A stretch of DNA of 64,000 nt from assembly GCA_002968845.1 (NCBI GenBank), contig PVBG01000006.1:1-64000 (forward strand), in the 5' to 3' direction. The translations under genes and the position numbers were made by a program. Source of the stretch: Neorhizobium tomejilense. Its GTDB lineage: Bacteria; Pseudomonadota; Alphaproteobacteria; Rhizobiales; Rhizobiaceae. Numbering within the stretch: position 1 is the first letter of the stretch; each line of letters starts with the position of its first letter. This document shows positions 1 to 64,000 of the stretch, in pieces. The notes beneath the pieces are model-generated. The model had not been told where the DNA came from. It ran no database searches and was given only the letters and a program-made list of their open reading frames with translations.

Positions 1-943
1 GCCCTGAAGCCCACCCAGCAGTGCTGGTTTCCTCCCGGAGCGCTCGGCCTTGCCGCGATTTCTGCAATCGACCACGCGTTGTGGGATGTCGCCGGCAAGG
101 CTGCGGGTCTGCCGGTCTACATGCTGCTGGGCGGCAATGTGCGTGACCGCGTCCGTGTCTATTGCGGCGTCTATACCGCACCCGATCCACAGGACGCGCT
201 CGATCAGACGCTCAAGCTCCATGAAGACTACGGTTATACCGCGTTCAAGCTAGGCCCCTATCGCCGCGATCTTCACAACAGCCGCTGGGGGCGAACTGGC
301 AAAGGAAACGGGCGACTATTTCGGCAAGATCCGTGAGATCACCCCTCCGCATTTCGAATTCGCCTTCGATGCGCATGCGAAGGTCTACGAATCCTACCAG
401 GCCGTCCAGCTGGCTGCGACGATCGCGCCCTATGATCCGCTTTTCTACGAAGAACCAATACGACCTGAACATATTCCCGCTTGGGCGGAGCTGAAATCGA
501 AGGTAACGGTGCCATTGGCGACCGGCGAATCTCTCTACAACCGCTTCGAATTCCTGTCGCTGCTGACCTCGCGCGGCGCCGACATCATCCAGCCCGACAT
601 TTGCGTCGTCGGTGGCGTCACCGAAATGCGCCGCATCGCGGCGGTTGCCGAAGCGCATTGCGTGACGATCGCGCCGCATAACCCAATGGGTCCGCTGGCA
701 ACAGCCGTGAACATCCATTTCTGCGCCGCCCAGCTGAACTTCAAGATCCTCGAGTTCAAGCCGCATGTGCACGCGCCCTGGGCGCTCGACCCGTATATGC
801 CGGTGGATGGATATATGAACCAGCGCCCGGATCGCCCGGGCTGGGGTCTAGAGATCGACGAAAAAGTGCTGGCCACGGACGATTACATTCACTGGGAGCG
901 GAAGATCACCTGCAAGCCGGACGGCTCGACCGCCTGTCCCTGA
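1..943 (+). pseudogene. mandelate racemase/muconate lactonizing enzyme family protein, 3' part, frameshifted
   Basis: The gene enters from before the window and ends at TGA 941-943. Frame 1 encodes the end of the capping domain and the start of the barrel (AISAIDHALWDVAGK, then YMLLGGNVRDRV, AFKLGPYR). From about 287 the homology moves to frame 2, with ELAKETGDYFGK, the metal-site strand FAFDAHAKV, LFYEEPIRPEH, ATGESLYNR and APHNPMGP. Removing one G from the five-G run at 287-291 joins the frames as RWGELAKETGD. The remaining motifs fit the sugar-acid dehydratase branch of the enolase superfamily, so only the single-base insertion appears to break it. A homopolymer sequencing error is the main alternative. 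The exact substrate cannot be read from this fragment. Confidence 0.8.
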
Positions 944-1030
944 GAGCAGGGGCCTGGTCACGATAATAGCGCGCCGCGTTCCCGGCTGTTGAGGAGCAAA
1001 TCCTCCTGACCGGCTGGACGACCACGCGAG

Positions 1031-2467
1031 TTACGGCATCAGGCTTCGGAAGCCACGCTTGTTGCCGTGTCGGGACGTCAGTGCCGTGACATAGGCATCA
1101 TGGGAAGCGAAGCCCGCGAAATCCTCGATGTGAGAGGTAAGCGATGCACATCTGACAAGATGCCGCGCCGCGTGTTTGTAGCGGCTGGATCGTGCGTTCT
1201 CGAGCGTGAAGTCGATCATGGAGCGCAGCACGATTGTTGCCGCGAGCGGATGTTTCTCGGCCAGCGCTTCTGCCGCCGGCGTCATCAGGTCGTAGAGATC
1301 GCCATTGAGTTCTCCCTTTCGCTTCAGCACGAGCTTGGCCGCCTCGGCCAGTGCTGGCCAGTGCAGGAAAAACGCGAGTGCTCGATGCACCTCCGGAAAT
1401 GCTTGGGCAAAAGCGAACGCCTTTTCCTCGGCCTCCATGTCATCGAAGTCCGGCAACCGGCGGATAAAGGCACGCAGGTGCACGTCGTTCAGTGACTGCT
1501 CAAACCACTTCCATCGATCCGCCTGCGCTTCGTCCGCGCCCCCCAAGGCTTCGAGTACCTCGACACGGGCGAGTTGCCACTCGATCGGAGCGTCGACACG
1601 GCTCCGGGTGTCGATCGCGTCCAGCGTTTCGAGTGCCTCGGCGGCGCGTCCTGCGGAAAGGAGCCGACGAGCGATGTCTGTCGCCACCAGGGGCGCCTTG
1701 CGGGTTTTTTCTGGCTGCTGGGCGATATACGCATCCACGTCGCCCTGGGCATCGGCGATTTCCTGCAAGGCAATGCGCACCGTCCGTTCCCGGTGATTTC
1801 CGTAGACTTGGACTTCGTGGATCGCTCCTTGGCTGCTCCAGCCGAGAACCTGACAGCCGCTTTGGACTACCTTGTCCTCAGGTTCCTTCGACCACTGCAT
1901 GAGCAGGGCCTGTAGTCGTTCAAGGCCATCCTTGCCGAGCGCGGGCGCCATAGCCGCAATCAGCGGATCATACTGGCCATAGTCGTTGTTCTGCACCGCA
2001 GCGCAGATCTTGTCGGCAAGGGCGTCCTTCTCGACACCGGCCGACGTGGCGATCACACCGGCGTCCACGCATGTCTGGTGGAAGCTTTCGATGATCGAGC
2101 TGCTTTCGTTGGCGGACCTCTGAAAGATGGGATCGGCCAGCGCCAGGAGTTGCCAGGCGAGCTCCAGGGCTTCCTTCGGATCGTCGGGGGCAACGACATC
2201 GACGATCGTTTTGCGCTGCGTCTCCAGGTCTGCCGTAACTGCCTTCACCTTGCGCCAGTTTATGACGGTTCGCGAACGGGCAATGCTTGCGAACCGCTTG
2301 CGCACTTCGCGTGCAATCTCGGCACCGCTGTGATTACCGGCAAGCTCCATGCGAAGCCGTCGTTTGTTTGCGGCGCTGCCGGTGCTGATCTCGATGAGCA
2401 GTTCGGCCAGACGCGGCGCGCCGAGCGTTTCCAGATTTTTCGCGTTGAGTGTCGTCTTGGCTGCCAT
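1031..2467 (-). CDS. DUF6880 family protein
   Basis: A 478-residue soluble protein with no signal peptide or membrane segment. The N-terminus (ETLGAPRLAELLIEIS, then RRLRMELAG) and the all-helical body with repeated tetratricopeptide-like helix pairs match my memory of the DUF6880 family, whose biochemical role is unknown. Residues around 270-300 (ARRLLSAGRAAEALETLDAI) look like a degenerate TPR unit, suggesting a scaffold role. It stands alone between a broken enolase-family gene and an IS scrap, reading towards the former. Start ATG 2467 is the first in frame. Family recognition is by eye. Confidence 0.75.
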   Translation of the reverse strand: MAAKTTLNAKNLETLGAPRLAELLIEISTGSAANKRRLRMELAGNHSGAEIAREVRKRFASIARSRTVINWRKVKAVTADLETQRKTIVDVVAPDDPKEALELAWQLLALADPIFQRSANESSSIIESFHQTCVDAGVIATSAGVEKDALADKICAAVQNNDYGQYDPLIAAMAPALGKDGLERLQALLMQWSKEPEDKVVQSGCQVLGWSSQGAIHEVQVYGNHRERTVRIALQEIADAQGDVDAYIAQQPEKTRKAPLVATDIARRLLSAGRAAEALETLDAIDTRSRVDAPIEWQLARVEVLEALGGADEAQADRWKWFEQSLNDVHLRAFIRRLPDFDDMEAEEKAFAFAQAFPEVHRALAFFLHWPALAEAAKLVLKRKGELNGDLYDLMTPAAEALAEKHPLAATIVLRSMIDFTLENARSSRYKHAARHLVRCASLTSHIEDFAGFASHDAYVTALTSRHGNKRGFRSLMP

Positions 2468-2544
2468 CGATTTCCGCTGTCGTTTGCATCCAACACTAGC
2501 CTTGCGGCCGGATGGCGCAAGGTAGCAATGGCGTGCCTTTAGAT

Positions 2545-2680
2545 TTAGGCGTTTTCTGCTTGCTCGAGGCGGAATGACTGGGCGTGTGCCATGGAAAGAA
2601 GCTCTTGACGGATGCTGTCGGCATCATATCCCTTGTCAACAAGGAGACGACGGCCCCTGTTTACTGGCATTCCACGCGGC
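2545..2680 (-). pseudogene. remnant of IS5-type transposase, C-terminal scrap
   Basis: Reading the minus strand into the stop at 2545-2547 gives GMPVNRGRRLLVDKGYDADS followed by IRQELL. This matches the conserved block around the second catalytic Asp of IS5-family DDE transposases (typically LLADKGYDAD). Only about 45 codons survive, and the frame upstream is closed by a stop. No terminal repeats were seen. It marks an old insertion in the decayed interval between the DUF6880 gene and the esterase fragment. Confidence 0.5.
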
Positions 2681-2744
2681 TTCGTTCGGCGTATCAAGGA
2701 CAATGATCGTTGGTCGGTGACCAGTTACGGAGTCTTGGGTCATT

Positions 2745-2900
2745 TTAGTTCCCTTTGGCGCCTGCGCGTAGTTGAGCATCCTCATTCAAAAAATGGACCC
2801 CGTCGATGTTGGACCGATAGGGCTCAGGCACTGCCAGCGACTGTGGCTGAAGACCGAGCCGTGCATCTTCGGCATTGAAGGATAAAATGACCTGAGACAT
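2745..2900 (-). CDS. possible 51-residue hypothetical protein
   Basis: A short minus-strand frame runs from ATG 2900 to TAA 2745-2747. It starts MSQVILSFNAEDARLGLQ and ends DAQLRAGAKGN. The composition is protein-like, unlike the arginine-rich alternative frames here. There is no strong Shine-Dalgarno sequence (only AAAAGAA before the start) and no family I recognise. It lies in a decayed region next to an IS scrap, so it may itself be a gene remnant. Confidence 0.25.
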   Translation of the reverse strand: MSQVILSFNAEDARLGLQPQSLAVPEPYRSNIDGVHFLNEDAQLRAGAKGN

Positions 2901-2922
2901 GAAATTCTTTTAGAAACCAACC

Positions 2923-3414
2923 TTGTTCCATTTGCCTTTGGGACTGACCGGCGTCGAGGTCGTCCGGCGATATCGTGAAGCTCTTCCGCAGCACACGGCA
3001 CGCGGGATCTGGAGGGCCGTCGGCGGTGACCTGGTATTCCAGAACCCTGCCACCCGGTTCGCGCGCCTCCATGCCGCGCATCAGCCGGTCTATAAATATC
3101 TCTATGGTCCCGTCGAGCCGAACGAGCTTGGCGCGCCACACGGTGCGGAGGTCGGCGAGGTCTGGTATCGCCAGGGAATGGACGTCAGCCATCTGCCGAC
3201 CCGCCAGTCCGTCAGGGATAGGACCTTCGCGACAGCGGTTCACGACGTCTGGGTCTCGTTTATTCGCGACGCGGCGCCTGAGACGCCGGCAGGCAGGTGG
3301 CCTCGTTATTCCGGCGCAAAGCCACAGGTCCTGCATATGGAGAAGGGCGTATTCCGCCTCTCGATCGATCCCTTCGACAGCCGAACGGCGCTTTGGGAAA
3401 GGCCGCCCGCCTAA
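2923..3414 (+). pseudogene. C-terminal fragment of a type-B carboxylesterase/lipase
   Basis: The frame encodes only the last third of an alpha/beta-hydrolase of the carboxylesterase (type B) family. The stretch GAPHGAEVGEVW holds the expected catalytic-His neighbourhood. It is followed by VHDVWVSFIRD and the family-typical tail with WPRYSG and SRTALWERPPA. The N-terminal domain with the nucleophile Ser is absent, and the first usable codon is a TTG inside homologous sequence. The gene was probably truncated by the rearrangements that left the IS5 scrap upstream. It is unlikely to make an active enzyme. Confidence 0.65.
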
Positions 3415-3618
3415 CCAGGCTTCCCTGGGGCGAGCCTGTCGCTTTATGGGCTTCGCTTCGATGATGGAGATTGCCGATCTTGTTCAATCCACCTCTAGCT
3501 TCCGCTGAGCAAATCGACCTATGGGTATTATCGGGCAATCCGAGCCGGTCTAAGAAGACATCTAGTCGGCTTGCAACAATTGCCAAGCTTTGCGGTCTTG
3601 CCGAATTCGGGATTTTGG

Positions 3619-4555
3619 ATGCCCCCTGACTATCTGGATACGAAACAGCTCGAGGCGTTCGTTGCCGTGATCTCGATCGGCAGTATGACAGGAGCTGCCA
3701 AAGCGCTGGGCAAGTGGCAGCCGGTGATTACCCGGCTCATACAAGATCTGGAGCAGGAACTCGGATTTCCGATCCTGCATCGCAAACGGTCCGCGGATAG
3801 CGCCGACGGAGCATGGCGTGGCCTTCTTTGCGCAGGCGGAGCTGTTCTTGAGCGGATTGCGCACGATCAGCGAACGTGCCCGGTCGATCGCGACAGCGCG
3901 GGCGACGCCTATCGAGGTGGCGTCGATCCCGGCCATCGCCGCGAGCATTGTCCCGCTCGCCCTCAGTGACTTACCCGCGGACCAGTTTCCGGATCATGTC
4001 CACCTTCGAAGCACGTCGGCTGAAAATGTCGTGCAGGCGGTCGTGGCGCGAACTGCTGATATCGGCATCGCAAGCCTTCCGCTGGATAATCCGGGGGTGG
4101 ATGTGCATTGGGTGGGCGAAGTCCCCTGTGTCGCCGTTGTCGCCGTAAACGATCCCCTGGCCGGTCTCGATCTGCTTTCCGCGGAAAACCTGAAGGGCCG
4201 CCGGCTGATCGCTTCCGCCAACCCCTATCGGCTGAGGATGAGGATCGACAAGGCACTTGCGGAACAGTCGATCGAAACGGGTGGAATTATCGACAGCAAT
4301 GCGACTTATGTGTCGCTCGCGCTGGCTCGATCGGGACTTGGCGTGGCGATCGTTGAGTCCGTTACTCTGACGGGCCTTCCGATCAAGGATGTGGTGATCC
4401 TGCCGCTCGCCTTCCACATTCCGTTCTACTGGGGCGTCATCACGGCAACCGGCGTACCGCTGCCTGCGACTGTTGAGCGGCTGATCTCCTCGATCGAGCG
4501 CCGGGCAATGGACGTGCCGCATTTTCGCAGGCTTGAGGCAATACCACCCGTTTAG
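3619..4555 (+). pseudogene. LysR-family transcriptional regulator, frameshifted
   Basis: From ATG 3619 the frame encodes a LysR winged helix (LDTKQLEAFVAVISIGSMTG, then AAKALG and VITRLIQDLEQELGFPILHR). The frame is lost directly after ILHR. The co-inducer-binding domain continues one frame over to 4555, including VAFFAQAELFL, ADIGIASLPLD, DSNATYVSLALARSGLGVA and the C-terminal WGVITATG. Deleting one A from the AAA at 3784-3786 would read HRNGPRIAPTEHGVAFFAQ, the normal LysR wing. A +1 insertion therefore separates the domains. The target is unknown; the convergent MmgE/PrpD gene downstream has its own divergent LysR gene. Confidence 0.75.
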
Positions 4556-4603
4556 GAAGCTGACACTGATTTGGTGCTGAAACTTCGCCTTCAGATGCCT
4601 CGC

Positions 4604-5962
4604 TCAAGACGACGCCGCAAGCAAATTCAGGAGATTTGATACCGATGTCGACTGAGAGAGATCCAGGAGGTTGTCGTAGAGATCATCGGTCGCATGTCCG
4701 GAGCCCCAACGAGCGCAATCGAAGAATTTGCTTCGTCGCTGGCCGGCATCGAGGGGGGCCTCGATCGATCCCTTGGCGTGAAGCCGTTGGCTGGACAGGC
4801 CCGTACCGTCCCGCAGTGTCACAGTCAGCACATGCGGAAGACGATCATGACCGTACTCCTCGCCTGATGTGTAGGAATGCATCTCGATCCGCGACATCAG
4901 CGCAAGGACGTCTGCCTGTCGAAGGGCGGCGGGCGCGAAGTCCGACAGGCTGAGCGTGTCCTGCAGCATCGCCCTCGCAAGGCAATACGGCATCGAGAAG
5001 CGGGCCTGCATCTCGTTCTCGGGCCTAGGATAAGCAAGATTGCGGGCGGCTGAAATCCCGACTTTGACGTCGATACGATCGATCTCACCGGCACTCAGCC
5101 GATATTCTTGTTTCAGGTCGAAAAGTGCGTCGATTGCCCGATGCGTCGAGGCGCAGCAAGGATGGCGCTTGGTGACGAGACCGCGGGTTTCAATGATATG
5201 GGCTTCATCCAGCCGCCAGTCCGCCCAACCTTGGGCTTCACCGCCGCCAAAGAGATCCAAAAAACCCTGCGGGCGCTCAAGGATGTCGAGCCGGCCGCCG
5301 CTGCCTGACATTGCCAGCAAGGCGGCTTCGACTGCATTGCGCGCTGCAATTCCGGCATGCAGCGGTTTGGCCGGGGTGCCGAACTGGCCCTTGGGGCCGG
5401 ATGCCATCGAGGTGGCCAGGCTCATGGCCTGCGCCGTCTCCTCGATGTTGGCGCCGAGGAGGCGCGCGACGCCGGCGGTCGTTCCGATCGCGCCGACCGT
5501 GGAGGTACCATGCCAACCTCTGTTGTAATGGGAGGGATTGACCCCAAAACCGACCGCCGCCTGGGCCTCGAGCCCGGTGAGATAGGCTTCCAGAAACGGC
5601 TTGCCGCTGATCGGGCGCTGCGAATGTATGGTGGCGAGCAGGGCCGGCACCAGAACTGCGGACGCATGAGCCCGGCCGGGATGAAAATTATCATCGAAAT
5701 CGAGAGCATGAGCCGCCGTGCCGTTCACAAGTGCCGCCACCGAGGGCGACGCGTATCCGCCTGTGACAAGCCATCTGGAACCGCCGCCCGATATCTCACT
5801 GCCGAAAGCCGCGGTAACCGCCGCTACGCTTGCATCCTTGGTGCCGGCGATCATGCATCCGAGCGTGTCGATAACCGCGTCGCGGGCGCGCTCCATGGCA
5901 AGAGATGAAAACTCCGTCCGCGCTGAAAGCTGTTGGGCGATATCGAATAGGATCGTGGTCAT
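4604..5962 (-). CDS. MmgE/PrpD family protein (2-methylcitrate dehydratase-like)
   Basis: A 452-residue cytosolic protein of the MmgE/PrpD superfamily (2-methylcitrate dehydratase, cis-aconitate decarboxylase and iminodisuccinate epimerase relatives). The N-terminal helical domain contains LGCMIAGTKDASV, ALDFDDNFHPGRAHASAVLV and RGWHGTSTVGAIGTTAGVARLLG. The C-terminal lid domain has TKRHPCCASTHRAIDAL and PYCLARAMLQD. The length is normal for the family. It is divergent from the LysR gene at 6073, an arrangement typical of a regulator and its target. The substrate cannot be assigned; the many broken genes to its left leave no intact operon partner. Confidence 0.85.
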   Translation of the reverse strand: MTTILFDIAQQLSARTEFSSLAMERARDAVIDTLGCMIAGTKDASVAAVTAAFGSEISGGGSRWLVTGGYASPSVAALVNGTAAHALDFDDNFHPGRAHASAVLVPALLATIHSQRPISGKPFLEAYLTGLEAQAAVGFGVNPSHYNRGWHGTSTVGAIGTTAGVARLLGANIEETAQAMSLATSMASGPKGQFGTPAKPLHAGIAARNAVEAALLAMSGSGGRLDILERPQGFLDLFGGGEAQGWADWRLDEAHIIETRGLVTKRHPCCASTHRAIDALFDLKQEYRLSAGEIDRIDVKVGISAARNLAYPRPENEMQARFSMPYCLARAMLQDTLSLSDFAPAALRQADVLALMSRIEMHSYTSGEEYGHDRLPHVLTVTLRDGTGLSSQRLHAKGSIEAPLDAGQRRSKFFDCARWGSGHATDDLYDNLLDLSQSTSVSNLLNLLAASS

Positions 5963-6021
5963 TGACGAATGTCTTTCGCTGCGCTTGGTACACGGGCAAA
6001 AGTGTTCGACTTCGACGAAGG

Positions 6022-6037
6022 CCGCAATCTTATGCGG
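6022..6037. promoter_or_regulatory. candidate LysR-binding inverted repeat in divergent promoter
   Basis: In the 110-bp gap between the MmgE/PrpD and LysR starts, CCGCA and TGCGG form a 5-bp inverted repeat around a 6-bp spacer. The spacing and position suit a LysR-type site controlling both genes. This is a position-based inference only. Confidence 0.3.
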
Positions 6038-6072
6038 TTTTCGAATAAGTCTATCGAAGGAAGGGGTTCTCC

Positions 6073-6969
6073 ATGGTGAAGGCGGCGATCAGCCTGAAGC
6101 ATATCGAGGCCTATGACGCGATCGCCGCCACCGGCTCGACGGTTGCCGCAGCATTGGAGCTCGGCATTTCGCAATCGAATGCAAGCCGGCTACTGCAGCA
6201 GCTGGAGGATTATCTCGGCGTTCGCCTGTTCGAGCGTGACAAGAACCGCCTGGCGCCGACGCGTGAAGGCCTGCAGCTCGGACCGGAAATCCGCGCCATC
6301 GCAGATCGCCTGCGTGTGCTTAAAACGGCGGCCATCGAATTGGAGAACGGTCGCTCCCGCGGCATGCTGCTGAGGCTTGCTTTTCCGGCCAGTCTATCGT
6401 CGAACCGGATACCGAAAATGATCCGAGATTTTCTTGCCGCCAACGGCCCGATGCGGGTGGAACTGGCCTCCGGCAATTATCTGGCGCTTGAACGCATGGT
6501 TGCCGATGGTGAAGCCGATATCGGTTTCGCACGCCTGCCGCTGGCAACTCCCGGACTGCGGCAGGAAAAGCTGCTGCCGTCGCGAATTGTCTGCGTACTG
6601 CATCGCGATCATCCGCTCGCCGAGCGGTCATCGCTGACGATCGCCGAGCTGAAGGGCCACGATCTCATCGTCCTCAATCGCGAACGGCCCGTCCGCCACC
6701 AGCTTGAGGCGCTGTTCTATCAGCACGGCTTGCGGCAGCGGCCGTTGCTGGAGGCGCATTCCGTCGCAAGCGCCTGCGCACTGGCGGCCGAGGGTCTTGG
6801 CATTGCGCTGGTCAGTGAACTGATCGCCCGCGAATACGCGGCGCTGCCCTTGCGGTTCGTCGCGCTTGAACCGGATCTGCCGGTCACATATTGCCTGCTC
6901 AGCGGCGAAAAATATCCGCTGTCACGGGCCGCCGGCCTGTTCCTGCAGAGCATTGCCGGCTGGTCATGA
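6073..6969 (+). CDS. LysR-family transcriptional regulator
   Basis: A 298-residue LysR-type regulator. The N-terminal winged helix covers residues about 5-65 (LKHIEAYDAIAATGSTVAAA, then SQSNASRLLQQLEDYLGVRLFER). The C-terminal co-inducer-binding domain contains ADIGFARLPLATPGL and ACALAAEGLGIALVSELIA. ATG 6073 is preceded by GAAGGAAGGGG. It is transcribed away from the MmgE/PrpD gene and is the likely regulator of that gene and of itself. It is a different subtype from the frameshifted LysR at 3619. Confidence 0.9.
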   Translation: MVKAAISLKHIEAYDAIAATGSTVAAALELGISQSNASRLLQQLEDYLGVRLFERDKNRLAPTREGLQLGPEIRAIADRLRVLKTAAIELENGRSRGMLLRLAFPASLSSNRIPKMIRDFLAANGPMRVELASGNYLALERMVADGEADIGFARLPLATPGLRQEKLLPSRIVCVLHRDHPLAERSSLTIAELKGHDLIVLNRERPVRHQLEALFYQHGLRQRPLLEAHSVASACALAAEGLGIALVSELIAREYAALPLRFVALEPDLPVTYCLLSGEKYPLSRAAGLFLQSIAGWS

Positions 6970-7790
6970 GCGAAATGTTTTCACCCGGGGCGTTGCCAAC
7001 AAATAGTAGGCTGTAGAGTTGCAGCAGGATTTGACCAATTTTCCCAGTTTGCGTTGACCCACGAAATGCAGCGTATCGGATTGATGGCAAACATGTTTCA
7101 AAAGGTCTGAGTGGATCTCGGCGAAATGAAAAAATGGCTCAAATTTACGCGATAATTAACATATCACGGCACCGCTTCCTTTTGAGGCACCCGTTACCAC
7201 AGCAATACGATGCAGCAACAGATCGATGGACGCATGTGCGTCAATGCACATTAACGCGTCCGCTCATCTCGAAAATATCCCCCCGTGGATTTGACCACAT
7301 TGTCGGACAGGATTGATCTTGTCTGCCACCAACCGCCGTTCATTATGGACCGCTCCTCGTAAATACTCGCTTGGGTCCGTACTTGGAGTTCTTGCGCGTC
7401 GTTTGGTAGAACGTTCAAAATAGAGAAAGTAGCTTTCTACGAGTCCGCGTTCGCCGGGGCTTAGTCGAGGCCTTGCGCGCTCGACGACCCGCATGGATGG
7501 ACACCGATTGGCCTGTTTCAAGGGCGGCTGAAACCGGCGTCGGCGCAAGGGGTGTGCGAAGCATCCCGACAGATTGCGCTCCGGCCTTATCGGGCGCGCC
7601 TTGCATGCACAATCGCGAGGCTCACGCAGAGATCGGTAACCCGGCGCGACGCCCCTTAGCCAATCCCTAGAAGATATCAGCCGGGATCGGAACACGGGCC
7701 ACTTTCGATATGAACACCTGCTCGCTGGAGCAATCCTCACCGACGATGAGCCTGCGCCGCCAACCGATCAAGATATCTTGCGGGATATAA
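6970..7790. other. long AT-richer intergenic stretch without a supportable gene
   Basis: About 820 bases separate the LysR gene from the modA promoter region. The first 300 are clearly richer in A/T than the neighbours. Open frames here (for instance minus strand 7264-7740) encode arginine/serine-rich products with no motif or ribosome binding site. I see no tRNA-like fold and no IS ends. It probably holds eroded gene sequence plus upstream regulatory DNA for the molybdate locus. Confidence 0.4.
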
Positions 7791-7810
7791 AGCTAGTCAA
7801 AACCTCGCCA

Positions 7811-7836
7811 GCGAGATATCCAAAGGAATATCTCGC
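7811..7836. promoter_or_regulatory. candidate ModE-type operator (Mo-box) upstream of modA
   Basis: GCGAGATAT at 7811-7819 and ATATCTCGC at 7828-7836 are perfect 9-bp inverted arms around CCAAAGGA, ending 21 bp before the modA ATG. ModE/MopAB operators are ATAT-rich palindromes of this layout. The core ATATCCAA-N4-ATAT recurs before modB at 9661-9676, which supports a common molybdate-responsive repressor. No modE gene lies in the window. Confidence 0.5.
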
Positions 7837-7857
7837 TTAAGGATCGGAGAGGAAATC

Positions 7858-8652
7858 ATGAACGTTTATCGGCATTCCTGGATCAGGCTCGCGGTGAGGT
7901 CGGTGGCAGCCGCCCTCGTGTCGATCGCCTCGTTTGCCGCTCCCGCCGCAGCGCAGGAAAAAGTCACCGTCTTTGCAGCAGCCAGCATGAAGAACGCGCT
8001 CGACAACGCCAATAAGGCATGGGCGACCCAAGGAGGCGGGCAAGTCACCGTTTCCTACGCCGCAAGTTCGGCGCTCGCCAAGCAGATCGAAAGCGGCGCG
8101 CCAGCGGATATCTTCATTTCGGCCGATCTCGACTGGATGAAATATCTCTCCGACAAAAAGCTCGTGAGGGAAGACGCCAGGTTCAACTGGCTCGGCAACC
8201 GGATCGTGCTGGTCGCCGCCAAGGACGCCGCCAAGCCGGTCGACATCAGGCCGGGCTTCGATCTCGCGGGCCTGCTCAAAGGCGGCAGGCTCGCCATGGG
8301 TGAGCCGAACGCGGTTCCGGCCGGCAAATACGCCAAGGCCTCGCTCGAAAAGCTTGGCCTCTGGTCGTCGGTCGAAAAGAGCGTCGCAAGCGCCGAAAGT
8401 GTGCGCGCAGCACTCGCGTTCGTCTCGCGCGGCGAAGCGCCTTACGGCATCGTCTACCAGACGGATGCGGCCGCCGATCCGGGTGTCGCCATCGTCGGCA
8501 CGTTGCCGGCCGACACCCACCCGGCGATCATTTATCCGATCGCCATCCTGTCGGAATCGAAGTCCAAGGATGCGCCCGCCTATCTCGACTATCTGAAGTC
8601 GGCCAAGGCAGCGCCATTCTTCGAAAAGGAAGGTTTTACGGTTCTGAAATAG
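7858..8652 (+). CDS. modA: molybdate ABC transporter substrate-binding protein
   Basis: A 264-residue periplasmic oxyanion-binding protein. Residues 1-33 form a signal peptide (basic start, hydrophobic core, cleavage after PAAA). The mature protein opens with KVTVFAAASMKNALDNANKA, the ModA fold with its anion-contacting Ser. It continues with YAASSALAKQIESGAPADIF, a GEPNAVPAGKYA segment and YGIVYQTDAA, all typical of ModA. The start ATG follows GGAGAGGAAATC. It probably delivers molybdate or tungstate to ModB/ModC encoded 1 kb downstream. A strong hairpin terminator follows, so modA can be transcribed apart from modBC. Confidence 0.93.
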   Translation: MNVYRHSWIRLAVRSVAAALVSIASFAAPAAAQEKVTVFAAASMKNALDNANKAWATQGGGQVTVSYAASSALAKQIESGAPADIFISADLDWMKYLSDKKLVREDARFNWLGNRIVLVAAKDAAKPVDIRPGFDLAGLLKGGRLAMGEPNAVPAGKYAKASLEKLGLWSSVEKSVASAESVRAALAFVSRGEAPYGIVYQTDAAADPGVAIVGTLPADTHPAIIYPIAILSESKSKDAPAYLDYLKSAKAAPFFEKEGFTVLK

Positions 8653-8683
8653 CCGCAAGCACCTCGGTAAACACTCATCGAAA

Positions 8684-8706
8684 CGGCCCCTTTCGGGGCT
8701 GTTTTT
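8684..8706 (+). terminator. rho-independent terminator after modA
   Basis: GCCCC at 8686-8690 pairs with GGGGC at 8695-8699 across a TTTC loop and is followed by TGTTTTT. This is a canonical intrinsic terminator about 35 bp after the modA stop. It separates modA from the small-protein genes and modBC. Confidence 0.75.
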
Positions 8707-8949
8707 CGTTTCCGACCGAACCGTTCTCAAGAGCGAGCCTCTCCGCCCAGCGCTGTCCGAATCTCGATTTCAACCGGTCTCACGCGATCGTTTGTTCTCG
8801 AATCCCGAACATTCCGTTTGGAAATCATGCCCTAGCGACCTCGATTGGGTTTCCCCATCTCCATGACCGGAAGCAGACAACGCTTCCAAATACCACCGAG
8901 CGGATGCCGGCTCCCAAACGGCTCCGTTTAGCAACTGAGGAATACGATA

Positions 8950-9180
8950 ATGAAGACAGTACTTTCCAGTTTCGCCGCAGCCATGATCGCTTCGGCTTCC
9001 TTCGCCGGCGTCGCCCTTGCAGAAGGCGATTATTATCAGGGTGCGACCAAGGGACAGGCAACGGTGCAGACCAACGACAAGGTCGACAATGTCAGGACCG
9101 GCAGCATCGATCAGGTTCGCGCCAACGACAATCGCGGCGACCAGCCGATCTTCAAGCATGAAAGCCGCGACAATCGCTAG
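8950..9180 (+). CDS. small exported protein, paralogue 1, unknown function
   Basis: A 76-residue protein. Residues 1-24 are a Sec signal peptide (MKTVLSSFAAAM, then a hydrophobic core ending VALA). The mature part of about 50 residues starts EGDYYQGATKG, contains DNVRTGSI and ends HESRDNR. ATG 8950 follows a short leader without a strong Shine-Dalgarno sequence. It is a clear tandem paralogue of the gene at 9266: both have the acidic GDY start, the VRTGSI core and the SRDNR tail. It has no cysteine. Function is unknown; its place inside the mod locus may be coincidental or may mean a molybdenum- or stress-related periplasmic role. Confidence 0.75.
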   Translation: MKTVLSSFAAAMIASASFAGVALAEGDYYQGATKGQATVQTNDKVDNVRTGSIDQVRANDNRGDQPIFKHESRDNR

Positions 9181-9265
9181 CCGCAGCTCATTCAAGATAC
9201 CGAACATCGTCCGGCAGGCAGGTCGCAAACTCAAGCCCCGGACGAACTCTGAAAGGACTAGGACA

Positions 9266-9493
9266 ATGAAGACTTCCATCTCCGCTATCGCCGCCATGAT
9301 CGCTGCCGCTTCCTTCGGAGGCTCGGCTCTCGCCGACGGCGACTATTTTGAAGGCACCTCGAAGACGCATGCTTCCGCCCGGGTCAACGGCGGCAATGTG
9401 GACGACGTCCGCACCGGCAGCATCCAGATCCGCGACACCGATCGCCAGGAAAGCCAGTCGATCTTCGGCAACACGAGCCGCGACAACCGCTAA
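9266..9493 (+). CDS. small exported protein, paralogue 2, unknown function
   Basis: A 75-residue tandem paralogue of the gene at 8950. The signal peptide spans residues 1-23 (MKTSISAIAAM onward, cleavage after SALA). The mature protein begins DGDYFEGTSKT, contains DDVRTGSIQIRD and ends GNTSRDNR. ATG 9266 is preceded by GAAAGGACTAGGACA, a better ribosome binding site than that of paralogue 1. The mature chains are only partly alike outside the three shared motifs, so the duplication is not recent. No known domain. Confidence 0.75.
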   Translation: MKTSISAIAAMIAAASFGGSALADGDYFEGTSKTHASARVNGGNVDDVRTGSIQIRDTDRQESQSIFGNTSRDNR

Positions 9494-9656
9494 GCCGTCG
9501 CGCATGAGAACCAAGGCTCCAAGGGCCTTCGTTCAGTAGACCATCTTGTGAATGCGATGGTGCAGGGAGAGCAGCGGCAGACCCGGCGCTCTCCCACCGC
9601 CTTTTTCAGAACCCTCCAATAACTTTCCCGCCAGGATCTAGCCATCAGACCCGTCT

Positions 9657-9680
9657 CGATATATCCAATGCGATATATTG
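9657..9680. promoter_or_regulatory. candidate ModE-type operator upstream of modB
   Basis: ATATAT at 9659-9664 and ATATAT at 9673-9678 flank an 8-bp spacer. The core ATATCCAA-N4-ATAT is the same as in the palindrome before modA (7811-7836). It ends about 30 bp before the preferred modB TTG start (9708). It also covers an alternative TTG at 9678, which argues against that earlier start. Confidence 0.5.
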
Positions 9681-9707
9681 CATCGCGGCTATGGATGGGA
9701 TCGGCGT

Positions 9708-10409
9708 TTGGACTGGCTGGCATTGAGCGATGAGGAATGGACCGCGATCAGGCTCAGCCTGAAGGTTTCCGCCGTCGCCATGATCGTCAGCCTGCCGTTC
9801 GGTCTTCTCGTCGCCTACCTGCTTGCCCGCGGAAGATTCTGGGGCAAGTCGATCCTGAACGGCGTCGTCCACCTGCCGCTTATCCTGCCACCGGTCGTCA
9901 CCGGCTTTCTGCTGCTGATATTGTTCGGGCGACGCGGGGTCATCGGTGCCTTTCTCAACGAATATCTCGGCATCGTCCTCTCCTTCCGCTGGACGGGTGC
10001 AGCACTTGCCTGCGGCGTCATGGGCTTTCCGCTGATGGTACGGTCCATCCGGCTGTCGATCGAATCCGTCGACCGCAAGCTGGAAGAGGCGGCCGGCACG
10101 CTCGGCGCCGGACCCACCTGGGTTTTCATCACCGTGACGCTGCCGCTCATCCTGCCAGGCGTGATCGCTGGCATGATCCTCGCATTTGCCAAGGCGATGG
10201 GCGAGTTCGGCGCGACGATCACCTTCGTCTCCAATATTCCCGGTGAAACCCAGACCCTTTCGGCAGCCATCTACACGTTTACGCAGGTGCCGGGCGGCGA
10301 TGCCGGGGCGATGCGGCTGACGCTGGTCGCGATCGCCATCTCGTTTGCAGCGCTTCTCGCCTCGGAGTTCCTGGCCTATCTGGTCGGCAAGAGGGTTGAT
10401 ATCGAATGA
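9708..10409 (+). CDS. modB: molybdate ABC transporter permease
   Basis: An inner-membrane permease of about 233 residues with roughly five membrane segments. It begins [20 protein letters not shown], the normal ModB start, from TTG 9708. TTG 9678 is also open but lies in the putative operator. The EAA loop that contacts the ATPase reads [20 protein letters not shown], and [20 protein letters not shown] is the ModB signature just after it. It overlaps modC by 4 bp (ATGA), so the two are translationally coupled. Confidence 0.92.
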
Positions 10410-11467
10410 CCCTCGTCGTTATGGCACGGCAGACTCTGGGAGAGTTTGTCCTCGACGCGGGCTTCACCTCGGATGGCGGCGTGACCGCACTGTTCGGGTC
10501 TTCGGGCTCCGGCAAGACGTCGCTGGTGCGGGTGATCGCGGGGCTGTCGAAGCCGGATCACGGGCGGCTGGTGGTTGATGGCGAAACGCTGTTCGACACC
10601 GAAAGCGGCATTTTCGTGCCAAAGCACAAACGACGTTTCGGCTACGTCTTCCAGGAAAGCCGGCTTTTCCCGCACCTCTCGGTGCGTCAGAACCTTGCCT
10701 ATGGCCGCTGGTTCGCACCCAAGACCACGCAGCCGGAAGATTTCGATCGGATTGTCGAACTGCTGGGCATCGGCCTGTTGCTGGAGCGGCGGCCGGGGAA
10801 GCTTTCAGGCGGCGAAAAACAGCGCGTCGCGATCGGCCGGGCGTTGCTCTCCGCTCCGCGTCTCCTTCTGATGGATGAGCCGCTCGCCGCGCTCGACGAC
10901 CTGCGCAAGGCCGAGATCCTGCCTTATCTCGAGCGCCTGCGCGACGAAACCTCGACACCGATCGTCTATGTCAGCCATTCGGTCTCGGAGGTGGCGCGGC
11001 TTGCCGACAAGGTGGTGATAATGAAGGAGGGCCGGGTCGAGGCCGTCGGCACGCCGTCGGAAGTCCTCTCTATGCCTTCGGCGGATCGCCGCGATGCCGG
11101 CGCGGTGCTGACCGGCACGGTCGAGACGATCGATATCCCGCACCGGCTGGCGACGATCCGGCTGTCGCAGGCGCAGATCGTGGTGCCCAACGCGCATGCC
11201 GAAGAAGGTCGGAGCGTCCGCGTGCATATCCCCGAACGGGACGTCATGGTCGCCACCCGGCGGCCGGAAGGCCTGAGCGCCCTCAACATCCTTGACGGCA
11301 TGATCGCCGCGATCGAGCCGGACGGGGACGGCATGGCCCGCATCCACATTCGCTGCGGCGGAGATACCGTGCTCGCCCGCATCACCGCACTTTCCGTCGA
11401 ACGGCTCGACCTGAAGCTGGAAAAGCCGGTTTTTGCCGTGATAAAGACAGTGGCGCTGGAACGGTAG
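10406..11467 (+). CDS. modC: molybdate ABC transporter ATP-binding protein
   Basis: A 353-residue cytoplasmic ATPase of the molybdate importer. Walker A is GSSGSGKTS at residues 31-39, the ABC signature is [15 protein letters not shown], and Walker B is [12 protein letters not shown] followed by the [15 protein letters not shown] switch region. The C-terminal 100 residues (after [13 protein letters not shown]) form the Mo-pterin/TOBE-like regulatory domain found in ModC. The start overlaps the modB stop. No modE or mop gene follows; a toxin-antitoxin pair does. Confidence 0.92.
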
Positions 11468-11509
11468 GCGGGCATTGATCTTACGTCGACTGTGAACTAT
11501 AGATTACAT

Positions 11510-11800
11510 ATGATCGAAATTCGCAAGACGGCAACCTTTTCAAAATGGTTCAGCGAACTTCGGGACCATAACGCCCGAATGCGAATAGTTACGCGCATTC
11601 GCCGCATGGAAATTGGCAATCTTGGCGATGTGAAGCCAGTCGGCGAAGGCGTCAGCGAGGCGCGTATTACCTACGGTCCTGGCTACCGGCTCTATTTCAT
11701 CCAACAGGGCCAGGAAATCATCATCTTGCTCTGTGGCGGAGACAAGAGCACCCAAAGCAGGGACATCGCTTCGGCAAAACAGATGGCGAAGGAGATATGA
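11510..11800 (+). CDS. RelE/ParE-superfamily toxin, HigB-like (Gp49 type)
   Basis: A toxin of about 96 residues, starting MIEIRKTATFSKWFSEL at ATG 11510. The short RelE fold is recognisable: helical start with RIVTRIRRMEIGNLGDVKPV, then the core strands VSEARITYGPGYRLYFIQQG and IILLCGGDKSTQSRDI. These are hallmarks of the addiction-module killer proteins annotated HigB/Gp49-like, which cleave ribosome-bound mRNA. The stop overlaps the antitoxin start (ATGA at 11797). Toxin-first order is typical of higBA. An upstream in-frame ATG-less extension was not used. Confidence 0.85.
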   Translation: MIEIRKTATFSKWFSELRDHNARMRIVTRIRRMEIGNLGDVKPVGEGVSEARITYGPGYRLYFIQQGQEIIILLCGGDKSTQSRDIASAKQMAKEI

Positions 11801-12099
11801 CAGTGCCTATTGAAACGACGAAATGGGACGTTCAGGACTACCTGAAGACGCCCGAAGCGCGCGTTGCTTATCTCGAAGCAGCTTTCGAGGACGGGGATCC
11901 GAAACTTATCTCGATCGCCCTTGGCGATGTTGCCCGCTCCATGGGCATGACCAATGTCGCCAAGGAAGCGGGCATTACCCGCGAGGCGCTCTACAAGGCG
12001 CTGAGCGATAAGGGAGATCCGAAGCTCTCCACGTTGCTCGGTGTCTTGAAGGCCCTCGGACTCCGAGTCACGGTGGTTTCCACCAACGAAGCCGCATAG
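11797..12099 (+). CDS. HigA-like antitoxin with HTH (addiction module antidote)
   Basis: A 100-residue antitoxin. The N-terminal half (TTKWDVQDYLKTPEARVAYL) would bind the toxin. The C-terminal half is an XRE-like helix-turn-helix with SMGMTNVAKEAGITREALYK and STLLGVLKALGLRV, characteristic of the antidote family paired with Gp49-like toxins. It overlaps the toxin gene by 4 bp. By family precedent it represses its own operon; an operator in the short upstream gap was not identified. Confidence 0.85.
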   Translation: MTVPIETTKWDVQDYLKTPEARVAYLEAAFEDGDPKLISIALGDVARSMGMTNVAKEAGITREALYKALSDKGDPKLSTLLGVLKALGLRVTVVSTNEAA

Positions 12100-12127
12100 G
12101 CTCCGGCCTCAGCAGACGGCAGAACGA

Positions 12128-12139
12128 TTCTTCGAAGAA
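12128..12139. promoter_or_regulatory. 12-bp CG-centred palindrome, candidate LacI-type operator
   Basis: TTCTTCGAAGAA is a perfect palindrome with the central CG typical of LacI/GalR operators. It lies 150 bp before the substrate-binding-protein gene that opens the operon ending in a LacI fusion. It is the best operator candidate in the gap 12100-12287. It is short enough to occur by chance. Confidence 0.3.
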
Positions 12140-12287
12140 ATTTTGCACACGCGTACATTTTGTCATCCGGGTGTTAAGGAGCCCCGCTAGACCGCTTCCT
12201 GTTGATGATCTTCAGCGCTTCCGCAGCCTCGGCCGACAGGTCTTTCAGGGTTCGGAAGAAGCCATTTCGCTCTTCGGGGAGTAAACC

Positions 12288-13634
12288 ATGACTGTTCTTC
12301 CGATACTCAAGTCCGCCACGCTCGCGGCCGTTCTCCTGGCCTCGACCGCTGTCTTCGCGTCCGCCAAGGATGTCACCATTTCCGTCTGGTCCGGCGGTTC
12401 CGGGCCGAACGACAACTACCGCACCGATGCATTCGATATCGCAGCCGATATTCTCGAGCGTGAAGCCGCCATCCGCGGCCAGCAGCTCAACATCATCGTC
12501 CAGAAGACGCCCTATTCCGGCTGGGAAGACTTCAAGCAGGCCCTGACGCTGGCCGCCGAAGCCAAGAAGGCTCCGAACATCGTCGCCACCGGCCATGAAG
12601 ACATCGGCCCATGGGCGCAGGCCGGCCTCATCGTTCCGGTCGAGAAGTTCATCGACCTCGACAGCTGGCCGATCAGCGACATCTATCCGAACCTGATGGA
12701 GATCACCTCCTTCAATGGTAGCGTCTACGGCATCCCGCAGGACGCCGAATCCCGCCCGTTCTTCTTCTGGAAGCCTTACATGAAGGCGATCGGCTATTCG
12801 GATGCCGATATCGAGGCCCTGCCGGCCAAGGTCGAAAAGGGCGAATATACGCTCAAGAACGTGCTCGAAGACGCCAAGAAGATGCAGGACAAGGGCCTCG
12901 TCCAGGCTGGCTACGGCTTTTATCCGCGCACCAATAACGGCCCGGACTACTGGCAGTTCTACACGTCCTTCGGCGGCGTGATGGAAGAGGAAGGCAAGCT
13001 CGTCTTCGACAAGGCCGCGATGAAGCGCACCTACCAGTATTTCGCCGATCTCGTGAAGGCCGGCGTCACCAAGAAGAACCATGTCGGCATGCCGGGCGAC
13101 CAGTGGTGGAAGGAAGTTGCCACCGGTAAGGCCGGCATCTGGCACGGCGGCACCTGGCATTATGCCCGCCTCGTCAACCAGGAAGGCCTGAAGGACTTCT
13201 TCACCAACGTCCAGTTCACGCTGGTACCGGGCGGCGAGGGCGGCAAGGCCAACACGCTGACCCATCCGCTCGCTTACCTGCTGATGGCCGGCCATACCGA
13301 AGAAGAAAGCCAGATCGCGGCCGACCTGATCAAGATCGCCTCCGAGCCGCGCATCAATGCGCTGCATGCGATCAAGTCCGCCCATCTCGGCATCTCGCCT
13401 TCCGAAACCAAGGTCGACCTCTATGCGGCCGATCGCTGGGCTTCGGAAGCCACCGAACGCCTTCTGCCGCATGCCAACGCCATGCCGAACAATGCCGATT
13501 TCGGCAAGTACTGGACGATCATGTGGAAGAACTTCGAAGCCTCCTGGACGGGCGCCAAGACCGCCGATGCCGCGGTCAACGATGCCGAAGCCGAGCTGAA
13601 GTCGACGCTCGGCGCGGCGATCATCATCCGCTGA
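12288..13634 (+). CDS. sugar-type ABC transporter substrate-binding protein
   Basis: A 448-residue periplasmic binding protein of the family-1 carbohydrate type. The signal peptide covers residues 1-26 (ends VFASA). The mature start KDVTISVWSGGSGPNDNYRT and the later VYGIPQDAESRPFFFWKPY are typical, as is the hinge region MPGDQWWKEVATGKAGIWHG. It opens a same-strand run of two permeases, an ATPase, a GDPD-LacI fusion and an inositol-monophosphatase homologue. From that context I infer a glycerophosphodiester or similar phosphorylated polyol as ligand. The sequence alone supports only a carbohydrate-class ligand. Confidence 0.85.
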   Translation: MTVLPILKSATLAAVLLASTAVFASAKDVTISVWSGGSGPNDNYRTDAFDIAADILEREAAIRGQQLNIIVQKTPYSGWEDFKQALTLAAEAKKAPNIVATGHEDIGPWAQAGLIVPVEKFIDLDSWPISDIYPNLMEITSFNGSVYGIPQDAESRPFFFWKPYMKAIGYSDADIEALPAKVEKGEYTLKNVLEDAKKMQDKGLVQAGYGFYPRTNNGPDYWQFYTSFGGVMEEEGKLVFDKAAMKRTYQYFADLVKAGVTKKNHVGMPGDQWWKEVATGKAGIWHGGTWHYARLVNQEGLKDFFTNVQFTLVPGGEGGKANTLTHPLAYLLMAGHTEEESQIAADLIKIASEPRINALHAIKSAHLGISPSETKVDLYAADRWASEATERLLPHANAMPNNADFGKYWTIMWKNFEASWTGAKTADAAVNDAEAELKSTLGAAIIIR

Positions 13635-13710
13635 TGCCAGGCGACTTATCCTGCTCGGACAGGGCGGGATAAATCGTGGACTATCCGGGCGAAACTCCTC
13701 GCCCCGAATT

Positions 13711-13737
13711 GTGGGCGGCGATCACTCCGCCGCCCAC
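13711..13737 (+). other. strong intercistronic hairpin between binding-protein and permease genes
   Basis: GTGGGCGGCG (13711-13720) and CGCCGCCCAC (13728-13737) form a perfect 10-bp stem with a 7-base loop and no U-tract. Such hairpins after binding-protein genes commonly protect the upstream mRNA and lower expression of the membrane components. Position and structure are seen; the role is inferred. Confidence 0.6.
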
Positions 13738-13765
13738 ACCCCATCCGTCTCCCAAGGCTTCACCC

Positions 13766-15067
13766 ATGCGAACGTCACGAACGCTCGGACTGGTGATGAT
13801 CGCGCCCGCCGCGGTCATGATCTTCCTGTTCTTCCTGATGCCGGTCGTCCTGACCGCCATCTTCGCCATGACCAACATGACCACCGCGACCGGCATTTCC
13901 GGCGGCGCCTGGCAGGTCACGCAAGGCGCCATCAACCGCCTGAAGGCAGATATGCCGGACCTTGCGGGCGGCATTGCCGAGCCGCGCTTCGTCATCGACG
14001 AGGAGGGACTTGCAGCCCTTGAAGCCCTGAAGCTCAAGGCAGGTTTCAGCACCGAACTGCGCGCCAGCCACATGGGCGAGGTTTTTCCCTCCCGTCGCGA
14101 GGCTGAACGCATGATCAAGGCGCTGAAGGACCGGCCCTCGACCCGCGAGGTCAAGCAGATTTCCGACCTCTTCAACCGCTCGGTTCTGAATACCCGGTTC
14201 GAGACCCGTGACGGACTGATGGCGAGCCTCAAGAAGCTCGGCTTCACGCTGACGCCGGCCGAACAGGAGACGGTCGCCACGGCCACCTATACCGGCTGGG
14301 TATGGACGACGGAAAATTTCAGGATCATCGGCAACTCGCCGGACATGGCGCAGATCTTCCTCAACACCGCCTTCTACGTCTCGGTGACGCTGCTCTTGTT
14401 CAACGTCAGCTACGCGCTCTTCCTCGCCATCACCACCCACTACATGCCGGCTTCGACCGCATCCATCTTCCGCGCCATCTGGCTGCTGCCGCGCATCACG
14501 CCGGTGGTCATCTACGTGCTGATGTGGAAATGGCTGACCTGGGACAGCGGCTTCATCTCGATGTTCATGGGCCAGTTCGGATATCCGGCGAAAAACTACC
14601 TGCTCGACAGCGCCTACAACGCCTGGTTCTTCGTGATCCTGATCAACGGCTTCATCGGCGCTTCGATGGGCATGCTGGTCTTCTCTTCCGCGATCAAGGC
14701 GATCCCGCAGACGCAGTTCCATGCAAGCGAGGTGGATGGCGCCAGCCGCTGGCAACAGGTCCGCCACGTCATCCTGCCGCAGCTTCGCTGGCCGATCCTG
14801 TTCGTCACCTGCTACCAGACCCTGTCGCTGCTCGCTTCCTTCAACGAAATCCTCCTCTCGACCCGCGGCGGGCCGGGGCGGGCGACCGAAGTATGGTCGC
14901 TCGCCGCCTACCACACCGCGCTCAACAACTATACCGGCAACCTGGAATATGGGCTGGGCGCTGCCATGGCGCTGGTGCTGGTGGTTGTCGGCATCGTCCT
15001 GTCGCTCATCTACCTGCGCATCTTCCGTTACGATACGCTGATCTCCAAGCCGCTGATCGAGGATTGA
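13766..15067 (+). CDS. ABC transporter permease, MalF-like with large periplasmic insert
   Basis: A permease of about 433 residues, start MRTSRTLGLVMIAPAAVMIF at ATG 13766; an earlier in-frame start would add a proline-rich stretch spanning the hairpin. After the first membrane helix comes an insert of about 150 hydrophilic residues (roughly 40-190). The five remaining helices and the EAA loop (SEVDGASRWQQVRHVILPQL) follow. The insert resembles in position the P2 loop of MalF, which contacts the binding protein. It partners the permease at 15070 to form the transmembrane heterodimer. Confidence 0.85.
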   Translation: MRTSRTLGLVMIAPAAVMIFLFFLMPVVLTAIFAMTNMTTATGISGGAWQVTQGAINRLKADMPDLAGGIAEPRFVIDEEGLAALEALKLKAGFSTELRASHMGEVFPSRREAERMIKALKDRPSTREVKQISDLFNRSVLNTRFETRDGLMASLKKLGFTLTPAEQETVATATYTGWVWTTENFRIIGNSPDMAQIFLNTAFYVSVTLLLFNVSYALFLAITTHYMPASTASIFRAIWLLPRITPVVIYVLMWKWLTWDSGFISMFMGQFGYPAKNYLLDSAYNAWFFVILINGFIGASMGMLVFSSAIKAIPQTQFHASEVDGASRWQQVRHVILPQLRWPILFVTCYQTLSLLASFNEILLSTRGGPGRATEVWSLAAYHTALNNYTGNLEYGLGAAMALVLVVVGIVLSLIYLRIFRYDTLISKPLIED

Positions 15068-15069
15068 GC

Positions 15070-15927
15070 ATGGCCGAAAAACCGCAAATCTCGTCCAACA
15101 CCACCTCGGCGAATTTCTCGAGCCTCCCGGTGATCCTGCTGCTCGGCCTTTTCAGCCTGCCGCTGCTGGTGATGTATGCCTATCTCTTCATCGACACGAT
15201 CAGCGACACCGAGGCCGGCTCGCTGATCCCGAACGAGTTCACGCTGCGCCACTGGAGTTTCCTCTGGGAGACCAAGGCCGGCAAGCCGAACATCTGGCTC
15301 GTCACGCTCAACACCTTCATCTTCGCAAGCTGCATCACCGGCGTCATCCTCACGGTCTCGTCGATGGCGGGTTACGTGCTGTCGCGCCTCAACGTGCCGG
15401 CACGCGGCTTTTTCCTCGCCGGCGTCATGGTGCTGCATGCCTTCCCGTCGGTGACGCTGATCATCGCCATCTTCATCGTGCTGCAGTGGATCGGTCTCTA
15501 CAATTCGCTGATAGGGGTGATCCTGGTGAAGGCGGCGGTCGAGCTTCCGCTCGGCATCTGGTTGATGAAGGGGTTCTACGACACCGTGCCCTGGGAAATC
15601 GAGATGGCCGGCACCGTCGACGGCGCCTCGCGCTTCACGGTCTGGCGCCGGCTCGTGCTGCCGCAGATCAAACCAGCGGTGATGGCACTTGGCCTCTTTT
15701 CCTTCCTCACCGGCTGGAGCGAGTTCATCATGCCGCAGGTGCTGGCGCCGGGCGCGAAAGTGCAGGTCCTGTCGGTCTATCTGGCGGGCCTGATCATCGA
15801 CGACAACAACTTCGATTTCGGCACCTTCAAGGCCGTCGGCGTCTTCTACGTCGTGCCGGTGCTGATCCTCTATGTCTTCTTCCAGAAGCATCTCATGAAC
15901 ATCTATGGCGGAGGCACTAAGGGCTGA
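15070..15927 (+). CDS. ABC transporter permease, MalG-like
   Basis: A 285-residue inner-membrane permease with six predicted helices. The C-terminal third carries the EAA loop (AGTVDGASRFTVWRRLVLPQ), where the ATPase docks. Segments TLRHWSFLW and FTHLTLNTF-type positions typical of CUT1 permeases are present (VTLNTFIFASCITGVILT). The start ATG 15070 follows the previous stop by two bases, and its own stop overlaps the ATPase ATG (TGATG). It pairs with the MalF-like subunit. Confidence 0.88.
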   Translation: MAEKPQISSNTTSANFSSLPVILLLGLFSLPLLVMYAYLFIDTISDTEAGSLIPNEFTLRHWSFLWETKAGKPNIWLVTLNTFIFASCITGVILTVSSMAGYVLSRLNVPARGFFLAGVMVLHAFPSVTLIIAIFIVLQWIGLYNSLIGVILVKAAVELPLGIWLMKGFYDTVPWEIEMAGTVDGASRFTVWRRLVLPQIKPAVMALGLFSFLTGWSEFIMPQVLAPGAKVQVLSVYLAGLIIDDNNFDFGTFKAVGVFYVVPVLILYVFFQKHLMNIYGGGTKG

Positions 15928-16982
15928 TGCGTATACTGCTCGACAAGTTTTCCAAGAGTTTCGGCTCCACCAAGGTCATCGAGGACATGGATCTCGAAGT
16001 GGGTTCCGGCGAAATGCTGGCGCTGCTCGGGCCTTCCGGCTGCGGCAAGTCGACGACGCTGTTTGCCGTCTGCGGCATTCATCGGCCGACCTCGGGCCGC
16101 ATCATGTTCGGCGACCGGGACGTCACCCATCTGCCGAGCCAGGAGCGCAATGTCGGCGTCGTCTTCCAGTCCTATGCGCTTTATCCGCATATGACGGTGG
16201 AGGAAAATATCGGCTTCCCGCTGATGGTGAAGCGGGTCGCCTCCGCCGATATCAGGAAGCAGGTCGCGGATATCGCGGCGCTGGTCCATATCGAAGATCT
16301 CCTCGGGCGGCGCCCGGCGCAGCTTTCCGGCGGCCAGCAGCAGCGCGTGGCGCTCGCCCGCGCCCTGATCCGCCGCCCGGACGTGCTGCTTCTCGACGAA
16401 CCGCTCGCCAATCTCGACGCCAAGCTCCGCCTCGAAATGCGCTCGGAAATCCGGCGGCTGCAGAAGGAAACCGGCATCACGGCCATCCTTGTCACCCATG
16501 ACCAGGTCGAGGCGATGTCGATGTGCGACCGCATCGCCATCATGAAATCGGGCGAGATCATCCAGATCGCTACGCCGTCGCAGATGTATAACGATCCGCG
16601 CACGTCCTTCGTCGCCAGCTTCCTCGGCAATCCGCCGATCTCCTTCCTCAAGGGCCAGGCCCACCAGGGAGCTTTCGTGCTCGGCGGAAGCGGCTTGCGC
16701 CTGCCGCTCGCTACCCTGGCCGGCATTCCGGACGGAACCGCGCTCAGCCTTGGCGTCCGCCCGGAGCATTTCGGGACAGCGGGCGGTGTGCCCGTCGAAG
16801 GCAAGGTCGTGTTTGCGGAAACGCAAGGCCGCGAAAACCTCTACGACGTCGTTCTGCCGGACGGTTCCGTGCTGCGCTCGATCCAGCCGGTGCGCGACGA
16901 CGTGAAGCCGGGCGACAGCGTGCGCTGGAACCTCGACAGCGCCTCGACCTTCGTTTTCGCCGAAGACGGACAGAGATTGTGA
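15927..16982 (+). CDS. ABC transporter ATP-binding protein (UgpC/MalK type)
   Basis: A 351-residue ATPase. Walker A is GPSGCGKST at residues 35-43, the signature [16 protein letters not shown], Walker B LLLDEPLANLD, and the His switch lies in AILVTHDQVEAMSMCDR. The C-terminal region (after LGNPPISFLKGQ) is a TOBE-type regulatory domain as in UgpC/MalK. UgpC serves glycerol-3-phosphate and glycerophosphodiester uptake, which agrees with the downstream phosphodiesterase domain, but the ATPase itself does not fix specificity. Overlaps the upstream permease by one base. Confidence 0.9.
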   Translation: MRILLDKFSKSFGSTKVIEDMDLEVGSGEMLALLGPSGCGKSTTLFAVCGIHRPTSGRIMFGDRDVTHLPSQERNVGVVFQSYALYPHMTVEENIGFPLMVKRVASADIRKQVADIAALVHIEDLLGRRPAQLSGGQQQRVALARALIRRPDVLLLDEPLANLDAKLRLEMRSEIRRLQKETGITAILVTHDQVEAMSMCDRIAIMKSGEIIQIATPSQMYNDPRTSFVASFLGNPPISFLKGQAHQGAFVLGGSGLRLPLATLAGIPDGTALSLGVRPEHFGTAGGVPVEGKVVFAETQGRENLYDVVLPDGSVLRSIQPVRDDVKPGDSVRWNLDSASTFVFAEDGQRL

Positions 16983-16993
16983 CGGAGGCTTTG

Positions 16994-18733
16994 ATGCACG
17001 ACTTTTCCGCCTTCTTCGACAAATTCGGCTGGCCGGAAGGGAAGGGCCGGCTGCCATTCTGCATCGGCCATCGCGGCGCGAGCGGCCATGAACGGGAAAA
17101 CACGCTCACGGCCTTCCGCCGCGCTGCCGAACTCGGCGCCGAAATGTGGGAACTCGACACCCAGATGACGTCGGACAGCGTGGTCGTCGTTTCCCATGAC
17201 GACCATCTGCAACGCGTCTTCCAGCGGGACCTGTTTATCTCGCAGATGAGTTTTGCAGAGCTGCGCGAGGCGGTGCCGGATGTGCCGAGTTTCACGGAAG
17301 TCGCCGCACTCGGCCGGGAGACCGGTTGTGGCCTTTACGTCGAGCTGAAGCGGCCGGGCACCGGTCCGCTCTGCTGGCAGCACCTGAAGGACATGGACCA
17401 GCGTTTCGCCTGCCTCGGCTCCTTCGATGTCGCCCAGGTGCGCGAGCTGCGCGAGATGGGCTGCGATTATGCGCTTTCGGTGCTGATCCGTGTCGGCCAC
17501 GATCCGCATGCGGCAGGGGAGGCGGCGGCCGCCGACATCCTGCATCTGTGCTGGGAAAAGGCGAGCGAGACGCCGCAGGAATTCGTGACCGAGGAACTGA
17601 TCGACAGGGCTTTTGCCGAGGGCAAGGAGCTCGTGCTCTGGCACGAGGAGCGACCGGATGTCCTGAAGGATATCATGGTCTTGCCGATGCTCGGCATCTG
17701 CACCGACCTGCCGGACCTGATGCGACCAAGGGAAACGAGCGGCGTTTCCCGCGAGCCCCGCCGCGTCACCTCCTTCGACGTCGCCCGGGCGGCCGGCGTT
17801 TCCCGCGCCGCCGTGTCGCGTGCCTTCACCCCCGATGCCAGTGTTTCGGAAAAAACCCGGCAGAAGGTCTATCAGGCGGCCAAGGAACTCGGCTATCGGG
17901 TCAACTATCTCGCCCGCAGCCTCACCAACAAGCGGTCCGATTTCGTCGGCCTGGTGGCGGCCGGCCTCGACAATCCGTTCCGCACACAGCAGCTCGAACA
18001 TCTGGCCCGCGCGCTGATCGCCCGCAATTACCGGCCGATCCTGTTGCCGACCTCCAAGGAGGCCGATAGCGCCACCGTCATCGGCCAATTGCTGCATTAC
18101 GCCGTTTCCGGCGTCATCATCACCTCGGATGCACCGCCTTCGCATATTTTCGAGGAATGCGCGGTCGAGGGCGTGCCGATCGTGCTGGTCAACAAGGGCG
18201 AGGACTTCCCGTTCGTCGACCGGGTCGTTTCCGATGACCGGATGTCGGGTTACATGGCCGTCGACCACCTCGTCGAATCAGGCGCCAAAAAGCTCGCCGT
18301 CATCGCCGGCACGACCGTTTCCTATTCGTCGCGCCGTCGGGCGGAGGCTTTTCAGAGCCGCTGCCAGATGCTCGGGCTCGATGCGCCGCTCATCCCGGTT
18401 GCCATCAACGACTACGCCCATGGGCACGAGGCGGCGCAGGCGCTGATCGACATGGGAATAGACGGGGTGTTTTCGGTCAACGACTACATGGCCTGCGGTG
18501 TCCTCGACGGGCTCGCCAGGGCCGGCCGGAGCTACGGCTCCGTCAAGGTGATCGGCCATGACGACATCCCTCAGGCAAGCTGGTCGGCCTATGATCTCAC
18601 CACCTTCGTACAGCCCTGCGACGTACAGGCGGAACAGGTGATCGATCTCCTGACCAGCCGGATGTCCGAACCGGCCGCCGTGGCTCGGGTGGAATTCACG
18701 CCGGTGACGCTGATCAAAAGAAGAAGTGCATAA
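16994..18733 (+). CDS. fusion of glycerophosphodiester phosphodiesterase and LacI-family regulator
   Basis: One uninterrupted frame of about 579 residues. ATG 16994 is preferred because GGAGG sits 6 bases before it; GTG 16979 would add five residues. Residues about 20-240 are a complete GDPD domain: HRG at 26-28, EN at 35-36, WELDTQMTSD holding Glu53 and Asp55, His68 in SHDD, then LYVELK and the closing ICTDLPDLM. Residues about 258-579 are a complete LacI regulator: HTH VTSFDVARAAGVSRAAVSRA, hinge AARSL-like LARSLTNKRSDFVGL, and a sugar-binding-fold effector domain ending in VIGHDDIPQASW. The catalytic residues look intact, so the protein could both cleave a glycerophosphodiester and sense it or its product. 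It sits between the transporter ATPase and an inositol-monophosphatase homologue, suggesting local autoregulation. Confidence 0.9.
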   Translation: MHDFSAFFDKFGWPEGKGRLPFCIGHRGASGHERENTLTAFRRAAELGAEMWELDTQMTSDSVVVVSHDDHLQRVFQRDLFISQMSFAELREAVPDVPSFTEVAALGRETGCGLYVELKRPGTGPLCWQHLKDMDQRFACLGSFDVAQVRELREMGCDYALSVLIRVGHDPHAAGEAAAADILHLCWEKASETPQEFVTEELIDRAFAEGKELVLWHEERPDVLKDIMVLPMLGICTDLPDLMRPRETSGVSREPRRVTSFDVARAAGVSRAAVSRAFTPDASVSEKTRQKVYQAAKELGYRVNYLARSLTNKRSDFVGLVAAGLDNPFRTQQLEHLARALIARNYRPILLPTSKEADSATVIGQLLHYAVSGVIITSDAPPSHIFEECAVEGVPIVLVNKGEDFPFVDRVVSDDRMSGYMAVDHLVESGAKKLAVIAGTTVSYSSRRRAEAFQSRCQMLGLDAPLIPVAINDYAHGHEAAQALIDMGIDGVFSVNDYMACGVLDGLARAGRSYGSVKVIGHDDIPQASWSAYDLTTFVQPCDVQAEQVIDLLTSRMSEPAAVARVEFTPVTLIKRRSA

Positions 18734-19558
18734 ATGGCATCTGCATTCGATCTCTCCTCCCTGCAATCGCGCGAAAGGACCGCAATCGAGGTCGCCCGCC
18801 GGGTCGGCATGGGGGCGGCCGCCTTCCGTGCCGAGGCGCTTCCCGAAACGCTCGGTGTCGAGAACAAGGGCCTGCAGGATTTCGTCACCGTTGCCGACAA
18901 GCGGGCCGAAGAAGCGATCCGCGCATCCCTGCTCGGTGAATTCCCCGACGATTCCTTCATGGGCGAAGAGGGCGGTGGACATTCCGGAGAACGCGGCACC
19001 TGGGTGGTCGATCCGATCGACGGCACCACCAATTTCATCCGCGGTTTCCGGCACTGGGGGGTCTCGATCGCCTTCGTCTCCGGTGGCGAAATCCTGCTCG
19101 GCGTGATCTATGACGCCGCACAGGACCGGGTTTTCCATGCGATCCGGGGTGAGGGCGCCTTCAAGGAAGGAAAGCCGATCACGGCGGCCAAGACCAGTGA
19201 TCCCAACCACGCGATCGCCATTCTCGGCCATTCGCGCCGCACCGATTTCGAGGACTACATCGCCGTCTCGCGCAGGCTTTACGAGCGCGGCATCGACTAT
19301 CGCCGCATGGGCGCGGCCGCCATCGGCCTCATCCGCGTCGCCGAAGGCGTGTCAGACCTCTATTACGAACGGCACCTTTCTTCCTGGGACATGCTCGCCG
19401 GCGTGTTGATCGCCGCGGAAGCCGGTGCGACGATCGCCGTGCCGCCGCTCGAGGAATTGCTTTCGCGGGGCGGGCCGGTGGTCGCCTGTTCGCCGGGGCT
19501 TGCCGGCGAATTCGCCTTCCTGATGGAGATGGAAGGCCTGCTCGCTGCTGCGCAGTAG
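18734..19558 (+). CDS. inositol monophosphatase family protein
   Basis: A 274-residue Mg-dependent phosphatase of the IMPase/HisN/FBPase-like superfamily. Seen motifs are the metal-binding GEEGG segment, the family signature WVVDPIDGTTNFIRG and the C-terminal SSWDMLAGVLIAAEAG. An aqueous cytosolic enzyme is expected, with no signal peptide. Its ATG follows the stop of the GDPD-LacI fusion without a gap, so it is the last member of the transport operon. Inositol-1-phosphate from glycerophosphoinositol is an attractive substrate given the GDPD domain next door. Histidinol-phosphate or another sugar phosphate cannot be excluded. Confidence 0.85.
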   Translation: MASAFDLSSLQSRERTAIEVARRVGMGAAAFRAEALPETLGVENKGLQDFVTVADKRAEEAIRASLLGEFPDDSFMGEEGGGHSGERGTWVVDPIDGTTNFIRGFRHWGVSIAFVSGGEILLGVIYDAAQDRVFHAIRGEGAFKEGKPITAAKTSDPNHAIAILGHSRRTDFEDYIAVSRRLYERGIDYRRMGAAAIGLIRVAEGVSDLYYERHLSSWDMLAGVLIAAEAGATIAVPPLEELLSRGGPVVACSPGLAGEFAFLMEMEGLLAAAQ

Positions 19559-19673
19559 GGCAGGCAGATGGCAGACGGCATCGACGGCGACTTAGAAGGA
19601 GCCTGGGCGGGGTGCAACCTTCACCCCAGAATGATATGAATAGGCGGATATTCACAATCCATGGGTGGACACG

Positions 19674-20480
19674 ATGGCAGGCGCTTCACGTCACGACGCA
19701 TGGCAGGCGGGCGACAGTTACGAAATCTACATGGGGCGTTGGAGCCGGCAGATTGCGCCGCGCTTCATCGAGTGGCTTGAACCCGACGATGATCTTGATT
19801 GGCTGGAGGTCGGCTGCGGGACAGGCGCGTTGAGCGGCCGCATCCTTTCGGATACCAATCCGAAATCCCTTATCGCCGTCGATCCGTCCGAAGGGTTCCT
19901 GGAGAAGGCTCGCTCGACGATCGCCGATCCGCGCGTGGAATTTCAAATCGGCAATGGCGAAGCCCTGTCAATTCCATCGGGCACCAGGGACATGATCGTC
20001 TCAGGCCTGGCTTTGAACTTCATACCAGACCGCGAAAAGGCGCTTCTGGAAATGCAGCGGACTGCGCGCACCAAAGCCACCATAGCCTTCTACGTCTGGG
20101 ATTATCCAGGCGGTGGAGTGGAATTCATGCGGGCTTTCTGGACGGCTGCGACAGAACTGGATCCAGGCGCACGCGACCTTACCGAAGATCGACGCTTCCC
20201 CTTCTGCACACTTGAGGGACTAACCGATCTCGCTCACCGAGCCGGGCTTTCCCACGTGGAGGCGACGAAGATCGAAGCGCCCACACGCTTCCAGAATTTC
20301 GACGACTTCTGGCATCCATTCACGCTGGGTGCTGGCCCCGCACCCGGTTACTGCGCCAACCTGAAGACGGCCGAACGAGAAAAGCTGCGGGAAAAGCTCC
20401 AGGAAAATCTGCCGACGGCAGAGGACGGGTCCATCCCGCTTCGGGTGAGAGCATGGGCAATCCGCGGCAGAAAGCAGTAA
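19674..20480 (+). CDS. class I SAM-dependent methyltransferase
   Basis: A protein of about 268 residues. Motif I for SAM binding is LEVGCGTGALSGRIL, followed by the acidic strand end LIAVDPSEGFLEKAR and IGNGEALSIPSGTRDMIVSG. The C-terminal region (HPFTLGAGPAPGYCANL) matches uncharacterised small-molecule methyltransferases. ATG 19674 was chosen because GGGTGG lies just upstream; GTG 19665 is also in frame. It stands between two unrelated transport operons, so no substrate is suggested by context. Confidence 0.8.
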   Translation: MAGASRHDAWQAGDSYEIYMGRWSRQIAPRFIEWLEPDDDLDWLEVGCGTGALSGRILSDTNPKSLIAVDPSEGFLEKARSTIADPRVEFQIGNGEALSIPSGTRDMIVSGLALNFIPDREKALLEMQRTARTKATIAFYVWDYPGGGVEFMRAFWTAATELDPGARDLTEDRRFPFCTLEGLTDLAHRAGLSHVEATKIEAPTRFQNFDDFWHPFTLGAGPAPGYCANLKTAEREKLREKLQENLPTAEDGSIPLRVRAWAIRGRKQ

Positions 20481-20605
20481 GGGGCCTCCGGGGCAACTTG
20501 GGCGGCAACGCAAAATGAACGCGTCGGAGCCATTGCCTAACCTATTGTTTTTCCTGTCTATGCCGTTCACTGGTATTCGGATTTCACCTCTGCTAAGTGA
20601 TATCT

Positions 20606-21661
20606 ATGCCATTCGAAGACAAAAAGAAAAGTCGTGTGACGCTTCTCGACGTAGCGCGGCGCGCCAATGTGTCCCGCGCCACCGCCTCGCTCGTCATCCG
20701 CAAGAGCCCGCTGGTCGGCACCGAGACGCGGGCGCGGGTCGAGGAGGCGATGCGCGAGCTCGGCTATGTCTACAACATGGGGGCCGCGCGGCTGAGGGCC
20801 GAACGCAGCCACACCGTCGGCGTCATCGTGCCCAATCTGACGAACCCGTTCTTCGCCGAACTGCTGTCCGGCATCGAGGCAGGGATCGATTCGGCCGGCA
20901 TGGTGGTGATCCTCGCCAATAGCGGCGATCTGGTCGAACGGCAGGACATGGTGATGCGGCGCATGCGCGAGCACGGCGTCGATGGCGTCATCGTCTGCCC
21001 GGCGGCTGGCACCGAGCCTGCATTTCTTCACCAGCTTGCCGAATGGGACCTGCCGCTGGTGCAGGTGCTCCGCCAGATCTCCGAAGAAGTCGATTATGCC
21101 GGGGCCGACTATGCGGCCGGGATGCGCCAGGCGGTTGATTATCTGGCCTCGCTCGGCCACCGGACGATCGCGTTTGCCGTCCAGGGGCCGATCCATTCCG
21201 CCTATCGCGAGCGTGTCGAAGGGTTTCGCGACGCCATGCAGTCGCGCGGGCTCGATCCGAGCATGATCGTACGTGTACCGAACCAGATCGGCGAAATCGC
21301 CGACGCGGCGCATCTCTTGTTCGACGAGCACGAACAGCCGACGGCGGTGATCTGCTTCAACGACGTGATCGCACTCGGCCTTTCCGCCGGCCTCTACGAC
21401 CGGGGCCTGAAGGTCGGCGAGAATTTTTCGCTGATCGGTTTCGACGACGTGACGGACGCGGAGGCGATGCGGCCGAGGCTCACCTCCGTTTCCACCGCAC
21501 CCGTGACCATCGGTGCGAATGCCGCCAGGCTTCTCCTCGACCGGCTGCCCGATCCCATCCGCCCGGCCCGGAGGGTCGTGAATGAAACGGTTTTACATAT
21601 CCGCCAGTCCTGCGGGCCGATCGCCATTTCGCCTGACAACAATCCGCCAGCTTCCGGTTGA
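20606..21661 (+). CDS. LacI-family transcriptional regulator
   Basis: A regulator of about 351 residues. The HTH is VTLLDVARRANVSRATASLV near the N-terminus, with the hinge MGAARLRAERSHTVGVIVPN. The periplasmic-binding-protein-like domain follows, containing NLTNPFFAELLSGIE, GVDGVIVCPAAG and AVICFNDVIALGLSAGLYD. GTG 20597 would add three residues; ATG 20606 is taken. It precedes an amino-acid-type ABC transporter operon on the same strand. A 16-bp perfect palindrome lies 18 bp after its stop, so it likely controls that operon. Confidence 0.9.
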   Translation: MPFEDKKKSRVTLLDVARRANVSRATASLVIRKSPLVGTETRARVEEAMRELGYVYNMGAARLRAERSHTVGVIVPNLTNPFFAELLSGIEAGIDSAGMVVILANSGDLVERQDMVMRRMREHGVDGVIVCPAAGTEPAFLHQLAEWDLPLVQVLRQISEEVDYAGADYAAGMRQAVDYLASLGHRTIAFAVQGPIHSAYRERVEGFRDAMQSRGLDPSMIVRVPNQIGEIADAAHLLFDEHEQPTAVICFNDVIALGLSAGLYDRGLKVGENFSLIGFDDVTDAEAMRPRLTSVSTAPVTIGANAARLLLDRLPDPIRPARRVVNETVLHIRQSCGPIAISPDNNPPASG

Positions 21662-21678
21662 CGTCCGGATGAAAAGCT

Positions 21679-21694
21679 TTTAGATCGATCTAAA
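21679..21694. promoter_or_regulatory. 16-bp perfect palindrome, probable LacI-family operator
   Basis: TTTAGATCGATCTAAA is a perfect palindrome centred on CG, the usual form of LacI/GalR operators. It lies between the LacI gene and the first permease, 57 bp before the permease start. It may overlap the promoter of the transporter operon. No second copy was noticed in the window. Confidence 0.6.
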
Positions 21695-21750
21695 TGGAAA
21701 GGCGCCGCAGAGGAGTGGCGCTCTTTCGACATCATTGGGGAGGTCCCAAG

Positions 21751-22419
21751 TTGTACGCTTTCAATTTCGAGCCCGTATTTGCGGGTTTCGACCAGCTTCT
21801 GCTCGGCGCCTGGCTGACGATCCAGCTTTCGGTGGCAGCGATGATCATCGGCTTGATCGTCTCGATCGCCTGTGCCGCGGGCAAGACCTCCGGTATCGCG
21901 CCGCTGCGCTGGGTCATCGACGCCTATATCGAGATCATCCGCAACACGCCGTTCCTGGTGCAGATCTTCTTCATCTTCTTCGGCCTGCCGTCGCTCGGGA
22001 TTTTTCTGACCCCGAACAGCGCGGCGCTCGTGGCACTAGTCGTCAATTTCGGCGCCTACGGCACGGAAATCATCCGCGCCGGCATCGAGTCGATCCAGAA
22101 GGGGCAGATCGAAGCCGGCACGGCGCTCGGCCTCTCGAAGCTGCAGGTCTTCCGCTACATCATCATGAAGCCGGCGCTGCGCACCGTCTATCCGTCGCTG
22201 ACCAGCCAGTTCATCTACCTGATGCTGACCTCGAGCGTCGTTTCGGCGATATCGGCCGACGACCTTGCCGCCGCCGGCAACAATCTGCAGTCGCAGACCT
22301 TCGCGAGCTTCGAAGTCTATATCGTCATCACGATCATGTATCTCGTCATGTCGGTCGGTTTTTCTACGATCTTCTCGATGATCGAGAAGGCTGCCTTCAA
22401 ATATCCGTTGAGCCGATAG
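21751..22419 (+). CDS. polar amino-acid-type ABC transporter permease 1
   Basis: An inner-membrane permease of 222 residues of the HisQ/GlnP type. TTG 21751 is the preferred start (YAFNFEPVFAGFDQLLLGAW follows) because GGGGAGG lies 8 bases before it. The family signature is IEIIRNTPFLVQIFFIFFGL, then FGAYGTEIIRAGIESIQKGQ, and EAGTALGLSKLQVFRYIIMK is the EAA loop. It is followed by a second permease 10 bases later, forming the transmembrane heterodimer of the importer. Confidence 0.9.
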   Translation: MYAFNFEPVFAGFDQLLLGAWLTIQLSVAAMIIGLIVSIACAAGKTSGIAPLRWVIDAYIEIIRNTPFLVQIFFIFFGLPSLGIFLTPNSAALVALVVNFGAYGTEIIRAGIESIQKGQIEAGTALGLSKLQVFRYIIMKPALRTVYPSLTSQFIYLMLTSSVVSAISADDLAAAGNNLQSQTFASFEVYIVITIMYLVMSVGFSTIFSMIEKAAFKYPLSR

Positions 22420-22429
22420 GAGCCTGGCC

Positions 22430-23092
22430 ATGCCATTGATCAGACCTTTCGGCATCAACGAATTCTGGATCATCGTGCTCGCCGCGCAATGGACGATCGC
22501 ACTGTCGGCGATCGCCTTCGCTGGCGGGGGTATCGGCGGCCTGCTGATCGCGCTGCTGCGTGTCTCGGATGCGAAGCTGCCGCGGCTGATCGCCACCGGC
22601 TTCATCCGCGTCTTCCAGGGAACGCCGCTCTTGATGCAGCTCTTCCTGGTGTTCTTTGGCATGAACATCCTCGGCTTTGCCATCAATCCCTGGCTTGCGG
22701 CAACCGTCGCGCTCACCCTGCATGCGAGCGCCTTCCTCGGCGAAATCTGGCGCGGCTGCATCGAAGCGGTGCCGCCCGGCCAGCGGGAAGCCGCGACCGC
22801 GCTCGGCCTGCGCTACTACAACCGGATGCGCTACATCGTCCTGCCGCAGGCCTTAAAGATCGCGGTGGCGCCGACGGTCGGCTTCCTGGTGCAGCTCATC
22901 AAGGGCACCTCGCTTGCGGCAATCATCGGTTTTACCGAGCTCACCCGCCAGGGCCAGATCATCAACAATGCGACATTCAGCCCGTTCATGGTGTTCGGCA
23001 CGGTGGCCGCGGTCTATTTCGTCCTCTGCTGGCCGCTTTCGGTGCTGGCACGACGCATGGAACTCAGATTTTCCCGCGCAACGGCACGTTGA
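22430..23092 (+). CDS. polar amino-acid-type ABC transporter permease 2
   Basis: A 220-residue HisM/GlnP-type permease. It has the family motif FIRVFQGTPLLMQLFLVFFG, the HASAFLGEIWRGCIEAVPPG helix and the EAA loop REAATALGLRYYNRMRYIVL. It ends with GTSLAAIIGFTELTRQGQII. ATG 22430 is preceded by TAGGAGCC. It partners the permease at 21751. Confidence 0.9.
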   Translation: MPLIRPFGINEFWIIVLAAQWTIALSAIAFAGGGIGGLLIALLRVSDAKLPRLIATGFIRVFQGTPLLMQLFLVFFGMNILGFAINPWLAATVALTLHASAFLGEIWRGCIEAVPPGQREAATALGLRYYNRMRYIVLPQALKIAVAPTVGFLVQLIKGTSLAAIIGFTELTRQGQIINNATFSPFMVFGTVAAVYFVLCWPLSVLARRMELRFSRATAR

Positions 23093-23144
23093 CGGGACCC
23101 GAGCCGGAGGGAGGAAAGCCGGCACAACAGAAAAGGGTAGGAAC

Positions 23145-23945
23145 ATGAATATTTCTAGACGCATGGTTATGGCCGTCATCGGCGCAGGCCTGATGATGGG
23201 CGCAGGCGCCTCCACCGCATCGGCACAGACCGTCGAAAGCATCAAGTCCGCAGGCACCGTCAAGATCGGCATGCTGGTCGACTTCCCGCCCTTCGGCATC
23301 ATGAACACCTCGAACGAGCCGGACGGTTATGACGCCGACGTGGCAAAGCTGCTCGCCAAGGAATTCGGCGTGAAGGTGCAGATCGTTCCGGTTACCGGCC
23401 CGAACCGCATTCCCTATCTGCAGAGCAACCAGGTCGACCTGCTTGTCGCCTCGCTCGGCATTACCGAAGAGCGCGCCAAGAGCGTCGACTTCTCGCAGCC
23501 CTATGCCGGTATTTCGATCGGCGTGTTCGGCGCCAAGGCGACCGAGGTCTCCAAGCCGGAAGACCTGTCGGGCAAGACGATCGGTGTTGCCCGCGCCTCG
23601 ACGCAGGATACCGGCGTCACCAAGATCGCTCCGAAGGATGCCAAGATCCAGCGTTTCGATGACGATGCCAGCGCCGTGCAGGCCCTGCTGTCCGGCCAGG
23701 TTCAGCTGATCGGCGTCTCGAACGTTGTCGCCGCCCAGATCGAAAAGGCAGCTCCCGGCCGTTTCACCCAGAAGCTGCAGCTCAGCCAGCAGGTTCAGGG
23801 CATTGCCGTCCGCAAGGGCTCGACCGAGCTGCTGACGGCTGTCAACGCCTTCATCGCCAAGGTCAAGGCCAATGGCGAGCTCGGCAAGATCCATGAAAAG
23901 TGGCTCGGCGCGCCGCTGCCGGACTTCGTCGCCAACGCCAAGTAA
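23145..23945 (+). CDS. amino-acid-type ABC transporter substrate-binding protein
   Basis: A 266-residue periplasmic protein of solute-binding family 3. The signal peptide ends near residue 27 (STASA). The mature start has [17 protein letters not shown]. The ligand-site neighbourhood follows: [29 protein letters not shown], then [23 protein letters not shown] 23145 follows GGGTAGGAAC. An amino acid would be the default ligand. The downstream 2-hydroxyacid dehydrogenase and the LacI-type regulator, unusual for amino-acid importers, leave room for a hydroxy- or keto-acid. Confidence 0.88.
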
Positions 23946-23988
23946 GACCAGAACCACGCCCAGAACTGAGATCGAAAAGGAGTTCCTC

Positions 23989-24771
23989 ATGACGACTGAG
24001 GTGAACGCAAACGCATCGGCCGCGGCCACGCGAGGAACTTCCGAACTCGCCGTCAGGATGGAAGGCGTCAACAAGTGGTATGGCGGCTTTCACGCGCTGA
24101 AGGACGTCGAATTGTCGGTCAACCGGGGGGAGCGGATCGTCATCTGCGGCCCTTCCGGCTCCGGCAAGTCGACGCTGATCCGTTGCATCAACCAGCTGGA
24201 GACGATCCAGAAGGGCAAAATCGTCGTTGACGGCCATGACCTGACCGCCGGCGGCAAGAATGTCGATATCGTCCGCCAGGAGACCGGCATGGTCTTCCAG
24301 CAGTTCAACCTCTTCCCGCATATGACGGTCCTGGAAAACTGCACGCTGGCGCCGATGAAGGTGCGCGGCATTTCGAAGGTCGAGGCGGAAAAGACCGCTC
24401 GCAAATACCTGGAGCGGGTGCGCATTCCCGAACAGGCCGAAAAATATCCCGCCCAGCTTTCCGGCGGCCAGCAGCAGCGCGTCGCGATCGCCCGCGCACT
24501 GTGCATGAACCCGAAGATCATGCTGTTCGACGAGCCGACCTCGGCGCTCGACCCGGAAATGGTCAAGGAAGTGCTCGACACCATGATCGACCTTGCGAAA
24601 GAGGGCATGACCATGCTCTGCGTCACCCATGAAATGGGTTTTGCCCGGCAGGTCGCCGACCGGGTGATCTTCATGGACCGCGGCGAGATCCTCGAAACCG
24701 CCGCGCCGGAAGAATTCTTCGGCAATCCCAAGAACGAGCGCCTGAAGATCTTCCTCGGACAGATCTCCTGA
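23989..24771 (+). CDS. amino-acid-type ABC transporter ATP-binding protein
   Basis: A 260-residue ATPase of the GlnQ/HisP type. The Walker A motif is [10 protein letters not shown], the Q-loop [18 protein letters not shown], the signature [16 protein letters not shown] and Walker [16 protein letters not shown], with the His switch in [18 protein letters not shown] 20-residue Ala/Thr-rich N-terminal extension precedes the domain. ATG 23989 follows AAAAGGAG at good spacing. It is the last transporter gene of the operon. Confidence 0.92.
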
Positions 24772-24808
24772 GACCGCTGCCATCCATTGAAATGAAGGAG
24801 TTCCGGAC

Positions 24809-25744
24809 GTGAAACCAGACATCCTGCTTGTGGAACCGATGATGCAGTTCATCGAGGACCAGCTCGACGCAGCCTATACCGTGCATCGGCTGTATGACCC
24901 GGCGCAGAAGGCAACGCTGGAAGCAGCGCTGCCGAACATCCGCGCCGTCGCGACCGGCGGCGGCACCGGCCTTTCCAACGAATGGATCGAGAAGCTGCCC
25001 TCGCTCGGCGTCATCGCCATCAATGGCGTCGGCACCGACAAGGTCGACCTCAAATTCACCCGCAGCCGCAATATCGACGTCACCACCACGCCCGGCGTTT
25101 TGACTGATGATGTCGCCGACATGGGCATCGCGCTGATGCTCGGCGTGTTGCGCCATATCGCCAAGGGCGACGCCTTCGTGCGCGCCGGCAAATGGGGCAA
25201 GGAAGGCTTTCCGCTTGGGCATAGCCCCAAGGGCAAGCGTGTCGGCATCCTCGGCCTCGGCCAGATCGGCAAGGCCTTCGGCCGCCGCGCCGAAGCCTTC
25301 GGCATGGACGTGCGCTTCTGGAACCGCTCGCCGGTCAAGGACACGACCTGGAAGTCCTGCGCCTCGCCAATAGCATTGGCGGAAGATAGCGACGTGCTGT
25401 GCGTCATCGTTGCCGCGAATGCGCAGACGAAAGACATCGTCAATGGCGAGGTTCTGAAGGCGCTCGGACCGAAAGGTATCCTGATCAATATCGCCCGCGG
25501 CAGCGTCATCGACGAGAACGCGCTGCTCGCCGCCCTCAACGACGGCACGATCGGTGCAGCCGGTCTCGACGTCTATCTCGACGAACCCCGCATCCGCGAA
25601 GATTTCTTCACCGCGCCGAGCACGGTGCTGATGCCGCACCAGGGCAGCGCCACCGTCGAGACCCGCGTCGCGATGGGGGAACTGGTGCTTGCCAACATCG
25701 CCGCGCATTTCGCCGGCGAGAAGCCGCCGACCACCGTCAATTGA
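24809..25744 (+). CDS. D-isomer-specific 2-hydroxyacid dehydrogenase
   Basis: A 311-residue NAD(P)-dependent dehydrogenase of the D-2-hydroxyacid/glyoxylate-hydroxypyruvate reductase family. The nucleotide motif is VGILGLGQIGKAFGRRAEAF. The catalytic Arg lies in NIARGSVIDENALLAAL, the Glu in GLDVYLDEPRIRE and the His in VLMPHQGSATVETR, so the triad is complete. It starts at GTG 24809 after GAAGGAG. It follows the importer genes by 37 bp, so it probably reduces or oxidises the imported acid or its transamination product. Confidence 0.9.
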   Translation: MKPDILLVEPMMQFIEDQLDAAYTVHRLYDPAQKATLEAALPNIRAVATGGGTGLSNEWIEKLPSLGVIAINGVGTDKVDLKFTRSRNIDVTTTPGVLTDDVADMGIALMLGVLRHIAKGDAFVRAGKWGKEGFPLGHSPKGKRVGILGLGQIGKAFGRRAEAFGMDVRFWNRSPVKDTTWKSCASPIALAEDSDVLCVIVAANAQTKDIVNGEVLKALGPKGILINIARGSVIDENALLAALNDGTIGAAGLDVYLDEPRIREDFFTAPSTVLMPHQGSATVETRVAMGELVLANIAAHFAGEKPPTTVN

Positions 25745-25745
25745 G

Positions 25746-25787
25746 CAATTCCAGGAAAAGTGTGAAGCGGTTTTCCGTTCGGAATTG
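25746..25787. repeat. rhizobial mosaic palindromic intergenic element
   Basis: CAATTCC at 25746-25752 pairs with GGAATTG at 25781-25787, and inside it GGAAAA pairs with TTTTCC. The phrase AATTCCAGGAAAAGTGTG followed by GCGGTTTTCCG recurs in rhizobial intergenic regions, from memory. It sits between the dehydrogenase and the next small gene and may form an RNA hairpin that modulates read-through. Confidence 0.55.
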
Positions 25788-25817
25788 CGCAGCGCAAAAG
25801 TGAGCCGGAGAAACGAG

Positions 25818-26141
25818 ATGATCATCCGTCAGGCCTTTTTCGAAGGTAGGATCCATGCCGGCCAGGAAGAGGCGTTCAAGTCCTATGTGGCCGAGAAGCT
25901 GATGCCGATGTGGCTGGCTTTTCCGGGCATCAAGGAAGTGCGCGTGCTCTACAATATCGAGCGCGACGAAGGTGCACCGTCCTACCCGATGGTGCTGTCG
26001 ACCATGTATGAAAGCCGCGAGGCACTGGCTGCGGCCTTGGAATCGCCGGTGCGTTACCAAAGCCGAGACATGACCAAGGGCCTATTGGACATGTTCGACG
26101 GCCATATCCACCACCACGTCTTCGATCTGGCGCTGGCCTGA
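25818..26141 (+). CDS. small dimeric alpha/beta-barrel-like protein (EthD/ABM-like), unknown function
   Basis: A 107-residue soluble protein. The pattern of strand, helix and strand (MIIRQAFFEGRIHAGQEEAF, then SYVAEKLMPMWLAFPGIKEV, VLYNIERDEG, MVLSTMYESREALAAALESP) and a His-rich end (DGHIHHHVFD) resemble ferredoxin-like dimeric alpha/beta-barrel proteins such as EthD/ABM relatives. ATG 25818 is preceded by GCCGGAGAAACG. It is the last gene of the LacI-ABC-dehydrogenase group, behind a palindromic element. The His cluster could bind a metal or an acid ligand, but this is a guess. Confidence 0.65.
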   Translation: MIIRQAFFEGRIHAGQEEAFKSYVAEKLMPMWLAFPGIKEVRVLYNIERDEGAPSYPMVLSTMYESREALAAALESPVRYQSRDMTKGLLDMFDGHIHHHVFDLALA

Positions 26142-26146
26142 GTTCG

Positions 26147-26569
26147 TCAACCGCCGGCGGTCTTTGTGCCTGAGCCGGGCGCGCGATAGGCGGGCGTGTT
26201 CGGCTCGAACAGTTCGATCAGGTTTCCGGAGGGATCCTGCAATAAAATCTGCTTGCCGCCCGTCCCCTGGATGATCTCGTTGCGGAAGCCGCAGCCGGCC
26301 AGTTTCAGGCGCTCGACCATCCCATCCAGATCCTCGACGGTGAGATGAATGCGGTTCCAGCCGCCGGGTGCCTGCTGCTCTCCGGACGGCATCGGCGCAC
26401 CGCCGCCACCCCGCGGGTTCGGCTGGGACAGATAGAGATGCATGTCGCCGCGTGAAATTTCCGCGAAAGGCGGGGCAGGGTGCATCTCGAGCTTGAAACC
26501 GAGGTGTGCGGTGTAGAAATCGATCGCCGTCTTTACATCGTTGACGATATATCTGAAGCATGCGGACAT
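26147..26569 (-). CDS. VOC-family (glyoxalase/bleomycin-resistance-like) protein
   Basis: A 140-residue vicinal-oxygen-chelate protein with two beta-alpha-beta-beta-beta units. The first is FRYIVNDVKTAIDFYTAHLG and the second RIHLTVEDLDGMVERLKLAG. The closing motif LLQDPSGNLIELFEPNTP carries the usual metal-ligand Glu. A glycine-rich linker of residues about 52-66 separates the halves. It ends five bases from the convergent small gene; the stop region contains the 12-bp palindrome ACCGCCGGCGGT. The substrate is unknown. Confidence 0.85.
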   Translation of the reverse strand: MSACFRYIVNDVKTAIDFYTAHLGFKLEMHPAPPFAEISRGDMHLYLSQPNPRGGGGAPMPSGEQQAPGGWNRIHLTVEDLDGMVERLKLAGCGFRNEIIQGTGGKQILLQDPSGNLIELFEPNTPAYRAPGSGTKTAGG

Positions 26570-26655
26570 GGTCTGCGCCCTCCCGACGTCAGGTTGATAT
26601 CCGGAACGCGGAGCCTAGCATTCCCGCAGCAGAGGGCAAGCGTCATCCACCTTCC

Positions 26656-27492
26656 TCAGCAAGGCTCGCTGGCCGCCTGCGCCGGACGCATGGAAACCGC
26701 ATAAAGGTGCGGGGAAAGCCCGAAACTGCGGGTGAAGATGCGGGTCATGTGGCTCTGGTCGGCAAAACCGCTGGCCAGCGCCGCCTCCGCAAGTCCCGTC
26801 CCGCCTGCGATCAATTTTCGCGCCAGCTGGATGCGCCGCTGTATCAGGTAGGCATGCGGAGTGAACCCCGTCGCCTTGTCAAAAGCGCGCAGGAGCTGGA
26901 ATTGGCTGACGCCTGCGGGGCCTGCCAGGTCGGCAAGGCTGACCGCTTTGGCCGGATCGTCATCAATCCGCTCGCGCGCTGCCCGGATCCCTCGCGGTAC
27001 CGGTTTGGGCTCCGGCACCTCCCGTATCACCTCGGCCAGCAGCGTTAGCAGCAATTCCTGGCGGCGGAGTTCGGCGCCGGCTTGCTCGGCGGTCATCGCC
27101 GTGAACAGCTGCCGCATGGTCGTCGCCTGGGGCGGCTGCCGCAGCACCGGATCGGCAAATTCGAAGTCGCCAGGCCGGCCCTGACGGATATCCGCGGCCG
27201 CGCCGGCTATCACATCGGGATCGAAATAGAGCATCTGCCAGAAACGGCCCTCGTCGCCGATCGGCGCGCCGTCATGTACTTCGCCAGGGTTGACGGTGAT
27301 GACGTCGCCCGGTCCGGCTTCCACCGGACCGCGTCCGCTTGCGGACTTCTGGGCGCCGCTCTCGATCACGCCGATGCCGTACTGGTCATGAGTGTGACGG
27401 GCGAAATGGTGGTCGGAGCGGGCCACGACCGCCTGCACGCCGGCCATGTCGCATCGAAACATCCGAAATCCGTTTCGTCCCTTCGCGCGCAT
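26656..27492 (-). CDS. AraC-family transcriptional regulator with cupin sensor
   Basis: A 278-residue regulator. The N-terminal AraC-type cupin (residues about 15-110) contains HHFARHTHDQYGIGVIESGA and AGPGDVITVNPGEVHDGAPI. The C-terminal double HTH (about 170-265) contains VSLADLAGPAGVSQFQLLRA, GFTPHAYLIQRRIQLARKLI and ALASGFADQSHMTRIFTRSF. ATG 27492 is the first in frame. It lies next to the tryptophan 2,3-dioxygenase gene on the same strand, but nothing in the sequence proves that it controls it. Confidence 0.9.
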   Translation of the reverse strand: MRAKGRNGFRMFRCDMAGVQAVVARSDHHFARHTHDQYGIGVIESGAQKSASGRGPVEAGPGDVITVNPGEVHDGAPIGDEGRFWQMLYFDPDVIAGAAADIRQGRPGDFEFADPVLRQPPQATTMRQLFTAMTAEQAGAELRRQELLLTLLAEVIREVPEPKPVPRGIRAARERIDDDPAKAVSLADLAGPAGVSQFQLLRAFDKATGFTPHAYLIQRRIQLARKLIAGGTGLAEAALASGFADQSHMTRIFTRSFGLSPHLYAVSMRPAQAASEPC

Positions 27493-27566
27493 CGGCTCCT
27501 CGCGTTTGAGCCAGCATAACCCGGCTCGAGAAGATCACCAATCGGCAGCTTCCAGCTTCACTCGGC

Positions 27567-28406
27567 TTACAGAACGGTACGCACCCGCCAGAGTTCGGGA
27601 AACAGTTCGACGTCCAGCATCTTCTTCAGATACGATGTTCCCGACGTGCCGCCGGTGCCACGCTTGAAGCCGATCACCCGTTCGACCGTGGTAACATGGT
27701 TGAATCGCCAGCGGCGGAAATAGTCCTCGAAGTCGACCAGCTTTTCGGCGAGTTCGTAAAGCTCCCAATAGGTGCCGGGCGCGCTATAGACCTGTTTCCA
27801 GGCCTCCAGCACCTGCTCGTTCTCGATGCGTTTTGTGCGCCAGCCGGTTCTGGCCGCGTCCTCGCCGATATCGAACCCGCGCCGGGAAAGCAGCATCAGC
27901 GCCTCGTCGTAAAGGCTCGGGCGGGCGAGGATGCCCTCCAGCATCTCGGTAATATCAGGCCGATGCGCATGCGGCCCGAGCATCGCGACGTTGCGGTTGC
28001 CGGCAAGGAACTCGATCGCTCGATACTGATAGGACTGGAAGCCGGAAGACTGGCCGAGCGAGGCGCGGAATTCCGTATATTCGCTGGGCGTCATGGTGCG
28101 CAGCACGTCCCAGGCATTATTGAGCTGTTCGAAGATGCGGGCGACGCGGGTGAGCATCTTGAAGGCCGGCTGCGGATCGTCATTGCGGATGGCATCGATC
28201 GCCGAGGTGATCTCGTGGATCGCAAGCTTCATCCACAGTTCGGACGTCTGGTGCTGGATGATGAACAGCAGTTCGTCATGCGCCGCTGAAATCGGCGCCT
28301 GCGCGTCGAGCACCTTTTCGAGATGCAGGTAATCGGAATAGGACATCTTCTCGCGAAAAGACATTTCCGCGCCGTCTTCGCCGGGATCGTAAGGTTTCGA
28401 GCTCAT
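27567..28406 (-). CDS. kynA: tryptophan 2,3-dioxygenase
   Basis: A 279-residue cytosolic heme dioxygenase that opens tryptophan to N-formylkynurenine, the first step of the kynurenine pathway. Family motifs are [20 protein letters not shown] near residue 45, [20 protein letters not shown], and the C-terminal [20 protein letters not shown] with [12 protein letters not shown]. The length equals that of bacterial homologues. No kynureninase or formamidase gene is seen nearby. A GST-like gene lies 24 bases upstream on the same strand and may be co-transcribed. Confidence 0.95.
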
Positions 28407-28430
28407 GATGTCCGATATGTCTTTCGCCGA

Positions 28431-29084
28431 TTAGAATTCCACTTCCAACTCGACGATTTCGTCCGGTTCTGCAAGTGCGCCTTCGGTCCATTCGAGCATC
28501 AGCGGCCAGGCAAGGACCATTTCCGCATAGGCGGCAAGCTTCAGCGAGAGCTCGACCGCGTAGGTACGGAAACGGCTACAGACCGGCGCATACATGGCAT
28601 CCGCCACCGTCGGTTTCTTACCGAACAGCCACGGGCCGCCGCTCGCCTCCAGGCACTCGGTCCAGATCGTCTTGACCCGCTCGACATCCGGCCGGGCGCC
28701 CGAAAAGATCTTGAACCGCTCATGCCGCGCCTTGAGGTTCATCGGCAGGGCGGAGCGGAGATTGTGGAAGCCCGAATGCATTTCACCCGAGACCGCACGA
28801 CAGCGGGCGCGATCGGCGATGTCGGCCGGCCAGAGACCGGCGTCAGGGGTGATTTCGTTCAGGTATTCGGCGATCGCCAGCGTATCCCAGACGATGACGT
28901 CGTCGTGAGTCAGCCGCGGCACCAGCACGGAAGGCGACAGGAGCAGCAGTTCCTGGCGCGCATCATCGTTCATCTCGACCAGCACTTCCTCGAAATCGAG
29001 GCCTGCCATGCGGCAGAGCAGCCATCCGCGAAGCGACCACGAGGAATAGTTTTTCGACGAAATCGTCAGTGTCGCTTGTGCCAT
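28431..29084 (-). CDS. glutathione S-transferase family protein
   Basis: A 217-residue GST-fold protein starting MAQATLTISSKNYSSWSLRG at ATG 29084, with CAGGAGT upstream. A longer in-frame start (29147) lies in the divergent promoter and was rejected. The thioredoxin-like N-domain has SPSVLVPRLTHDDVIVWDTL, in which the cis-Pro region is the glutathione-binding site. The helical C-domain includes GPWLFGKKPTVADAMYAPVC. The SSWSLR start is typical of a GST subgroup in proteobacteria. Substrate unknown. Confidence 0.88.
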   Translation of the reverse strand: MAQATLTISSKNYSSWSLRGWLLCRMAGLDFEEVLVEMNDDARQELLLLSPSVLVPRLTHDDVIVWDTLAIAEYLNEITPDAGLWPADIADRARCRAVSGEMHSGFHNLRSALPMNLKARHERFKIFSGARPDVERVKTIWTECLEASGGPWLFGKKPTVADAMYAPVCSRFRTYAVELSLKLAAYAEMVLAWPLMLEWTEGALAEPDEIVELEVEF

Positions 29085-29201
29085 CGCTCGAAACTCCTGC
29101 CGGGACAACCGTGCGTCCTGTGACAATCTTCTCGCATCGCGAGACATATTGCACTAGCATTTTTGCACTGCCGCATTTTGGCGGCGCGCGGGGTCATGTT
29201 C

Positions 29202-30416
29202 ATGCTCTATCAGGCCTATCAATTTCATGATGACCTCCTCGCCCCGATGCGGGATCTGGCCCGACGCCTGCAGCTGATGTCCTCGACCCTGTTCTTCGGC
29301 GCCGGCACCGAAATGGGCCGGCATGCCGCCGCGGCACTGGAATTGATGTCCCGCTTCAAGATCACCCACGAGCGACCGGAATTCGAAATCACCTCGGTCA
29401 CGATCGGCAATCGCGACGTGCCGATCGCCGTGGAAACAGCGCTTGACCTGCCCTTCGGCCGCCTGCTGCATTTCGTCGCCGACGTCGATACGCCCCGCCC
29501 GCGGGTGCTGGTGGTCGCACCGCTGTCGGGCCATTTCGCGACGCTGCTGCGCGGCACCGTCCAGACGCTGCTGAAGGACCATGACGTCTATGTCACCGAC
29601 TGGGCCAATGCGCGGGACGTTTCCACGGCCGCCGGCCGTTTCGGCATGGACGATTATGTCGACTATATCATCCGTTTCCTTGAGGAGATCGGTCCGCGCG
29701 GGCACATCCTCGCCGTCTGCCAGCCCTGCGTCCAGGCGCTGGTCGCCGTCGCGGTGATGTCGGAGGCGAAGAACCCGGCGACCCCGCGCACCATGACGCT
29801 GATGGCCGGACCGGTCGATACCCGCGAGAGTCCGACCAAGGTCAACGAACTTGCAGTCTCAAAGCCGCTGTCCTGGTTCAAGAGCGAGCTGATCACCGGC
29901 GTTCCGATGGGTTTTCCCGGCAGCGGCCGGCGCGTTTATCCCGGTTTCTTGCAGCTTGTCGCCTTCATGAGCATGAACATGGAGCGGCATGTCGAGGCGC
30001 ATCGCAAGCTCTACCGGCATCTCGCAAAGGGCGAGACCGCTGAGGCGAACAAGATCAAGCATTTCTACGACGAGTATTTCGCCGTGCTCGACATGACCGA
30101 GGAATTCTACATCGAGACCATCGACCGGGTGTTCCAGAGGGCGGAGCTGGCGAGCGGCACCTACACCCATCATGGCCGCAAGGTGGATCCGAACCATATC
30201 CACGCCACGGCGCTTCTGACTGTCGAGGGCGGACGCGACGATATCTGCGGGCTCGGCCAGACTTCGGCCGCCCACGACCTCTGTCGCTCGCTGCGGCCGC
30301 ATCTGCGCCGCCACCATCTGCAGGCCAATGTCGGGCATTATGGCGTCTTCAGCGGACGCCGATGGGAGAAGGAAATCTACCCTGTCGTGCGCAACCTGAT
30401 CCTCGCAATGGAATGA
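29202..30416 (+). CDS. phaZ: intracellular polyhydroxyalkanoate depolymerase
   Basis: A cytoplasmic protein of about 404 residues that mobilises stored polyhydroxybutyrate granules. It begins MLYQAYQFHDDLLAPMRDLA, as in other intracellular PhaZ enzymes. The alpha/beta-hydrolase nucleophile elbow is AVCQPCVQAL with Cys as nucleophile. Further family motifs are DVYVTDWANARDV, the catalytic-Asp segment LLTVEGGRDDI and the His near HLQANVGHYGVFSGRRWEKE. ATG 29202 or 29196 are both possible starts. It is divergent from the GST-like gene and lies before matAB, so the area handles C4 and malonyl intermediates. Confidence 0.93.
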   Translation: MLYQAYQFHDDLLAPMRDLARRLQLMSSTLFFGAGTEMGRHAAAALELMSRFKITHERPEFEITSVTIGNRDVPIAVETALDLPFGRLLHFVADVDTPRPRVLVVAPLSGHFATLLRGTVQTLLKDHDVYVTDWANARDVSTAAGRFGMDDYVDYIIRFLEEIGPRGHILAVCQPCVQALVAVAVMSEAKNPATPRTMTLMAGPVDTRESPTKVNELAVSKPLSWFKSELITGVPMGFPGSGRRVYPGFLQLVAFMSMNMERHVEAHRKLYRHLAKGETAEANKIKHFYDEYFAVLDMTEEFYIETIDRVFQRAELASGTYTHHGRKVDPNHIHATALLTVEGGRDDICGLGQTSAAHDLCRSLRPHLRRHHLQANVGHYGVFSGRRWEKEIYPVVRNLILAME

Positions 30417-30446
30417 CGCCGAAGGCGCCAAGTCTCATGCCTCGGC

Positions 30447-30477
30447 TTGCATACGATCCTCTATCTGCTGTATGCAA
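30447..30477. promoter_or_regulatory. inverted pair of GntR-type boxes before matA
   Basis: TTGCATAC at 30447-30454 and GTATGCAA at 30470-30477 are inverted copies about two helical turns apart, ending 21 bp before the matA ATG. The sequence is close to the TTGTATACAA-like sites of GntR regulators of malonate genes (MdcY/MatR type). TTGCATACGA recurs at 33453-33462 before the UGSC gene, so one regulator may serve both; the GntR gene at 36142 is the local candidate. Confidence 0.5.
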
Positions 30478-30498
30478 TGAATGGGTAGGAGAAAAGAG

Positions 30499-31872
30499 AT
30501 GAGCAGCAGGGATCCAGTTTTCGGCTGGTGGGACGCTCCACCGTTTATCGGCGAGCTGATCCAGTCCTTGTCCGGCCGCGGCCGGGCCTTGTTCGGCCTG
30601 TCATCGCCGCCGGTGCAAAACCGCGATCTCACCGGCCTTGCCGAGATGATCCTGTCACGGCGCGGCGAAGTCTCCGGCGCCATTCTCGCCGAAGCCTTCC
30701 TCGAAGCCTACCGCCAAGCAAGTGCTGCGGACCGCGACGTGTTCATGCGCGCGCTGCTGGATCGTTTCGGCCCCGACCGCACGGCCCTCGATGCCGCGGC
30801 CACCGCCTATAGTGCCGACCCAAGCGCGGAGAATATCGCCCGGCTGCACGAGGCGGCCGAGCCGCGCCGGCAGGAGCTTTTCCGCCGCATCAATTTCGCC
30901 AAGCGCGGTACGGCGACGCTGGTCGAGATGCGCGAGCATCTGATGGACATGCTGTCCAAGGAACCGGCGCTGCAGCCGGTCGACCTCGACTTCTGCCATC
31001 TCTTCTCCTCATGGTTCAACCGGGGCTTCCTGATGTTGCGATCGATCGACTGGACCACGCCCGCCAATATCCTCGAGGCGCTGATCCGCTATGAAGCCGT
31101 GCACGATATCGACGGCTGGGACGATCTGCGCCGGCGACTGGCGCCGGCCGACCGCCGTTGCTTCGGCTTCTTCCACCCGCAATTGGAAGACGAGCCGCTG
31201 ATCTTCGTCGAGGTGGCGCTGACCGACCACCTGCCGGCTTCGGTCGATGCGCTTCTCGCCCGCGACCGCCAGCCTCTGGAAGTGCAGCAGGCGACGACGG
31301 CCGTCTTCTATTCGATCTCCAACTGCCAGCGCGGCCTTGCCGGCATTTCGCTCGGCAACTTCCTCATCAAACAGGTGGTGAACGATCTGAAGCGCGACCT
31401 TCCGCGGCTCGAAAATTTCGTGACGCTATCCCCCATCCCGGGCTTCGGGGCCTGGCTGCGCGGCGAAAGCCGCGTGATCGACAGCGAAGAGATCGCCCGA
31501 GAAAAGCAGCGGCTTATCGCCAGACTTGAAGGTGATTGGGCATCTGCCGGCGAGCACGAACTCGACCAGATCCAGCGCGCCATGCTGCCGCTCGGGGCGC
31601 ATTACCTGTTGAACGTCCGGCGCGGCAATGGCCGGCCGGTGGATCCGGTGGCGCGGTTCCATCTCGGCAACGGCGCGCAGGCCGAGCGGCTCAATTTTCT
31701 CGGCGACCGATCGCCGAAGGGCATGCGCCAGTCCTACGGCCTGATGGTCAACTATCGCTACCGGCTCGGCGAAATCGAGAAGAACCATGAGGCTTATGCC
31801 GAAAACGGCCATATCGCAGCCACGCCGGCGCTGCGCAAACTGGCCCAACCGGTTTCCCAGGAGGTGTTTTAA
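30499..31872 (+). CDS. matA: malonyl-CoA decarboxylase
   Basis: A 457-residue cytosolic enzyme converting malonyl-CoA to acetyl-CoA. ATG 30499 is chosen because TAGGAGAAAAG precedes it. The helical N-domain includes RRINFAKRGTATLVEMREHL. The GNAT-like catalytic domain contains GFFHPQLEDEPLIFVEVALT, STNCQRGLAG-type segment SNCQRGLAGISLGNFLIKQV, FVTLSPIPGFGAWL and the His-bearing GAHYLLN with DPVARFHLGNGAQAERLNF. The stop overlaps the matB start (TAATG), the usual matAB arrangement of rhizobia, where it supports growth on malonate. Confidence 0.95.
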   Translation: MSSRDPVFGWWDAPPFIGELIQSLSGRGRALFGLSSPPVQNRDLTGLAEMILSRRGEVSGAILAEAFLEAYRQASAADRDVFMRALLDRFGPDRTALDAAATAYSADPSAENIARLHEAAEPRRQELFRRINFAKRGTATLVEMREHLMDMLSKEPALQPVDLDFCHLFSSWFNRGFLMLRSIDWTTPANILEALIRYEAVHDIDGWDDLRRRLAPADRRCFGFFHPQLEDEPLIFVEVALTDHLPASVDALLARDRQPLEVQQATTAVFYSISNCQRGLAGISLGNFLIKQVVNDLKRDLPRLENFVTLSPIPGFGAWLRGESRVIDSEEIAREKQRLIARLEGDWASAGEHELDQIQRAMLPLGAHYLLNVRRGNGRPVDPVARFHLGNGAQAERLNFLGDRSPKGMRQSYGLMVNYRYRLGEIEKNHEAYAENGHIAATPALRKLAQPVSQEVF

Positions 31873-33401
31873 TGGCTGGTAATCTCTATGACGCGCTGCT
31901 CGGCGGGCTCGAACGGGAGGACCGGCTGCTCCTGACGGACGAAACGGTCGGCGCCATGAGCTACCGCGCCTTCGCCGATCAATGTTCGGGGCTTGCCGGA
32001 GCCCTTCTTGCAGCCGGCCTGCAGCCGGGCGACCGGGTCGCCGTCCAGGCGGAAAAGTCGGTCGCGGCACTGGCGCTCTATCTGGCGACGGTCCGCGCGG
32101 GCGGCATCTACCTGCCGCTCAACATCGCCTATACGCCGGCGGAAATCGAATATTTCCTCACCGACGCCGAGCCCTCGATTTTCGTCTGCGATCCCTCGAA
32201 ATTCGAGGCGCTGCAGCCGATCGCCAAGGCGGCCGGCGCGAAGATCCTGATGCTCGATCCCACGGGGCAGGGGACTTTGACGGACGCCGCCGCCATCGCC
32301 AAACCGATTGCCGAAACCTCGGCGCGGGGAGGGGCGGATATCGCCGCGATCCTCTACACGTCCGGCACGACGGGGCGTTCCAAGGGCGCCATGCTCAGCC
32401 ACGACAATCTCCTGTCGAACGCCACGTCACTGGTGGACAGCTGGCGTTTCACCGACAAGGACGTGCTGATCCACGCGCTGCCGATCTTCCACACGCACGG
32501 GCTTTTCGTCGCCACCAACGTCGTGCTCGCCTCGCGCGCCTCGATGATTTTCCAGGTGAAATTCGACCCGAACAAGATCATGGAGGCGATGCCGAAGGCG
32601 ACCGTGCTGATGGGGGTGCCGACCTTCTATACGCGCCTGCTGCAGCATTCGGGGCTCAACAGGGACAGCACCGCCCATATGCGCCTCTTCGTTTCCGGAT
32701 CGGCGCCGCTTCTTTCCGAAACCCACGCGGAATGGCAGGCGCGCACCGGTCACGCCATCCTCGAGCGCTACGGCATGACCGAGACCAACATGAACACCTC
32801 GAACCCCTATGACGGCCGGCGTGTCGCCGGCACGGTCGGGTTCCCGCTGCCGGGCGTCGAGGTGCGGATCACTGACCCCGAAACAGGCGCCTCCCTCGGC
32901 ACGGAAGAGATCGGCATGATCGAGGTGCGCGGCCCGAACGTGTTTTCGGGCTACTGGCGCATGCCGGAAAAGACCGCCGCGGAATTCCGCAAGGACGGCT
33001 TCTTCATCACCGGCGATCTCGGCAAGGTGGATATCGACGGTTATCTGCATATCGTCGGGCGCGGCAAGGACCTCATCATCACCGGTGGCTATAATGTATA
33101 CCCGAAAGAGGTGGAGATGGAGATCGACGCCATGCCGGGCGTCACCGAAAGCGCCGTCTTCGGTGTCGCACATCCGGATTTCGGCGAGGGCATCGTCGCC
33201 GCGATCGTCCTGAAATCAGGTGCCCAATTGACCGAGCAGGAGGTCATCAGGGCGCTCGACGGCCGTCTGGCTGGCTATAAACGCCCGAAAAAAGTGGCAT
33301 TCATGGCCGAACTGCCGCGCAACACGATGGGCAAGGTCCAGAAGAATATACTGCGCGATCGGTTTTCCGGAATTTTCGAGCCTGCAGTGGCTGCAAAGTA
33401 G
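31872..33401 (+). CDS. matB: malonyl-CoA synthetase (malonate-CoA ligase)
   Basis: A 509-residue AMP-forming ligase that activates malonate with CoA. Motifs are the P-loop AILYTSGTTGRSKGAMLSH, the A5 motif ERYGMTETNMN, the hinge region DGYLHIVGRGKDLIITGGYN and the C-terminal catalytic Lys in NTMGKVQKNIL. It starts within the matA stop codon. A malonate importer gene (matC) is absent at this position; the UGSC gene follows instead. Confidence 0.93.
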   Translation: MAGNLYDALLGGLEREDRLLLTDETVGAMSYRAFADQCSGLAGALLAAGLQPGDRVAVQAEKSVAALALYLATVRAGGIYLPLNIAYTPAEIEYFLTDAEPSIFVCDPSKFEALQPIAKAAGAKILMLDPTGQGTLTDAAAIAKPIAETSARGGADIAAILYTSGTTGRSKGAMLSHDNLLSNATSLVDSWRFTDKDVLIHALPIFHTHGLFVATNVVLASRASMIFQVKFDPNKIMEAMPKATVLMGVPTFYTRLLQHSGLNRDSTAHMRLFVSGSAPLLSETHAEWQARTGHAILERYGMTETNMNTSNPYDGRRVAGTVGFPLPGVEVRITDPETGASLGTEEIGMIEVRGPNVFSGYWRMPEKTAAEFRKDGFFITGDLGKVDIDGYLHIVGRGKDLIITGGYNVYPKEVEMEIDAMPGVTESAVFGVAHPDFGEGIVAAIVLKSGAQLTEQEVIRALDGRLAGYKRPKKVAFMAELPRNTMGKVQKNILRDRFSGIFEPAVAAK

Positions 33402-33431
33402 GCGGCGGCGATTTTAGGACTTGACGGCTGA

Positions 33432-33462
33432 TGTATACGCGTGGACTATGAATTGCATACGA
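33432..33462. promoter_or_regulatory. GntR-type boxes before the UGSC operon
   Basis: TGTATACG at 33432-33439 and TTGCATACGA at 33453-33462 lie 28 bp before the UGSC-gene ATG, spaced about two turns. The second box is identical over ten bases to the one before matA (30447-30456). This suggests shared control, plausibly by the GntR protein encoded within this operon at 36142. Confidence 0.5.
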
Positions 33463-33489
33463 GCACGGATCATTTCGGGAGGAAATGGG

Positions 33490-35157
33490 ATGTTGCAACA
33501 GGGAAAGCCGCAGAGCGCTCAGCCGCTCGTCACCGTCCACAACCCGATGGGTTATCCGCCGAAGGTCAGTCGCAAGCAGCCGGCCGACCGGCCCGCCAGC
33601 CTCGACGGCAAGGTCGTCTATCTCGTCGACAGCCGCTTTGACGATTCCGTCGAGCTTCTGAAGGAGGTGGAGGCCTGGTTTGCGCGCAACATGCCGTCCG
33701 TGGACGTACGGATTCGCCAGATGGCGAACACCTATTCCAAGGATGACCCGCAGCTCTGGGAAGAGATCAAGGCGAACGGCCATGCCGCGATTATCGGTGT
33801 CGGCCATTGCAGCACCTGCGCACCGGCCGTCACCACCCATGCGATCACGCTGGAAACCAAATACGGCGTACCGACCGCGGCGATCCATACCGAAAAATTC
33901 GACAAGGTGGTCCGCTCGGTCGCCAAGATGGGCGGGCTTTCGCAGCAGCCGCTGGTCTTCGTGCCGCAGCCGGTGATGGGAAAGACGCCGGAAGAGCTGC
34001 GCGCCTATGTGGAAGGCATCGATCCGATCAGCGGCAAGTCGGTGATGAAGGAAATCATCAAGGCCCTGACCGTCGGCCTTTCGACAAGTGCCGAGGATAC
34101 ACAATTCGAACGCAGCACACCGCGCTTGATTGAGCCGGATACGGAAGACAATCTCCACGTCGCCTTTTTGCGCAACAACTGGACCGATAAGCTGCCGATC
34201 ATCCTGCCGACCGACGCTCGCGTCGCCGACATGCTGGCCGGTACAGGTCGAAAGCCGGACGAGGTCGTCGGCCATATGCAGCCGACCACCAATCGCGGCC
34301 TGTGGGAATATACCGTCGAGAAGGTCGCCGTGAACGCCGTCATGGCCGGCGCGTCGCCCGAATATTTCCCGGTCATCCTGGCGCTGGCGGCAGCACAAGT
34401 CTCCGCGCGGGGATCGACCTCTTCTTCGGCAGCGGCGATGGCCGTCGTCAACGGACCTGTTCGCAACGAGATCGGCATGAACTGCGGCGTCGGCGCACTC
34501 GGCCCCTACAGCCATGCCAATGCCACGATCGGCCGCGCCTTCGGGCTCCTGTCGCAGAACCTGCAGGGCGGCTCGGTCGTCGGCGAAACCTTCATGGGCT
34601 CGCTTGGCAACAATTATACCTACAACAACCTCACCTTCGCGGAAAACGAGGAGCGCAGTCCGTGGGAGCCGCTGCATGTGCAGAAAGGTTTCGACGCCAA
34701 GGCGAGCACCGTCAGCATCTTCCACGGCTGCCGTTCCACGACCTTCAGCCTCGGCCTGCGCAAGGAATACTGGCGCGAGCACGTGCGCGACATGCTGCTC
34801 GGCACCGATGCGATCACCGCGCCGACCCTGGTGCTCGACCCGATCTGCGCCCGGCAGTTCATCGATCGCGGCAGCTTCGTGAACAAGCAGGACCTGCTCG
34901 ACTTCATCTACGAGACGGCGCAGATGCCGGCCGGCCGTTACTGGGACCTGCAGCTCGTCCAGAATTATATCTATCCGCGCGCCACCTTCGGCGAGGAGCC
35001 GATGGCGGGCAAGCTGAAGGCCGGCAAGGACGAACTCATCCACATCTTCCGCCCGCAGGACATCAATGTCGTGGTCGTCGGCGGCGAGTCCAACGGCTAC
35101 TGGCAGATTTACGGCGCGCATTACCGCACCACCGTTTCCGTCGACGATTGGCGCTGA
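33490..35157 (+). CDS. UGSC-type redox protein of unknown function with large C-terminal domain
   Basis: A 555-residue cytosolic protein. Residues about 15-190 resemble the UGSC (seleno)protein domain: NPMGYPPKVS, GKVVYLVDSRFDDSVELL, then AAIIGVGHCSTCAPAVTTHA with Cys107-Ser-Thr-Cys110 in place of U/C-G-S-C, and LETKYGVPTAAIHTEKF. Residues about 205-555 form a second conserved region (LPIILPTDARVADMLAGTGR, EKVAVNAVMAGASPEYFPVI, GMNCGVGALGPYSHANATIG) with no function I can name. ATG 33490 follows GGGAGGAAATGG. A thioredoxin-reductase-like gene two bases downstream suggests that the Cys pair is kept reduced by it. The substrate is unknown. Confidence 0.7.
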   Translation: MLQQGKPQSAQPLVTVHNPMGYPPKVSRKQPADRPASLDGKVVYLVDSRFDDSVELLKEVEAWFARNMPSVDVRIRQMANTYSKDDPQLWEEIKANGHAAIIGVGHCSTCAPAVTTHAITLETKYGVPTAAIHTEKFDKVVRSVAKMGGLSQQPLVFVPQPVMGKTPEELRAYVEGIDPISGKSVMKEIIKALTVGLSTSAEDTQFERSTPRLIEPDTEDNLHVAFLRNNWTDKLPIILPTDARVADMLAGTGRKPDEVVGHMQPTTNRGLWEYTVEKVAVNAVMAGASPEYFPVILALAAAQVSARGSTSSSAAAMAVVNGPVRNEIGMNCGVGALGPYSHANATIGRAFGLLSQNLQGGSVVGETFMGSLGNNYTYNNLTFAENEERSPWEPLHVQKGFDAKASTVSIFHGCRSTTFSLGLRKEYWREHVRDMLLGTDAITAPTLVLDPICARQFIDRGSFVNKQDLLDFIYETAQMPAGRYWDLQLVQNYIYPRATFGEEPMAGKLKAGKDELIHIFRPQDINVVVVGGESNGYWQIYGAHYRTTVSVDDWR

Positions 35158-35159
35158 CG

Positions 35160-36137
35160 ATGAGCGCCAACGATTACGACATCGTGGTGATCGGCGCCGG
35201 CGTGGCGGGGCTCAATGCCGCCATCGCCGCTGCCCGCCACGGCGCGCGCACGATGATCGTCGACATGCTCGGCGCCGGCGGCCAGGTGATCAATGTCGAC
35301 CGCATCGACAATTTTCCGGGGCCTGCCGAGGGTATGTCCGGTTTCGAACTCGGCCCGATGCTGCAGATGCAGGCGGACGAGGCAGGCGTCGAATTTGCGC
35401 TTGATACGATCGAGACAATTTCGAAGACGGATACCGGTTTCCGCATCGCTGGCGCCGATCTCGATCTGACGGCAGGCGCAGTGGTCATCGCCGCCGGCTC
35501 GGCCAAGCGCACGCTCGGCATTCCGGGCGAAGCGGAATTCGAAGGCCGCGGCGTGTCCCATTGCGCTTCCTGCGACGGGCCGCTGATGCGCGGCAAGGAC
35601 GTGTGCATCATCGGCGGCGGAGATTCGGCGCTGGATGAGGCTTTGGCGCTCGTCCCGCATGCCGCTCGCATCACCATTATCCATCACGGTTCACGTCTCA
35701 CTGCCTCCGCTGCCCTGCAGGCGAAAGCGCGGGAAGCCTCCAATATCGAAGTCAGGCCGAACACGATCGTCACCGCGATCCGCGGTGACGGCGGCGTCAG
35801 CGCCATAACCGTCCGCGATCTGTCGACCGGCACAGAGAGCGATCTCCCCTGTCACGGCGTCTTCGTTTATGTCGGGCTCGAACCCAATACCGCATTCCTC
35901 GGCCAATCGGTCACGCTCGCGGCGGATGGCCGGATCGTCGTCGATCTCGACATGCAGACGTCGGTTCCGGGCATTTTCGCAGCCGGCGACATCCGCACGC
36001 GCTCGGTTGCGCATTTGGCAGCCTCCGCCGGCGACGGCGTGACGGCTGCGATTTCCGCCGTGCGTTATCTCGCGGAACGGGACAGCAATACCCAACAGGC
36101 GGAGCCGCGTTTCGCGGCGGCCGCATCGGCAGGATAG
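35160..36137 (+). CDS. thioredoxin-reductase-like FAD/NAD(P) oxidoreductase
   Basis: A 325-residue flavoprotein of the TrxB family. The FAD motif is IVVIGAGVAGLNAAIAAARH, then GAGGQVINVDRIDNFPGPAE. The redox-active disulfide is SHCASCDGP (Cys135-Ala-Ser-Cys138, against CATC in classical TrxB), and GKDVCIIGGGDSALDEALAL is the NAD(P)H motif. GIFAAGDIRTRSVAHLAASA closes the FAD site. ATG 35160 follows the UGSC stop by two bases, so the pair is co-translated. I infer that it feeds electrons to the UGSC Cys pair. It is unlikely to be the housekeeping TrxB. Confidence 0.85.
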   Translation: MSANDYDIVVIGAGVAGLNAAIAAARHGARTMIVDMLGAGGQVINVDRIDNFPGPAEGMSGFELGPMLQMQADEAGVEFALDTIETISKTDTGFRIAGADLDLTAGAVVIAAGSAKRTLGIPGEAEFEGRGVSHCASCDGPLMRGKDVCIIGGGDSALDEALALVPHAARITIIHHGSRLTASAALQAKAREASNIEVRPNTIVTAIRGDGGVSAITVRDLSTGTESDLPCHGVFVYVGLEPNTAFLGQSVTLAADGRIVVDLDMQTSVPGIFAAGDIRTRSVAHLAASAGDGVTAAISAVRYLAERDSNTQQAEPRFAAAASAG

Positions 36138-36141
36138 GCCC

Positions 36142-36831
36142 ATGAACGTCCAGATCAAAGGCAAGCAGGGCAAACCGAGCGTTCGCGACGCGATTGAGCA
36201 GGATATCGTCACCGGCTTCTATTCCCCCGGCGACCGGCTCGACGAGGCAGGGCTTGCGGCCCGCCATCAAGTGTCGCGTACGCCGGTGCGCGAGGCGTTG
36301 ATCCAGCTCAGCACCATGGGCCTCGTCAAGATGGTGCCCAATCGCGGCGCTTTCGTCACCCAGCTGACGATCACCGAGCTTGTCGAAATGTTCGAGGTGA
36401 TGGGTGAACTGGAGGCGATGTGCGCCCGGCTTGCCGCCCGCCGTATCCGCCCGGAACAGCTGAAACTGCTCGAAGCGGCGCAGGCAGCCTGCGCCGCGGC
36501 CCAGCAAGCCGGCAATTCCGACGATTATTATTATGCCAATGCGGAATTCCACCGGCTGATCTACGAGGCGAGCGGCAACGGATTCCTCGCCGAGAACGCC
36601 CATGCGCTGCAGCGGCGGCTGAAGCCCTATCGGCGCCTGCAGCTGCGGGTCCCCGGGCGCGTCAACAGTTCGCTGTCCGAGCACGAGGAGGTGCTTGCCG
36701 CAATCCGGGACCGAGACGACGCCCGCGCCCGTGATGCGATGCGCAACCACGTCGTCATCCAGGGTGAATATTTCAGCGACTTCCTGGCGCTGATGCGCCC
36801 GGTGGAACGCCAGCTGATCCCCGGCGAATGA
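36142..36831 (+). CDS. GntR-family transcriptional regulator with FCD domain
   Basis: A 229-residue regulator. The winged helix (residues about 12-75) contains VRDAIEQDIVTGFYSPGDRL, HQVSRTPVREALIQLSTMGL and VKMVPNRGAFV. The FCD effector domain (about 80-215) contains ELVEMFEVMGELEAMCARLA, NAEFHRLIYEASGN and SEHEEVLAAIRDRDDARARD with the usual Asp/His metal-site positions. It is four bases after the flavoprotein gene. The TTGCATACGA-like boxes before matA and the UGSC gene are plausible targets. Confidence 0.9.
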   Translation: MNVQIKGKQGKPSVRDAIEQDIVTGFYSPGDRLDEAGLAARHQVSRTPVREALIQLSTMGLVKMVPNRGAFVTQLTITELVEMFEVMGELEAMCARLAARRIRPEQLKLLEAAQAACAAAQQAGNSDDYYYANAEFHRLIYEASGNGFLAENAHALQRRLKPYRRLQLRVPGRVNSSLSEHEEVLAAIRDRDDARARDAMRNHVVIQGEYFSDFLALMRPVERQLIPGE

Positions 36832-36943
36832 TGAGGAACATCGCCACAGGGATCGATTGCGGCGGAAGGAAAATGTGAATTTTTAAGCTCGGGAGGGTCG
36901 AGCTTATCGCCGGCGATGGGCCGGATCAAAGGGAGGAGAGACG

Positions 36944-37993
36944 ATGAAGCATGCCATGACCTATGTGGCCGGCCTGGTTCCGGCATTCTTGCTGGCAGCC
37001 GGTCTTGCCGGCGCGGCTGAAATGACGGCCAGCGAAAAGCAGCTCTACGACGCCGCCAAGAAGGAAGGTTCGGTGACCTGGTACGTCTCGCAGACGACCA
37101 CCGAGTTCGCGGACGGCATGTGCGGCCTGTTCAAGAAGAAATATGCCGGCGTCGAATGCAACGTCGTACGCGCCTCCGGCCAGGTCATCTTCCAGCGCCT
37201 CGTGCAGGAACTGCAGGCCAAGGCCGTCCAGGGCGACCTGATGTCGACCAATGACGATGGCCAGATGGCGCAGTTGAAGGAACAGGGCGCGCTTGCCCAG
37301 TTCGCCCCTGAAAACCTCAAGGACATGGTGCCGGAGCTTCGGTCGCTCGCCGACAAGGAAAATTACTGGATCACGTCGGGCGTCTCGCCTCTTGTCATCG
37401 CCTACAATACCAAGCTGGTGACCGAGGCGGAAGCCCCGAAGAACTGGACGGATCTTGCCGATCCGAAATGGAAGGGCCAGGTCGCCATCGGCCATCCGAG
37501 CTTCTCCGGCAGCGTCGGGCTCTGGACGGTGCTGATGAACGATCTCTACGGCTGGGACTTCTTCAAGAATATCGAAAAAAACAAGCCCCAGATCGGCCGC
37601 TCCGTGGCCGATGGTCATAACCTCGTCGCCTCGGGCGAACGCAAGCTGGCGCTGGCGCCGTTGCCGCTGATCCTGTCGGACTCGATTCTCAAAAAGGTAC
37701 CGATCGGTGTCGTCTATCCGACCGACGGCGCGCTGCTGCCGCCTTCGGCAACCGCCATCTTGAAGGATGCGCCGCATCCGAATGCCGCGAGACTGTTCGA
37801 GAACTTCCTGCTCGGGCCGGAGATCGCGGAATATTTCGCCAAGGATTACCGTTACCCGCTTCGGGCCGGCGTGCCGCTGGCAGAGGGCATGCGTCCACTC
37901 AGCAGTTACAAGACGAAGTCGATCGCGACGGCCGACGGCATCAGGAAGCTGCCCGAGGTCCAGGAAAAGTTCCGCGACACGTTCGGGATCTGA
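36944..37993 (+). CDS. ferric-type ABC transporter substrate-binding protein
   Basis: A 349-residue periplasmic protein of solute-binding family 1 (FbpA/AfuA/PotD-like cluster). The signal peptide ends near residue 24 (GLAGA). The mature start has EKQLYDAAKKEGSVTWYVSQ. A hinge region YWITSGVSPLVIAYNTKLVT and WTDLADPKWKGQVAIGHPSF follow, as in iron(III)- and thiamine-type binding proteins. The tandem Tyr iron ligands of FbpA are not obvious, so the cargo may be an organic molecule. ATG 36944 follows GGAGGAGAGACG. Begins the transporter part of the UGSC operon. Confidence 0.85.
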   Translation: MKHAMTYVAGLVPAFLLAAGLAGAAEMTASEKQLYDAAKKEGSVTWYVSQTTTEFADGMCGLFKKKYAGVECNVVRASGQVIFQRLVQELQAKAVQGDLMSTNDDGQMAQLKEQGALAQFAPENLKDMVPELRSLADKENYWITSGVSPLVIAYNTKLVTEAEAPKNWTDLADPKWKGQVAIGHPSFSGSVGLWTVLMNDLYGWDFFKNIEKNKPQIGRSVADGHNLVASGERKLALAPLPLILSDSILKKVPIGVVYPTDGALLPPSATAILKDAPHPNAARLFENFLLGPEIAEYFAKDYRYPLRAGVPLAEGMRPLSSYKTKSIATADGIRKLPEVQEKFRDTFGI

Positions 37994-38090
37994 ACCGTAA
38001 CCGGGAGGCCGGCATCTGCTGGCCTCCGCCCATCACGCCCGCTGGCGTGACCTGTTTCCGACGCCTCCAGTGACAAAGCGAGCGCCGATC

Positions 38091-39838
38091 ATGACGAGTG
38101 TTTCCCATCCCGCGGCCTCCACCTGGTCGCAAGACCGGCCGGTGAAGGTACGCGTGCCCTGGCACCAGCGGCTGCAGCCGGCCAATCTGCTCTGGCTATT
38201 CCTGGCCGGCATTCTGGTCGTGCTGATCGTGGCGCCGATGTGGACGCTCGTCGTCTCCAGCTTCACTGACGCCAAGACCGGCGGCTGGACGCTTCACAAC
38301 TATGTCGAGGCCTATGGCAAGGAACGCCACATCACGGCGCTCACCAATACGCTGAAGATGGGTGCCGTCGTCGTCGTGCTGAAACTGGCTTTCGGCGTGC
38401 CGCTCGCCTGGGCCTGCACCCGCACCGACATGCCGGGCCGCAACTTCGTGCGCTACAGCGTGTTCGGCGCCTTCATCATGCCGCCCTATCTCGCCGGCGT
38501 CGGCTGGATCCTGCTCGCCGGCCCGAATACCGGCTGGATCAACCGTGTCTGGCACAGCCTTTCCGGCTCGACCGAACCGCTGGTCAACATTTTCTCCTTC
38601 GGCGGACTGGTGCTGGTCACCGCGATCGGCGGCTTTTTCCTCGTCTTCGTGCTGGTGAGCTCGGCCTTCGAGATGATCAATTCCGAGATGGAGGATGCCG
38701 CCAACATCCTCGGCGCCGGGCCGTTCAAGACGGCGATGAAGGTGACGTTCCCTCTCGTCATGCCGGCGATCATCGGCGCAGCACTCCTCTCTTTCCTCGG
38801 CGCAATCGCGCTCTACGGGGTGCCGGCGCTGATCTCGATCCCGGCGCGGTATCCTGTCGTGGTGATCCAGCTCACCGAGTTCTTCTCGTTCCCGCTGCGG
38901 ATCCAGGTGGCGGCCGCCTATTCGATCCCGCTGCTGCTGATCACCGCCGCGATGCTCGGGCTGCAGAAGCTGATCCTGCGCCGCAAGGGTTATGTGTCGG
39001 TCAGCGGCAAGGGCGGCGAGCGGCGTATCGTCAAGCTCGGCAGGTGGCGCTGGGTGTTGTTTGCCTATTGCTTCTGCGTCGTGGCGCTGTCGGTGCTGAT
39101 GCCGATGTTCGTGCTGCTGCTCGCTGCCTTCTCGGACTCCTGGACCACGGGCTTCTCGTTCAGCAACCTGACGCTTTCAAATTTCCACTATGTGCTCTTT
39201 GAACATTCGAGTTCACAAAAGGCTTTGGTCGGCAGCATCGGTCTCGGCATCGTGGCGGCGACGGTCGCGATCACGCTGGCGCTGTTCATCGCCTATATCG
39301 TCCAGCGCAGGCTGATCCCTTTCTCGGGCCTGCTCGCGTTCCTGGCGGTCTCGCCCTATGTCGTGCCCGGCATCGTGCTCGCCATCGGCTTTTATGCGGC
39401 CTACGCCCTGCCGCCGATCGCGCTTTATGGCACCTACACGATCATGGCGCTTGCCTTCATCACCCGTTTCCTGCCGATCGCCTTCACCACCAGCTCGGCC
39501 GGCGTGCGCAGCATTCATCCGGAAATGGAGGAAGCGGTGCGCATTCTCGGCGGCGGGCGGGTGACGGCGCTGCGGCATGTGGTCGGACCGCTCCTGAAGC
39601 GCACGCTGGCCGGCGGATGGTTGCTGATCTTCGTGCCGGCCGCACAGGAACTCTCGACCGCCATCTTCCTGGTCGGTCCCACCACGCGCGTCGTATCCGT
39701 CGTGCTGCTCGATCTCAGCGAGGAGGGCGAGCTCGAAAAGCTCGCGGCGCTGGGCTCTTTGTTGTTGATCATCATTGTCGCAGTCGTCGCCCTCGGGATG
39801 AAATATCTCGGCCGCGACTTCATGTTGAGGAGAAGCTA

Positions 39839-39839
<1 letters not shown>
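38091..39839 (+). CDS. ferric-type ABC transporter permease, two fused domains
   Basis: A protein of about 582 residues with some twelve membrane helices and two BPD_transp domains in tandem, as in FbpB/SfuB. The first EAA loop is EMEDAANILGAGPFKTAMKV, the second EMEEAVRILGGGRVTALRHV. Between them is a charged cytoplasmic linker (QKLILRRKGYVSVSGKGGER). Start ATG 38091 (MTSVSHPAASTW) or GTG 38070 is undecided; neither has a strong ribosome site. The stop overlaps the ATPase start by one base. Confidence 0.88.
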
Positions 39840-40909
<1,070 letters not shown>

Positions 40910-40924
40910 GGCCTGCCTCGCCCC

Positions 40925-41779
40925 CTATTTCACCTTGAAACCCATCCGTCGCACCACATCGAGCAGCACGTGCCGGCCTTTCAGGGCCGGTGCGTCGGCG
41001 ATGCGGCTGGCGACGACGCTGGTCCAGCCGCGCACCGCCATGCCCTGGTCGGTCTGAAAGGACCGCATCGTGTCATCGTATGCGGCGAGATCCGCTTCCG
41101 CCGGTGCTGCCTGATATTGCTCGCGATGAAGCACGACCGATTGCGGCAGGCGCGGCTTGACCTCAGTCTCGACCGCCGGGTCCGGATATCCGACCGTCAT
41201 CCCGAACACCGCCAGGGCCTCCGACGGCAGGCCGAGCAGTTCGCCCAGTTCGGCGGGATGGTTGCGAATACCACCGATATAGCAGGTGCCGAGACCGAGC
41301 GATTCGAGCGCCACCAGCGCATTCTGGGCGGCAAGCGTCGCGTCGATCGTCGCCAGCAGGAAGCTTTCGAGATAGTCGAGGCCTTCGCCGGTCTTGCCCT
41401 GTTTTGCGGTGATTTTCCTCAACCGCGAGAGATCGGCGATCCACACGAGAAAGAGCGGCGCGGAGATGATCTGCGGATTGGGCGAGGCGAGGCCGGCAAG
41501 CTTTTTCCGCTGCTCGGGGTCCTCAACCGCGACGACGCTCCAGGCCTGCAGGCTGGAGGAGGTTGGCGCCGATTGGGCCGCCGCGACGATCAGCTGCAGC
41601 ACGCTTTCAGGCACCGGTTTCGGCAGATAGGAGCGAACGGAGCGGTGCGAAAGGATCGCCTCGAGCGCCGTGTTCCACTCCGCCGCCGCGGCCGGCTGAT
41701 CCGATCCATAACGCTGGCGAAGAAGATCGGCCGGGATCGAGGAAGTTTCAGGGGCGGAGGCGAAGCGGGAAACGGACAT
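40925..41779 (-). CDS. NADPH-dependent FMN nitroreductase family protein
   Basis: A 284-residue flavoenzyme of the NfsA/FRP-type nitroreductase family. ILSHRSVRSYLPKPVPESVL holds the FMN-phosphate-binding Arg-Ser-x-Arg. QSAPTSSSLQAWSVVAVEDP, QNALVALESLGLGTCYIGGI and the Gly in LAVFGMTVGYPDP complete the FMN site. A typical reaction is two-electron reduction of nitro, quinone or flavin substrates. It converges on the ATPase gene and diverges from the M24 peptidase gene. A TTGTATAC box lies in the divergent promoter. Confidence 0.9.
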   Translation of the reverse strand: MSVSRFASAPETSSIPADLLRQRYGSDQPAAAAEWNTALEAILSHRSVRSYLPKPVPESVLQLIVAAAQSAPTSSSLQAWSVVAVEDPEQRKKLAGLASPNPQIISAPLFLVWIADLSRLRKITAKQGKTGEGLDYLESFLLATIDATLAAQNALVALESLGLGTCYIGGIRNHPAELGELLGLPSEALAVFGMTVGYPDPAVETEVKPRLPQSVVLHREQYQAAPAEADLAAYDDTMRSFQTDQGMAVRGWTSVVASRIADAPALKGRHVLLDVVRRMGFKVK

Positions 41780-41827
41780 CGGAAACTCCTTGGAACAGGA
41801 AAGGGATCAGGCCGGCCGTTTTCAGCC

Positions 41828-41837
41828 ATTGTATACC
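41828..41837. promoter_or_regulatory. GntR-type box in the nitroreductase/peptidase promoter region
   Basis: ATTGTATACC matches eight of the ten first positions of the MdcY-type palindrome ATTGTATACAAT and resembles the boxes at 30447 and 33453. It lies 49 bp upstream of the nitroreductase start. It may extend the putative GntR regulon to this gene. Confidence 0.35.
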
Positions 41838-42011
41838 GGGCGGAGAATATCTCAGTCGCTTTCAGCCGGAAGGGTGGCGGAGGGTGATTTTGGGCACGGG
41901 CGGGGAATGCTCTTCGCCGCCATGGTGGCATTCAGGAATTTTGTTCCAACCGCTGGCGATTTGGCCGCTGGCCGGCTAAGGCCTTGGGAAAAGACGGATC
42001 TGGAGAATGCG

Positions 42012-43244
42012 ATGAGTGATATCGACCGCCGCCACGCAGAGCGCCTGATGGAGCAAGCCGGGCTCGACGCCCTGGTAATCTTCCAGCCCGAAGCCTTTCG
42101 GTATGCGGTGGGGGCGCCGGCCGGTGTCGCGGCCATGTGGGGCAGGGCGGGTGCCGCAATCGCGCTTGTGCCGGCTGATGCCGCGACCGGTCTGGCCGCG
42201 ATCGCCAGCGACCACGCCGCCGGCTCGATCCGCAAGGCTGTGGCAGAGGTGGACCTGCGCACCCATCGCGTCTGGATCGACATGCTCGATCTGACGGGAG
42301 CCGAGAGCGTCGAGCAGGTCAACGCCGCCTATCGCCGGCTCGGGTCTTTCGGACCTCGGCCGGAAACGTTCGATCGGTCCGCCTGTTTCGGCCTGCTCGG
42401 CGATCTGCTGAACGAGCGTGGCCTTGATCGGGCACGGATCGGCGCAGACCTGGAATTCATACCGGCGGCCGATTTCGAGGCGCTGAAACTGGCTTTGCCG
42501 ACGGTGACCTGGACCGATGGCTCGGACGTGCTGCGCCGCCTGCGGGCCGTCAAGACGCTGCGCGAGATCGAGCGGCTGCGTCGTGCCGCCAAGGCTGCGG
42601 AGGCCGGACTCGTCCGCATGGCGGCGGCGGTGAAACCCGGCGCGCGGCTCACCGACCTCTCTTGCGCCTGGAAGGCGGGCGCCCAGGCAGCCGCGGCGGA
42701 AGGCGGCTTCGGGCTGAGCGGCCACTGGGATTTCATCTCGGTCGGCGCCGATCTTTCGGACATGTCAGCGGTCGTGACGCCGGGCGCGCTTATCAAGGCC
42801 GATGTCGGAACGCTGGTCGACGGCTATTCCTCGGACGGCGCACGCACCTTCACCCATGGCCTTGCATCGCCATTGTCGCGCGAAATCTTCAAGGCGCTGG
42901 AAAACGCTTTCGCAGCCGGGCTCGGTGAACTTCGTCCGGGCAATACGTTCGGCGCTGTGCATGCGGCCATGCTCGCCTCGATGCGCAACGACGGTTTCGC
43001 GGAATATGATCGCGGCCATTTCGGCCATTCGGTCGGCGGCAGCGTCGGCATCGAGGAATGGCCGTTCTTCTCCGCCGGCAATCCGGAGATCATCCAGCCA
43101 AACATGGTGGTGGCGCTGGAGACGCCGTTCTACGGGCAGGGTATCGCCGCGCTGATGATCGAGGATCAGTTCCTGATCACCGAAACGGGGGCCGAATGCA
43201 TGAACAGGCTGCCCCGGACGTTGCGCGATCTTTCGGCAGAATAG
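42012..43244 (+). CDS. M24 family metallopeptidase (Xaa-Pro peptidase-like)
   Basis: A 410-residue cytosolic pita-bread enzyme. The N-terminal creatinase/prolidase-like domain (about 1-170) begins RRHAERLMEQAGLDALVIFQ. The catalytic domain carries the five dimetal ligands: two Asp in KADVGTLVDGYSSDGARTFT, His in RGHFGHSVGGSVG, Glu in VALETPFYGQG and Glu in LMIEDQFLITETG. The start ATG 42012 follows TCTGGAGAATGCG. A hairpin terminator follows. Substrate may be a Xaa-Pro dipeptide or a creatine-like amidino compound. Confidence 0.9.
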   Translation: MSDIDRRHAERLMEQAGLDALVIFQPEAFRYAVGAPAGVAAMWGRAGAAIALVPADAATGLAAIASDHAAGSIRKAVAEVDLRTHRVWIDMLDLTGAESVEQVNAAYRRLGSFGPRPETFDRSACFGLLGDLLNERGLDRARIGADLEFIPAADFEALKLALPTVTWTDGSDVLRRLRAVKTLREIERLRRAAKAAEAGLVRMAAAVKPGARLTDLSCAWKAGAQAAAAEGGFGLSGHWDFISVGADLSDMSAVVTPGALIKADVGTLVDGYSSDGARTFTHGLASPLSREIFKALENAFAAGLGELRPGNTFGAVHAAMLASMRNDGFAEYDRGHFGHSVGGSVGIEEWPFFSAGNPEIIQPNMVVALETPFYGQGIAALMIEDQFLITETGAECMNRLPRTLRDLSAE

Positions 43245-43259
43245 CGCCGAGACAAGCAA

Positions 43260-43285
43260 ACCGGCGTTGAACCTTTGACGCCGGT
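43260..43285 (+). terminator. hairpin after M24 peptidase gene
   Basis: ACCGGCGT at 43260-43267 and ACGCCGGT at 43278-43285 form a perfect 8-bp stem with a 10-base loop, 15 bases after the stop. The U-tract is poor (CCTGT), so termination may be partial. Confidence 0.45.
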
Positions 43286-43355
43286 CCTGTATCGGTGTCA
43301 CACCTTCGGCGATCTCGCCGCGAAGGGCACCAGACAGGCGGAATATCGATCCTCG

Positions 43356-43811
43356 ATGCTTACGAAAAAGGGAAAATACGGGCTCAAGGCGCTTGTCCAC
43401 CTTGCACAGCTTGAACCCGGCAAGACCGCCTTCGTCAGCGACATCGCCCAGCAGAACAACATTTCCAAGAAATTCCTCGATGCGATCCTGCTGGAACTGC
43501 GCAAGGGCGGTATGCTGCGCTCCAAAAAAGGACCCGGCGGTGGTTATGCGCTGTCCAAGCCTGCGTCGCAGATCTATGTCGGCCAGGCGGTCCGAATCCT
43601 CGACGGTCCGCTCGCGCCCATCCGCTGCGCCAGCAAGACGGCGTTCGAGCCTTGCGACGATTGCGACCATCCGGAAGATTGCCAGATCCGCCATTCGATG
43701 ACGGAAGTGCGCGACGCGATCGCCTCGGTACTCGACAACATGACGCTGGAGCAGATGGTCGCCAAGCGCTCGAGCGGCCTTCTCGACGACGCCCAGACAA
43801 GCAGCAAATAG
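43356..43811 (+). CDS. Rrf2-family transcriptional regulator with Cys cluster
   Basis: A 151-residue regulator starting MLTKKGKYGLKALVHLAQLE at ATG 43356. The winged helix has VSDIAQQNNISKKFLDAILL and MLRSKKGPGGGYAL. The C-terminal part carries four Cys spaced C-x8-C-x2-C-x5-C (CASKTAFEPCDDCDHPEDC), fit to bind an iron-sulfur cluster as in IscR, NsrR or RirA but with a different spacing. It may sense iron or redox state; the UGSC/TrxR genes nearby make redox plausible. The last codons lie in a tandem duplication. Confidence 0.88.
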   Translation: MLTKKGKYGLKALVHLAQLEPGKTAFVSDIAQQNNISKKFLDAILLELRKGGMLRSKKGPGGGYALSKPASQIYVGQAVRILDGPLAPIRCASKTAFEPCDDCDHPEDCQIRHSMTEVRDAIASVLDNMTLEQMVAKRSSGLLDDAQTSSK

Positions 43812-43829
43812 CCAGACAAGCAGCAAATA
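43793..43829 (+). repeat. tandem 19-bp duplication at the 3' end of the rrf2-like gene
   Basis: CCAGACAAGCAGCAAATA occurs at 43793-43810 and again at 43812-43829. The gene's stop TAG (43809-43811) falls at the junction, so the second copy is untranslated. It looks like a slippage event. Confidence 0.7.
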
Positions 43830-43881
43830 AATGGCGTCCCGCGGCCGCAAGCTGATGCACTCGGCCGCCGGCACTAGGTGT

Positions 43882-44357
43882 TTAGTCCCGGCATTTGATG
43901 GATCGGATCGATGATGAATCTTCCGGTTCTATTGTCCATCGTTTGGAGATGAACTCGTAGGGTGTGAGCCCCTTCAAGGTCTTGAGACGGCGTCTGAAGT
44001 TGTAGGCTGCGATGAAGCTTTGGAGATGGGTTCGCAGCTGATCATGGTCGTCATAAAGGAAGCGCTTGACGGTCGCGTCCTTTGTGGTGCGGTTCATGCG
44101 CTCGACCTGGCCGTTGGTCCATGGATGCTTCGGCTTTGTCAGCCGGTGTTCGATATCGTGGGCTTGGCAGGCTCGATCGAACGGATGCCCGCGCCAGATA
44201 GCTGTCGGCCCTGAGCGGTTTTTCGGCAGATCGGCAAACTGGATGCCGTTGTCAGTCAGAACAATCTTGATCTTGTAGGGAACGGCGGCCACCAGAGCAC
44301 CGAGGAATGCACGTGCCGTCGCTGTGTTGGCCTTGTTGACGAGCTCAGCGAAGGCAG
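43882..44357 (-). pseudogene. IS481-family transposase, C-terminal half
   Basis: Minus-strand sequence encodes FAELVNKANTATARAFLGAL, VAAVPYKIKIVLTDNGIQFA, RACQAHDIEHRLTKPKHPWT, NGQVERMNRTTKDATVKRF and LKTLKGLTPYEFI. These are the second Asp and Glu regions of the IS481 DDE core. The HTH and first-Asp parts are missing, and the frame runs without a break into unrelated sequence at about 44357, so this is a truncated copy. The outer end probably lies near TGTTTAGTCCCGG at 43877-43889. No opposite terminal repeat was found. Confidence 0.75.
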
Positions 44358-44875
44358 ACGCAAGCGAGGCGTTGGCAGACACGAACGCAGGGTCGATATC
44401 GGAGATCACATTCAATTTTTGCGCGTCGAATAGTTCCGAGCTCAAGAGCGTCTGCCGGAACGGATCGTCAATCGCATATTTGTCTGGACCGGCCAGATAC
44501 ACCTCGAAATTTAAGGCAATGAACAGGACCTTGAGATCCTCGCCCTCCAGATGCTCGACATTCTCGACCGAAAATTCGATCTTGTCCTCCTCAATCAACA
44601 CCTTGATCTGCTTGGGCTGACGTCTGGGAAACCTGGAATCGCCTGGGCAGCTTCCGGATGTAGGATCTGTAAATGTCGAGCGGAAAGCCCTCGTTGCCGA
44701 TCAGGAATGTCCGCAGTGGCAACGCGAAATCCGCCGCAGGGACCGACTGATGGGAGAGGACGCTGTTGGCTTCACCGCTCTGCAGATACGTGGTCAGCAG
44801 ATCCGGGCTGTATGGCTGTCCCCCTGAGCGTCTGGTAGTTTTTCTTGTCGAGGACGCATAAGGCATCAGCGCCAA
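44358..44875 (-). pseudogene. frameshifted remnant of an unrecognised gene joined to the IS481 scrap
   Basis: From 44875 the minus strand reads QPYSPDLLTTYLQSGEANSV and FPLDIYRSYIRKLPRRFQ. The frame then shifts near 44610-44630 to RRQPKQIKVLIEEDKIEFSV and LKVLFIALNFEVYLAGPDKY, ending at the transposase junction. The two parts have even, protein-like composition, so they probably came from one gene. I do not recognise the family. The rearrangement with the IS481 fragment truncated it. Confidence 0.4.
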
Positions 44876-45071
44876 TTGCGGGCTTCGTCTGCGAACCTAT
44901 GTTCGATGACTATGTGATTGCAGTCTGTGCGCCGGGCTTCGCTGGCGGGCACCGGCCCATCGGTGCGCCTGACCAATTCGAGATCCTTGCTTGACCCTTC
45001 AGGAGGAAGATTATTTGCGCACCGTCTTCGATTGCCGGGTATTGCCCCGGCAATCGACATTCGTCGCCATG

Positions 45072-46661
45072 TCAGGCCTTGAGCCAGGCCCGCGAGATAT
45101 TGCCTCCGAGACCTTCCGCACCCTGGGCGTAGTCCCTGACTTTGACGCTGCCCACGATCGGCTGGATTGGTGAAACCAGGTTGATGACGGGCAGATCGCG
45201 CGCAATGATGACCTGGAAATCCTTGAAATACTTCGCCCGCTTCTCGATATCCGATTCCGCTGCAGCAGCTTCCAGCAGCCGATCGACCTCCGGATTTTCG
45301 TAATGGCTGGCGTTGGAGAAGGGCAGGCCGATCTTGAAGTTCTTGCTCCAGTAGACGCGTTGCACCCCGGCGGTCGGGTCGAATGTGTTCGAGAGAGATT
45401 CAACCGAGAGATCCCAGGCGCGGTCGGTATAGACGATTTTCACATAGGTCCCGAAATCGAACTTCTGAATGTCAGGCTCGATGCCGATCTTGGTGAGAGC
45501 CTGTGCGATGAAGTCAGAATAGGTTTGCGGGTTGAAAGGGTTAGTCGTGACCCGGAGCTTGAATCTCTTGCCGTCCGTCTTGCGCGGGTAACCGGCTTCG
45601 TCGAGAAGCTTTTCCGCCAGTGCGGTGTCGAATTTGGCAAATGGGATATCGGGGTTGTGGAACTTGGCCAATCCCGGGCTGATGGGTGTCGGTGACGGAA
45701 CCGCGTAACCATAGAGCACGACGTTGATAAGCGCCTTGATGTCGATAGCGTGAGCGATGGCTTGCCGGACTTTCAGCTCCTTCAGATACGGGTTTTCCAG
45801 ATTGATGACGAGCTGGTTCTGCTGGCCGGCATAGGCATAGATACGGTCATCGATCCGAAGCGCTGGAATGGTCTTCAGACGTTCAAGATCGGCAAGCGGC
45901 ACAGGATTGGGACCGATGTCGACTTCGCCGGTCTCGAGCGCTGCCGATCGCGCCCCCGCATCGTTGACGAGGCGGATGATGACACGGTCGAGATAGGGAC
46001 GAGGCGCATCCCAGTAGGCGGGATTCTTTTCCAGCAGGATATGGCTGCCCGGCAGCCACTCCTTCAGCACGAAGGGACCGCTGCCGATGATCTGGTCCGG
46101 CCTTGGATTGTCGATCGGTTTGAAGCTCTCGAAAATGTGCTTCGGCACGACGGGCGATTCCGAACCTGCAAGGGCCGTGATCAGCCCCGGTGATGGCTTG
46201 GCGAGCCTAATCTTGGCGGTGAGAGGATCAAATGCATCGACATCGACAACCTGCGAGAAGATGGCGCGGCCGCGCGGATGCGCTTCCTTCAGCCGAAGGA
46301 TCGAAAAGGTGACATCGGCCGACGTGAGCGGCTTTCCGTCATGGAACTTGATACCATCGCGCAGCCGGAAGACATACTCCAGCCCATCGGGCGAAATGGT
46401 CCATTCCTTCGCCAGTGAAGGCTTGGGCGTAAGGTCGTAATCGTAGGTCAGGAGGCCGTCGAAAATCTTCGCGCCGATGAACTGCGGGCCGCCAGCGCTG
46501 GTATTGATCGCAACGAGCTGCGTCGGCTCTGGAAAATAGACGATCTTTAATGTGCCGCCGGAAATTGGCTCCTCGGCTGCGGCGAACGAGCCTCCCGGCA
46601 ATGCGACCATTGCACCGGCGGCAAGGGCGATTTTGTGAAAGCCGCGTCTGGAAAACGTCAT
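45072..46661 (-). CDS. peptide/nickel-type ABC transporter substrate-binding protein
   Basis: A 529-residue periplasmic protein of solute-binding family 5 (DppA/OppA/GsiB). The leader has SRRGFHKIALAAGAMVALPG, a possible twin-arginine signal. Family motifs are PSLAKEWTISPDGLEYVFRL, IKFHDGKPLTSADVTFSI, VGSGPFVLKEW-type IIGSGPFVLKEWLPGSHILL and KVRQAIAHAIDIKALINVVL. It is the last gene of the minus-strand desulfurisation-like group and has no permease beside it. The DppBCDF-like set at 57189-61103 lacks a binding protein, so the two probably form one importer. Confidence 0.9.
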   Translation of the reverse strand: MTFSRRGFHKIALAAGAMVALPGGSFAAAEEPISGGTLKIVYFPEPTQLVAINTSAGGPQFIGAKIFDGLLTYDYDLTPKPSLAKEWTISPDGLEYVFRLRDGIKFHDGKPLTSADVTFSILRLKEAHPRGRAIFSQVVDVDAFDPLTAKIRLAKPSPGLITALAGSESPVVPKHIFESFKPIDNPRPDQIIGSGPFVLKEWLPGSHILLEKNPAYWDAPRPYLDRVIIRLVNDAGARSAALETGEVDIGPNPVPLADLERLKTIPALRIDDRIYAYAGQQNQLVINLENPYLKELKVRQAIAHAIDIKALINVVLYGYAVPSPTPISPGLAKFHNPDIPFAKFDTALAEKLLDEAGYPRKTDGKRFKLRVTTNPFNPQTYSDFIAQALTKIGIEPDIQKFDFGTYVKIVYTDRAWDLSVESLSNTFDPTAGVQRVYWSKNFKIGLPFSNASHYENPEVDRLLEAAAAESDIEKRAKYFKDFQVIIARDLPVINLVSPIQPIVGSVKVRDYAQGAEGLGGNISRAWLKA

Positions 46662-46765
46662 GGGATGATCCTGTGAAAAGCGAAAGGTGGATATCAGTGG
46701 AGATGCGGAGAGTCGTGGCGTTCGGCCTGGAGTTTCCGAATGCGCCGGGTCTCCTCGAGATCCAT

Positions 46766-48118
46766 TCAGCGCAGCCGTGAAATGGCTGCGCTCCTGCTGA
46801 TGCCGGCGTCTGTTTCGGGAAAGGGTAGGCCGTACCGCTCGCGGACAGTCTTTTCCTCGTACCGGGTACGATAGACGCCGCGATCCTGCAGGATTGGAAC
46901 GACCTTTTCGACGAATTCCTCGATATCGTCCGGCGCGCGAGGCGGCTGCAGCGTATAGCCGTCGACGGTTCCATCCGCCCAGAGGTCGATGATCCCGTCG
47001 GCCACTTCCTCGGGCGTGCCGAGCAGGAGGCGGTGGTGCCCTTCCGACCGCCGCACGGCCTCTCTCGCTGTCAGCCTCTCGTGGGTGAGCAGATCGGAAA
47101 GCCCAAGGCCCATTCCAACCGCCTGCAGGCGGTTTGGATCGGGGATGAACCTTTCAGCATCCAGGATAGCATCCGGATCGAAACCGTCGGGATCAATGCC
47201 GTTTTCCTTGGCGAAGCGGGCGATCAGGCCGTCTTCCGTGCCGGCGCCGCTGAAGAGTTCGTGCTTGCGAAGCGCTTCCTCGCGTGTTTCGCCAAGAATG
47301 ACGACGAGGCCGGGGACGATGCGGATGCCGGCGGGATCGCGGCCGAACGCAACTGCCCGGTCCCTGACTTTTTTGACGAAGGCCCGCCCGGCAGGACGAG
47401 ACAGGATGTTGCAATAGATGATCTCGCCATGACGCGCGGCCAGGTCGATACCGCCCTCGGACGCGCCCGCCTGTGCGATGACCGGATGACCCTGGGGGCC
47501 ACGGGGGACGTTGAGCGGCCCCTTGACCGTGAAATAGGCGCCGTGGTGATCGATCGCGTGCGCGCTCGTTGCATCCCAGAACAGGTCTTCCGGGACATCA
47601 CCCTCGCGGGCAGGGTCCCAGCTCGCCCAGAGCTTCTTGGCGACGTCGAGGAATTCGGATGCCTTGGCATAACGTTGGTTGCGCGGCGGCAGCGGTTCTG
47701 AGCCGAAATTGGCCGCGACGTTCGGATTGAACGAGGAGACGATGTTGATGATCAGCCGGCCCCCAGAAATGATGTCGGTCGATTGGGTACGCCGTGCGAG
47801 ATTGTAGGGCGAATTGTAGGTCGAGGACATGGTGGCCACGAAGCCGATATCCGGCACCTGGGCTGCCAGAGCGGTGCAGAGGATCAGCGGATCGATCGTG
47901 TGGAAGGGGCGGCCGTTCGGATCGGTCATCAGCGCCGGGTGGTCGGAGAAGAACACCGCGTCGAACAGGCCCTTGTGGGCAAGCTCGGTCAGGCGCCGGT
48001 AATATTCGGGATCGGTGATATCGTGCCGGGTGCCGCGTCGGTATTTCCAGGCATTGCCGAGATAACCGGTCGTGTTGATGCCGACATTGAGGTTGAGCTT
48101 GCGCTGTGTGTTTGTCAT
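46766..48118 (-). CDS. LLM flavin-dependent monooxygenase, NtaA/SnaA/DszA type
   Basis: A 450-residue bacterial luciferase-like monooxygenase of the NtaA/SnaA/DszA subgroup, which uses reduced FMN from a separate reductase. Motifs include LNVGINTTGYLGNAWKYRR, GLFDAVFFSDHPALMTDPN, TYNSPYNLARRTQSTDIISG and GRLIINIVSSFNPNVAANFG, then GHPVIAQAGASEGGIDLAAR. DszA opens a sulfone ring to a sulfinate. Here the gene lies in one group with DszC- and DszB-like genes, so the same chemistry on an unknown organosulfur compound is plausible. EDTA/NTA-type or other N-containing substrates are the alternative. Confidence 0.88.
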   Translation of the reverse strand: MTNTQRKLNLNVGINTTGYLGNAWKYRRGTRHDITDPEYYRRLTELAHKGLFDAVFFSDHPALMTDPNGRPFHTIDPLILCTALAAQVPDIGFVATMSSTYNSPYNLARRTQSTDIISGGRLIINIVSSFNPNVAANFGSEPLPPRNQRYAKASEFLDVAKKLWASWDPAREGDVPEDLFWDATSAHAIDHHGAYFTVKGPLNVPRGPQGHPVIAQAGASEGGIDLAARHGEIIYCNILSRPAGRAFVKKVRDRAVAFGRDPAGIRIVPGLVVILGETREEALRKHELFSGAGTEDGLIARFAKENGIDPDGFDPDAILDAERFIPDPNRLQAVGMGLGLSDLLTHERLTAREAVRRSEGHHRLLLGTPEEVADGIIDLWADGTVDGYTLQPPRAPDDIEEFVEKVVPILQDRGVYRTRYEEKTVRERYGLPFPETDAGISRSAAISRLR

Positions 48119-48145
48119 CCGTGTGGAATCCTAAATACGTGGGCG

Positions 48146-48796
48146 TCAGTAGGCGGCAGTGAAGCGCCGGCGGACGAACTGGCCCTTGTCGAGTTCGTCA
48201 AGAATGGCAATGGCGAAGTCGGCCGCCGAAATGCGGCTTTCGCCGGCTTCGTCGCGCATCAGACGGTCTTCGCCGAGCCGGAATTTGCCGGTGCGTTCGC
48301 CGGCCTTGATGGAGAGCGGCGGAGAGACATAGGTCCAGTCGAGATCATGATCGCCGCGCTTGAGACTGCGCAGGATTTCGCGGTTGCGCAGCGTATGAGC
48401 CTTGTGTTCGGCCGGGTAGAAATCGCTGTCGACCACTTCGATGCCGGGGCTTGCCTCGAGGCTGCCGACACCGCCAACGATGATGAGGCGGCGCACGCCC
48501 GCTCGTTTCACGCCTGCGAATAGGGCGTCATGCGCCTCGCGAATGAGTTCGGCTGCATCTTCCGCTGGGTAGCGGCGCAGGCCGGGACTGTAGGCGCTGA
48601 TCACCGCGTCGTGGCCTGCGACGATCTTCGCGACATCGTCGGCATCGGCGATATCCGCCTTGAGGGTAGTCAAGCGCTCAGCGGGTTCGAGGTCCGTCGA
48701 GCGGGTGACGGCGGTGACGCGGTGGCCGCGGGATTGCGCTTCTTGGCGGATATTGCTGCCGATATTTCCGGAGGCGCCGAAGACGACAATGGACAT
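48146..48796 (-). CDS. NAD(P)H-binding (atypical SDR) oxidoreductase
   Basis: A 216-residue protein of the NAD(P)-binding atypical short-chain dehydrogenase type (YwnB/BVR-B-like). The nucleotide motif is MSIVVFGASGNIGSNIRQEA. LKADIADADDVAKIVAGHDA and VRRLIIVGGVGSLEASPG follow, and LDWTYVSPPLSIKAGERTGK is typical of this group, which often lacks a catalytic Tyr-Lys pair. It lies between the LLM gene and the split FAD monooxygenase. It may supply reduced flavin or reduce a ring-opened product; this is inferred from place only. Confidence 0.85.
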   Translation of the reverse strand: MSIVVFGASGNIGSNIRQEAQSRGHRVTAVTRSTDLEPAERLTTLKADIADADDVAKIVAGHDAVISAYSPGLRRYPAEDAAELIREAHDALFAGVKRAGVRRLIIVGGVGSLEASPGIEVVDSDFYPAEHKAHTLRNREILRSLKRGDHDLDWTYVSPPLSIKAGERTGKFRLGEDRLMRDEAGESRISAADFAIAILDELDKGQFVRRRFTAAY

Positions 48797-48814
48797 GAGA
48801 TTATTTCCTTGAAG

Positions 48815-49234
48815 CTATTGGGGAGCGGCCACGGCGGAAAGCGGCCGGCCGGCACCGACATTGCGTAACATTGCCGAAAGAGAGGAGCGCACGGCCTCGT
48901 AGCCGTGATCGCGCATGGCGTTTTCATAGTCGCGGACAGCGGCCGTCTGCGACTTGCCGTGGTGGCGGGCGGCGGTGAGTTGGGGCACGAGAAGACCCGT
49001 ATCGTAGAGTGCCGTATTGCCACCAAGCGCGCGAAAATAGGTCATGGCGTGGATGGAGTCGCCAAGCAGGGTAACAGGGCCAGTGCGCCAGACTGCACCG
49101 GGCGTCGAACTCTTCACCTTGAGGAAGCCAACAGTCGAGGGGTCGGTATGCCGGATGAGCTTCAGGATTCGCTCATCCCAATGCTTGATCCGCGCGATGA
49201 GCGCATCAAGTAGTTCGGCACCATTGAGGTTTTC
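48815..49234 (-). pseudogene. FAD-dependent monooxygenase, C-terminal fragment (split by IS1595 element)
   Basis: Minus-strand frame resuming after the IS element at the target duplication: ENLNGAELLDALIARIKHWD, then the conserved GPVTLLGDSIHAMTYFRALG flavin-binding region with GNTALYDTGLL. It is the last 139 codons of the gene whose first part lies at 51844-52685. In flavin monooxygenases the GDxxH motif contacts FAD, so separation from the Rossmann domain inactivates the enzyme. Removing the element and one 8-bp copy restores the frame exactly. Confidence 0.85.
49227..49234. repeat. left target-site duplication of the IS1595-family element
   Basis: AGGTTTTC here is repeated at 51844-51851 on the other side of the element. 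Eight bases is the usual duplication length for IS1595-family insertions. Confidence 0.9.
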
Positions 49235-49260
49235 CGGAATTATGTAGCAAATGCCACAAG
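49235..49260 (+). repeat. left terminal inverted repeat of the IS1595-family element
   Basis: 26 bases matching, inverted and without mismatch, the repeat at 51818-51843. The inner part reads GCAAATGCCACAAG. Confidence 0.92.
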
Positions 49261-49311
49261 ATTTCGGCCTCGCCAAACACTACCTTCTGGTTGTGAAGCC
49301 GGAGTGTGAAA

Positions 49312-49779
49312 ATGGCAGGTGTGGTAGACGAGTTGAAGGCAAAGCTGGCGGAATTGGAAGAACGTCTTGAAGCGATCCGTGCCGAACAAGCGGTTCTTCA
49401 TGAGGAAAAGCAAGCCTTTGAGATCGTTATCGCCTGCTACGATCCAAGCTTTCGTCCTAGCGGTGCTGTCACCCATAAGCGGACCGTCTCACCAGGAGCG
49501 ATCACCCCGACCAAGCGGGTCACAGCTCTCCTGAAAGGGAAGAACCCGCGCCATGTCGTACTCGCCATTTTGAGAAATGCAGACCGTCCTGTCGCAGCGG
49601 CCGAAGTCGGTCAGATTTTTGTCGGTATGGAAGAACTGGGTGGCCAGGCAGAAGGATTGAGCAGTCATATCACCAGCCGCTTTGCCACGGTCCTGAACGG
49701 CCTGCAAAAACAGGGTCTCGTTCGCTTCGAACTCGCTGAGGACGGCAGTAACAGACGTCTTTGGGAGATTGCGAGGTAG
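49312..49779 (+). CDS. IS1595 passenger gene: coiled coil plus winged-helix-like protein
   Basis: A 155-residue protein from ATG 49312. Residues 1-40 form a charged coiled coil (ELKAKLAELEERLEAIRAEQ). A basic linker with TPTKRVTALLKGKNPRHVV follows. Residues about 80-150 look like a winged helix: LAILRNADRPVAAAEVGQIF, HITSRFATVLNGLQKQGLV and the wing RFELAEDGSNRRLWEI. It probably binds DNA. It sits just inside the left terminal repeat, convergent with the transposase, so it may regulate transposition or be an unrelated cargo gene. No named family recognised. Confidence 0.7.
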   Translation: MAGVVDELKAKLAELEERLEAIRAEQAVLHEEKQAFEIVIACYDPSFRPSGAVTHKRTVSPGAITPTKRVTALLKGKNPRHVVLAILRNADRPVAAAEVGQIFVGMEELGGQAEGLSSHITSRFATVLNGLQKQGLVRFELAEDGSNRRLWEIAR

Positions 49780-49908
49780 TTCAGATTTTTGTGTCGATAG
49801 GAACGAGAAAGCGCTTCGTCGGGATAATTGGCTTAGACATTTCAACTCTCCTTTTCCTGAGCCAATGGTGCCTGTCGGCTGGGCCAGCGTCAACGAGGAA
49901 CCGCATCG

Positions 49909-51067
49909 TCACCGCAGGTAGCGTTGCTTCTCGACCGTCGTCTCTTCCGTCCATACCTGATCGTCGATCCGCTCCGCCGCACCCTGCCAGTAGCCGCAAA
50001 GGTTATTCGACGTCGTCCGGTGCGTGACCGTGCGCAGCACGTCGGCGAGCTGCCAGCGAAGGCCCATGTAGCGCGTGTCCTCCTTCCACGCGACCATGGC
50101 CATGTACCAGTCCAGGTATTTCACCGAGAACCGATGGTGAATGCCGACGTATGAACGCTCGGCGCGGGCGAAGAAACTCTCGATCCTGTTTGTGTCGGTC
50201 CCGTCCTCGGTCTGGTATGCCTTGCTGTGGTTCACGCGCTTGAGGATCGCCAGACCTACGAGGTCGTCGTAAGAGCCGTGTTCGTCCGCTGTCAGCACCG
50301 CCTGCGGCTGGACATGGTCACGGACAGCAGCCCAGGCTGCCTTCGGATTCTCGTCCGAGACAACGCGGGTGATCGTGCGGTTCGGCGCATCGGCATTATG
50401 CTCACGGATCGACAGAACGCACAGTCGTTTGCCGTTCTGGTTCTCCTTCCGACGGCGGTCGATGCGGTCCTCCTCCTTGTTTTCGGGCTTGATGTGACCA
50501 CCGATATACTTGCCGTCGATCTGGACGGAACCCCAGAGCTTCATCTTCGCACGGCGCTTGCCGATGGCCTCCCTGATCTTCGCCAACAGCACCCATGCAG
50601 TCTTGTATTCGACACCGATCTTACGGGTCAGGTGCAGTGCCGCCAGTCCCTTCACGGCGGTCACTTCCTCCCAGATCACCATCAGAAGTTTCTTGAAGGA
50701 GAGCTTGCGGGAATGGAAAACGGTGCCCGAAGTCACCGAGAATTCCTTCATGCATTCGCCTTCCGAGCAACGGAAGCGGCGGCGGCGGATGCTGTAGGGG
50801 GAAAGGTCTCCGCATTTGGGGCAGAAAGGCTCGCCGCCGTTGGCCGACCAGCGGAAACCGCAGAACAGGTCGTAGGCCTCCGTCTCGCCCAGACCCCAGA
50901 CGGAGGCAGGGTCTACGTTGCGAGCTTTCTTGGTCAGGAGGAAGTGCTGACCAAACTCGTCCTTGGGATCAGGCCAAAGGCAACGCTCGTATTTCCAACC
51001 TCCTGGCCTCTTCTTCGAAGGGGTCGTAGGCGTTGGGCAGGATCAGCGGGCGGAAATTGGATGTCAT
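49909..51067 (-). CDS. IS1595-family (ISXO2-like) transposase, probably made by +1 frameshifting
   Basis: The transposase frame is open from 51042 to TGA 49909. It contains GQHFLLTKKARNVDPASVWG, a zinc ribbon (FCPKCGD, then RFRCSEGEC), SVTSGTVFHSRKLSFKKLL, and the DDE core with QIDGKYIGGH, LTADEHGSYDDL and NRIESFFARAERSYVGIHHR. No ATG, GTG or TTG lies in this frame before 50751, which is inside the zinc-ribbon end. ATG 51067 opens a 32-codon frame one base off (MTSNFRPLILPNAYDPFEEE). That frame meets the tandem AGG AGG at about 51003-50998, and a +1 step there enters the transposase frame. AGG-AGG is a known +1 shift site in E. coli. An ordinary frameshift mutation is the alternative. Confidence 0.8.
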
Positions 51068-51209
51068 GTTCTACTCTCGATACAAACACACGCTCTAACA
51101 TCCACCCTTCGGGCGGAGACGCAGGTCAGCGGGCTATGCGTATCGACTTGAACATGGGGTGCTCGTACCAGGCGGATCGGGGATTGTCGATCGTATCCAT
51201 GGCGCGAGA

Positions 51210-51226
51210 GTTAATGAAACATTAAC
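51210..51226. promoter_or_regulatory. inverted repeat inside the IS1595 element
   Basis: GTTAATG and CATTAAC form a perfect 7-bp inverted repeat around AAA in the 326-base non-coding gap between the transposase start and the right passenger gene. It is a possible operator for either gene. I see no other structure in that gap. Confidence 0.35.
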
Positions 51227-51392
51227 AGAACGTCAAGGGCGCAACTAAAGCGGGATAAGGTTTTCTGCCACCACTATTGTGCGCAACATAGTTCCGAACT
51301 TCTGCCTGGTTACACCTGTGCGCTTGGGTTGACAGACTGGCCTCTTCCACCCAGCCTGATAACGACCATTTAATAATCGCTAGGTGACTTAA

Positions 51393-51758
51393 TTGACTGC
51401 TTACCAGAACCTCGTCGTCGATATATCCCGATCATTTTCCGATATGCTGGACAAGCGTTCTGACGGCGCGATTGACACTAACGCCAGACATGAAGTGTTC
51501 CGTCTTTTGACCGACGAGATGACGAAAGCCGTTGATGCATTGAATGTTATGGACCTTGCGTCCATTCTTACCACGATTCCTGACCTGGAAGCACTGGAGG
51601 TCGGGGAGGAGTTCTACGGTGCCCCCGCCGTCATGTTGATCAGGGCTGTTGTTAAAAGTGCTCTATTGCAGACCTTTTCTCACGTTTTCACTGCGATCAA
51701 CACCGAGCATCCGAATATGGAAAGAGTTCATGCTGCAATATGTTGGCGTAATCCATAA
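51393..51758 (+). CDS. IS1595 passenger gene: small helical hypothetical protein
   Basis: A 121-residue protein from TTG 51393, with TAGGTGAC upstream. It is predicted largely helical (VVDISRSFSDMLDKRSDGAI, EVFRLLTDEMTKAVDALNVM, LIRAVVKSALLQTFSHVFTA). It has one Cys and no signal peptide or known domain. Its codon use is less GC-biased than the host genes, as for the rest of the element. It lies near the right terminal repeat. Function unknown. Confidence 0.6.
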   Translation: MTAYQNLVVDISRSFSDMLDKRSDGAIDTNARHEVFRLLTDEMTKAVDALNVMDLASILTTIPDLEALEVGEEFYGAPAVMLIRAVVKSALLQTFSHVFTAINTEHPNMERVHAAICWRNP

Positions 51759-51817
51759 ACGAGAGCGGCGTCGACCAGAGTCGTCGCCGATGCGATAAAG
51801 TTTTCTTCATCTCTACC

Positions 51818-51843
51818 CTTGTGGCATTTGCTACATAATTCCG
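51818..51843 (-). repeat. right terminal inverted repeat of the IS1595-family element
   Basis: Exact inverted copy of the left repeat at 49235-49260, outermost base at 51843. Confidence 0.92.
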
Positions 51844-51851
51844 AGGTTTTC
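51844..51851. repeat. right target-site duplication of the IS1595-family element
   Basis: AGGTTTTC, identical to 49227-49234. It directly follows the right terminal repeat. Confidence 0.9.
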
Positions 51852-52685
51852 CAGTGCTTCGTCCGGCCCGAGCTCATTCGCGTCGTAAGCCGTGTTCCAC
51901 CAGGCGTAGCTGGTCGTGTTGTTGAAGTGGAAGCCGGAAATGTTGCTATGGCTCGGGTCCTCGCCGCCGATCAGGCCGTGACGGGCATAAGCAGCCGGAT
52001 CGACGCGGTGGCTGGTGATCATCAGCGTGCGGCCGTCGCGCGGGCGGATATGGGTGTTGAAGTCGGTCAGAAATGGCGAAACGCCGTGGCGTTCGGCATC
52101 CTGGAGCGTTATTTTTCCGGCGAGACGGCGCACGCCGGTGTCGATGCTGGTGAGATCCGGCAGGAGCTGGCGGCGCACCGCCGATCCCGCACCATCGGCT
52201 CCGACCAGCAGGTTGGCGCGCACCGCGGAACCATCAACGAAATGAGCGATCACCGTGCCATCCGGCTGAAGCTCGTAATGGCAGAAATGTTTGCCGGTTT
52301 GAAATATATGGTCGAGGCCCGAAAGCAGGATCTGCCGGAGTGTAATGCGACTAACCGACTTTTCGATATGGGTGTCTTCCGGCTCGCCACCGCTGCGCCC
52401 AGCGTCGTCCAGCCGGTTGAACTGCTCGTCGAGGGCGAGGTTTTCGGTTGGTGCCAGGCCAAGCGTATCGAGAAAGATCTCGTAGAGGTGCGCAGGCAGG
52501 TTGGCTTGAAGTGCATCGATGCCGCGCTGGCGGATGCGCATGCGAAAACCCTGCACATAATCGGCGCGGACCGGATCGCGTTCGAATACGGCGGTGTCGA
52601 TGCCGTTTTTCTTGAGGCCCTGGGCGAGCGCCAGGCCGCCCGGGCCGCCGCCGATAATGGCGATGTCGACGAAGGGAATGCTCAT
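51844..52685 (-). pseudogene. FAD-dependent monooxygenase, N-terminal fragment (split by IS1595 element)
   Basis: From ATG 52685 the frame encodes the FAD Rossmann domain: VDIAIIGGGPGGLALAQGLK, FRMRIRQRGIDALQ, and ANLLVGADGAGSAVRRQLLP, the second FAD motif with DG. It runs about 280 codons to DEALENL and then reads into the element and stops at TAG inside the terminal repeat. With the C-terminal fragment at 48815-49234 the restored protein would be about 417 residues, normal for p-hydroxybenzoate-hydroxylase-fold enzymes. The target duplication at 51844-51851 forms its last codons. It follows the NmrA-like gene by four bases. Confidence 0.87.
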
Positions 52686-52689
52686 GATC

Positions 52690-53553
52690 TCATCCGGCCA
52701 GTGCCGCCTCGATGGCCAATTGTTCAGAAATGAAGGACTCAACGCTGCGCGGTGGGCGGCCGAGCAGCGAGGCAACGACGTCGGTCGTCAAAGCCGCCCG
52801 ACCGGCCGCAATAAGGCGTCCGAACTCCGCGACGGCACGATGTTCGAAATCGCCATCAGGCGTCAGAGCAGACGGAGGTCTCTCGACCAAGGCGACCGGC
52901 CGCTTGAGGATGGTGGAAAGCAGAACCGCGATTTGTCGCGGCGTGACGATTCCTGGCCCTGTCAGGTTCAGCGGAGTGCTGGAGACCGTTTCAGCCAGCA
53001 GCTGATGGACGGCGACATCGGCTATGTCACGGGCATCGATGTACCCGACGCCGGCATCAGGATTGGCTGCAGAGATGGGGTTGCCGACGAGAACCTGCCG
53101 AATCGTGTTGGCAAGCGACACCTGCATCCACGCATTTGGACGAAGGGAAATCGATTCAATCGAAAGGCGACGGAGGTGCTGCTCGATGGAGGCGTGGGCG
53201 TCACCGGAAATCGAGACGCCGGGCGGATCGATCGTCCAATCCGAACCCGAAATCTTGACGATGCGTCGCACGCCTGCGGTCTCGGCGGCGTTGGCTACGG
53301 CGATCTGGTCCGCCGCCAACCGCTCACTGATCGGCGACAGGAGGAGAAGCCGCCCGACGCCCCTGATGGCGGCATCGAGCGAGTAACGGTCGGCAAATTC
53401 GCCGACAGCGATCTGGACGGTAGTGCCGAACAGCTTGCGTGCCGTTTCCGGCCGGCGGGTGAGGATCCGGACCGGCCGGTTCCGCGCGACGAGCTGTTCG
53501 ACGAGAAGCTGGCCCAGCCTCCCGGTCGCGCCGGTAACGAGGATCCGGCTCAT
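52690..53553 (-). CDS. NmrA-like NAD(P)-binding oxidoreductase
   Basis: A 287-residue atypical SDR. Start MSRILVTGATGRLGQLLVEQ at ATG 53553; a longer frame begins inside the upstream gene. The NADP motif GATGRLG is followed by VRILTRRPETA and LLLLSPISERLAADQIAVAN, and YIDARDIADVAVHQLLAETV is typical of NmrA/quinone-oxidoreductase-like proteins. It overlaps the DszB-like gene upstream by 4 bp, so it belongs to that operon. It may reduce a quinone or bind NADP as a sensor. Confidence 0.87.
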   Translation of the reverse strand: MSRILVTGATGRLGQLLVEQLVARNRPVRILTRRPETARKLFGTTVQIAVGEFADRYSLDAAIRGVGRLLLLSPISERLAADQIAVANAAETAGVRRIVKISGSDWTIDPPGVSISGDAHASIEQHLRRLSIESISLRPNAWMQVSLANTIRQVLVGNPISAANPDAGVGYIDARDIADVAVHQLLAETVSSTPLNLTGPGIVTPRQIAVLLSTILKRPVALVERPPSALTPDGDFEHRAVAEFGRLIAAGRAALTTDVVASLLGRPPRSVESFISEQLAIEAALAG

Positions 53554-54584
53554 GCGGCTGCCCGCCGGTTTGCGGCTTCCAGTGGCCTGCTGTCGATCCA
53601 GGCGGGCAGATCGAAATCGGCGGGGATGAAACCCCATTCGAGGAGGAAATTCTTGAAGTGATCGAAAGCGGCGATCTGGTCTGCGTCCAGCGAGAGCGTC
53701 AAATGCTTGTGTACGTCGGGGCCATTTGCTGCCCGGATCGCATCTTCGCCGACGCCGATCTCATTGGCGATCAGGCGCACGGCGTCGCCCGGATTGGCTT
53801 CAGCCCACGCCGCCACTCTGTCGACGGTTTGGACCAGGTCGGTAACGAGGTCGAAATGCTCGTCGAGGAAGCGGGCATCGACGGTCAGGGGCCGCGGCGT
53901 GCCATTGTTGATGCGGATTTTTGCGTCGGGATGGAAGCCGAATTCCGAGACGATGACCGCGCCGACCTGGTTGGCGAGCACGATTCCTTCCGCCCCCTTG
54001 ACGAAAAAGGCGTCGATGTGGCCGCGGGCAAGGGCCAGGAGTTCGTCGCCATAAGGGTAGCGCCGCTTGAGACCGAGAAAGGCGGCATTGCCCCGCTCGA
54101 TCAGGGTGGCCTCGGTACTGTCGAGATAGACGAGTTCGACATCGGTATGGACCAGGCCTTCCAGCGACAGGGCAGAGACAATCCCCTTCAGCGCCGTGGC
54201 GCGCTGGAAGTCGACGATCTTCTCGTCCGGCTTGCGCGGCACGCCGAGGCGACGGCCCTTCAAATCGGCGCTGGTCTTTATGCCGGAGGAGCGTAGCGCG
54301 ATAATCGCCTGGAACTCGTCAGTGGTGGTGATGCCAACGACTCGCGTCCCGCGTCCGCCGGAGCGGGCCCAGATCGGCGGGATATTGCCTCCCTGCCGGA
54401 AAGAGTAGTCGAGCGCATGGGTGAAATGGCTCTGGCGAACGACGGGGTCCTTGCTGTCGCGGATCGAGCGGACCAAGACGCCGGAGGATTCGAACTGCCG
54501 ATCGATCCAGCCGAGCTGGTGGGCGATCGAAAGCGGCGTCGGGGCGGGGCAGCGCGTGTACCAAATGGAGGAGGGAGACGACAT
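53550..54584 (-). CDS. DszB-like desulfinase / SBP-fold protein 1
   Basis: A 344-residue protein of the solute-binding fold with no signal peptide (start MSSPSSIWYTRCPAPTPLSI), so it should stay in the cytosol. It aligns by eye with DszB (2'-hydroxybiphenyl-2-sulfinate desulfinase). Cys12 in TRCPAPTP corresponds to DszB Cys27. HFTHALDYSFR places His53 and Arg63 ten residues apart, as are DszB His60 and Arg70. GGNIPPIWARSG and TRVVGITT match the next conserved block. DszB releases sulfite from an aryl sulfinate. It overlaps the NmrA-like gene by 4 bp and follows the DszC-like gene by 8 bp. A periplasmic binding protein that lost its signal is the less likely alternative. Confidence 0.78.
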   Translation of the reverse strand: MSSPSSIWYTRCPAPTPLSIAHQLGWIDRQFESSGVLVRSIRDSKDPVVRQSHFTHALDYSFRQGGNIPPIWARSGGRGTRVVGITTTDEFQAIIALRSSGIKTSADLKGRRLGVPRKPDEKIVDFQRATALKGIVSALSLEGLVHTDVELVYLDSTEATLIERGNAAFLGLKRRYPYGDELLALARGHIDAFFVKGAEGIVLANQVGAVIVSEFGFHPDAKIRINNGTPRPLTVDARFLDEHFDLVTDLVQTVDRVAAWAEANPGDAVRLIANEIGVGEDAIRAANGPDVHKHLTLSLDADQIAAFDHFKNFLLEWGFIPADFDLPAWIDSRPLEAANRRAAA

Positions 54585-54592
54585 GATGGCTC

Positions 54593-55828
54593 CTAACCGC
54601 GGCCGACGACGGCGAGGCGGGGTTGCGGGTGAGGGCGCACGGGCACCGGTTCGAGCACGGTCGCGGGTGCAGCGGCATGCCGGCCGAGCGCGGCCCTGGC
54701 GAGCATGGTGCGGATCAGGTTGTTCTGGGGCGCATGGGCGTTGCCGGACAGCGCATCCCGGTGATGCCGCTCCAGCGGGTTGTCGCGGCTGATGCCGGGA
54801 TTGCCGCCGAGTTCCAGTGCCAGCGTGGTGACGGCGATGGCGTTTTCCATGACGGTATGCTTGACCGCCGCCGCATCCGGACCGAACGGTTGTCCTGCAT
54901 CGAAATCTTCGGCGATCGAGCGGAGCAGGCGGCGGTTGGTCGTCAGCCAGACCTCGATGTGGCCGAGGCCGTCTTGAATTCGGGGGACTGTCGAGAGAGG
55001 AGCGCCAAGGCTTGCCGGCGCCCTTGATGTGGTGAATTCAATCAGCCAGTCGCGGGCACCTCGGGCGGCCCCGTCATAGATCGCCGGGACGAGGCTGAAA
55101 TACCAGGCGCCCAGGCGTTCGTCGCGTTTGATGCCCTCACTGGCTGGTGCAATGTCGAGCACGTCCTCGAGCGGGATCGCGACATCATCGAGGATCAGGT
55201 CGTCGCTGTTGGTGGCGCGCATGCCCGTGGCGTTCCAGGTCTTTTCCACTCGAATGCCATCGGCGCTGGTGGGCACCAGAAATGAACCGAGGCGCGGCTC
55301 CGGCTCGTCGGTGATGGCGAGCACGGAGACCCAGCGCAGAAGTGGAATACCGGTCGCATAGGTCTTGTGGCCGCTGATCCGCCATTCGTTGCCGACCCTG
55401 CGGGCCACCGTTTCCGGCGGTGTGCCGTGCGAAGGCGAGCCGACGCGTGGCTCCACCTGCGCGGCGTTGATGAGCGCCACGCCTTCGCGATTGGCCTTCG
55501 TGACGCGTTCGACCAGATGTTTCGGCCACTTGCCCGAAGCGCGGATCGAATAGTGCTGGTTATAATGCATGGACAGCACCAGCGCGGTGGAAGGTTCGCC
55601 GCGGGCGATGGCGGAAACGACCGCCAGCGCTTCGGTCAGACCGCCGCCGAGGCCGCCATGTTCGACCGCCGTCACGAGGCCAAGAAGGCCGGTTTCGTAG
55701 AGTGCATCGAAATTGGCGAAAGGAAATTCGCCTGTCTCGTCATAATGACGGGCAGTCAACGCGAAGCGTTTTCCCAGTTCCTCAGCTTTGGCAATCAGCG
55801 ACGCGAAATCGATCGAAGCGGTCATCAT
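54593..55828 (-). CDS. acyl-CoA-dehydrogenase-fold monooxygenase, DszC/SfnB-like
   Basis: A 411-residue flavoprotein of the acyl-CoA dehydrogenase fold. It has the N-terminal helical domain (FANFDALYETGLLGLVTAVE), the beta-barrel middle (RRVGNEWRISGHKTYATGIP) and the C-terminal helical bundle (ENAIAVTTLALELGGNPGIS). The catalytic Glu of true acyl-CoA dehydrogenases is not evident, as in DszC and SfnB, which oxygenate sulfur compounds with reduced FMN. ATG 55828 or the adjacent ATG 55825 starts it, the latter better spaced from GGAG. It sits between the two DszB-like genes with 8-9 bp gaps. Role as S-oxygenase is inferred. Confidence 0.83.
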   Translation of the reverse strand: MMTASIDFASLIAKAEELGKRFALTARHYDETGEFPFANFDALYETGLLGLVTAVEHGGLGGGLTEALAVVSAIARGEPSTALVLSMHYNQHYSIRASGKWPKHLVERVTKANREGVALINAAQVEPRVGSPSHGTPPETVARRVGNEWRISGHKTYATGIPLLRWVSVLAITDEPEPRLGSFLVPTSADGIRVEKTWNATGMRATNSDDLILDDVAIPLEDVLDIAPASEGIKRDERLGAWYFSLVPAIYDGAARGARDWLIEFTTSRAPASLGAPLSTVPRIQDGLGHIEVWLTTNRRLLRSIAEDFDAGQPFGPDAAAVKHTVMENAIAVTTLALELGGNPGISRDNPLERHHRDALSGNAHAPQNNLIRTMLARAALGRHAAAPATVLEPVPVRPHPQPRLAVVGRG

Positions 55829-55837
55829 GTTCTCCGA

Positions 55838-56878
55838 TCAGGCGACGGCACGGGTTTCGAGCAGTGCCCAGGGACGATGATCGACCCAGGCGTCGATATC
55901 GAAGTCGGAGGCGAGGAAGCCCCATTCGTGCAGAAAATCCTTGTAGTGGCCGATTGCTTCCACCAAGTCAGGCTCGAGCCCGATGCCGAGATGCTCGTGG
56001 AGGTGCGGTCCGTTGGCGGAGGCCACGACCTCTTCCGATGCGCCCACCTCGCGGGCGACGAAGCGGCGCACGTCGTCCGGATGGCTTTCCGCCCAGGCGC
56101 TGGCCCGCTTCAAGGTTCCGATGAGCTTTGCCACGAGATCCGGCCGATCGTCGGCGAACCGCTCATCGACGGTGAGGATGCGTGGCGAGCCGGAATTGAT
56201 GCGGATCTTCGGATCGGGGTGGAAACCGAATTCGGCGACCGTGTGGGTTGCGAAGAGGTTGGCGACACTGATGCCCGACGTGCCTTTCACGTAGATCGCG
56301 TCCACCTCGCCGCGCAGCACCGCGGCGATTTCCGGCCCGTAGGCCTGCTGGTTGCGCAGACCGTAGAGCTGCGGGCCTTCGCGATTGTCGAGTACCGAAT
56401 CGGGAAGCGCGATGTCGACGATCTCGACGTCCTTTTGGGTGAGGCCTTCCAGCGAAAGTGCGGAGACCAGGCCCTTCAGCGCGGTGGCGGCCATGAAATC
56501 GACGACGCCAGGTGGGCGGCGGGCGATGCCGAAGCGACGGCCGACGAGATCCTTCGTCGTTCTGATTCCTGTGCCGGGTAGGGTAATGATCGCCTGGAAT
56601 TCATCTGTCCAGGTAATGCCGACGAGGCGCGTCGGATTGCCCTCCGAGCGGGCTCGGATCGGCGGGACATTGCCGCCGTGGCGGAAGGAATAGTCAAGGT
56701 GATGATCGAAATGGCTGGACCGGATGTTCCGGTCCTTGTTGTCGATGATCGAGTTGAGGGTGATACCCTCCCTGGCGAAGGTTTCATCCAGCAGGCCAAG
56801 CTGGGTCGCGAGACCCACTGGAGTGGGCACAGGGCAGCGCGTGTACCAGATTTGAGAAATGGCGTTCCGAATGGTCAT
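55838..56878 (-). CDS. DszB-like desulfinase / SBP-fold protein 2
   Basis: A 346-residue paralogue of the protein at 53550, again without a signal peptide. Cys15 lies in YTRCPVPTPVGL, and His56 and Arg66 lie in HFDHHLDYSFRHGGNVPPI, with the same ten-residue spacing as the DszB active-site His and Arg. DEFQAIITLPGTGIRTTKDL and EFGFHPDPKIRINSGSPRIL are shared with paralogue 1 but the rest has diverged. It is the first gene of the minus-strand operon, facing the divergent ABC-transporter operon at 57189. Two desulfinases may serve two sulfinates, or the pair may form a heteromer. Confidence 0.77.
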   Translation of the reverse strand: MTIRNAISQIWYTRCPVPTPVGLATQLGLLDETFAREGITLNSIIDNKDRNIRSSHFDHHLDYSFRHGGNVPPIRARSEGNPTRLVGITWTDEFQAIITLPGTGIRTTKDLVGRRFGIARRPPGVVDFMAATALKGLVSALSLEGLTQKDVEIVDIALPDSVLDNREGPQLYGLRNQQAYGPEIAAVLRGEVDAIYVKGTSGISVANLFATHTVAEFGFHPDPKIRINSGSPRILTVDERFADDRPDLVAKLIGTLKRASAWAESHPDDVRRFVAREVGASEEVVASANGPHLHEHLGIGLEPDLVEAIGHYKDFLHEWGFLASDFDIDAWVDHRPWALLETRAVA

Positions 56879-57073
56879 GGTATCCTCCTATGCCTCGTCC
56901 GCGTCTTCAGGCCCGCGGAAGCCTTTTTCTTCCAGTCGCAGCAAACGAGTGTGTTCTTGCCTCTGGTTTGCGAAACGTGGGAGATAATTGCGTAAACTGG
57001 TTATGCGTGAGTATTTATCGGAACTTGATTTCCAGAAATGATTGGAATCAGGTTTTATTTTGCGCAAACAGAA

Positions 57074-57099
57074 TTGACAAAGCCTATAGAATTAGTCAA
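57074..57099. promoter_or_regulatory. divergent promoter region with TTGAC inverted repeat
   Basis: The 310-bp gap 56879-57188 between the divergent operons is much richer in A/T than the coding DNA. TTGAC at 57074-57078 and GTCAA at 57095-57099 form an inverted repeat around 16 bases, and TTGACA could serve as a -35 element. Likely site of a shared regulator such as a CysB-type protein, but no regulator gene is in the window and the motif is short. Confidence 0.3.
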
Positions 57100-57188
57100 C
57101 TATCAAAATTACCGGATGCCGAAATCAGTGTTTCCGGAAGTCTTGTGCTGCTCCGTGCAGCTAACGTGAACCTGAGAGGCGGAGCACG

Positions 57189-58175
57189 ATGCCGGCGCTG
57201 CTGAGAATTGGACGAACACTGCGACGCACGCTGCTGCAGGCGATCCCGACCGTCCTCGGGATCGTCATCCTGAATTTCTTTCTGCTGCAGCTGGCACCCG
57301 GTGACGCAGCCGACGTGATGGCCGGCGAGGCGGGCTCCGCGACGGCGGAAAGCATGGCGGCACTGCGCTCGCGCTTCGGCCTCGACAATCCCGTCCTCGT
57401 ACAGCTCGGGCATTATCTCAACAATCTTGCGCATTTCAGCCTTGGATTTTCACCACGCTACGGCATGCCGGTCGCGGACCTGATCGCCCAGCGCCTGCCG
57501 GGCACGCTGACATTGATGGCTTTCGCGCTGACCATTGCCATCCTGCTCGGCGTCATCCTCGGTTCGCTGATGGCATCTTTCGCCGGCCGTATTCCGGATC
57601 GCTTGCTGTCGATCTTTTCGCTGCTTTTCTATTCCATCCCGAGCTTCTGGATCGGCCTGATGCTGATCGTCTTCTTCTCCGTGAAGCTCGGCTGGTTGCC
57701 GAGCGGCGGCGCCGGGACGATCGGGTCGCGACTAACCGGCCTGCCGGCAATCCTTGACAAGGCGCGCTACATGGTGCTGCCGGCGACGTCGCTCGCGCTG
57801 TTCTACGTGGCGATCTATGCCCGGCTGACGCGCGCCTCGATGTTGGAGGTCAAGAACCAGGATTTCGTCCGTACCGCCTATGCCAAGGGGCTGACGCCTT
57901 TCGGCGTCACCGCCCGCCATATCCTGCGCAATGCGCTGATCCCGATCACCACCATGGCCGGCATGCATATCGGCGGCATGCTGGGTGGCGCGGTGGTGGT
58001 CGAGACCGTCTATAGCTGGCCGGGCCTCGGCCGGCTCGCTTTCGAAGCGGTCATGGGCCGCGACTTCACAGTGCTGCTCGGCATCCTGCTTCTCTCTTCG
58101 CTTCTCGTCATCATCGCCAATGCCGCCGTGGATATCATCCACGCCTGGCTCGACCCTCGTATTGGAGCCCGCTGA
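57189..58175 (+). CDS. oligopeptide-type ABC transporter permease (DppB/GsiC-like)
   Basis: A 328-residue inner-membrane permease with six helices. Family signatures are FFLLQLAPGDAADVMAGEAG in the first periplasmic loop, SLLFYSIPSFWIGLMLIVFF, and the EAA loop FVRTAYAKGLTPFGVTARHI followed by HILRNALIPITTMAG. ATG 57189 follows GGCGGAGCACG. Its stop overlaps the next start (TGATG). First gene of a four-gene transporter operon, divergent from the DszB/DszC-like operon. Confidence 0.92.
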   Translation: MPALLRIGRTLRRTLLQAIPTVLGIVILNFFLLQLAPGDAADVMAGEAGSATAESMAALRSRFGLDNPVLVQLGHYLNNLAHFSLGFSPRYGMPVADLIAQRLPGTLTLMAFALTIAILLGVILGSLMASFAGRIPDRLLSIFSLLFYSIPSFWIGLMLIVFFSVKLGWLPSGGAGTIGSRLTGLPAILDKARYMVLPATSLALFYVAIYARLTRASMLEVKNQDFVRTAYAKGLTPFGVTARHILRNALIPITTMAGMHIGGMLGGAVVVETVYSWPGLGRLAFEAVMGRDFTVLLGILLLSSLLVIIANAAVDIIHAWLDPRIGAR

Positions 58176-59179
58176 TGTCCACGACCGATGTCGGAAACTT
58201 CCGCAGCCTTGCGGCCGAACGCCAATCCGCTGCGGAGCGCGAGGCGCTTGCGGCGAGTGCCGCAACCGAGGGGCCGGCGTGGTCCAATATGAAGGCTCCG
58301 GACGCCCGCTCGCAACAGAGCGCAGCGGTTGCGGTGACCAACGGACGGCGGGCGCTGAAGGTTTTTCTGTCGAACCCGAACGCCTTGTTCGGCACGGGTT
58401 TCCTTGTCTTCGTCATCCTCGTCGCCCTTACCGCGCCGATCCTCTATCCGGACGATCCCCTGTCCATGGTGGGCCGCCCGTTTCTCTGGCCGGGGCAGAG
58501 CCCCGCCTATCCGCTCGGCACGGATTCGCTCGGCCGCGACGTGCTTGCCGGTATCCTGCATGGTTCGCGCATCTCACTGTTCGTCGGGCTCATGGCAACG
58601 GCGCTGGGGCTGACGTTCGGCGTCCTGGTTGGCTCGACTGCAGGTTATTTCGGCGGCTGGATCGACGATCTACTGGTTCGGCTTATCGAAATCTTCCAGA
58701 CGCTGCCGAGTTTCGTGCTGCTGGTCGTGCTGGTGGCGATCGCCCAGCCCTCGGCCACGACGGTGACGCTTGCCATCGCCGTCATTTCCTGGCCGACGGT
58801 GGCGCGGCTCACCCGCGCCGAATTCCGCGCCATTCGCGAGAAGGATTTTGTCGTGGCGGCCCGCAGCCTCGGTTACGGCCACGCCCGCATCATCTTCCGG
58901 GAAATCCTGCCCAACGCGCTGCCACCGATCATCGTTACTTCGTCGGTCATGGTGGCGACGGCAATTCTCATGGAATCGGCGCTTTCCTTCATGGGGCTCG
59001 GCGATCCGAACGTGGTGAGCTGGGGTTCCATGATCGGTACCGGTCGCGAGCTCGTCCGCACCGCCTGGTATCTGACCGCGCTGCCAGGGCTGGCGATCGT
59101 CTTTACGGTACTGGCCCTCAACCTCATCGGCGACGGCCTGAACGACGCCCTCAATCCCCGTTTCTCGCAGGATCGTTGA
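58175..59179 (+). CDS. oligopeptide-type ABC transporter permease (DppC/GsiD-like)
   Basis: A 334-residue permease with a hydrophilic N-terminal tail of about 65 residues, longer than usual for the family (Ala/Gln-rich, QSAAEREALAASAATEGPAW). The core has YPLGTDSLGRDVLAGILHGS, the classic DppC motif, and the EAA loop FVVAARSLGYGHARIIFREI. It ends NLIGDGLNDALNPRFSQDR, the usual DppC tail. It overlaps the DppB-like gene by one base. Confidence 0.92.
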   Translation: MSTTDVGNFRSLAAERQSAAEREALAASAATEGPAWSNMKAPDARSQQSAAVAVTNGRRALKVFLSNPNALFGTGFLVFVILVALTAPILYPDDPLSMVGRPFLWPGQSPAYPLGTDSLGRDVLAGILHGSRISLFVGLMATALGLTFGVLVGSTAGYFGGWIDDLLVRLIEIFQTLPSFVLLVVLVAIAQPSATTVTLAIAVISWPTVARLTRAEFRAIREKDFVVAARSLGYGHARIIFREILPNALPPIIVTSSVMVATAILMESALSFMGLGDPNVVSWGSMIGTGRELVRTAWYLTALPGLAIVFTVLALNLIGDGLNDALNPRFSQDR

Positions 59180-59182
59180 GCC

Positions 59183-60181
59183 ATGGCCCCGCTGCTTCAA
59201 GTCGACAACCTGACCATCCGATTTCCCCGTGCCGAGCCCGTCCGCGATCTCTCGTTCGAAATTTCCCAAGGCGAGACGCTGGCGATTGTCGGCGAATCCG
59301 GCTCTGGCAAGTCGCTGACCGCGCTTGCACTGATGCAGCTCCTGCCGCGCGCCGCACGGATTGCCAATGGCAGCATTTCATTTGGTGGGCGCGATCTCAC
59401 CAAGCTCGGTGCGCGCGAGATGCGGCATCTGCGCGGCCGCGAGATCGCCATGATCTTCCAGGAGCCGATGACCAGCCTCAACCCGGTCATGACCATTGGC
59501 CGCCAGATCGCTGAGGTGCTGCAGGTTCACGAAAAGCTCTCCAGCAGGGCGGCGCGCGAGCGGGCGATCGAGCTTCTGAGGCTGGTTCGTATTCCGGCGC
59601 CGGAAAAGCGCGTTGACGACTATCCGCATCAGCTCTCCGGCGGCATGCGCCAGCGTGTGATGATCGCGATCGCCGTTGCCTGCAAGCCGAAACTCCTGAT
59701 CGCCGACGAGCCGACAACCGCGCTCGATGTGACCATCCAGGCGCAGGTGCTCGACCTGCTCGATACGCTGCGGCGCGAGCTTCAAATGGCCGTCGTGCTG
59801 ATCACCCACGACCTTGGTGTCGTGGCGCAATGGGCCGACAAGGTCGTCGTCATGTATGCCGGCCGCAAGGTGGAACAGGCGCTGCCGGACGACCTCTTCA
59901 ACGATCCGCTGCATCCCTATACGCGTGGCCTCCTCGCGGCCTCGCCGCGGCTGAAGCACGATTTCCATTATCGTGACGGGGCCCTCACCGAGATTCCCGG
60001 TTCGATCGTCTCGGCCGTCGGCGAGACCGGCTGTCCGTTCCGGCCGCGATGCAATCAGGCGCGCGCCAGCTGCAGCCATCACGTGCCTCAACTCACCGTT
60101 CCGGCCGAGGATCGGCTGGTCGCCTGTCCCTTCACGACATCCATCAAGGCCGTTCCCCATGCCGCTGCTCTCAGTCTCTGA
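59183..60181 (+). CDS. oligopeptide-type ABC transporter ATP-binding protein (DppD-like)
   Basis: A 332-residue ATPase. Walker A is [20 protein letters not shown], the signature [20 protein letters not shown], Walker [15 protein letters not shown] and the His switch [17 protein letters not shown]. The C-terminal oligopeptide-type extension with [14 protein letters not shown] carries three Cys, as in the iron-sulfur or metal-bearing tails of DppD/OppD. It starts three bases after the DppC stop and overlaps the next gene by 23 bp. Confidence 0.92.
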
Positions 60182-61103
60182 CCTCAAGACCCACTACAAG
60201 AGTCGGGACGGCCTGTTGCGGGCCGTCGATGGTATCGATCTCGTCGTCGAACGCGGCGAAACGGTCGGACTCGTCGGCGAGAGCGGCTGCGGCAAGTCTA
60301 CGCTCGGCAAAACGGTGCTCAGACTGGTCGACCCGACGGCGGGCCGCATCGAATTCAAGGGCGAGGATATCACTGTGCTCGACCAGCGAAGCCTGCAAAG
60401 CGTTCGCAAGTCGATCCAGATGATTTTTCAGGACCCGTACGCCTCGCTCAATCCGCGCCAGACCATCGGCGAGATCCTGGAGGCGCCGCTGATCGTCCAC
60501 AAGGTCGGTGATCGCACTGAGCGGCGGCAGATCATCGCCAATATCGTTGCCAAGGTCGGGTTGCCCTCGGAATCCATCAATCGCTATCCTCATGAATTTT
60601 CCGGCGGCCAACGTCAGCGCATCGGCATCGCCCGGGCGCTGCTCCTCAATCCCGAACTGATCGTCTGCGACGAACCCGTCTCGGCGCTCGACCTCTCCAT
60701 CCAGGCCCAGATCCTCAACCTGCTCGTCGAGATGAAGAAGGAATTCGGCCTTTCCTATCTCTTCATCAGCCATGACCTTTCGGTGGTGCGCTATTTCGCC
60801 GACCGAGTGATGGTCATGTATCTCGGGCGGATCGTGGAGAGCGCCGATAATGCGACGCTCTGGTCCGATCCGCGACATCCCTATACGCGCGCGCTGATGG
60901 ATGCGGTGCCCGACCCGGCAAGGCCGCGCCAGGCCGCCCCCCTCGGCGGTGACCTGCCGAGCCCCAGCGACATTCCTTCTGGCTGTCGGTTCCACACTCG
61001 CTGCCCGCTCGCGACGGATCTCTGCCGCGCAGACGAACCCGAATTCCGCGCTATTGCACCCGGCCACCAGGTCGCCTGCCATTTCGCGGATAGCATCAAC
61101 TGA
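60159..61103 (+). CDS. oligopeptide-type ABC transporter ATP-binding protein (DppF-like)
   Basis: A 314-residue ATPase starting [20 protein letters not shown] at ATG 60159, inside the end of the DppD-like gene; a longer in-frame start would only add out-of-frame sequence of that gene. Walker A is VGESGCGKSTLGKTVLRLVD, then IQMIFQDPYASLNPRQTI, the signature FSGGQRQRIGIARALLLNPE and Walker B LIVCDEPVSALDLS. The tail has GCRFHTRCPLATDLCRAD. With the DppB, C and D-like subunits it needs a binding protein; the one at 45072 is the nearest. Confidence 0.92.
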   Translation: MPLLSVSDLKTHYKSRDGLLRAVDGIDLVVERGETVGLVGESGCGKSTLGKTVLRLVDPTAGRIEFKGEDITVLDQRSLQSVRKSIQMIFQDPYASLNPRQTIGEILEAPLIVHKVGDRTERRQIIANIVAKVGLPSESINRYPHEFSGGQRQRIGIARALLLNPELIVCDEPVSALDLSIQAQILNLLVEMKKEFGLSYLFISHDLSVVRYFADRVMVMYLGRIVESADNATLWSDPRHPYTRALMDAVPDPARPRQAAPLGGDLPSPSDIPSGCRFHTRCPLATDLCRADEPEFRAIAPGHQVACHFADSIN

Positions 61104-61120
61104 AATAAGGGAGTTTTTGA

Positions 61121-62182
61121 ATGGTTGACTATCACTATCTGGGGCGTAGTGCCCTGAAGGTCTCGCCGCTGACGCTGGGAGCCATGATGTTCGGCAACCA
61201 GACGCCGGACGACGTCGCCTTCCGCATCATCGACAAGGCGCATGAACAGGGGATCAATTTCATCGATAACGCCGACGTCTACCACAACGGCAAATCGGAG
61301 CAGGTGGTCGGGCGCGGTATCAAGAAGAACCGCGACAGCTGGGTGGTGGCGACCAAGTTCGTCAACTCCCACAACAAGGGGCCGAACCTGGGCGGCTATT
61401 CCCGCAAGTGGGTCTACCAGACGGTCGAGAATTCGCTGCGCAATCTTAATACCGACTATATCGACATCCTCTACTTTCACCGTGCCGTTTTCGATGCGCC
61501 CCTGGACGAGCCGGTCCGGGCGATCGCCGACCTGATCAAAGCCGGCAAGCTGCGTTATTTCGGCGTGTCGAACTTCCGCGGCTGGCGTATCGCGGAAGTC
61601 GCGCATCTCGCCGACCAGCTTGGCATCGACCGGCCGATCGCCAGCCAGCCGCTCTACAACATCGTCAACCGGACGGCTGAAGCCGAGCAACTGCCGGCCG
61701 CTGCCGCCTACGGTCTCGGGGTCGTCTCGTACAGCCCGCTGGCGCGTGGTGTTCTCACCGGCAAATATAATGTCGGAGAAACCCCAGCCGCCGATACCCG
61801 CGCAGGCCGCGGGGACAAGCGCATGCACGACGTGGAGTTCCGCGAGGAATCGATCGGCATCGCCAAACAGATCGCCGCGCATGCGCAGGCCAAGGGTATT
61901 TCGCCTACCGATTTCGCATTGGCCTGGGTGCTCAACAACAAGCTGATCACCTCGGCGATCGCCGGCCCACGCACCGAGGAGCAGTGGGATGCCTATATCC
62001 GCGCACTCGACGTGAAGCTCGATGCGGAGGATGAAGGGCTCGTCGACCGGCTGGTTGCGACCGGCCATTCGTCCACGCCGGGCTTCACTGACCCGGGTCA
62101 TCCGGTCGAAGGTCGCGTACCCCGCTCGGCTGCCGCATCCGGCGAAGTCATTCCGCTCGCCCGTCCCCAGCGCGTTGCCTGA
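61121..62182 (+). CDS. aldo/keto reductase
   Basis: A 353-residue NADPH-dependent oxidoreductase. The catalytic tetrad is readable: Asp and Tyr in FIDNADVYHNGKSEQVVGRG, Lys in WVVATKFVN and His in DILYFHRAVFDAP. The NADPH site includes VVSYSPLARGVLTGKY and SAIAGPRTEEQWDAY. It starts at ATG 61121 after TAAGGGAG, 17 bp after the DppF-like gene. It is the last gene of the transporter operon and probably acts on a carbonyl intermediate of the imported compound. Confidence 0.92.
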   Translation: MVDYHYLGRSALKVSPLTLGAMMFGNQTPDDVAFRIIDKAHEQGINFIDNADVYHNGKSEQVVGRGIKKNRDSWVVATKFVNSHNKGPNLGGYSRKWVYQTVENSLRNLNTDYIDILYFHRAVFDAPLDEPVRAIADLIKAGKLRYFGVSNFRGWRIAEVAHLADQLGIDRPIASQPLYNIVNRTAEAEQLPAAAAYGLGVVSYSPLARGVLTGKYNVGETPAADTRAGRGDKRMHDVEFREESIGIAKQIAAHAQAKGISPTDFALAWVLNNKLITSAIAGPRTEEQWDAYIRALDVKLDAEDEGLVDRLVATGHSSTPGFTDPGHPVEGRVPRSAAASGEVIPLARPQRVA

Positions 62183-62226
62183 TCAGGGACGGAGCCCGGC
62201 CGACGGATAAAACTCTTGAAGAGGAA

Positions 62227-62250
62227 GGCCCCGGATTTCGGTCCGGGGCC
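62227..62250. terminator. bidirectional hairpin between convergent genes
   Basis: GGCCCCGGA (62227-62235) and TCCGGGGCC (62242-62250) form a perfect 9-bp GC stem with a TTTCGG loop between the aldo/keto reductase and the amidohydrolase genes. There is no long U-tract on either strand. Confidence 0.6.
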
Positions 62251-62266
62251 CCGCCGTCTGCCAAGT

Positions 62267-63220
62267 CTATTCGGCCGCTTGGGCTTGCGCCTCTCGAAAC
62301 CCGAGCAGGCGTCTGGCATTGCCGCCGGCCACAAGGCGTGCTTCCGTCTCGCTCAGACCGGCCTCAGCGAGGCTGGCGGCGAGGGTCTTCCTGTCGAGTG
62401 CCGCCAGGATCGGCCAGTCGGTGCCCGCCAGCACTCTTTCTGCGCCAAAGAAACCGCTCAGCGTGCGGATGACAGCGGGGTCGTGCCCCATCGTGTCGAA
62501 ATAAATGTTCGGCCGATTGCCCGCGGCTCTCTCCGCACGTCCATAGATGCCGCCGCGCGCCGCCTGAACGATCGCGCCAAGGCCAAGGGTCGCAAAGATG
62601 AGGTGAAGGTCCGGCAAGTCGTCGAGCAGCGGCGACTGGATGACCGACAGGAAGGCGATGCCGTTCATCAGCCCGCGGCCAAGGGAATTGCCGAGCGTGC
62701 CGGCGCCTGCGATCAGCACCTGCGAATTCGGATGGGCGACCGGGTGTACGAAGACGGGCACCTTGTAGCGTGCGGCAACTTCGAGGGTAGGCCTGACAGA
62801 CGGATCGGCCAGGAATTTGCCGTCGCGCGAAGAATCGATCACGAGGCCCGACAGGCCGAGTTCGCCGATTGCGCGTTCGGCTTGGCGCGCACCTTCTTCA
62901 CCGCTGAACGCGTCGGTGACGGCAAAGCCGACCAGCGACTGGTCGTAATGGGAGATGGTGGCAAGCCAGTTATTTGCCTCGCGAACCGCGGCAGGATCGA
63001 CAGGTCCCTCGGCACCGAACAGGCTTTCGATCGTTGCGGTGACAATCGCGAGCGATACTCCGGCCGCCTGGAACTCATCCACCAGCGCCTGCGGCGTGGT
63101 GATCTTGCGATAAAGATCGGGAGTAAAGCCGCTGGCGGGTTTGGCATATTGGCCGCCAGGTCCCCAGGCCGGCGGCCAGAGATGCGTATGAATATCGACG
63201 ATATCGAGCGGCGTGGTCAT
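62267..63220 (-). CDS. amidohydrolase 2 family protein
   Basis: A 317-residue metal-dependent hydrolase/decarboxylase of the ACMSD-like amidohydrolase family. The metal motif at the N-terminus is DIVDIHTHLWPPAW, later VPVFVHPVAHPNSQVL gives the central His, and RVLAGTDWPILA the Asp. The start MTTPLDIVDIHTH is at ATG 63220, overlapping the upstream LLM gene stop by 4 bp; a longer frame lies in that gene and was rejected. Members hydrolyse or decarboxylate aromatic acids and lactones. Here it may open or trim the carbon skeleton left after sulfur removal. Confidence 0.88.
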   Translation of the reverse strand: MTTPLDIVDIHTHLWPPAWGPGGQYAKPASGFTPDLYRKITTPQALVDEFQAAGVSLAIVTATIESLFGAEGPVDPAAVREANNWLATISHYDQSLVGFAVTDAFSGEEGARQAERAIGELGLSGLVIDSSRDGKFLADPSVRPTLEVAARYKVPVFVHPVAHPNSQVLIAGAGTLGNSLGRGLMNGIAFLSVIQSPLLDDLPDLHLIFATLGLGAIVQAARGGIYGRAERAAGNRPNIYFDTMGHDPAVIRTLSGFFGAERVLAGTDWPILAALDRKTLAASLAEAGLSETEARLVAGGNARRLLGFREAQAQAAE

Positions 63221-64000
63221 TCCGCGGCTACCTTTCTGGCTTCGCGTTCGGCAATCCCGGCTTTCACGAGCGGCACCACATCGCGCCCGTAAGTGACGGT
63301 GTCTTCTGTCGGATAGAAGCCGCGCACGAGAAAGTTCGAGACGCCGGCGTCGTAATAGTCGAGGATCGCGTCGGCCACCTGTTCGGGCGTCCCGACCAGT
63401 GCGGTGGAATTGCCGCCGGCGCCGCTTGCTTCTGCAACCTCGGTCCAAAGCCGCTTGTCGAGCACCTTGCCGCGTTTGGCCGCTTCGCGCAGACGCACCG
63501 ACCCGACATTCGAGGGCAGCTTTTCGCCATTGCCGCCGGCCACGCGGGCGACTTGCGATTTCACCTTTTGCAGGATATCGGCGGCTTTTTCCCAGGCAGC
63601 GTCCTCCGTCTCGGCAACAACGGTCCGGAAGGCGAGCGTGAAGCGGATGTCGCTCGCCGCGCGGCCGTTGGCAACGGCTGCGGCACGCACCTTGGCGATC
63701 GTCTCACGCGCGCCGTCCAACGGTTCGCCCCAGAGAGCGTAGATATCGGCATGCTTGCCGGCGACCGCGATCGCGGCATCGGAGGAACCGCCGAAGGAGA
63801 TCGGGATGCGCGGCTTCTGGTATGGCTTCACCTGGCTGAAGGCGCCCTTGAACTTATAGAAGCGGCCTTCGTGGTCGAAGGGCTGGTTGCTTTCCCAGAC
63901 CTTCTTCAGCACGGTCAGATATTCATCGGTGCGGGCGTAACGGGTATCGTGGTCCTCGAAATCGCCGTCGCGGGCCTGGTCGGCATCCGATCCGCCGGTG
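63217..64000 (-). CDS. LLM flavin-dependent monooxygenase, SsuD-like, cut by window end
   Basis: The C-terminal 260 codons of a luciferase-like monooxygenase; its start lies beyond the window. At the edge the frame reads TGGSDADQARDGDFEDHDTR, then YARTDEYLTVLKKVWES and FDHEGRFYKFKGAF. This is the hallmark region of alkanesulfonate monooxygenase (SsuD) relatives. ISFGGSSDAAIAVAGKHADI and LVGTPEQVADAILDYYDAGV follow. SsuD-type enzymes release sulfite from sulfonates with reduced FMN. Its stop overlaps the amidohydrolase start (ATGA), so the two are co-translated. Substrate not determined. Confidence 0.88.
   Translation of the reverse strand, partial: TGGSDADQARDGDFEDHDTRYARTDEYLTVLKKVWESNQPFDHEGRFYKFKGAFSQVKPYQKPRIPISFGGSSDAAIAVAGKHADIYALWGEPLDGARETIAKVRAAAVANGRAASDIRFTLAFRTVVAETEDAAWEKAADILQKVKSQVARVAGGNGEKLPSNVGSVRLREAAKRGKVLDKRLWTEVAEASGAGGNSTALVGTPEQVADAILDYYDAGVSNFLVRGFYPTEDTVTYGRDVVPLVKAGIAEREARKVAAE

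Follow-up and report, generated by a model that had tools for sequence, protein, structure and literature searches.

Judging by sequence, the UGSC domain and a second conserved domain, UNK1, form a two-part module that is selenocysteine (Sec) dependent in many microbes, and the second half of UGSC is a homologue of the C-terminal part of glycine reductase GrdB, which bears the Sec. The window, the whole stretch of 64,000 nucleotides of Neorhizobium tomejilense DNA analyzed here (contig PVBG01000006.1), carries a fused Cys version of this module. Sequence evidence establishes the homologies of the domains, the Cys/Sec site, the two-part module, its fusion, and the operon; the features of the window involved are as follows:

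30496..31872, + strand, malonyl-CoA decarboxylase, MatA-like (PF05292, E 6e-102; PF17408, E 1e-30)
31872..33401, + strand, malonyl-CoA synthetase, MatB (NF005702, 823 bits, cut-off 558)
33477..33485, + strand, GGGAGGAAA, ribosome-binding-like sequence upstream of the UGSC/UNK1 start codon (read directly)
33490..35157, + strand, UGSC-UNK1 fusion gene (P0001), 555 aa (frame read in the sequence)
33535..34020, + strand, UGSC domain, residues 16-177 (PF24696, E 7.8e-26)
33808..33819, + strand, C107-S-T-C110 motif (sequence and alignments)
34144..35151, + strand, UNK1 domain (matches to stand-alone proteins)
35160..36137, + strand, TrxB-like flavoprotein (P0002), 325 aa (TIGR01292, 298.2 bits)
35562..35573, + strand, CASC redox motif, residues 135-138 (read in the sequence)
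36142..36831, + strand, GntR/FCD regulator (PF00392, PF07729)
36944..37993, + strand, ABC solute-binding protein, PhnS2-like but below cut-off (PF13343; TIGR03261, 85 versus 393 bits)
38094..39839, + strand, ABC permease with two permease stretches (PF00528 in both)
39848..40909, + strand, ABC ATPase (PF00005, E 3e-36; PF08402)

The fusion gene starts with ATG and comprises 555 codons (33490-35154) followed by the stop codon TGA (35155-35157); its protein is 95 to 97% identical in four other Neorhizobium genomes. The host, Neorhizobium, is a root-nodule bacterium. The original prediction described a 555-residue UGSC-family protein with a C107-S-T-C110 motif, and the reading frame and the PF24696 match, at 91.7 bits against a Pfam gathering cut-off of 25, agree on this. 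The NCBIfam equivalog NF041046 scored 63.4 bits, under its cut-off of 125, and by these scores P0001 is a divergent UGSC member, not an NF041046 equivalog. Compared with U/C-G-S-C, both chalcogen positions are kept (codons 33808-33810 for Cys107 and 33817-33819 for Cys110) and the middle residues differ. The window protein is set apart from the UGSC family (PF24696/NF041046) by this C-S-T-C motif, by its score below NF041046, and by its location next to a TrxB-like gene within a mat operon. Fusion of UGSC to an unknown conserved domain (“Unknown_1”) was reported in 2008 by Zhang and Gladyshev, in the available portion of their paper (PMC2398784), and is therefore not new here. “Unknown_1” is presumably UNK1, and the window resembles the reported fusion in domain membership, in its UxxC-type site, and in being joined to a conserved domain.

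Alignments place Cys107 at the Sec position of UGSC relatives. Across 83 UGSC matches from 80 loci, 74 carry TGA at this position, 6 carry Cys, and 1 carries neither; one gene, counted as two rows, carries TAG. L071 is of the TGA type. Six rows were read by eye: TGA is present in L101, in L106, and in L067, which is a partial match, L072 has neither, and L100 consists of two pieces flanking one TAG. The preponderance of TGA supports the predicted active-site role of the Cys pair, with Cys replacing Sec in the window. The original prediction also named homologues lacking both Cys, and without Sec, as evidence against it. Such homologues exist and count in part against the prediction, which is partly supported overall: Sporomusa L028, Vibrio L029, and the first copy in L072 have neither residue, which means that redox chemistry is not common to every family member. 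Downstream of the codon, TGA is followed by stronger RNA structure than are Cys codons (z < -1 in 59/76 versus 5/18), as judged with 60 mononucleotide shuffles each on UGSC matches that score ≥80, have a recognizable motif, and are related in sequence. SelA was found at 333 to 538 bits in 6/7 examined genomes with TGA- or TAG-type UGSC genes, and at 50 to 55 bits, at 32 bits, or not at all in the 7 examined Cys-type genomes. A single Chloroflexi metagenome-assembled genome contains at least 150 UGSC genes, 146 of them with TGA. The consulted part of a 2026 review (PMC13188914) gives 63 selenoproteins per bacterium as the upper bound; the Chloroflexi count, if it holds, puts the predicted selenoproteins of a single organism at more than twice this bound. 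UGSC is among the commonest selenoproteins of marine metagenomes, at 8.2% of selenoprotein genes, in the part of PMC9402790 that was available.

The profile search with both domains and the inspection of neighborhoods proposed in the original prediction point to UGSC and UNK1 as the two parts of one module: UGSC adjoins UNK1 in 72/80 UNK1 loci (UGSC matches kept at profile scores >30 and UNK1 matches at >150). The remaining 8 loci, five of which are in Poribacteria, have UNK1 without UGSC. The window is a row of both profiles, and its own hits with them consequently prove nothing. The second conserved domain that had been predicted after UGSC (P0001 residues ∼217-555) matched no Pfam model, yet stand-alone proteins elsewhere match it, the four best with 41 to 44% identity over ∼200 residues (E 8.7e-38 to 1.4e-29). 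The borders of UNK1 were taken from an 11-row profile of which the window is one row. Seven residues (D233, P236, P240, G322, G348, R349, and E385) are invariant in 54/54 rows of the UNK1 alignment, and the window has Ala288 where ≥90% of the rows carry Cys. The window domain is distant from the others, at ≤38% identity over the domain in a set with no other Neorhizobium copy of it and up to 44% in local matches. It had no settled place in the UNK1 tree, lying outside the cluster (100/99) of fused Sec forms with PAV after the motif (L049, L067, and L111). Structure comparison of UNK1 gave nothing at E <0.001 with Foldseek and a best Z of 4.0 with VIA, resemblances too weak to make it a fumarase, a cyclic-amide hydrolase, or a PrpD fold. 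Against the sequences of solved structures, neither P0001 nor the UNK1 and UGSC alignments (A5 and A7) yielded a credible match.

The relation of UGSC to GrdB emerged from profile comparison. With hhalign, the UGSC alignment matched GrdB at 95.9% over 87 columns and GrdB together with short PF07355 proteins at 96.9% over 73 columns, while four control comparisons gave 0.1%, 0.3%, 0.9%, and 5.2%. Five full-length GrdB-type proteins were examined with a 10-sequence UGSC profile, which aligned with them at the Sec motif and scored 28.2, 24.8, 10.2, 10.2, and 9.8 bits. That three of the five reach only ∼10 bits counts against the link, as does the small extent of the common region, ∼75 to 90 residues just before and after the motif. 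PF07355 itself gave no match to P0001 at E up to 1; nor, with E up to 10 allowed, did it figure in the family lists of 33 UGSC members. At 15/15 PF07355 loci examined, the match stops 0 to 3 codons before an in-frame TGA, and the Pfam model thus does not cover the region common to UGSC and GrdB. No PF07355 match was found in the organism’s own genome, but none appeared in the 14 control genomes either. UGSC is linked to GrdB/PrdB (PF07355) through the Sec/Cys-x-x-Cys region, whereas the large partner domain differs and UGSC/UNK1 lacks a GrdE/PrdA-like pyruvoyl partner. The GrdE/PrdA pyruvoyl family had no Pfam match among the ten operon proteins scanned, and UNK1 as a relative of GrdE was rejected at 0.3% with hhalign. 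Because UNK1 is unrelated to this pyruvoyl subunit, substrate activation must differ from that in glycine reductase.

Thioredoxin reductase takes part in the electron supply of the known glycine/D-proline reductase system. According to the part of a review consulted, the electrons of that system come from thioredoxin. The TrxB-like CASC flavoprotein predicted two bases downstream of the fusion gene is indeed separated from it by positions 35158-35159 only. P0002 resembles TrxB (TIGR01292) in its FAD motif (GxGxxG as GAGVAG), its CxxC, and its overall length, but it scores below the equivalog cut-off of 343.45 bits, has CASC followed by DGPLMRG (CDGPL for CDGFF), and has lost HRRxxxR, the NADPH 2′-phosphate motif of TrxB. 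HHGSRLT stands in its place, versus HRRDSFR in the genome’s own housekeeping TrxB, to which P0002 is 34% identical. In trees, P0002 groups with other UGSC-linked reductases, apart from housekeeping TrxB and outside the canonical group (98/94 in a first tree, from which L170-L175 are missing, and a 100/98 split in a second, from which L194, L195, and L222 were left out). Five other UGSC-linked TrxBs fall within the housekeeping group (L014, ∼2.7 kb away, L030, L032, L033, and L097); reductases outside the P0002 class are therefore used as well. TrxB-like genes near UGSC are a minority, at 5/80 genome loci (one ∼5 kb off) and 5/11 annotated plasmid loci. A TrxB-UGSC fusion with one in-frame TAG occurs in 8/57 Geodermatophilaceae genomes; this fusion and the separation of P0002 from housekeeping TrxB favor the predicted role of the flavoprotein as a reductase partner.

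The fusion/flavoprotein pair lies directly behind the malonyl-CoA decarboxylase (MCD) and synthetase genes on the same strand, a context absent from the original prediction, and the ABC system that had been noted downstream is present at 36944-40909. The cassette MCD-MatB-[UGSC/UNK1]-[TrxB]-GntR-ABC was found in 5/40 relatives searched, own genome included; it is the same in these five genomes, with mat genes in 5/5 carriers. Other UGSC loci had no MCD match and only MatB-like ligases of 26 to 32% identity, and the malonate link is thus particular to the Neorhizobium cassette. Several annotated plasmid UGSC contexts are catabolic, with CoA transferases, acyl-CoA enzymes, and carboxylate receptors. 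Carboxylate-receptor-like genes occur in 31/101 stretches clustered, a count not taken as evidence because Betaproteobacteria carry many such genes; cluster labels (BUG, CaiB, PrpD, etc.) were assigned by eye, and the gene calls behind them are rough, with antisense frames among them.

The kinship with GrdB suggests that UGSC/UNK1 reductively cleaves small organic acids, and it is from this homology that we infer a reductive chemistry. We tentatively propose, as a serious possibility somewhat short of probable, that UGSC/UNK1 works as a reductase akin to glycine reductase and that its product enters malonate catabolism. The fusion protein would be a selenium-free, fused form of a two-part enzyme acting in the manner of the glycine/D-proline reductase core. 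UNK1 would hold a small organic acid, and Cys107 (Sec in most relatives) would attack the carbon bearing the leaving group, giving a thioether or mixed intermediate. Cys110 would resolve this intermediate, freeing the reduced acid and leaving a Cys107-Cys110 disulfide, which the TrxB-like flavoprotein would re-reduce through its CASC pair and FAD. The acid freed may be malonate or a precursor of malonate, which MatB would convert to malonyl-CoA and the decarboxylase to acetyl-CoA, with the ABC system importing the precursor. In this scheme, the direction of electron flow, the reductive cleavage, and malonate as the product are what we infer.

An unlikely alternative is covalent, non-reductive catalysis. 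Cys/Sec would here be the nucleophile that eliminates from, hydrates, or isomerizes an organic acid, and the sole task of the flavoprotein would be to keep the Cys/Sec reduced. The Cys-less Sporomusa and Vibrio proteins retain both domains and adjoin aconitase-X genes, a frame belonging to that aconitase-X cluster also occurs at the TGA-type UGSC locus L041, and the structural matches of UNK1 are class I fumarases, although far from significant (Foldseek E 0.01; VIA Z 4.0). However, a redox cycle accounts better than maintenance for the UxxC layout and for the fusion with TrxB, and Sec is costly for a plain nucleophile.

It is quite improbable that the protein is a thioredoxin-like protective thiol/selenol oxidoreductase for peroxide or disulfide reduction, even though UGSC is listed with Trx-fold selenoproteins in the portions of PMC2398784 and PMC13188914 consulted and L030 has TrxB and TrxA genes next to the pair. 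Profile comparison turned up GrdB as the relative, and the predicted P0001 structure matches Rossmann-like chains in its UGSC half; in the alignment behind this model, the last ∼25 residues of the UGSC rows are wrongly laid over UNK1. The best VIA match of the modeled UGSC half is chain H of the MCR activation complex 8s7v (Z 11.1, 131 residues, 3.0 Å). It heads a long series of Rossmann-like rows, and for that reason no function is read from it. Among the 50 matches listed in each structure list for the model, no chain is described as thioredoxin-like, a result still compatible with such a fold. Several plasmid contexts are catabolic and the window has mat genes, and a general antioxidant would hardly be expected to have an almost constant large partner or such huge numbers of paralogues. 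Least likely is detoxification, in which the pair would reductively strip a heteroatom group from an inhibitory acid (e.g., a substituted malonate) and the mat genes would only salvage the product: the chemistry would be identical to the glycine-reductase-like reading and the cassette is accessory, but the importer and the regulator encoded behind the pair point to a compound that is sought, not avoided.

No function is stated for a UGSC protein in the portions of the literature covered. The link to GrdB turns that function into a testable question, namely, whether small acids are cleaved reductively with electrons of the TrxB type. In the window, the protein is available as a single chain without selenium, next to a likely reductase, in a culturable genus and with mat neighbors that hint at a malonate product, and is therefore convenient to assay. 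More broadly, and with greater reserve than the reading of the Neorhizobium protein, UGSC-UNK1 may be a new superfamily of glycine-reductase-like selenoenzymes. It would combine a GrdB-lineage Sec domain with a non-pyruvoyl substrate-binding protein for which no solved relative was found, in part with its own TrxB-like class and with >100 copies in one genome. If this reading is true, many microbes would reductively open small carboxylic acids by a hitherto unassayed route.

The original prediction had set a 555-residue protein with a UGSC-like domain and a C107-S-T-C110 motif two bases before a thioredoxin reductase-like (TrxB-like) flavoprotein with a CASC motif. The frame, the motif, the match to the UGSC domain (PF24696), the two-base gap, and CASC were all confirmed, as in the first two of these lines:

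33490-35157 (+): P0001, a fusion of UGSC and a second domain without a Pfam match (UNK1)
35160-36137 (+): P0002, the TrxB-like flavoprotein
40925-41779 (-): nitroreductase-family gene, after the ABC genes
41862-43244 (+): M24/creatinase-type peptidase gene, after the ABC genes

A search of its own genome found P0001 in a single copy. The best five records of a plasmid search were all from Neorhizobium, four of them ∼97% identical. Counting its own genome, the gene was present in 5/40 relatives searched, and matches were found in 4/299 genomes of an even sample of the phylum. The order malonyl-CoA decarboxylase, malonyl-CoA synthetase (MatB), UGSC/UNK1, TrxB-like, GntR, binding protein, permease, and ATPase was identical in all four other Neorhizobium genomes. 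Elsewhere, 18 further MatB matches (53 to 65% identical, E up to 1e-120) were found in 17 of the 40 relatives, none with UGSC in the flanks examined, which reached up to 1.5 kb on either side. Because the order is conserved in carriers and no UGSC was found flanking these other MatB genes, the mat-UGSC/UNK1-TrxB-ABC set looks like one accessory cassette. Three of the other Neorhizobium cassettes also have both the nitroreductase and the M24/creatinase gene after the ABC genes; in the remaining one (L023), the next 3 kb revealed neither. One Neorhizobium genome (G321) bears, on a different contig, two more UNK1-UGSC pairs with Cys (L018 and L019), whose neighbors, labeled by inspection, resemble acyl-CoA and carboxylate-receptor genes.

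The UGSC family, its selenocysteine (Sec), its fusion with an unknown domain, and UAG coding are already known from the accessible parts of the literature. The fusion with a conserved domain, "Unknown_1," was published in 2008 (PMC2398784), and from the accessible parts of that paper we infer that Unknown_1 is UNK1. When an alignment of 11 UNK1 sequences was searched against a single genome for each species, at least 578 UNK1 relatives were identified among 590 stretches; UNK1 was also found as a stand-alone gene. In 72 of the best 80 loci, the set behind the module counts, a UGSC profile match lay beside UNK1, on its strand and no more than 953 bases from it. On sequence evidence, UNK1 is a partner domain of UGSC. 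UGSC was not found beside UNK1 in 8/80 loci (L038, L047, L069, L077, L086, L093, L105, and L114), of which L047 is cut at a contig end. Five of the eight are from Poribacteria (L069, L077, L086, L105, and L114), and L069, L086, and L105 have their neighboring genes in common; UNK1 may have a role without a Sec partner there. In Acidovorax sp. T1, a UGSC-UNK1 fusion frame whose Sec codon is TGA (L024:8640-10244) lies on a conjugative plasmid of the IncP type, downstream of transposase genes of the IS1071 and IS91 types. Searches with a UNK1 model (Natrialba L035; main family, 96 rows; pLDDT 94.8, pTM 0.93) found no solved structural relative; the P0001 model had a pLDDT of 80.1 and a pTM of 0.81.

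PF07355, the Pfam family of the Sec-containing glycine reductase component GrdB, was absent from the families listed for 33 UGSC members, a test that is blind since the model omits the Sec end. PF07355 was found in 29/118 genomes of the Smithella phylum, and in 15/15 loci examined (L115-L129) the match stops 0 to 3 codons before an in-frame TGA. The Pfam model therefore ends where the region shared with UGSC begins, leaving the Sec-bearing end of GrdB uncovered. With the UGSC profile, the five full-length PF07355 proteins among the loci taken scored 28.2, 24.8, 10.2, 10.2, and 9.8 bits, whereas the ten short proteins ranged from no match to 16.1 bits; the stronger alignments cover the Sec motif and then G-I-P and P-H-P-L-G blocks. 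In profile-profile comparisons, UGSC matched three GrdB proteins at 95.9% over 87 columns and GrdB plus four short proteins at 96.9% over 73 columns, versus, as controls, 0.1% for UNK1 and 5.2% for the pyruvoyl subunit GrdE; UNK1 gave 0.9% against GrdB and 0.3% against GrdE. By these comparisons, the Sec-bearing half of UGSC is thus a relative of the glycine reductase Sec region, whereas UNK1 does not correspond to the pyruvoyl subunit. Neither the GrdB relation nor the near-constant UGSC-UNK1 pairing was found in the accessible parts of the open-licence literature.

With the codon read by eye where the motif pattern failed, TGA occupied the Cys107 position in 74/83 UGSC matches (two with Ser at the second position and one partial); Cys was present in six, TAG in one gene read as two pieces, and neither in one (L072, first copy). 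The 45 bases downstream were more stable than shuffles (z below -1) in 59/76 TGA cases versus 5/18 Cys cases, counts that come from mutually related sequences and carry no P value. TGA here behaves as a Sec codon. SelA scored 333 to 538 bits in six of the seven examined genomes with a TGA/TAG UGSC (G339, G341, G342, G345, G346, and G347) and only 51 bits in the seventh (G344); among Cys-type genomes, a haloarchaeon (G348) gave 32 bits, and Candidimonas (G340) gave no match. The five Neorhizobium genomes reached 50 to 55 bits, so the true enzyme seems to be absent from Neorhizobium, which fits the Cys in P0001.

Two kinds of TrxB-like protein occur near UGSC. The canonical kind has CDGFF and HRRxxxR, or nearly so (L014, ∼2.7 kb away, L030, L032, L033, and L097); in the second, HRRxxxR is missing and the other motif reads CDGPL or a variant of it (CDGPF in L048, CDAGF in L025), and 5/8 aligned members also lack the GGGxxA nucleotide motif. 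P0002 is of the second kind yet retains GGGDSA; its loss of HRRxxxR suggests a donor other than NADPH, perhaps NADH. In a 17-row tree, P0002 clustered (98/94) with eight second-kind proteins from haloarchaea, Alpha- and Betaproteobacteria, Chloroflexi, and Actinobacteria. A second tree, which gained three rows and omitted two from the organism's genome, again separated a canonical group of seven at 100/98, with the housekeeping TrxB of this genome and one from Deinococcus among them, the remainder being poorly resolved. Among the best 40 of 500 plasmid matches to P0002, two proteins from haloarchaea (41% and 38% identical, each with CDGPLY) were among the closest from outside Neorhizobium and lie ∼17 and ∼23 kb from a run of three unnamed genes with UNK1 matches. 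Ordinary TrxB was also present among these 40, and no gene named UGSC was found in the two other neighborhoods examined, those of the Deinococcus and Agrobacterium matches. In Blastococcus (L100:7529-8989), one frame joins a TrxB-like domain, a glycine-rich linker, and UGSC, and the Sec codon itself is replaced by TAG; fusion-length frames with a single TAG each occur in 8/57 Blastococcus-family genomes, that of L100 included. UAG is read as Sec in this family, in UGSC proteins too (PMC5330540), and the accessible parts of that paper contain no mention of the TrxB fusion.

A TrxB-like gene was found in only 5/80 loci (L048, at ∼5 kb, L083, L097, L099, and L100) and in 5/11 annotated plasmid loci (L025, L030, L032, L033, and L034). 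In fusions from Sporomusa (L028:9908-11632) and Vibrio (L029:9899-11584), M-G-T-S replaces U-G-S-C with loss of both Cys; both adjoin aconitase X, and no TrxB was found in the stretch around each. The UGSC-UNK1 scaffold can evidently serve without the chalcogen pair. These observations argue against a redox role common to the whole family. A third UGSC-UNK1 locus (L041) also has an aconitase X gene nearby.

A mechanism is proposed on the model of GrdB chemistry, drawing on the accessible parts of PMC13188914 and on general biochemical background. Cys107 would oust the leaving group from a substrate carbon, Cys110 would resolve the Cys107 intermediate, and P0002 would regenerate the pair from the disulfide. 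Malonate is the likeliest product because MatB and malonyl-CoA decarboxylase are in the operon; more speculatively, a substituted malonate would be a chemically reasonable substrate, since malonate leaves readily as a carbanion.

The 13 genomes behind the loci had 1, 1, 1, 4, 132, 1, 7, 58, 34, 4, 1, 6, and 2 PF24696 matches; the 58 and 34 belong to two Betaproteobacteria MAGs (G345 and G346). The genome with 132, the 5.0-Mb Chloroflexi MAG NC_groundwater_644 (G342, locus L049), yielded at least 150 scored matches among 208 candidates when searched alone. TGA was present in 146/150 (three with two TGA) and absent from 4, and 95/150 read-through frames were at least 500 aa, sufficient for a UGSC-UNK1 fusion. 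In its best 30 loci, the first UGSC motif had TGA at the U position in 30/30, and UNK1 was in the stretch in 27/30. Pairwise UGSC identities among them had a median of 38% and did not exceed 73%; that 0/435 pairs passed 90% is evidence against strain duplicates as the source of the copies. The accessible parts of the open-licence literature likewise contained no report of this paralogue expansion, the TrxB-UGSC fusion, or the mat cassette. In its accessible parts, a 2026 review (PMC13188914) gives 63 selenoprotein genes per genome as the bacterial upper bound and warns of co-assembly beside it; the count in this MAG, at least 150 UGSC genes and 146 with TGA, lies above that bound.
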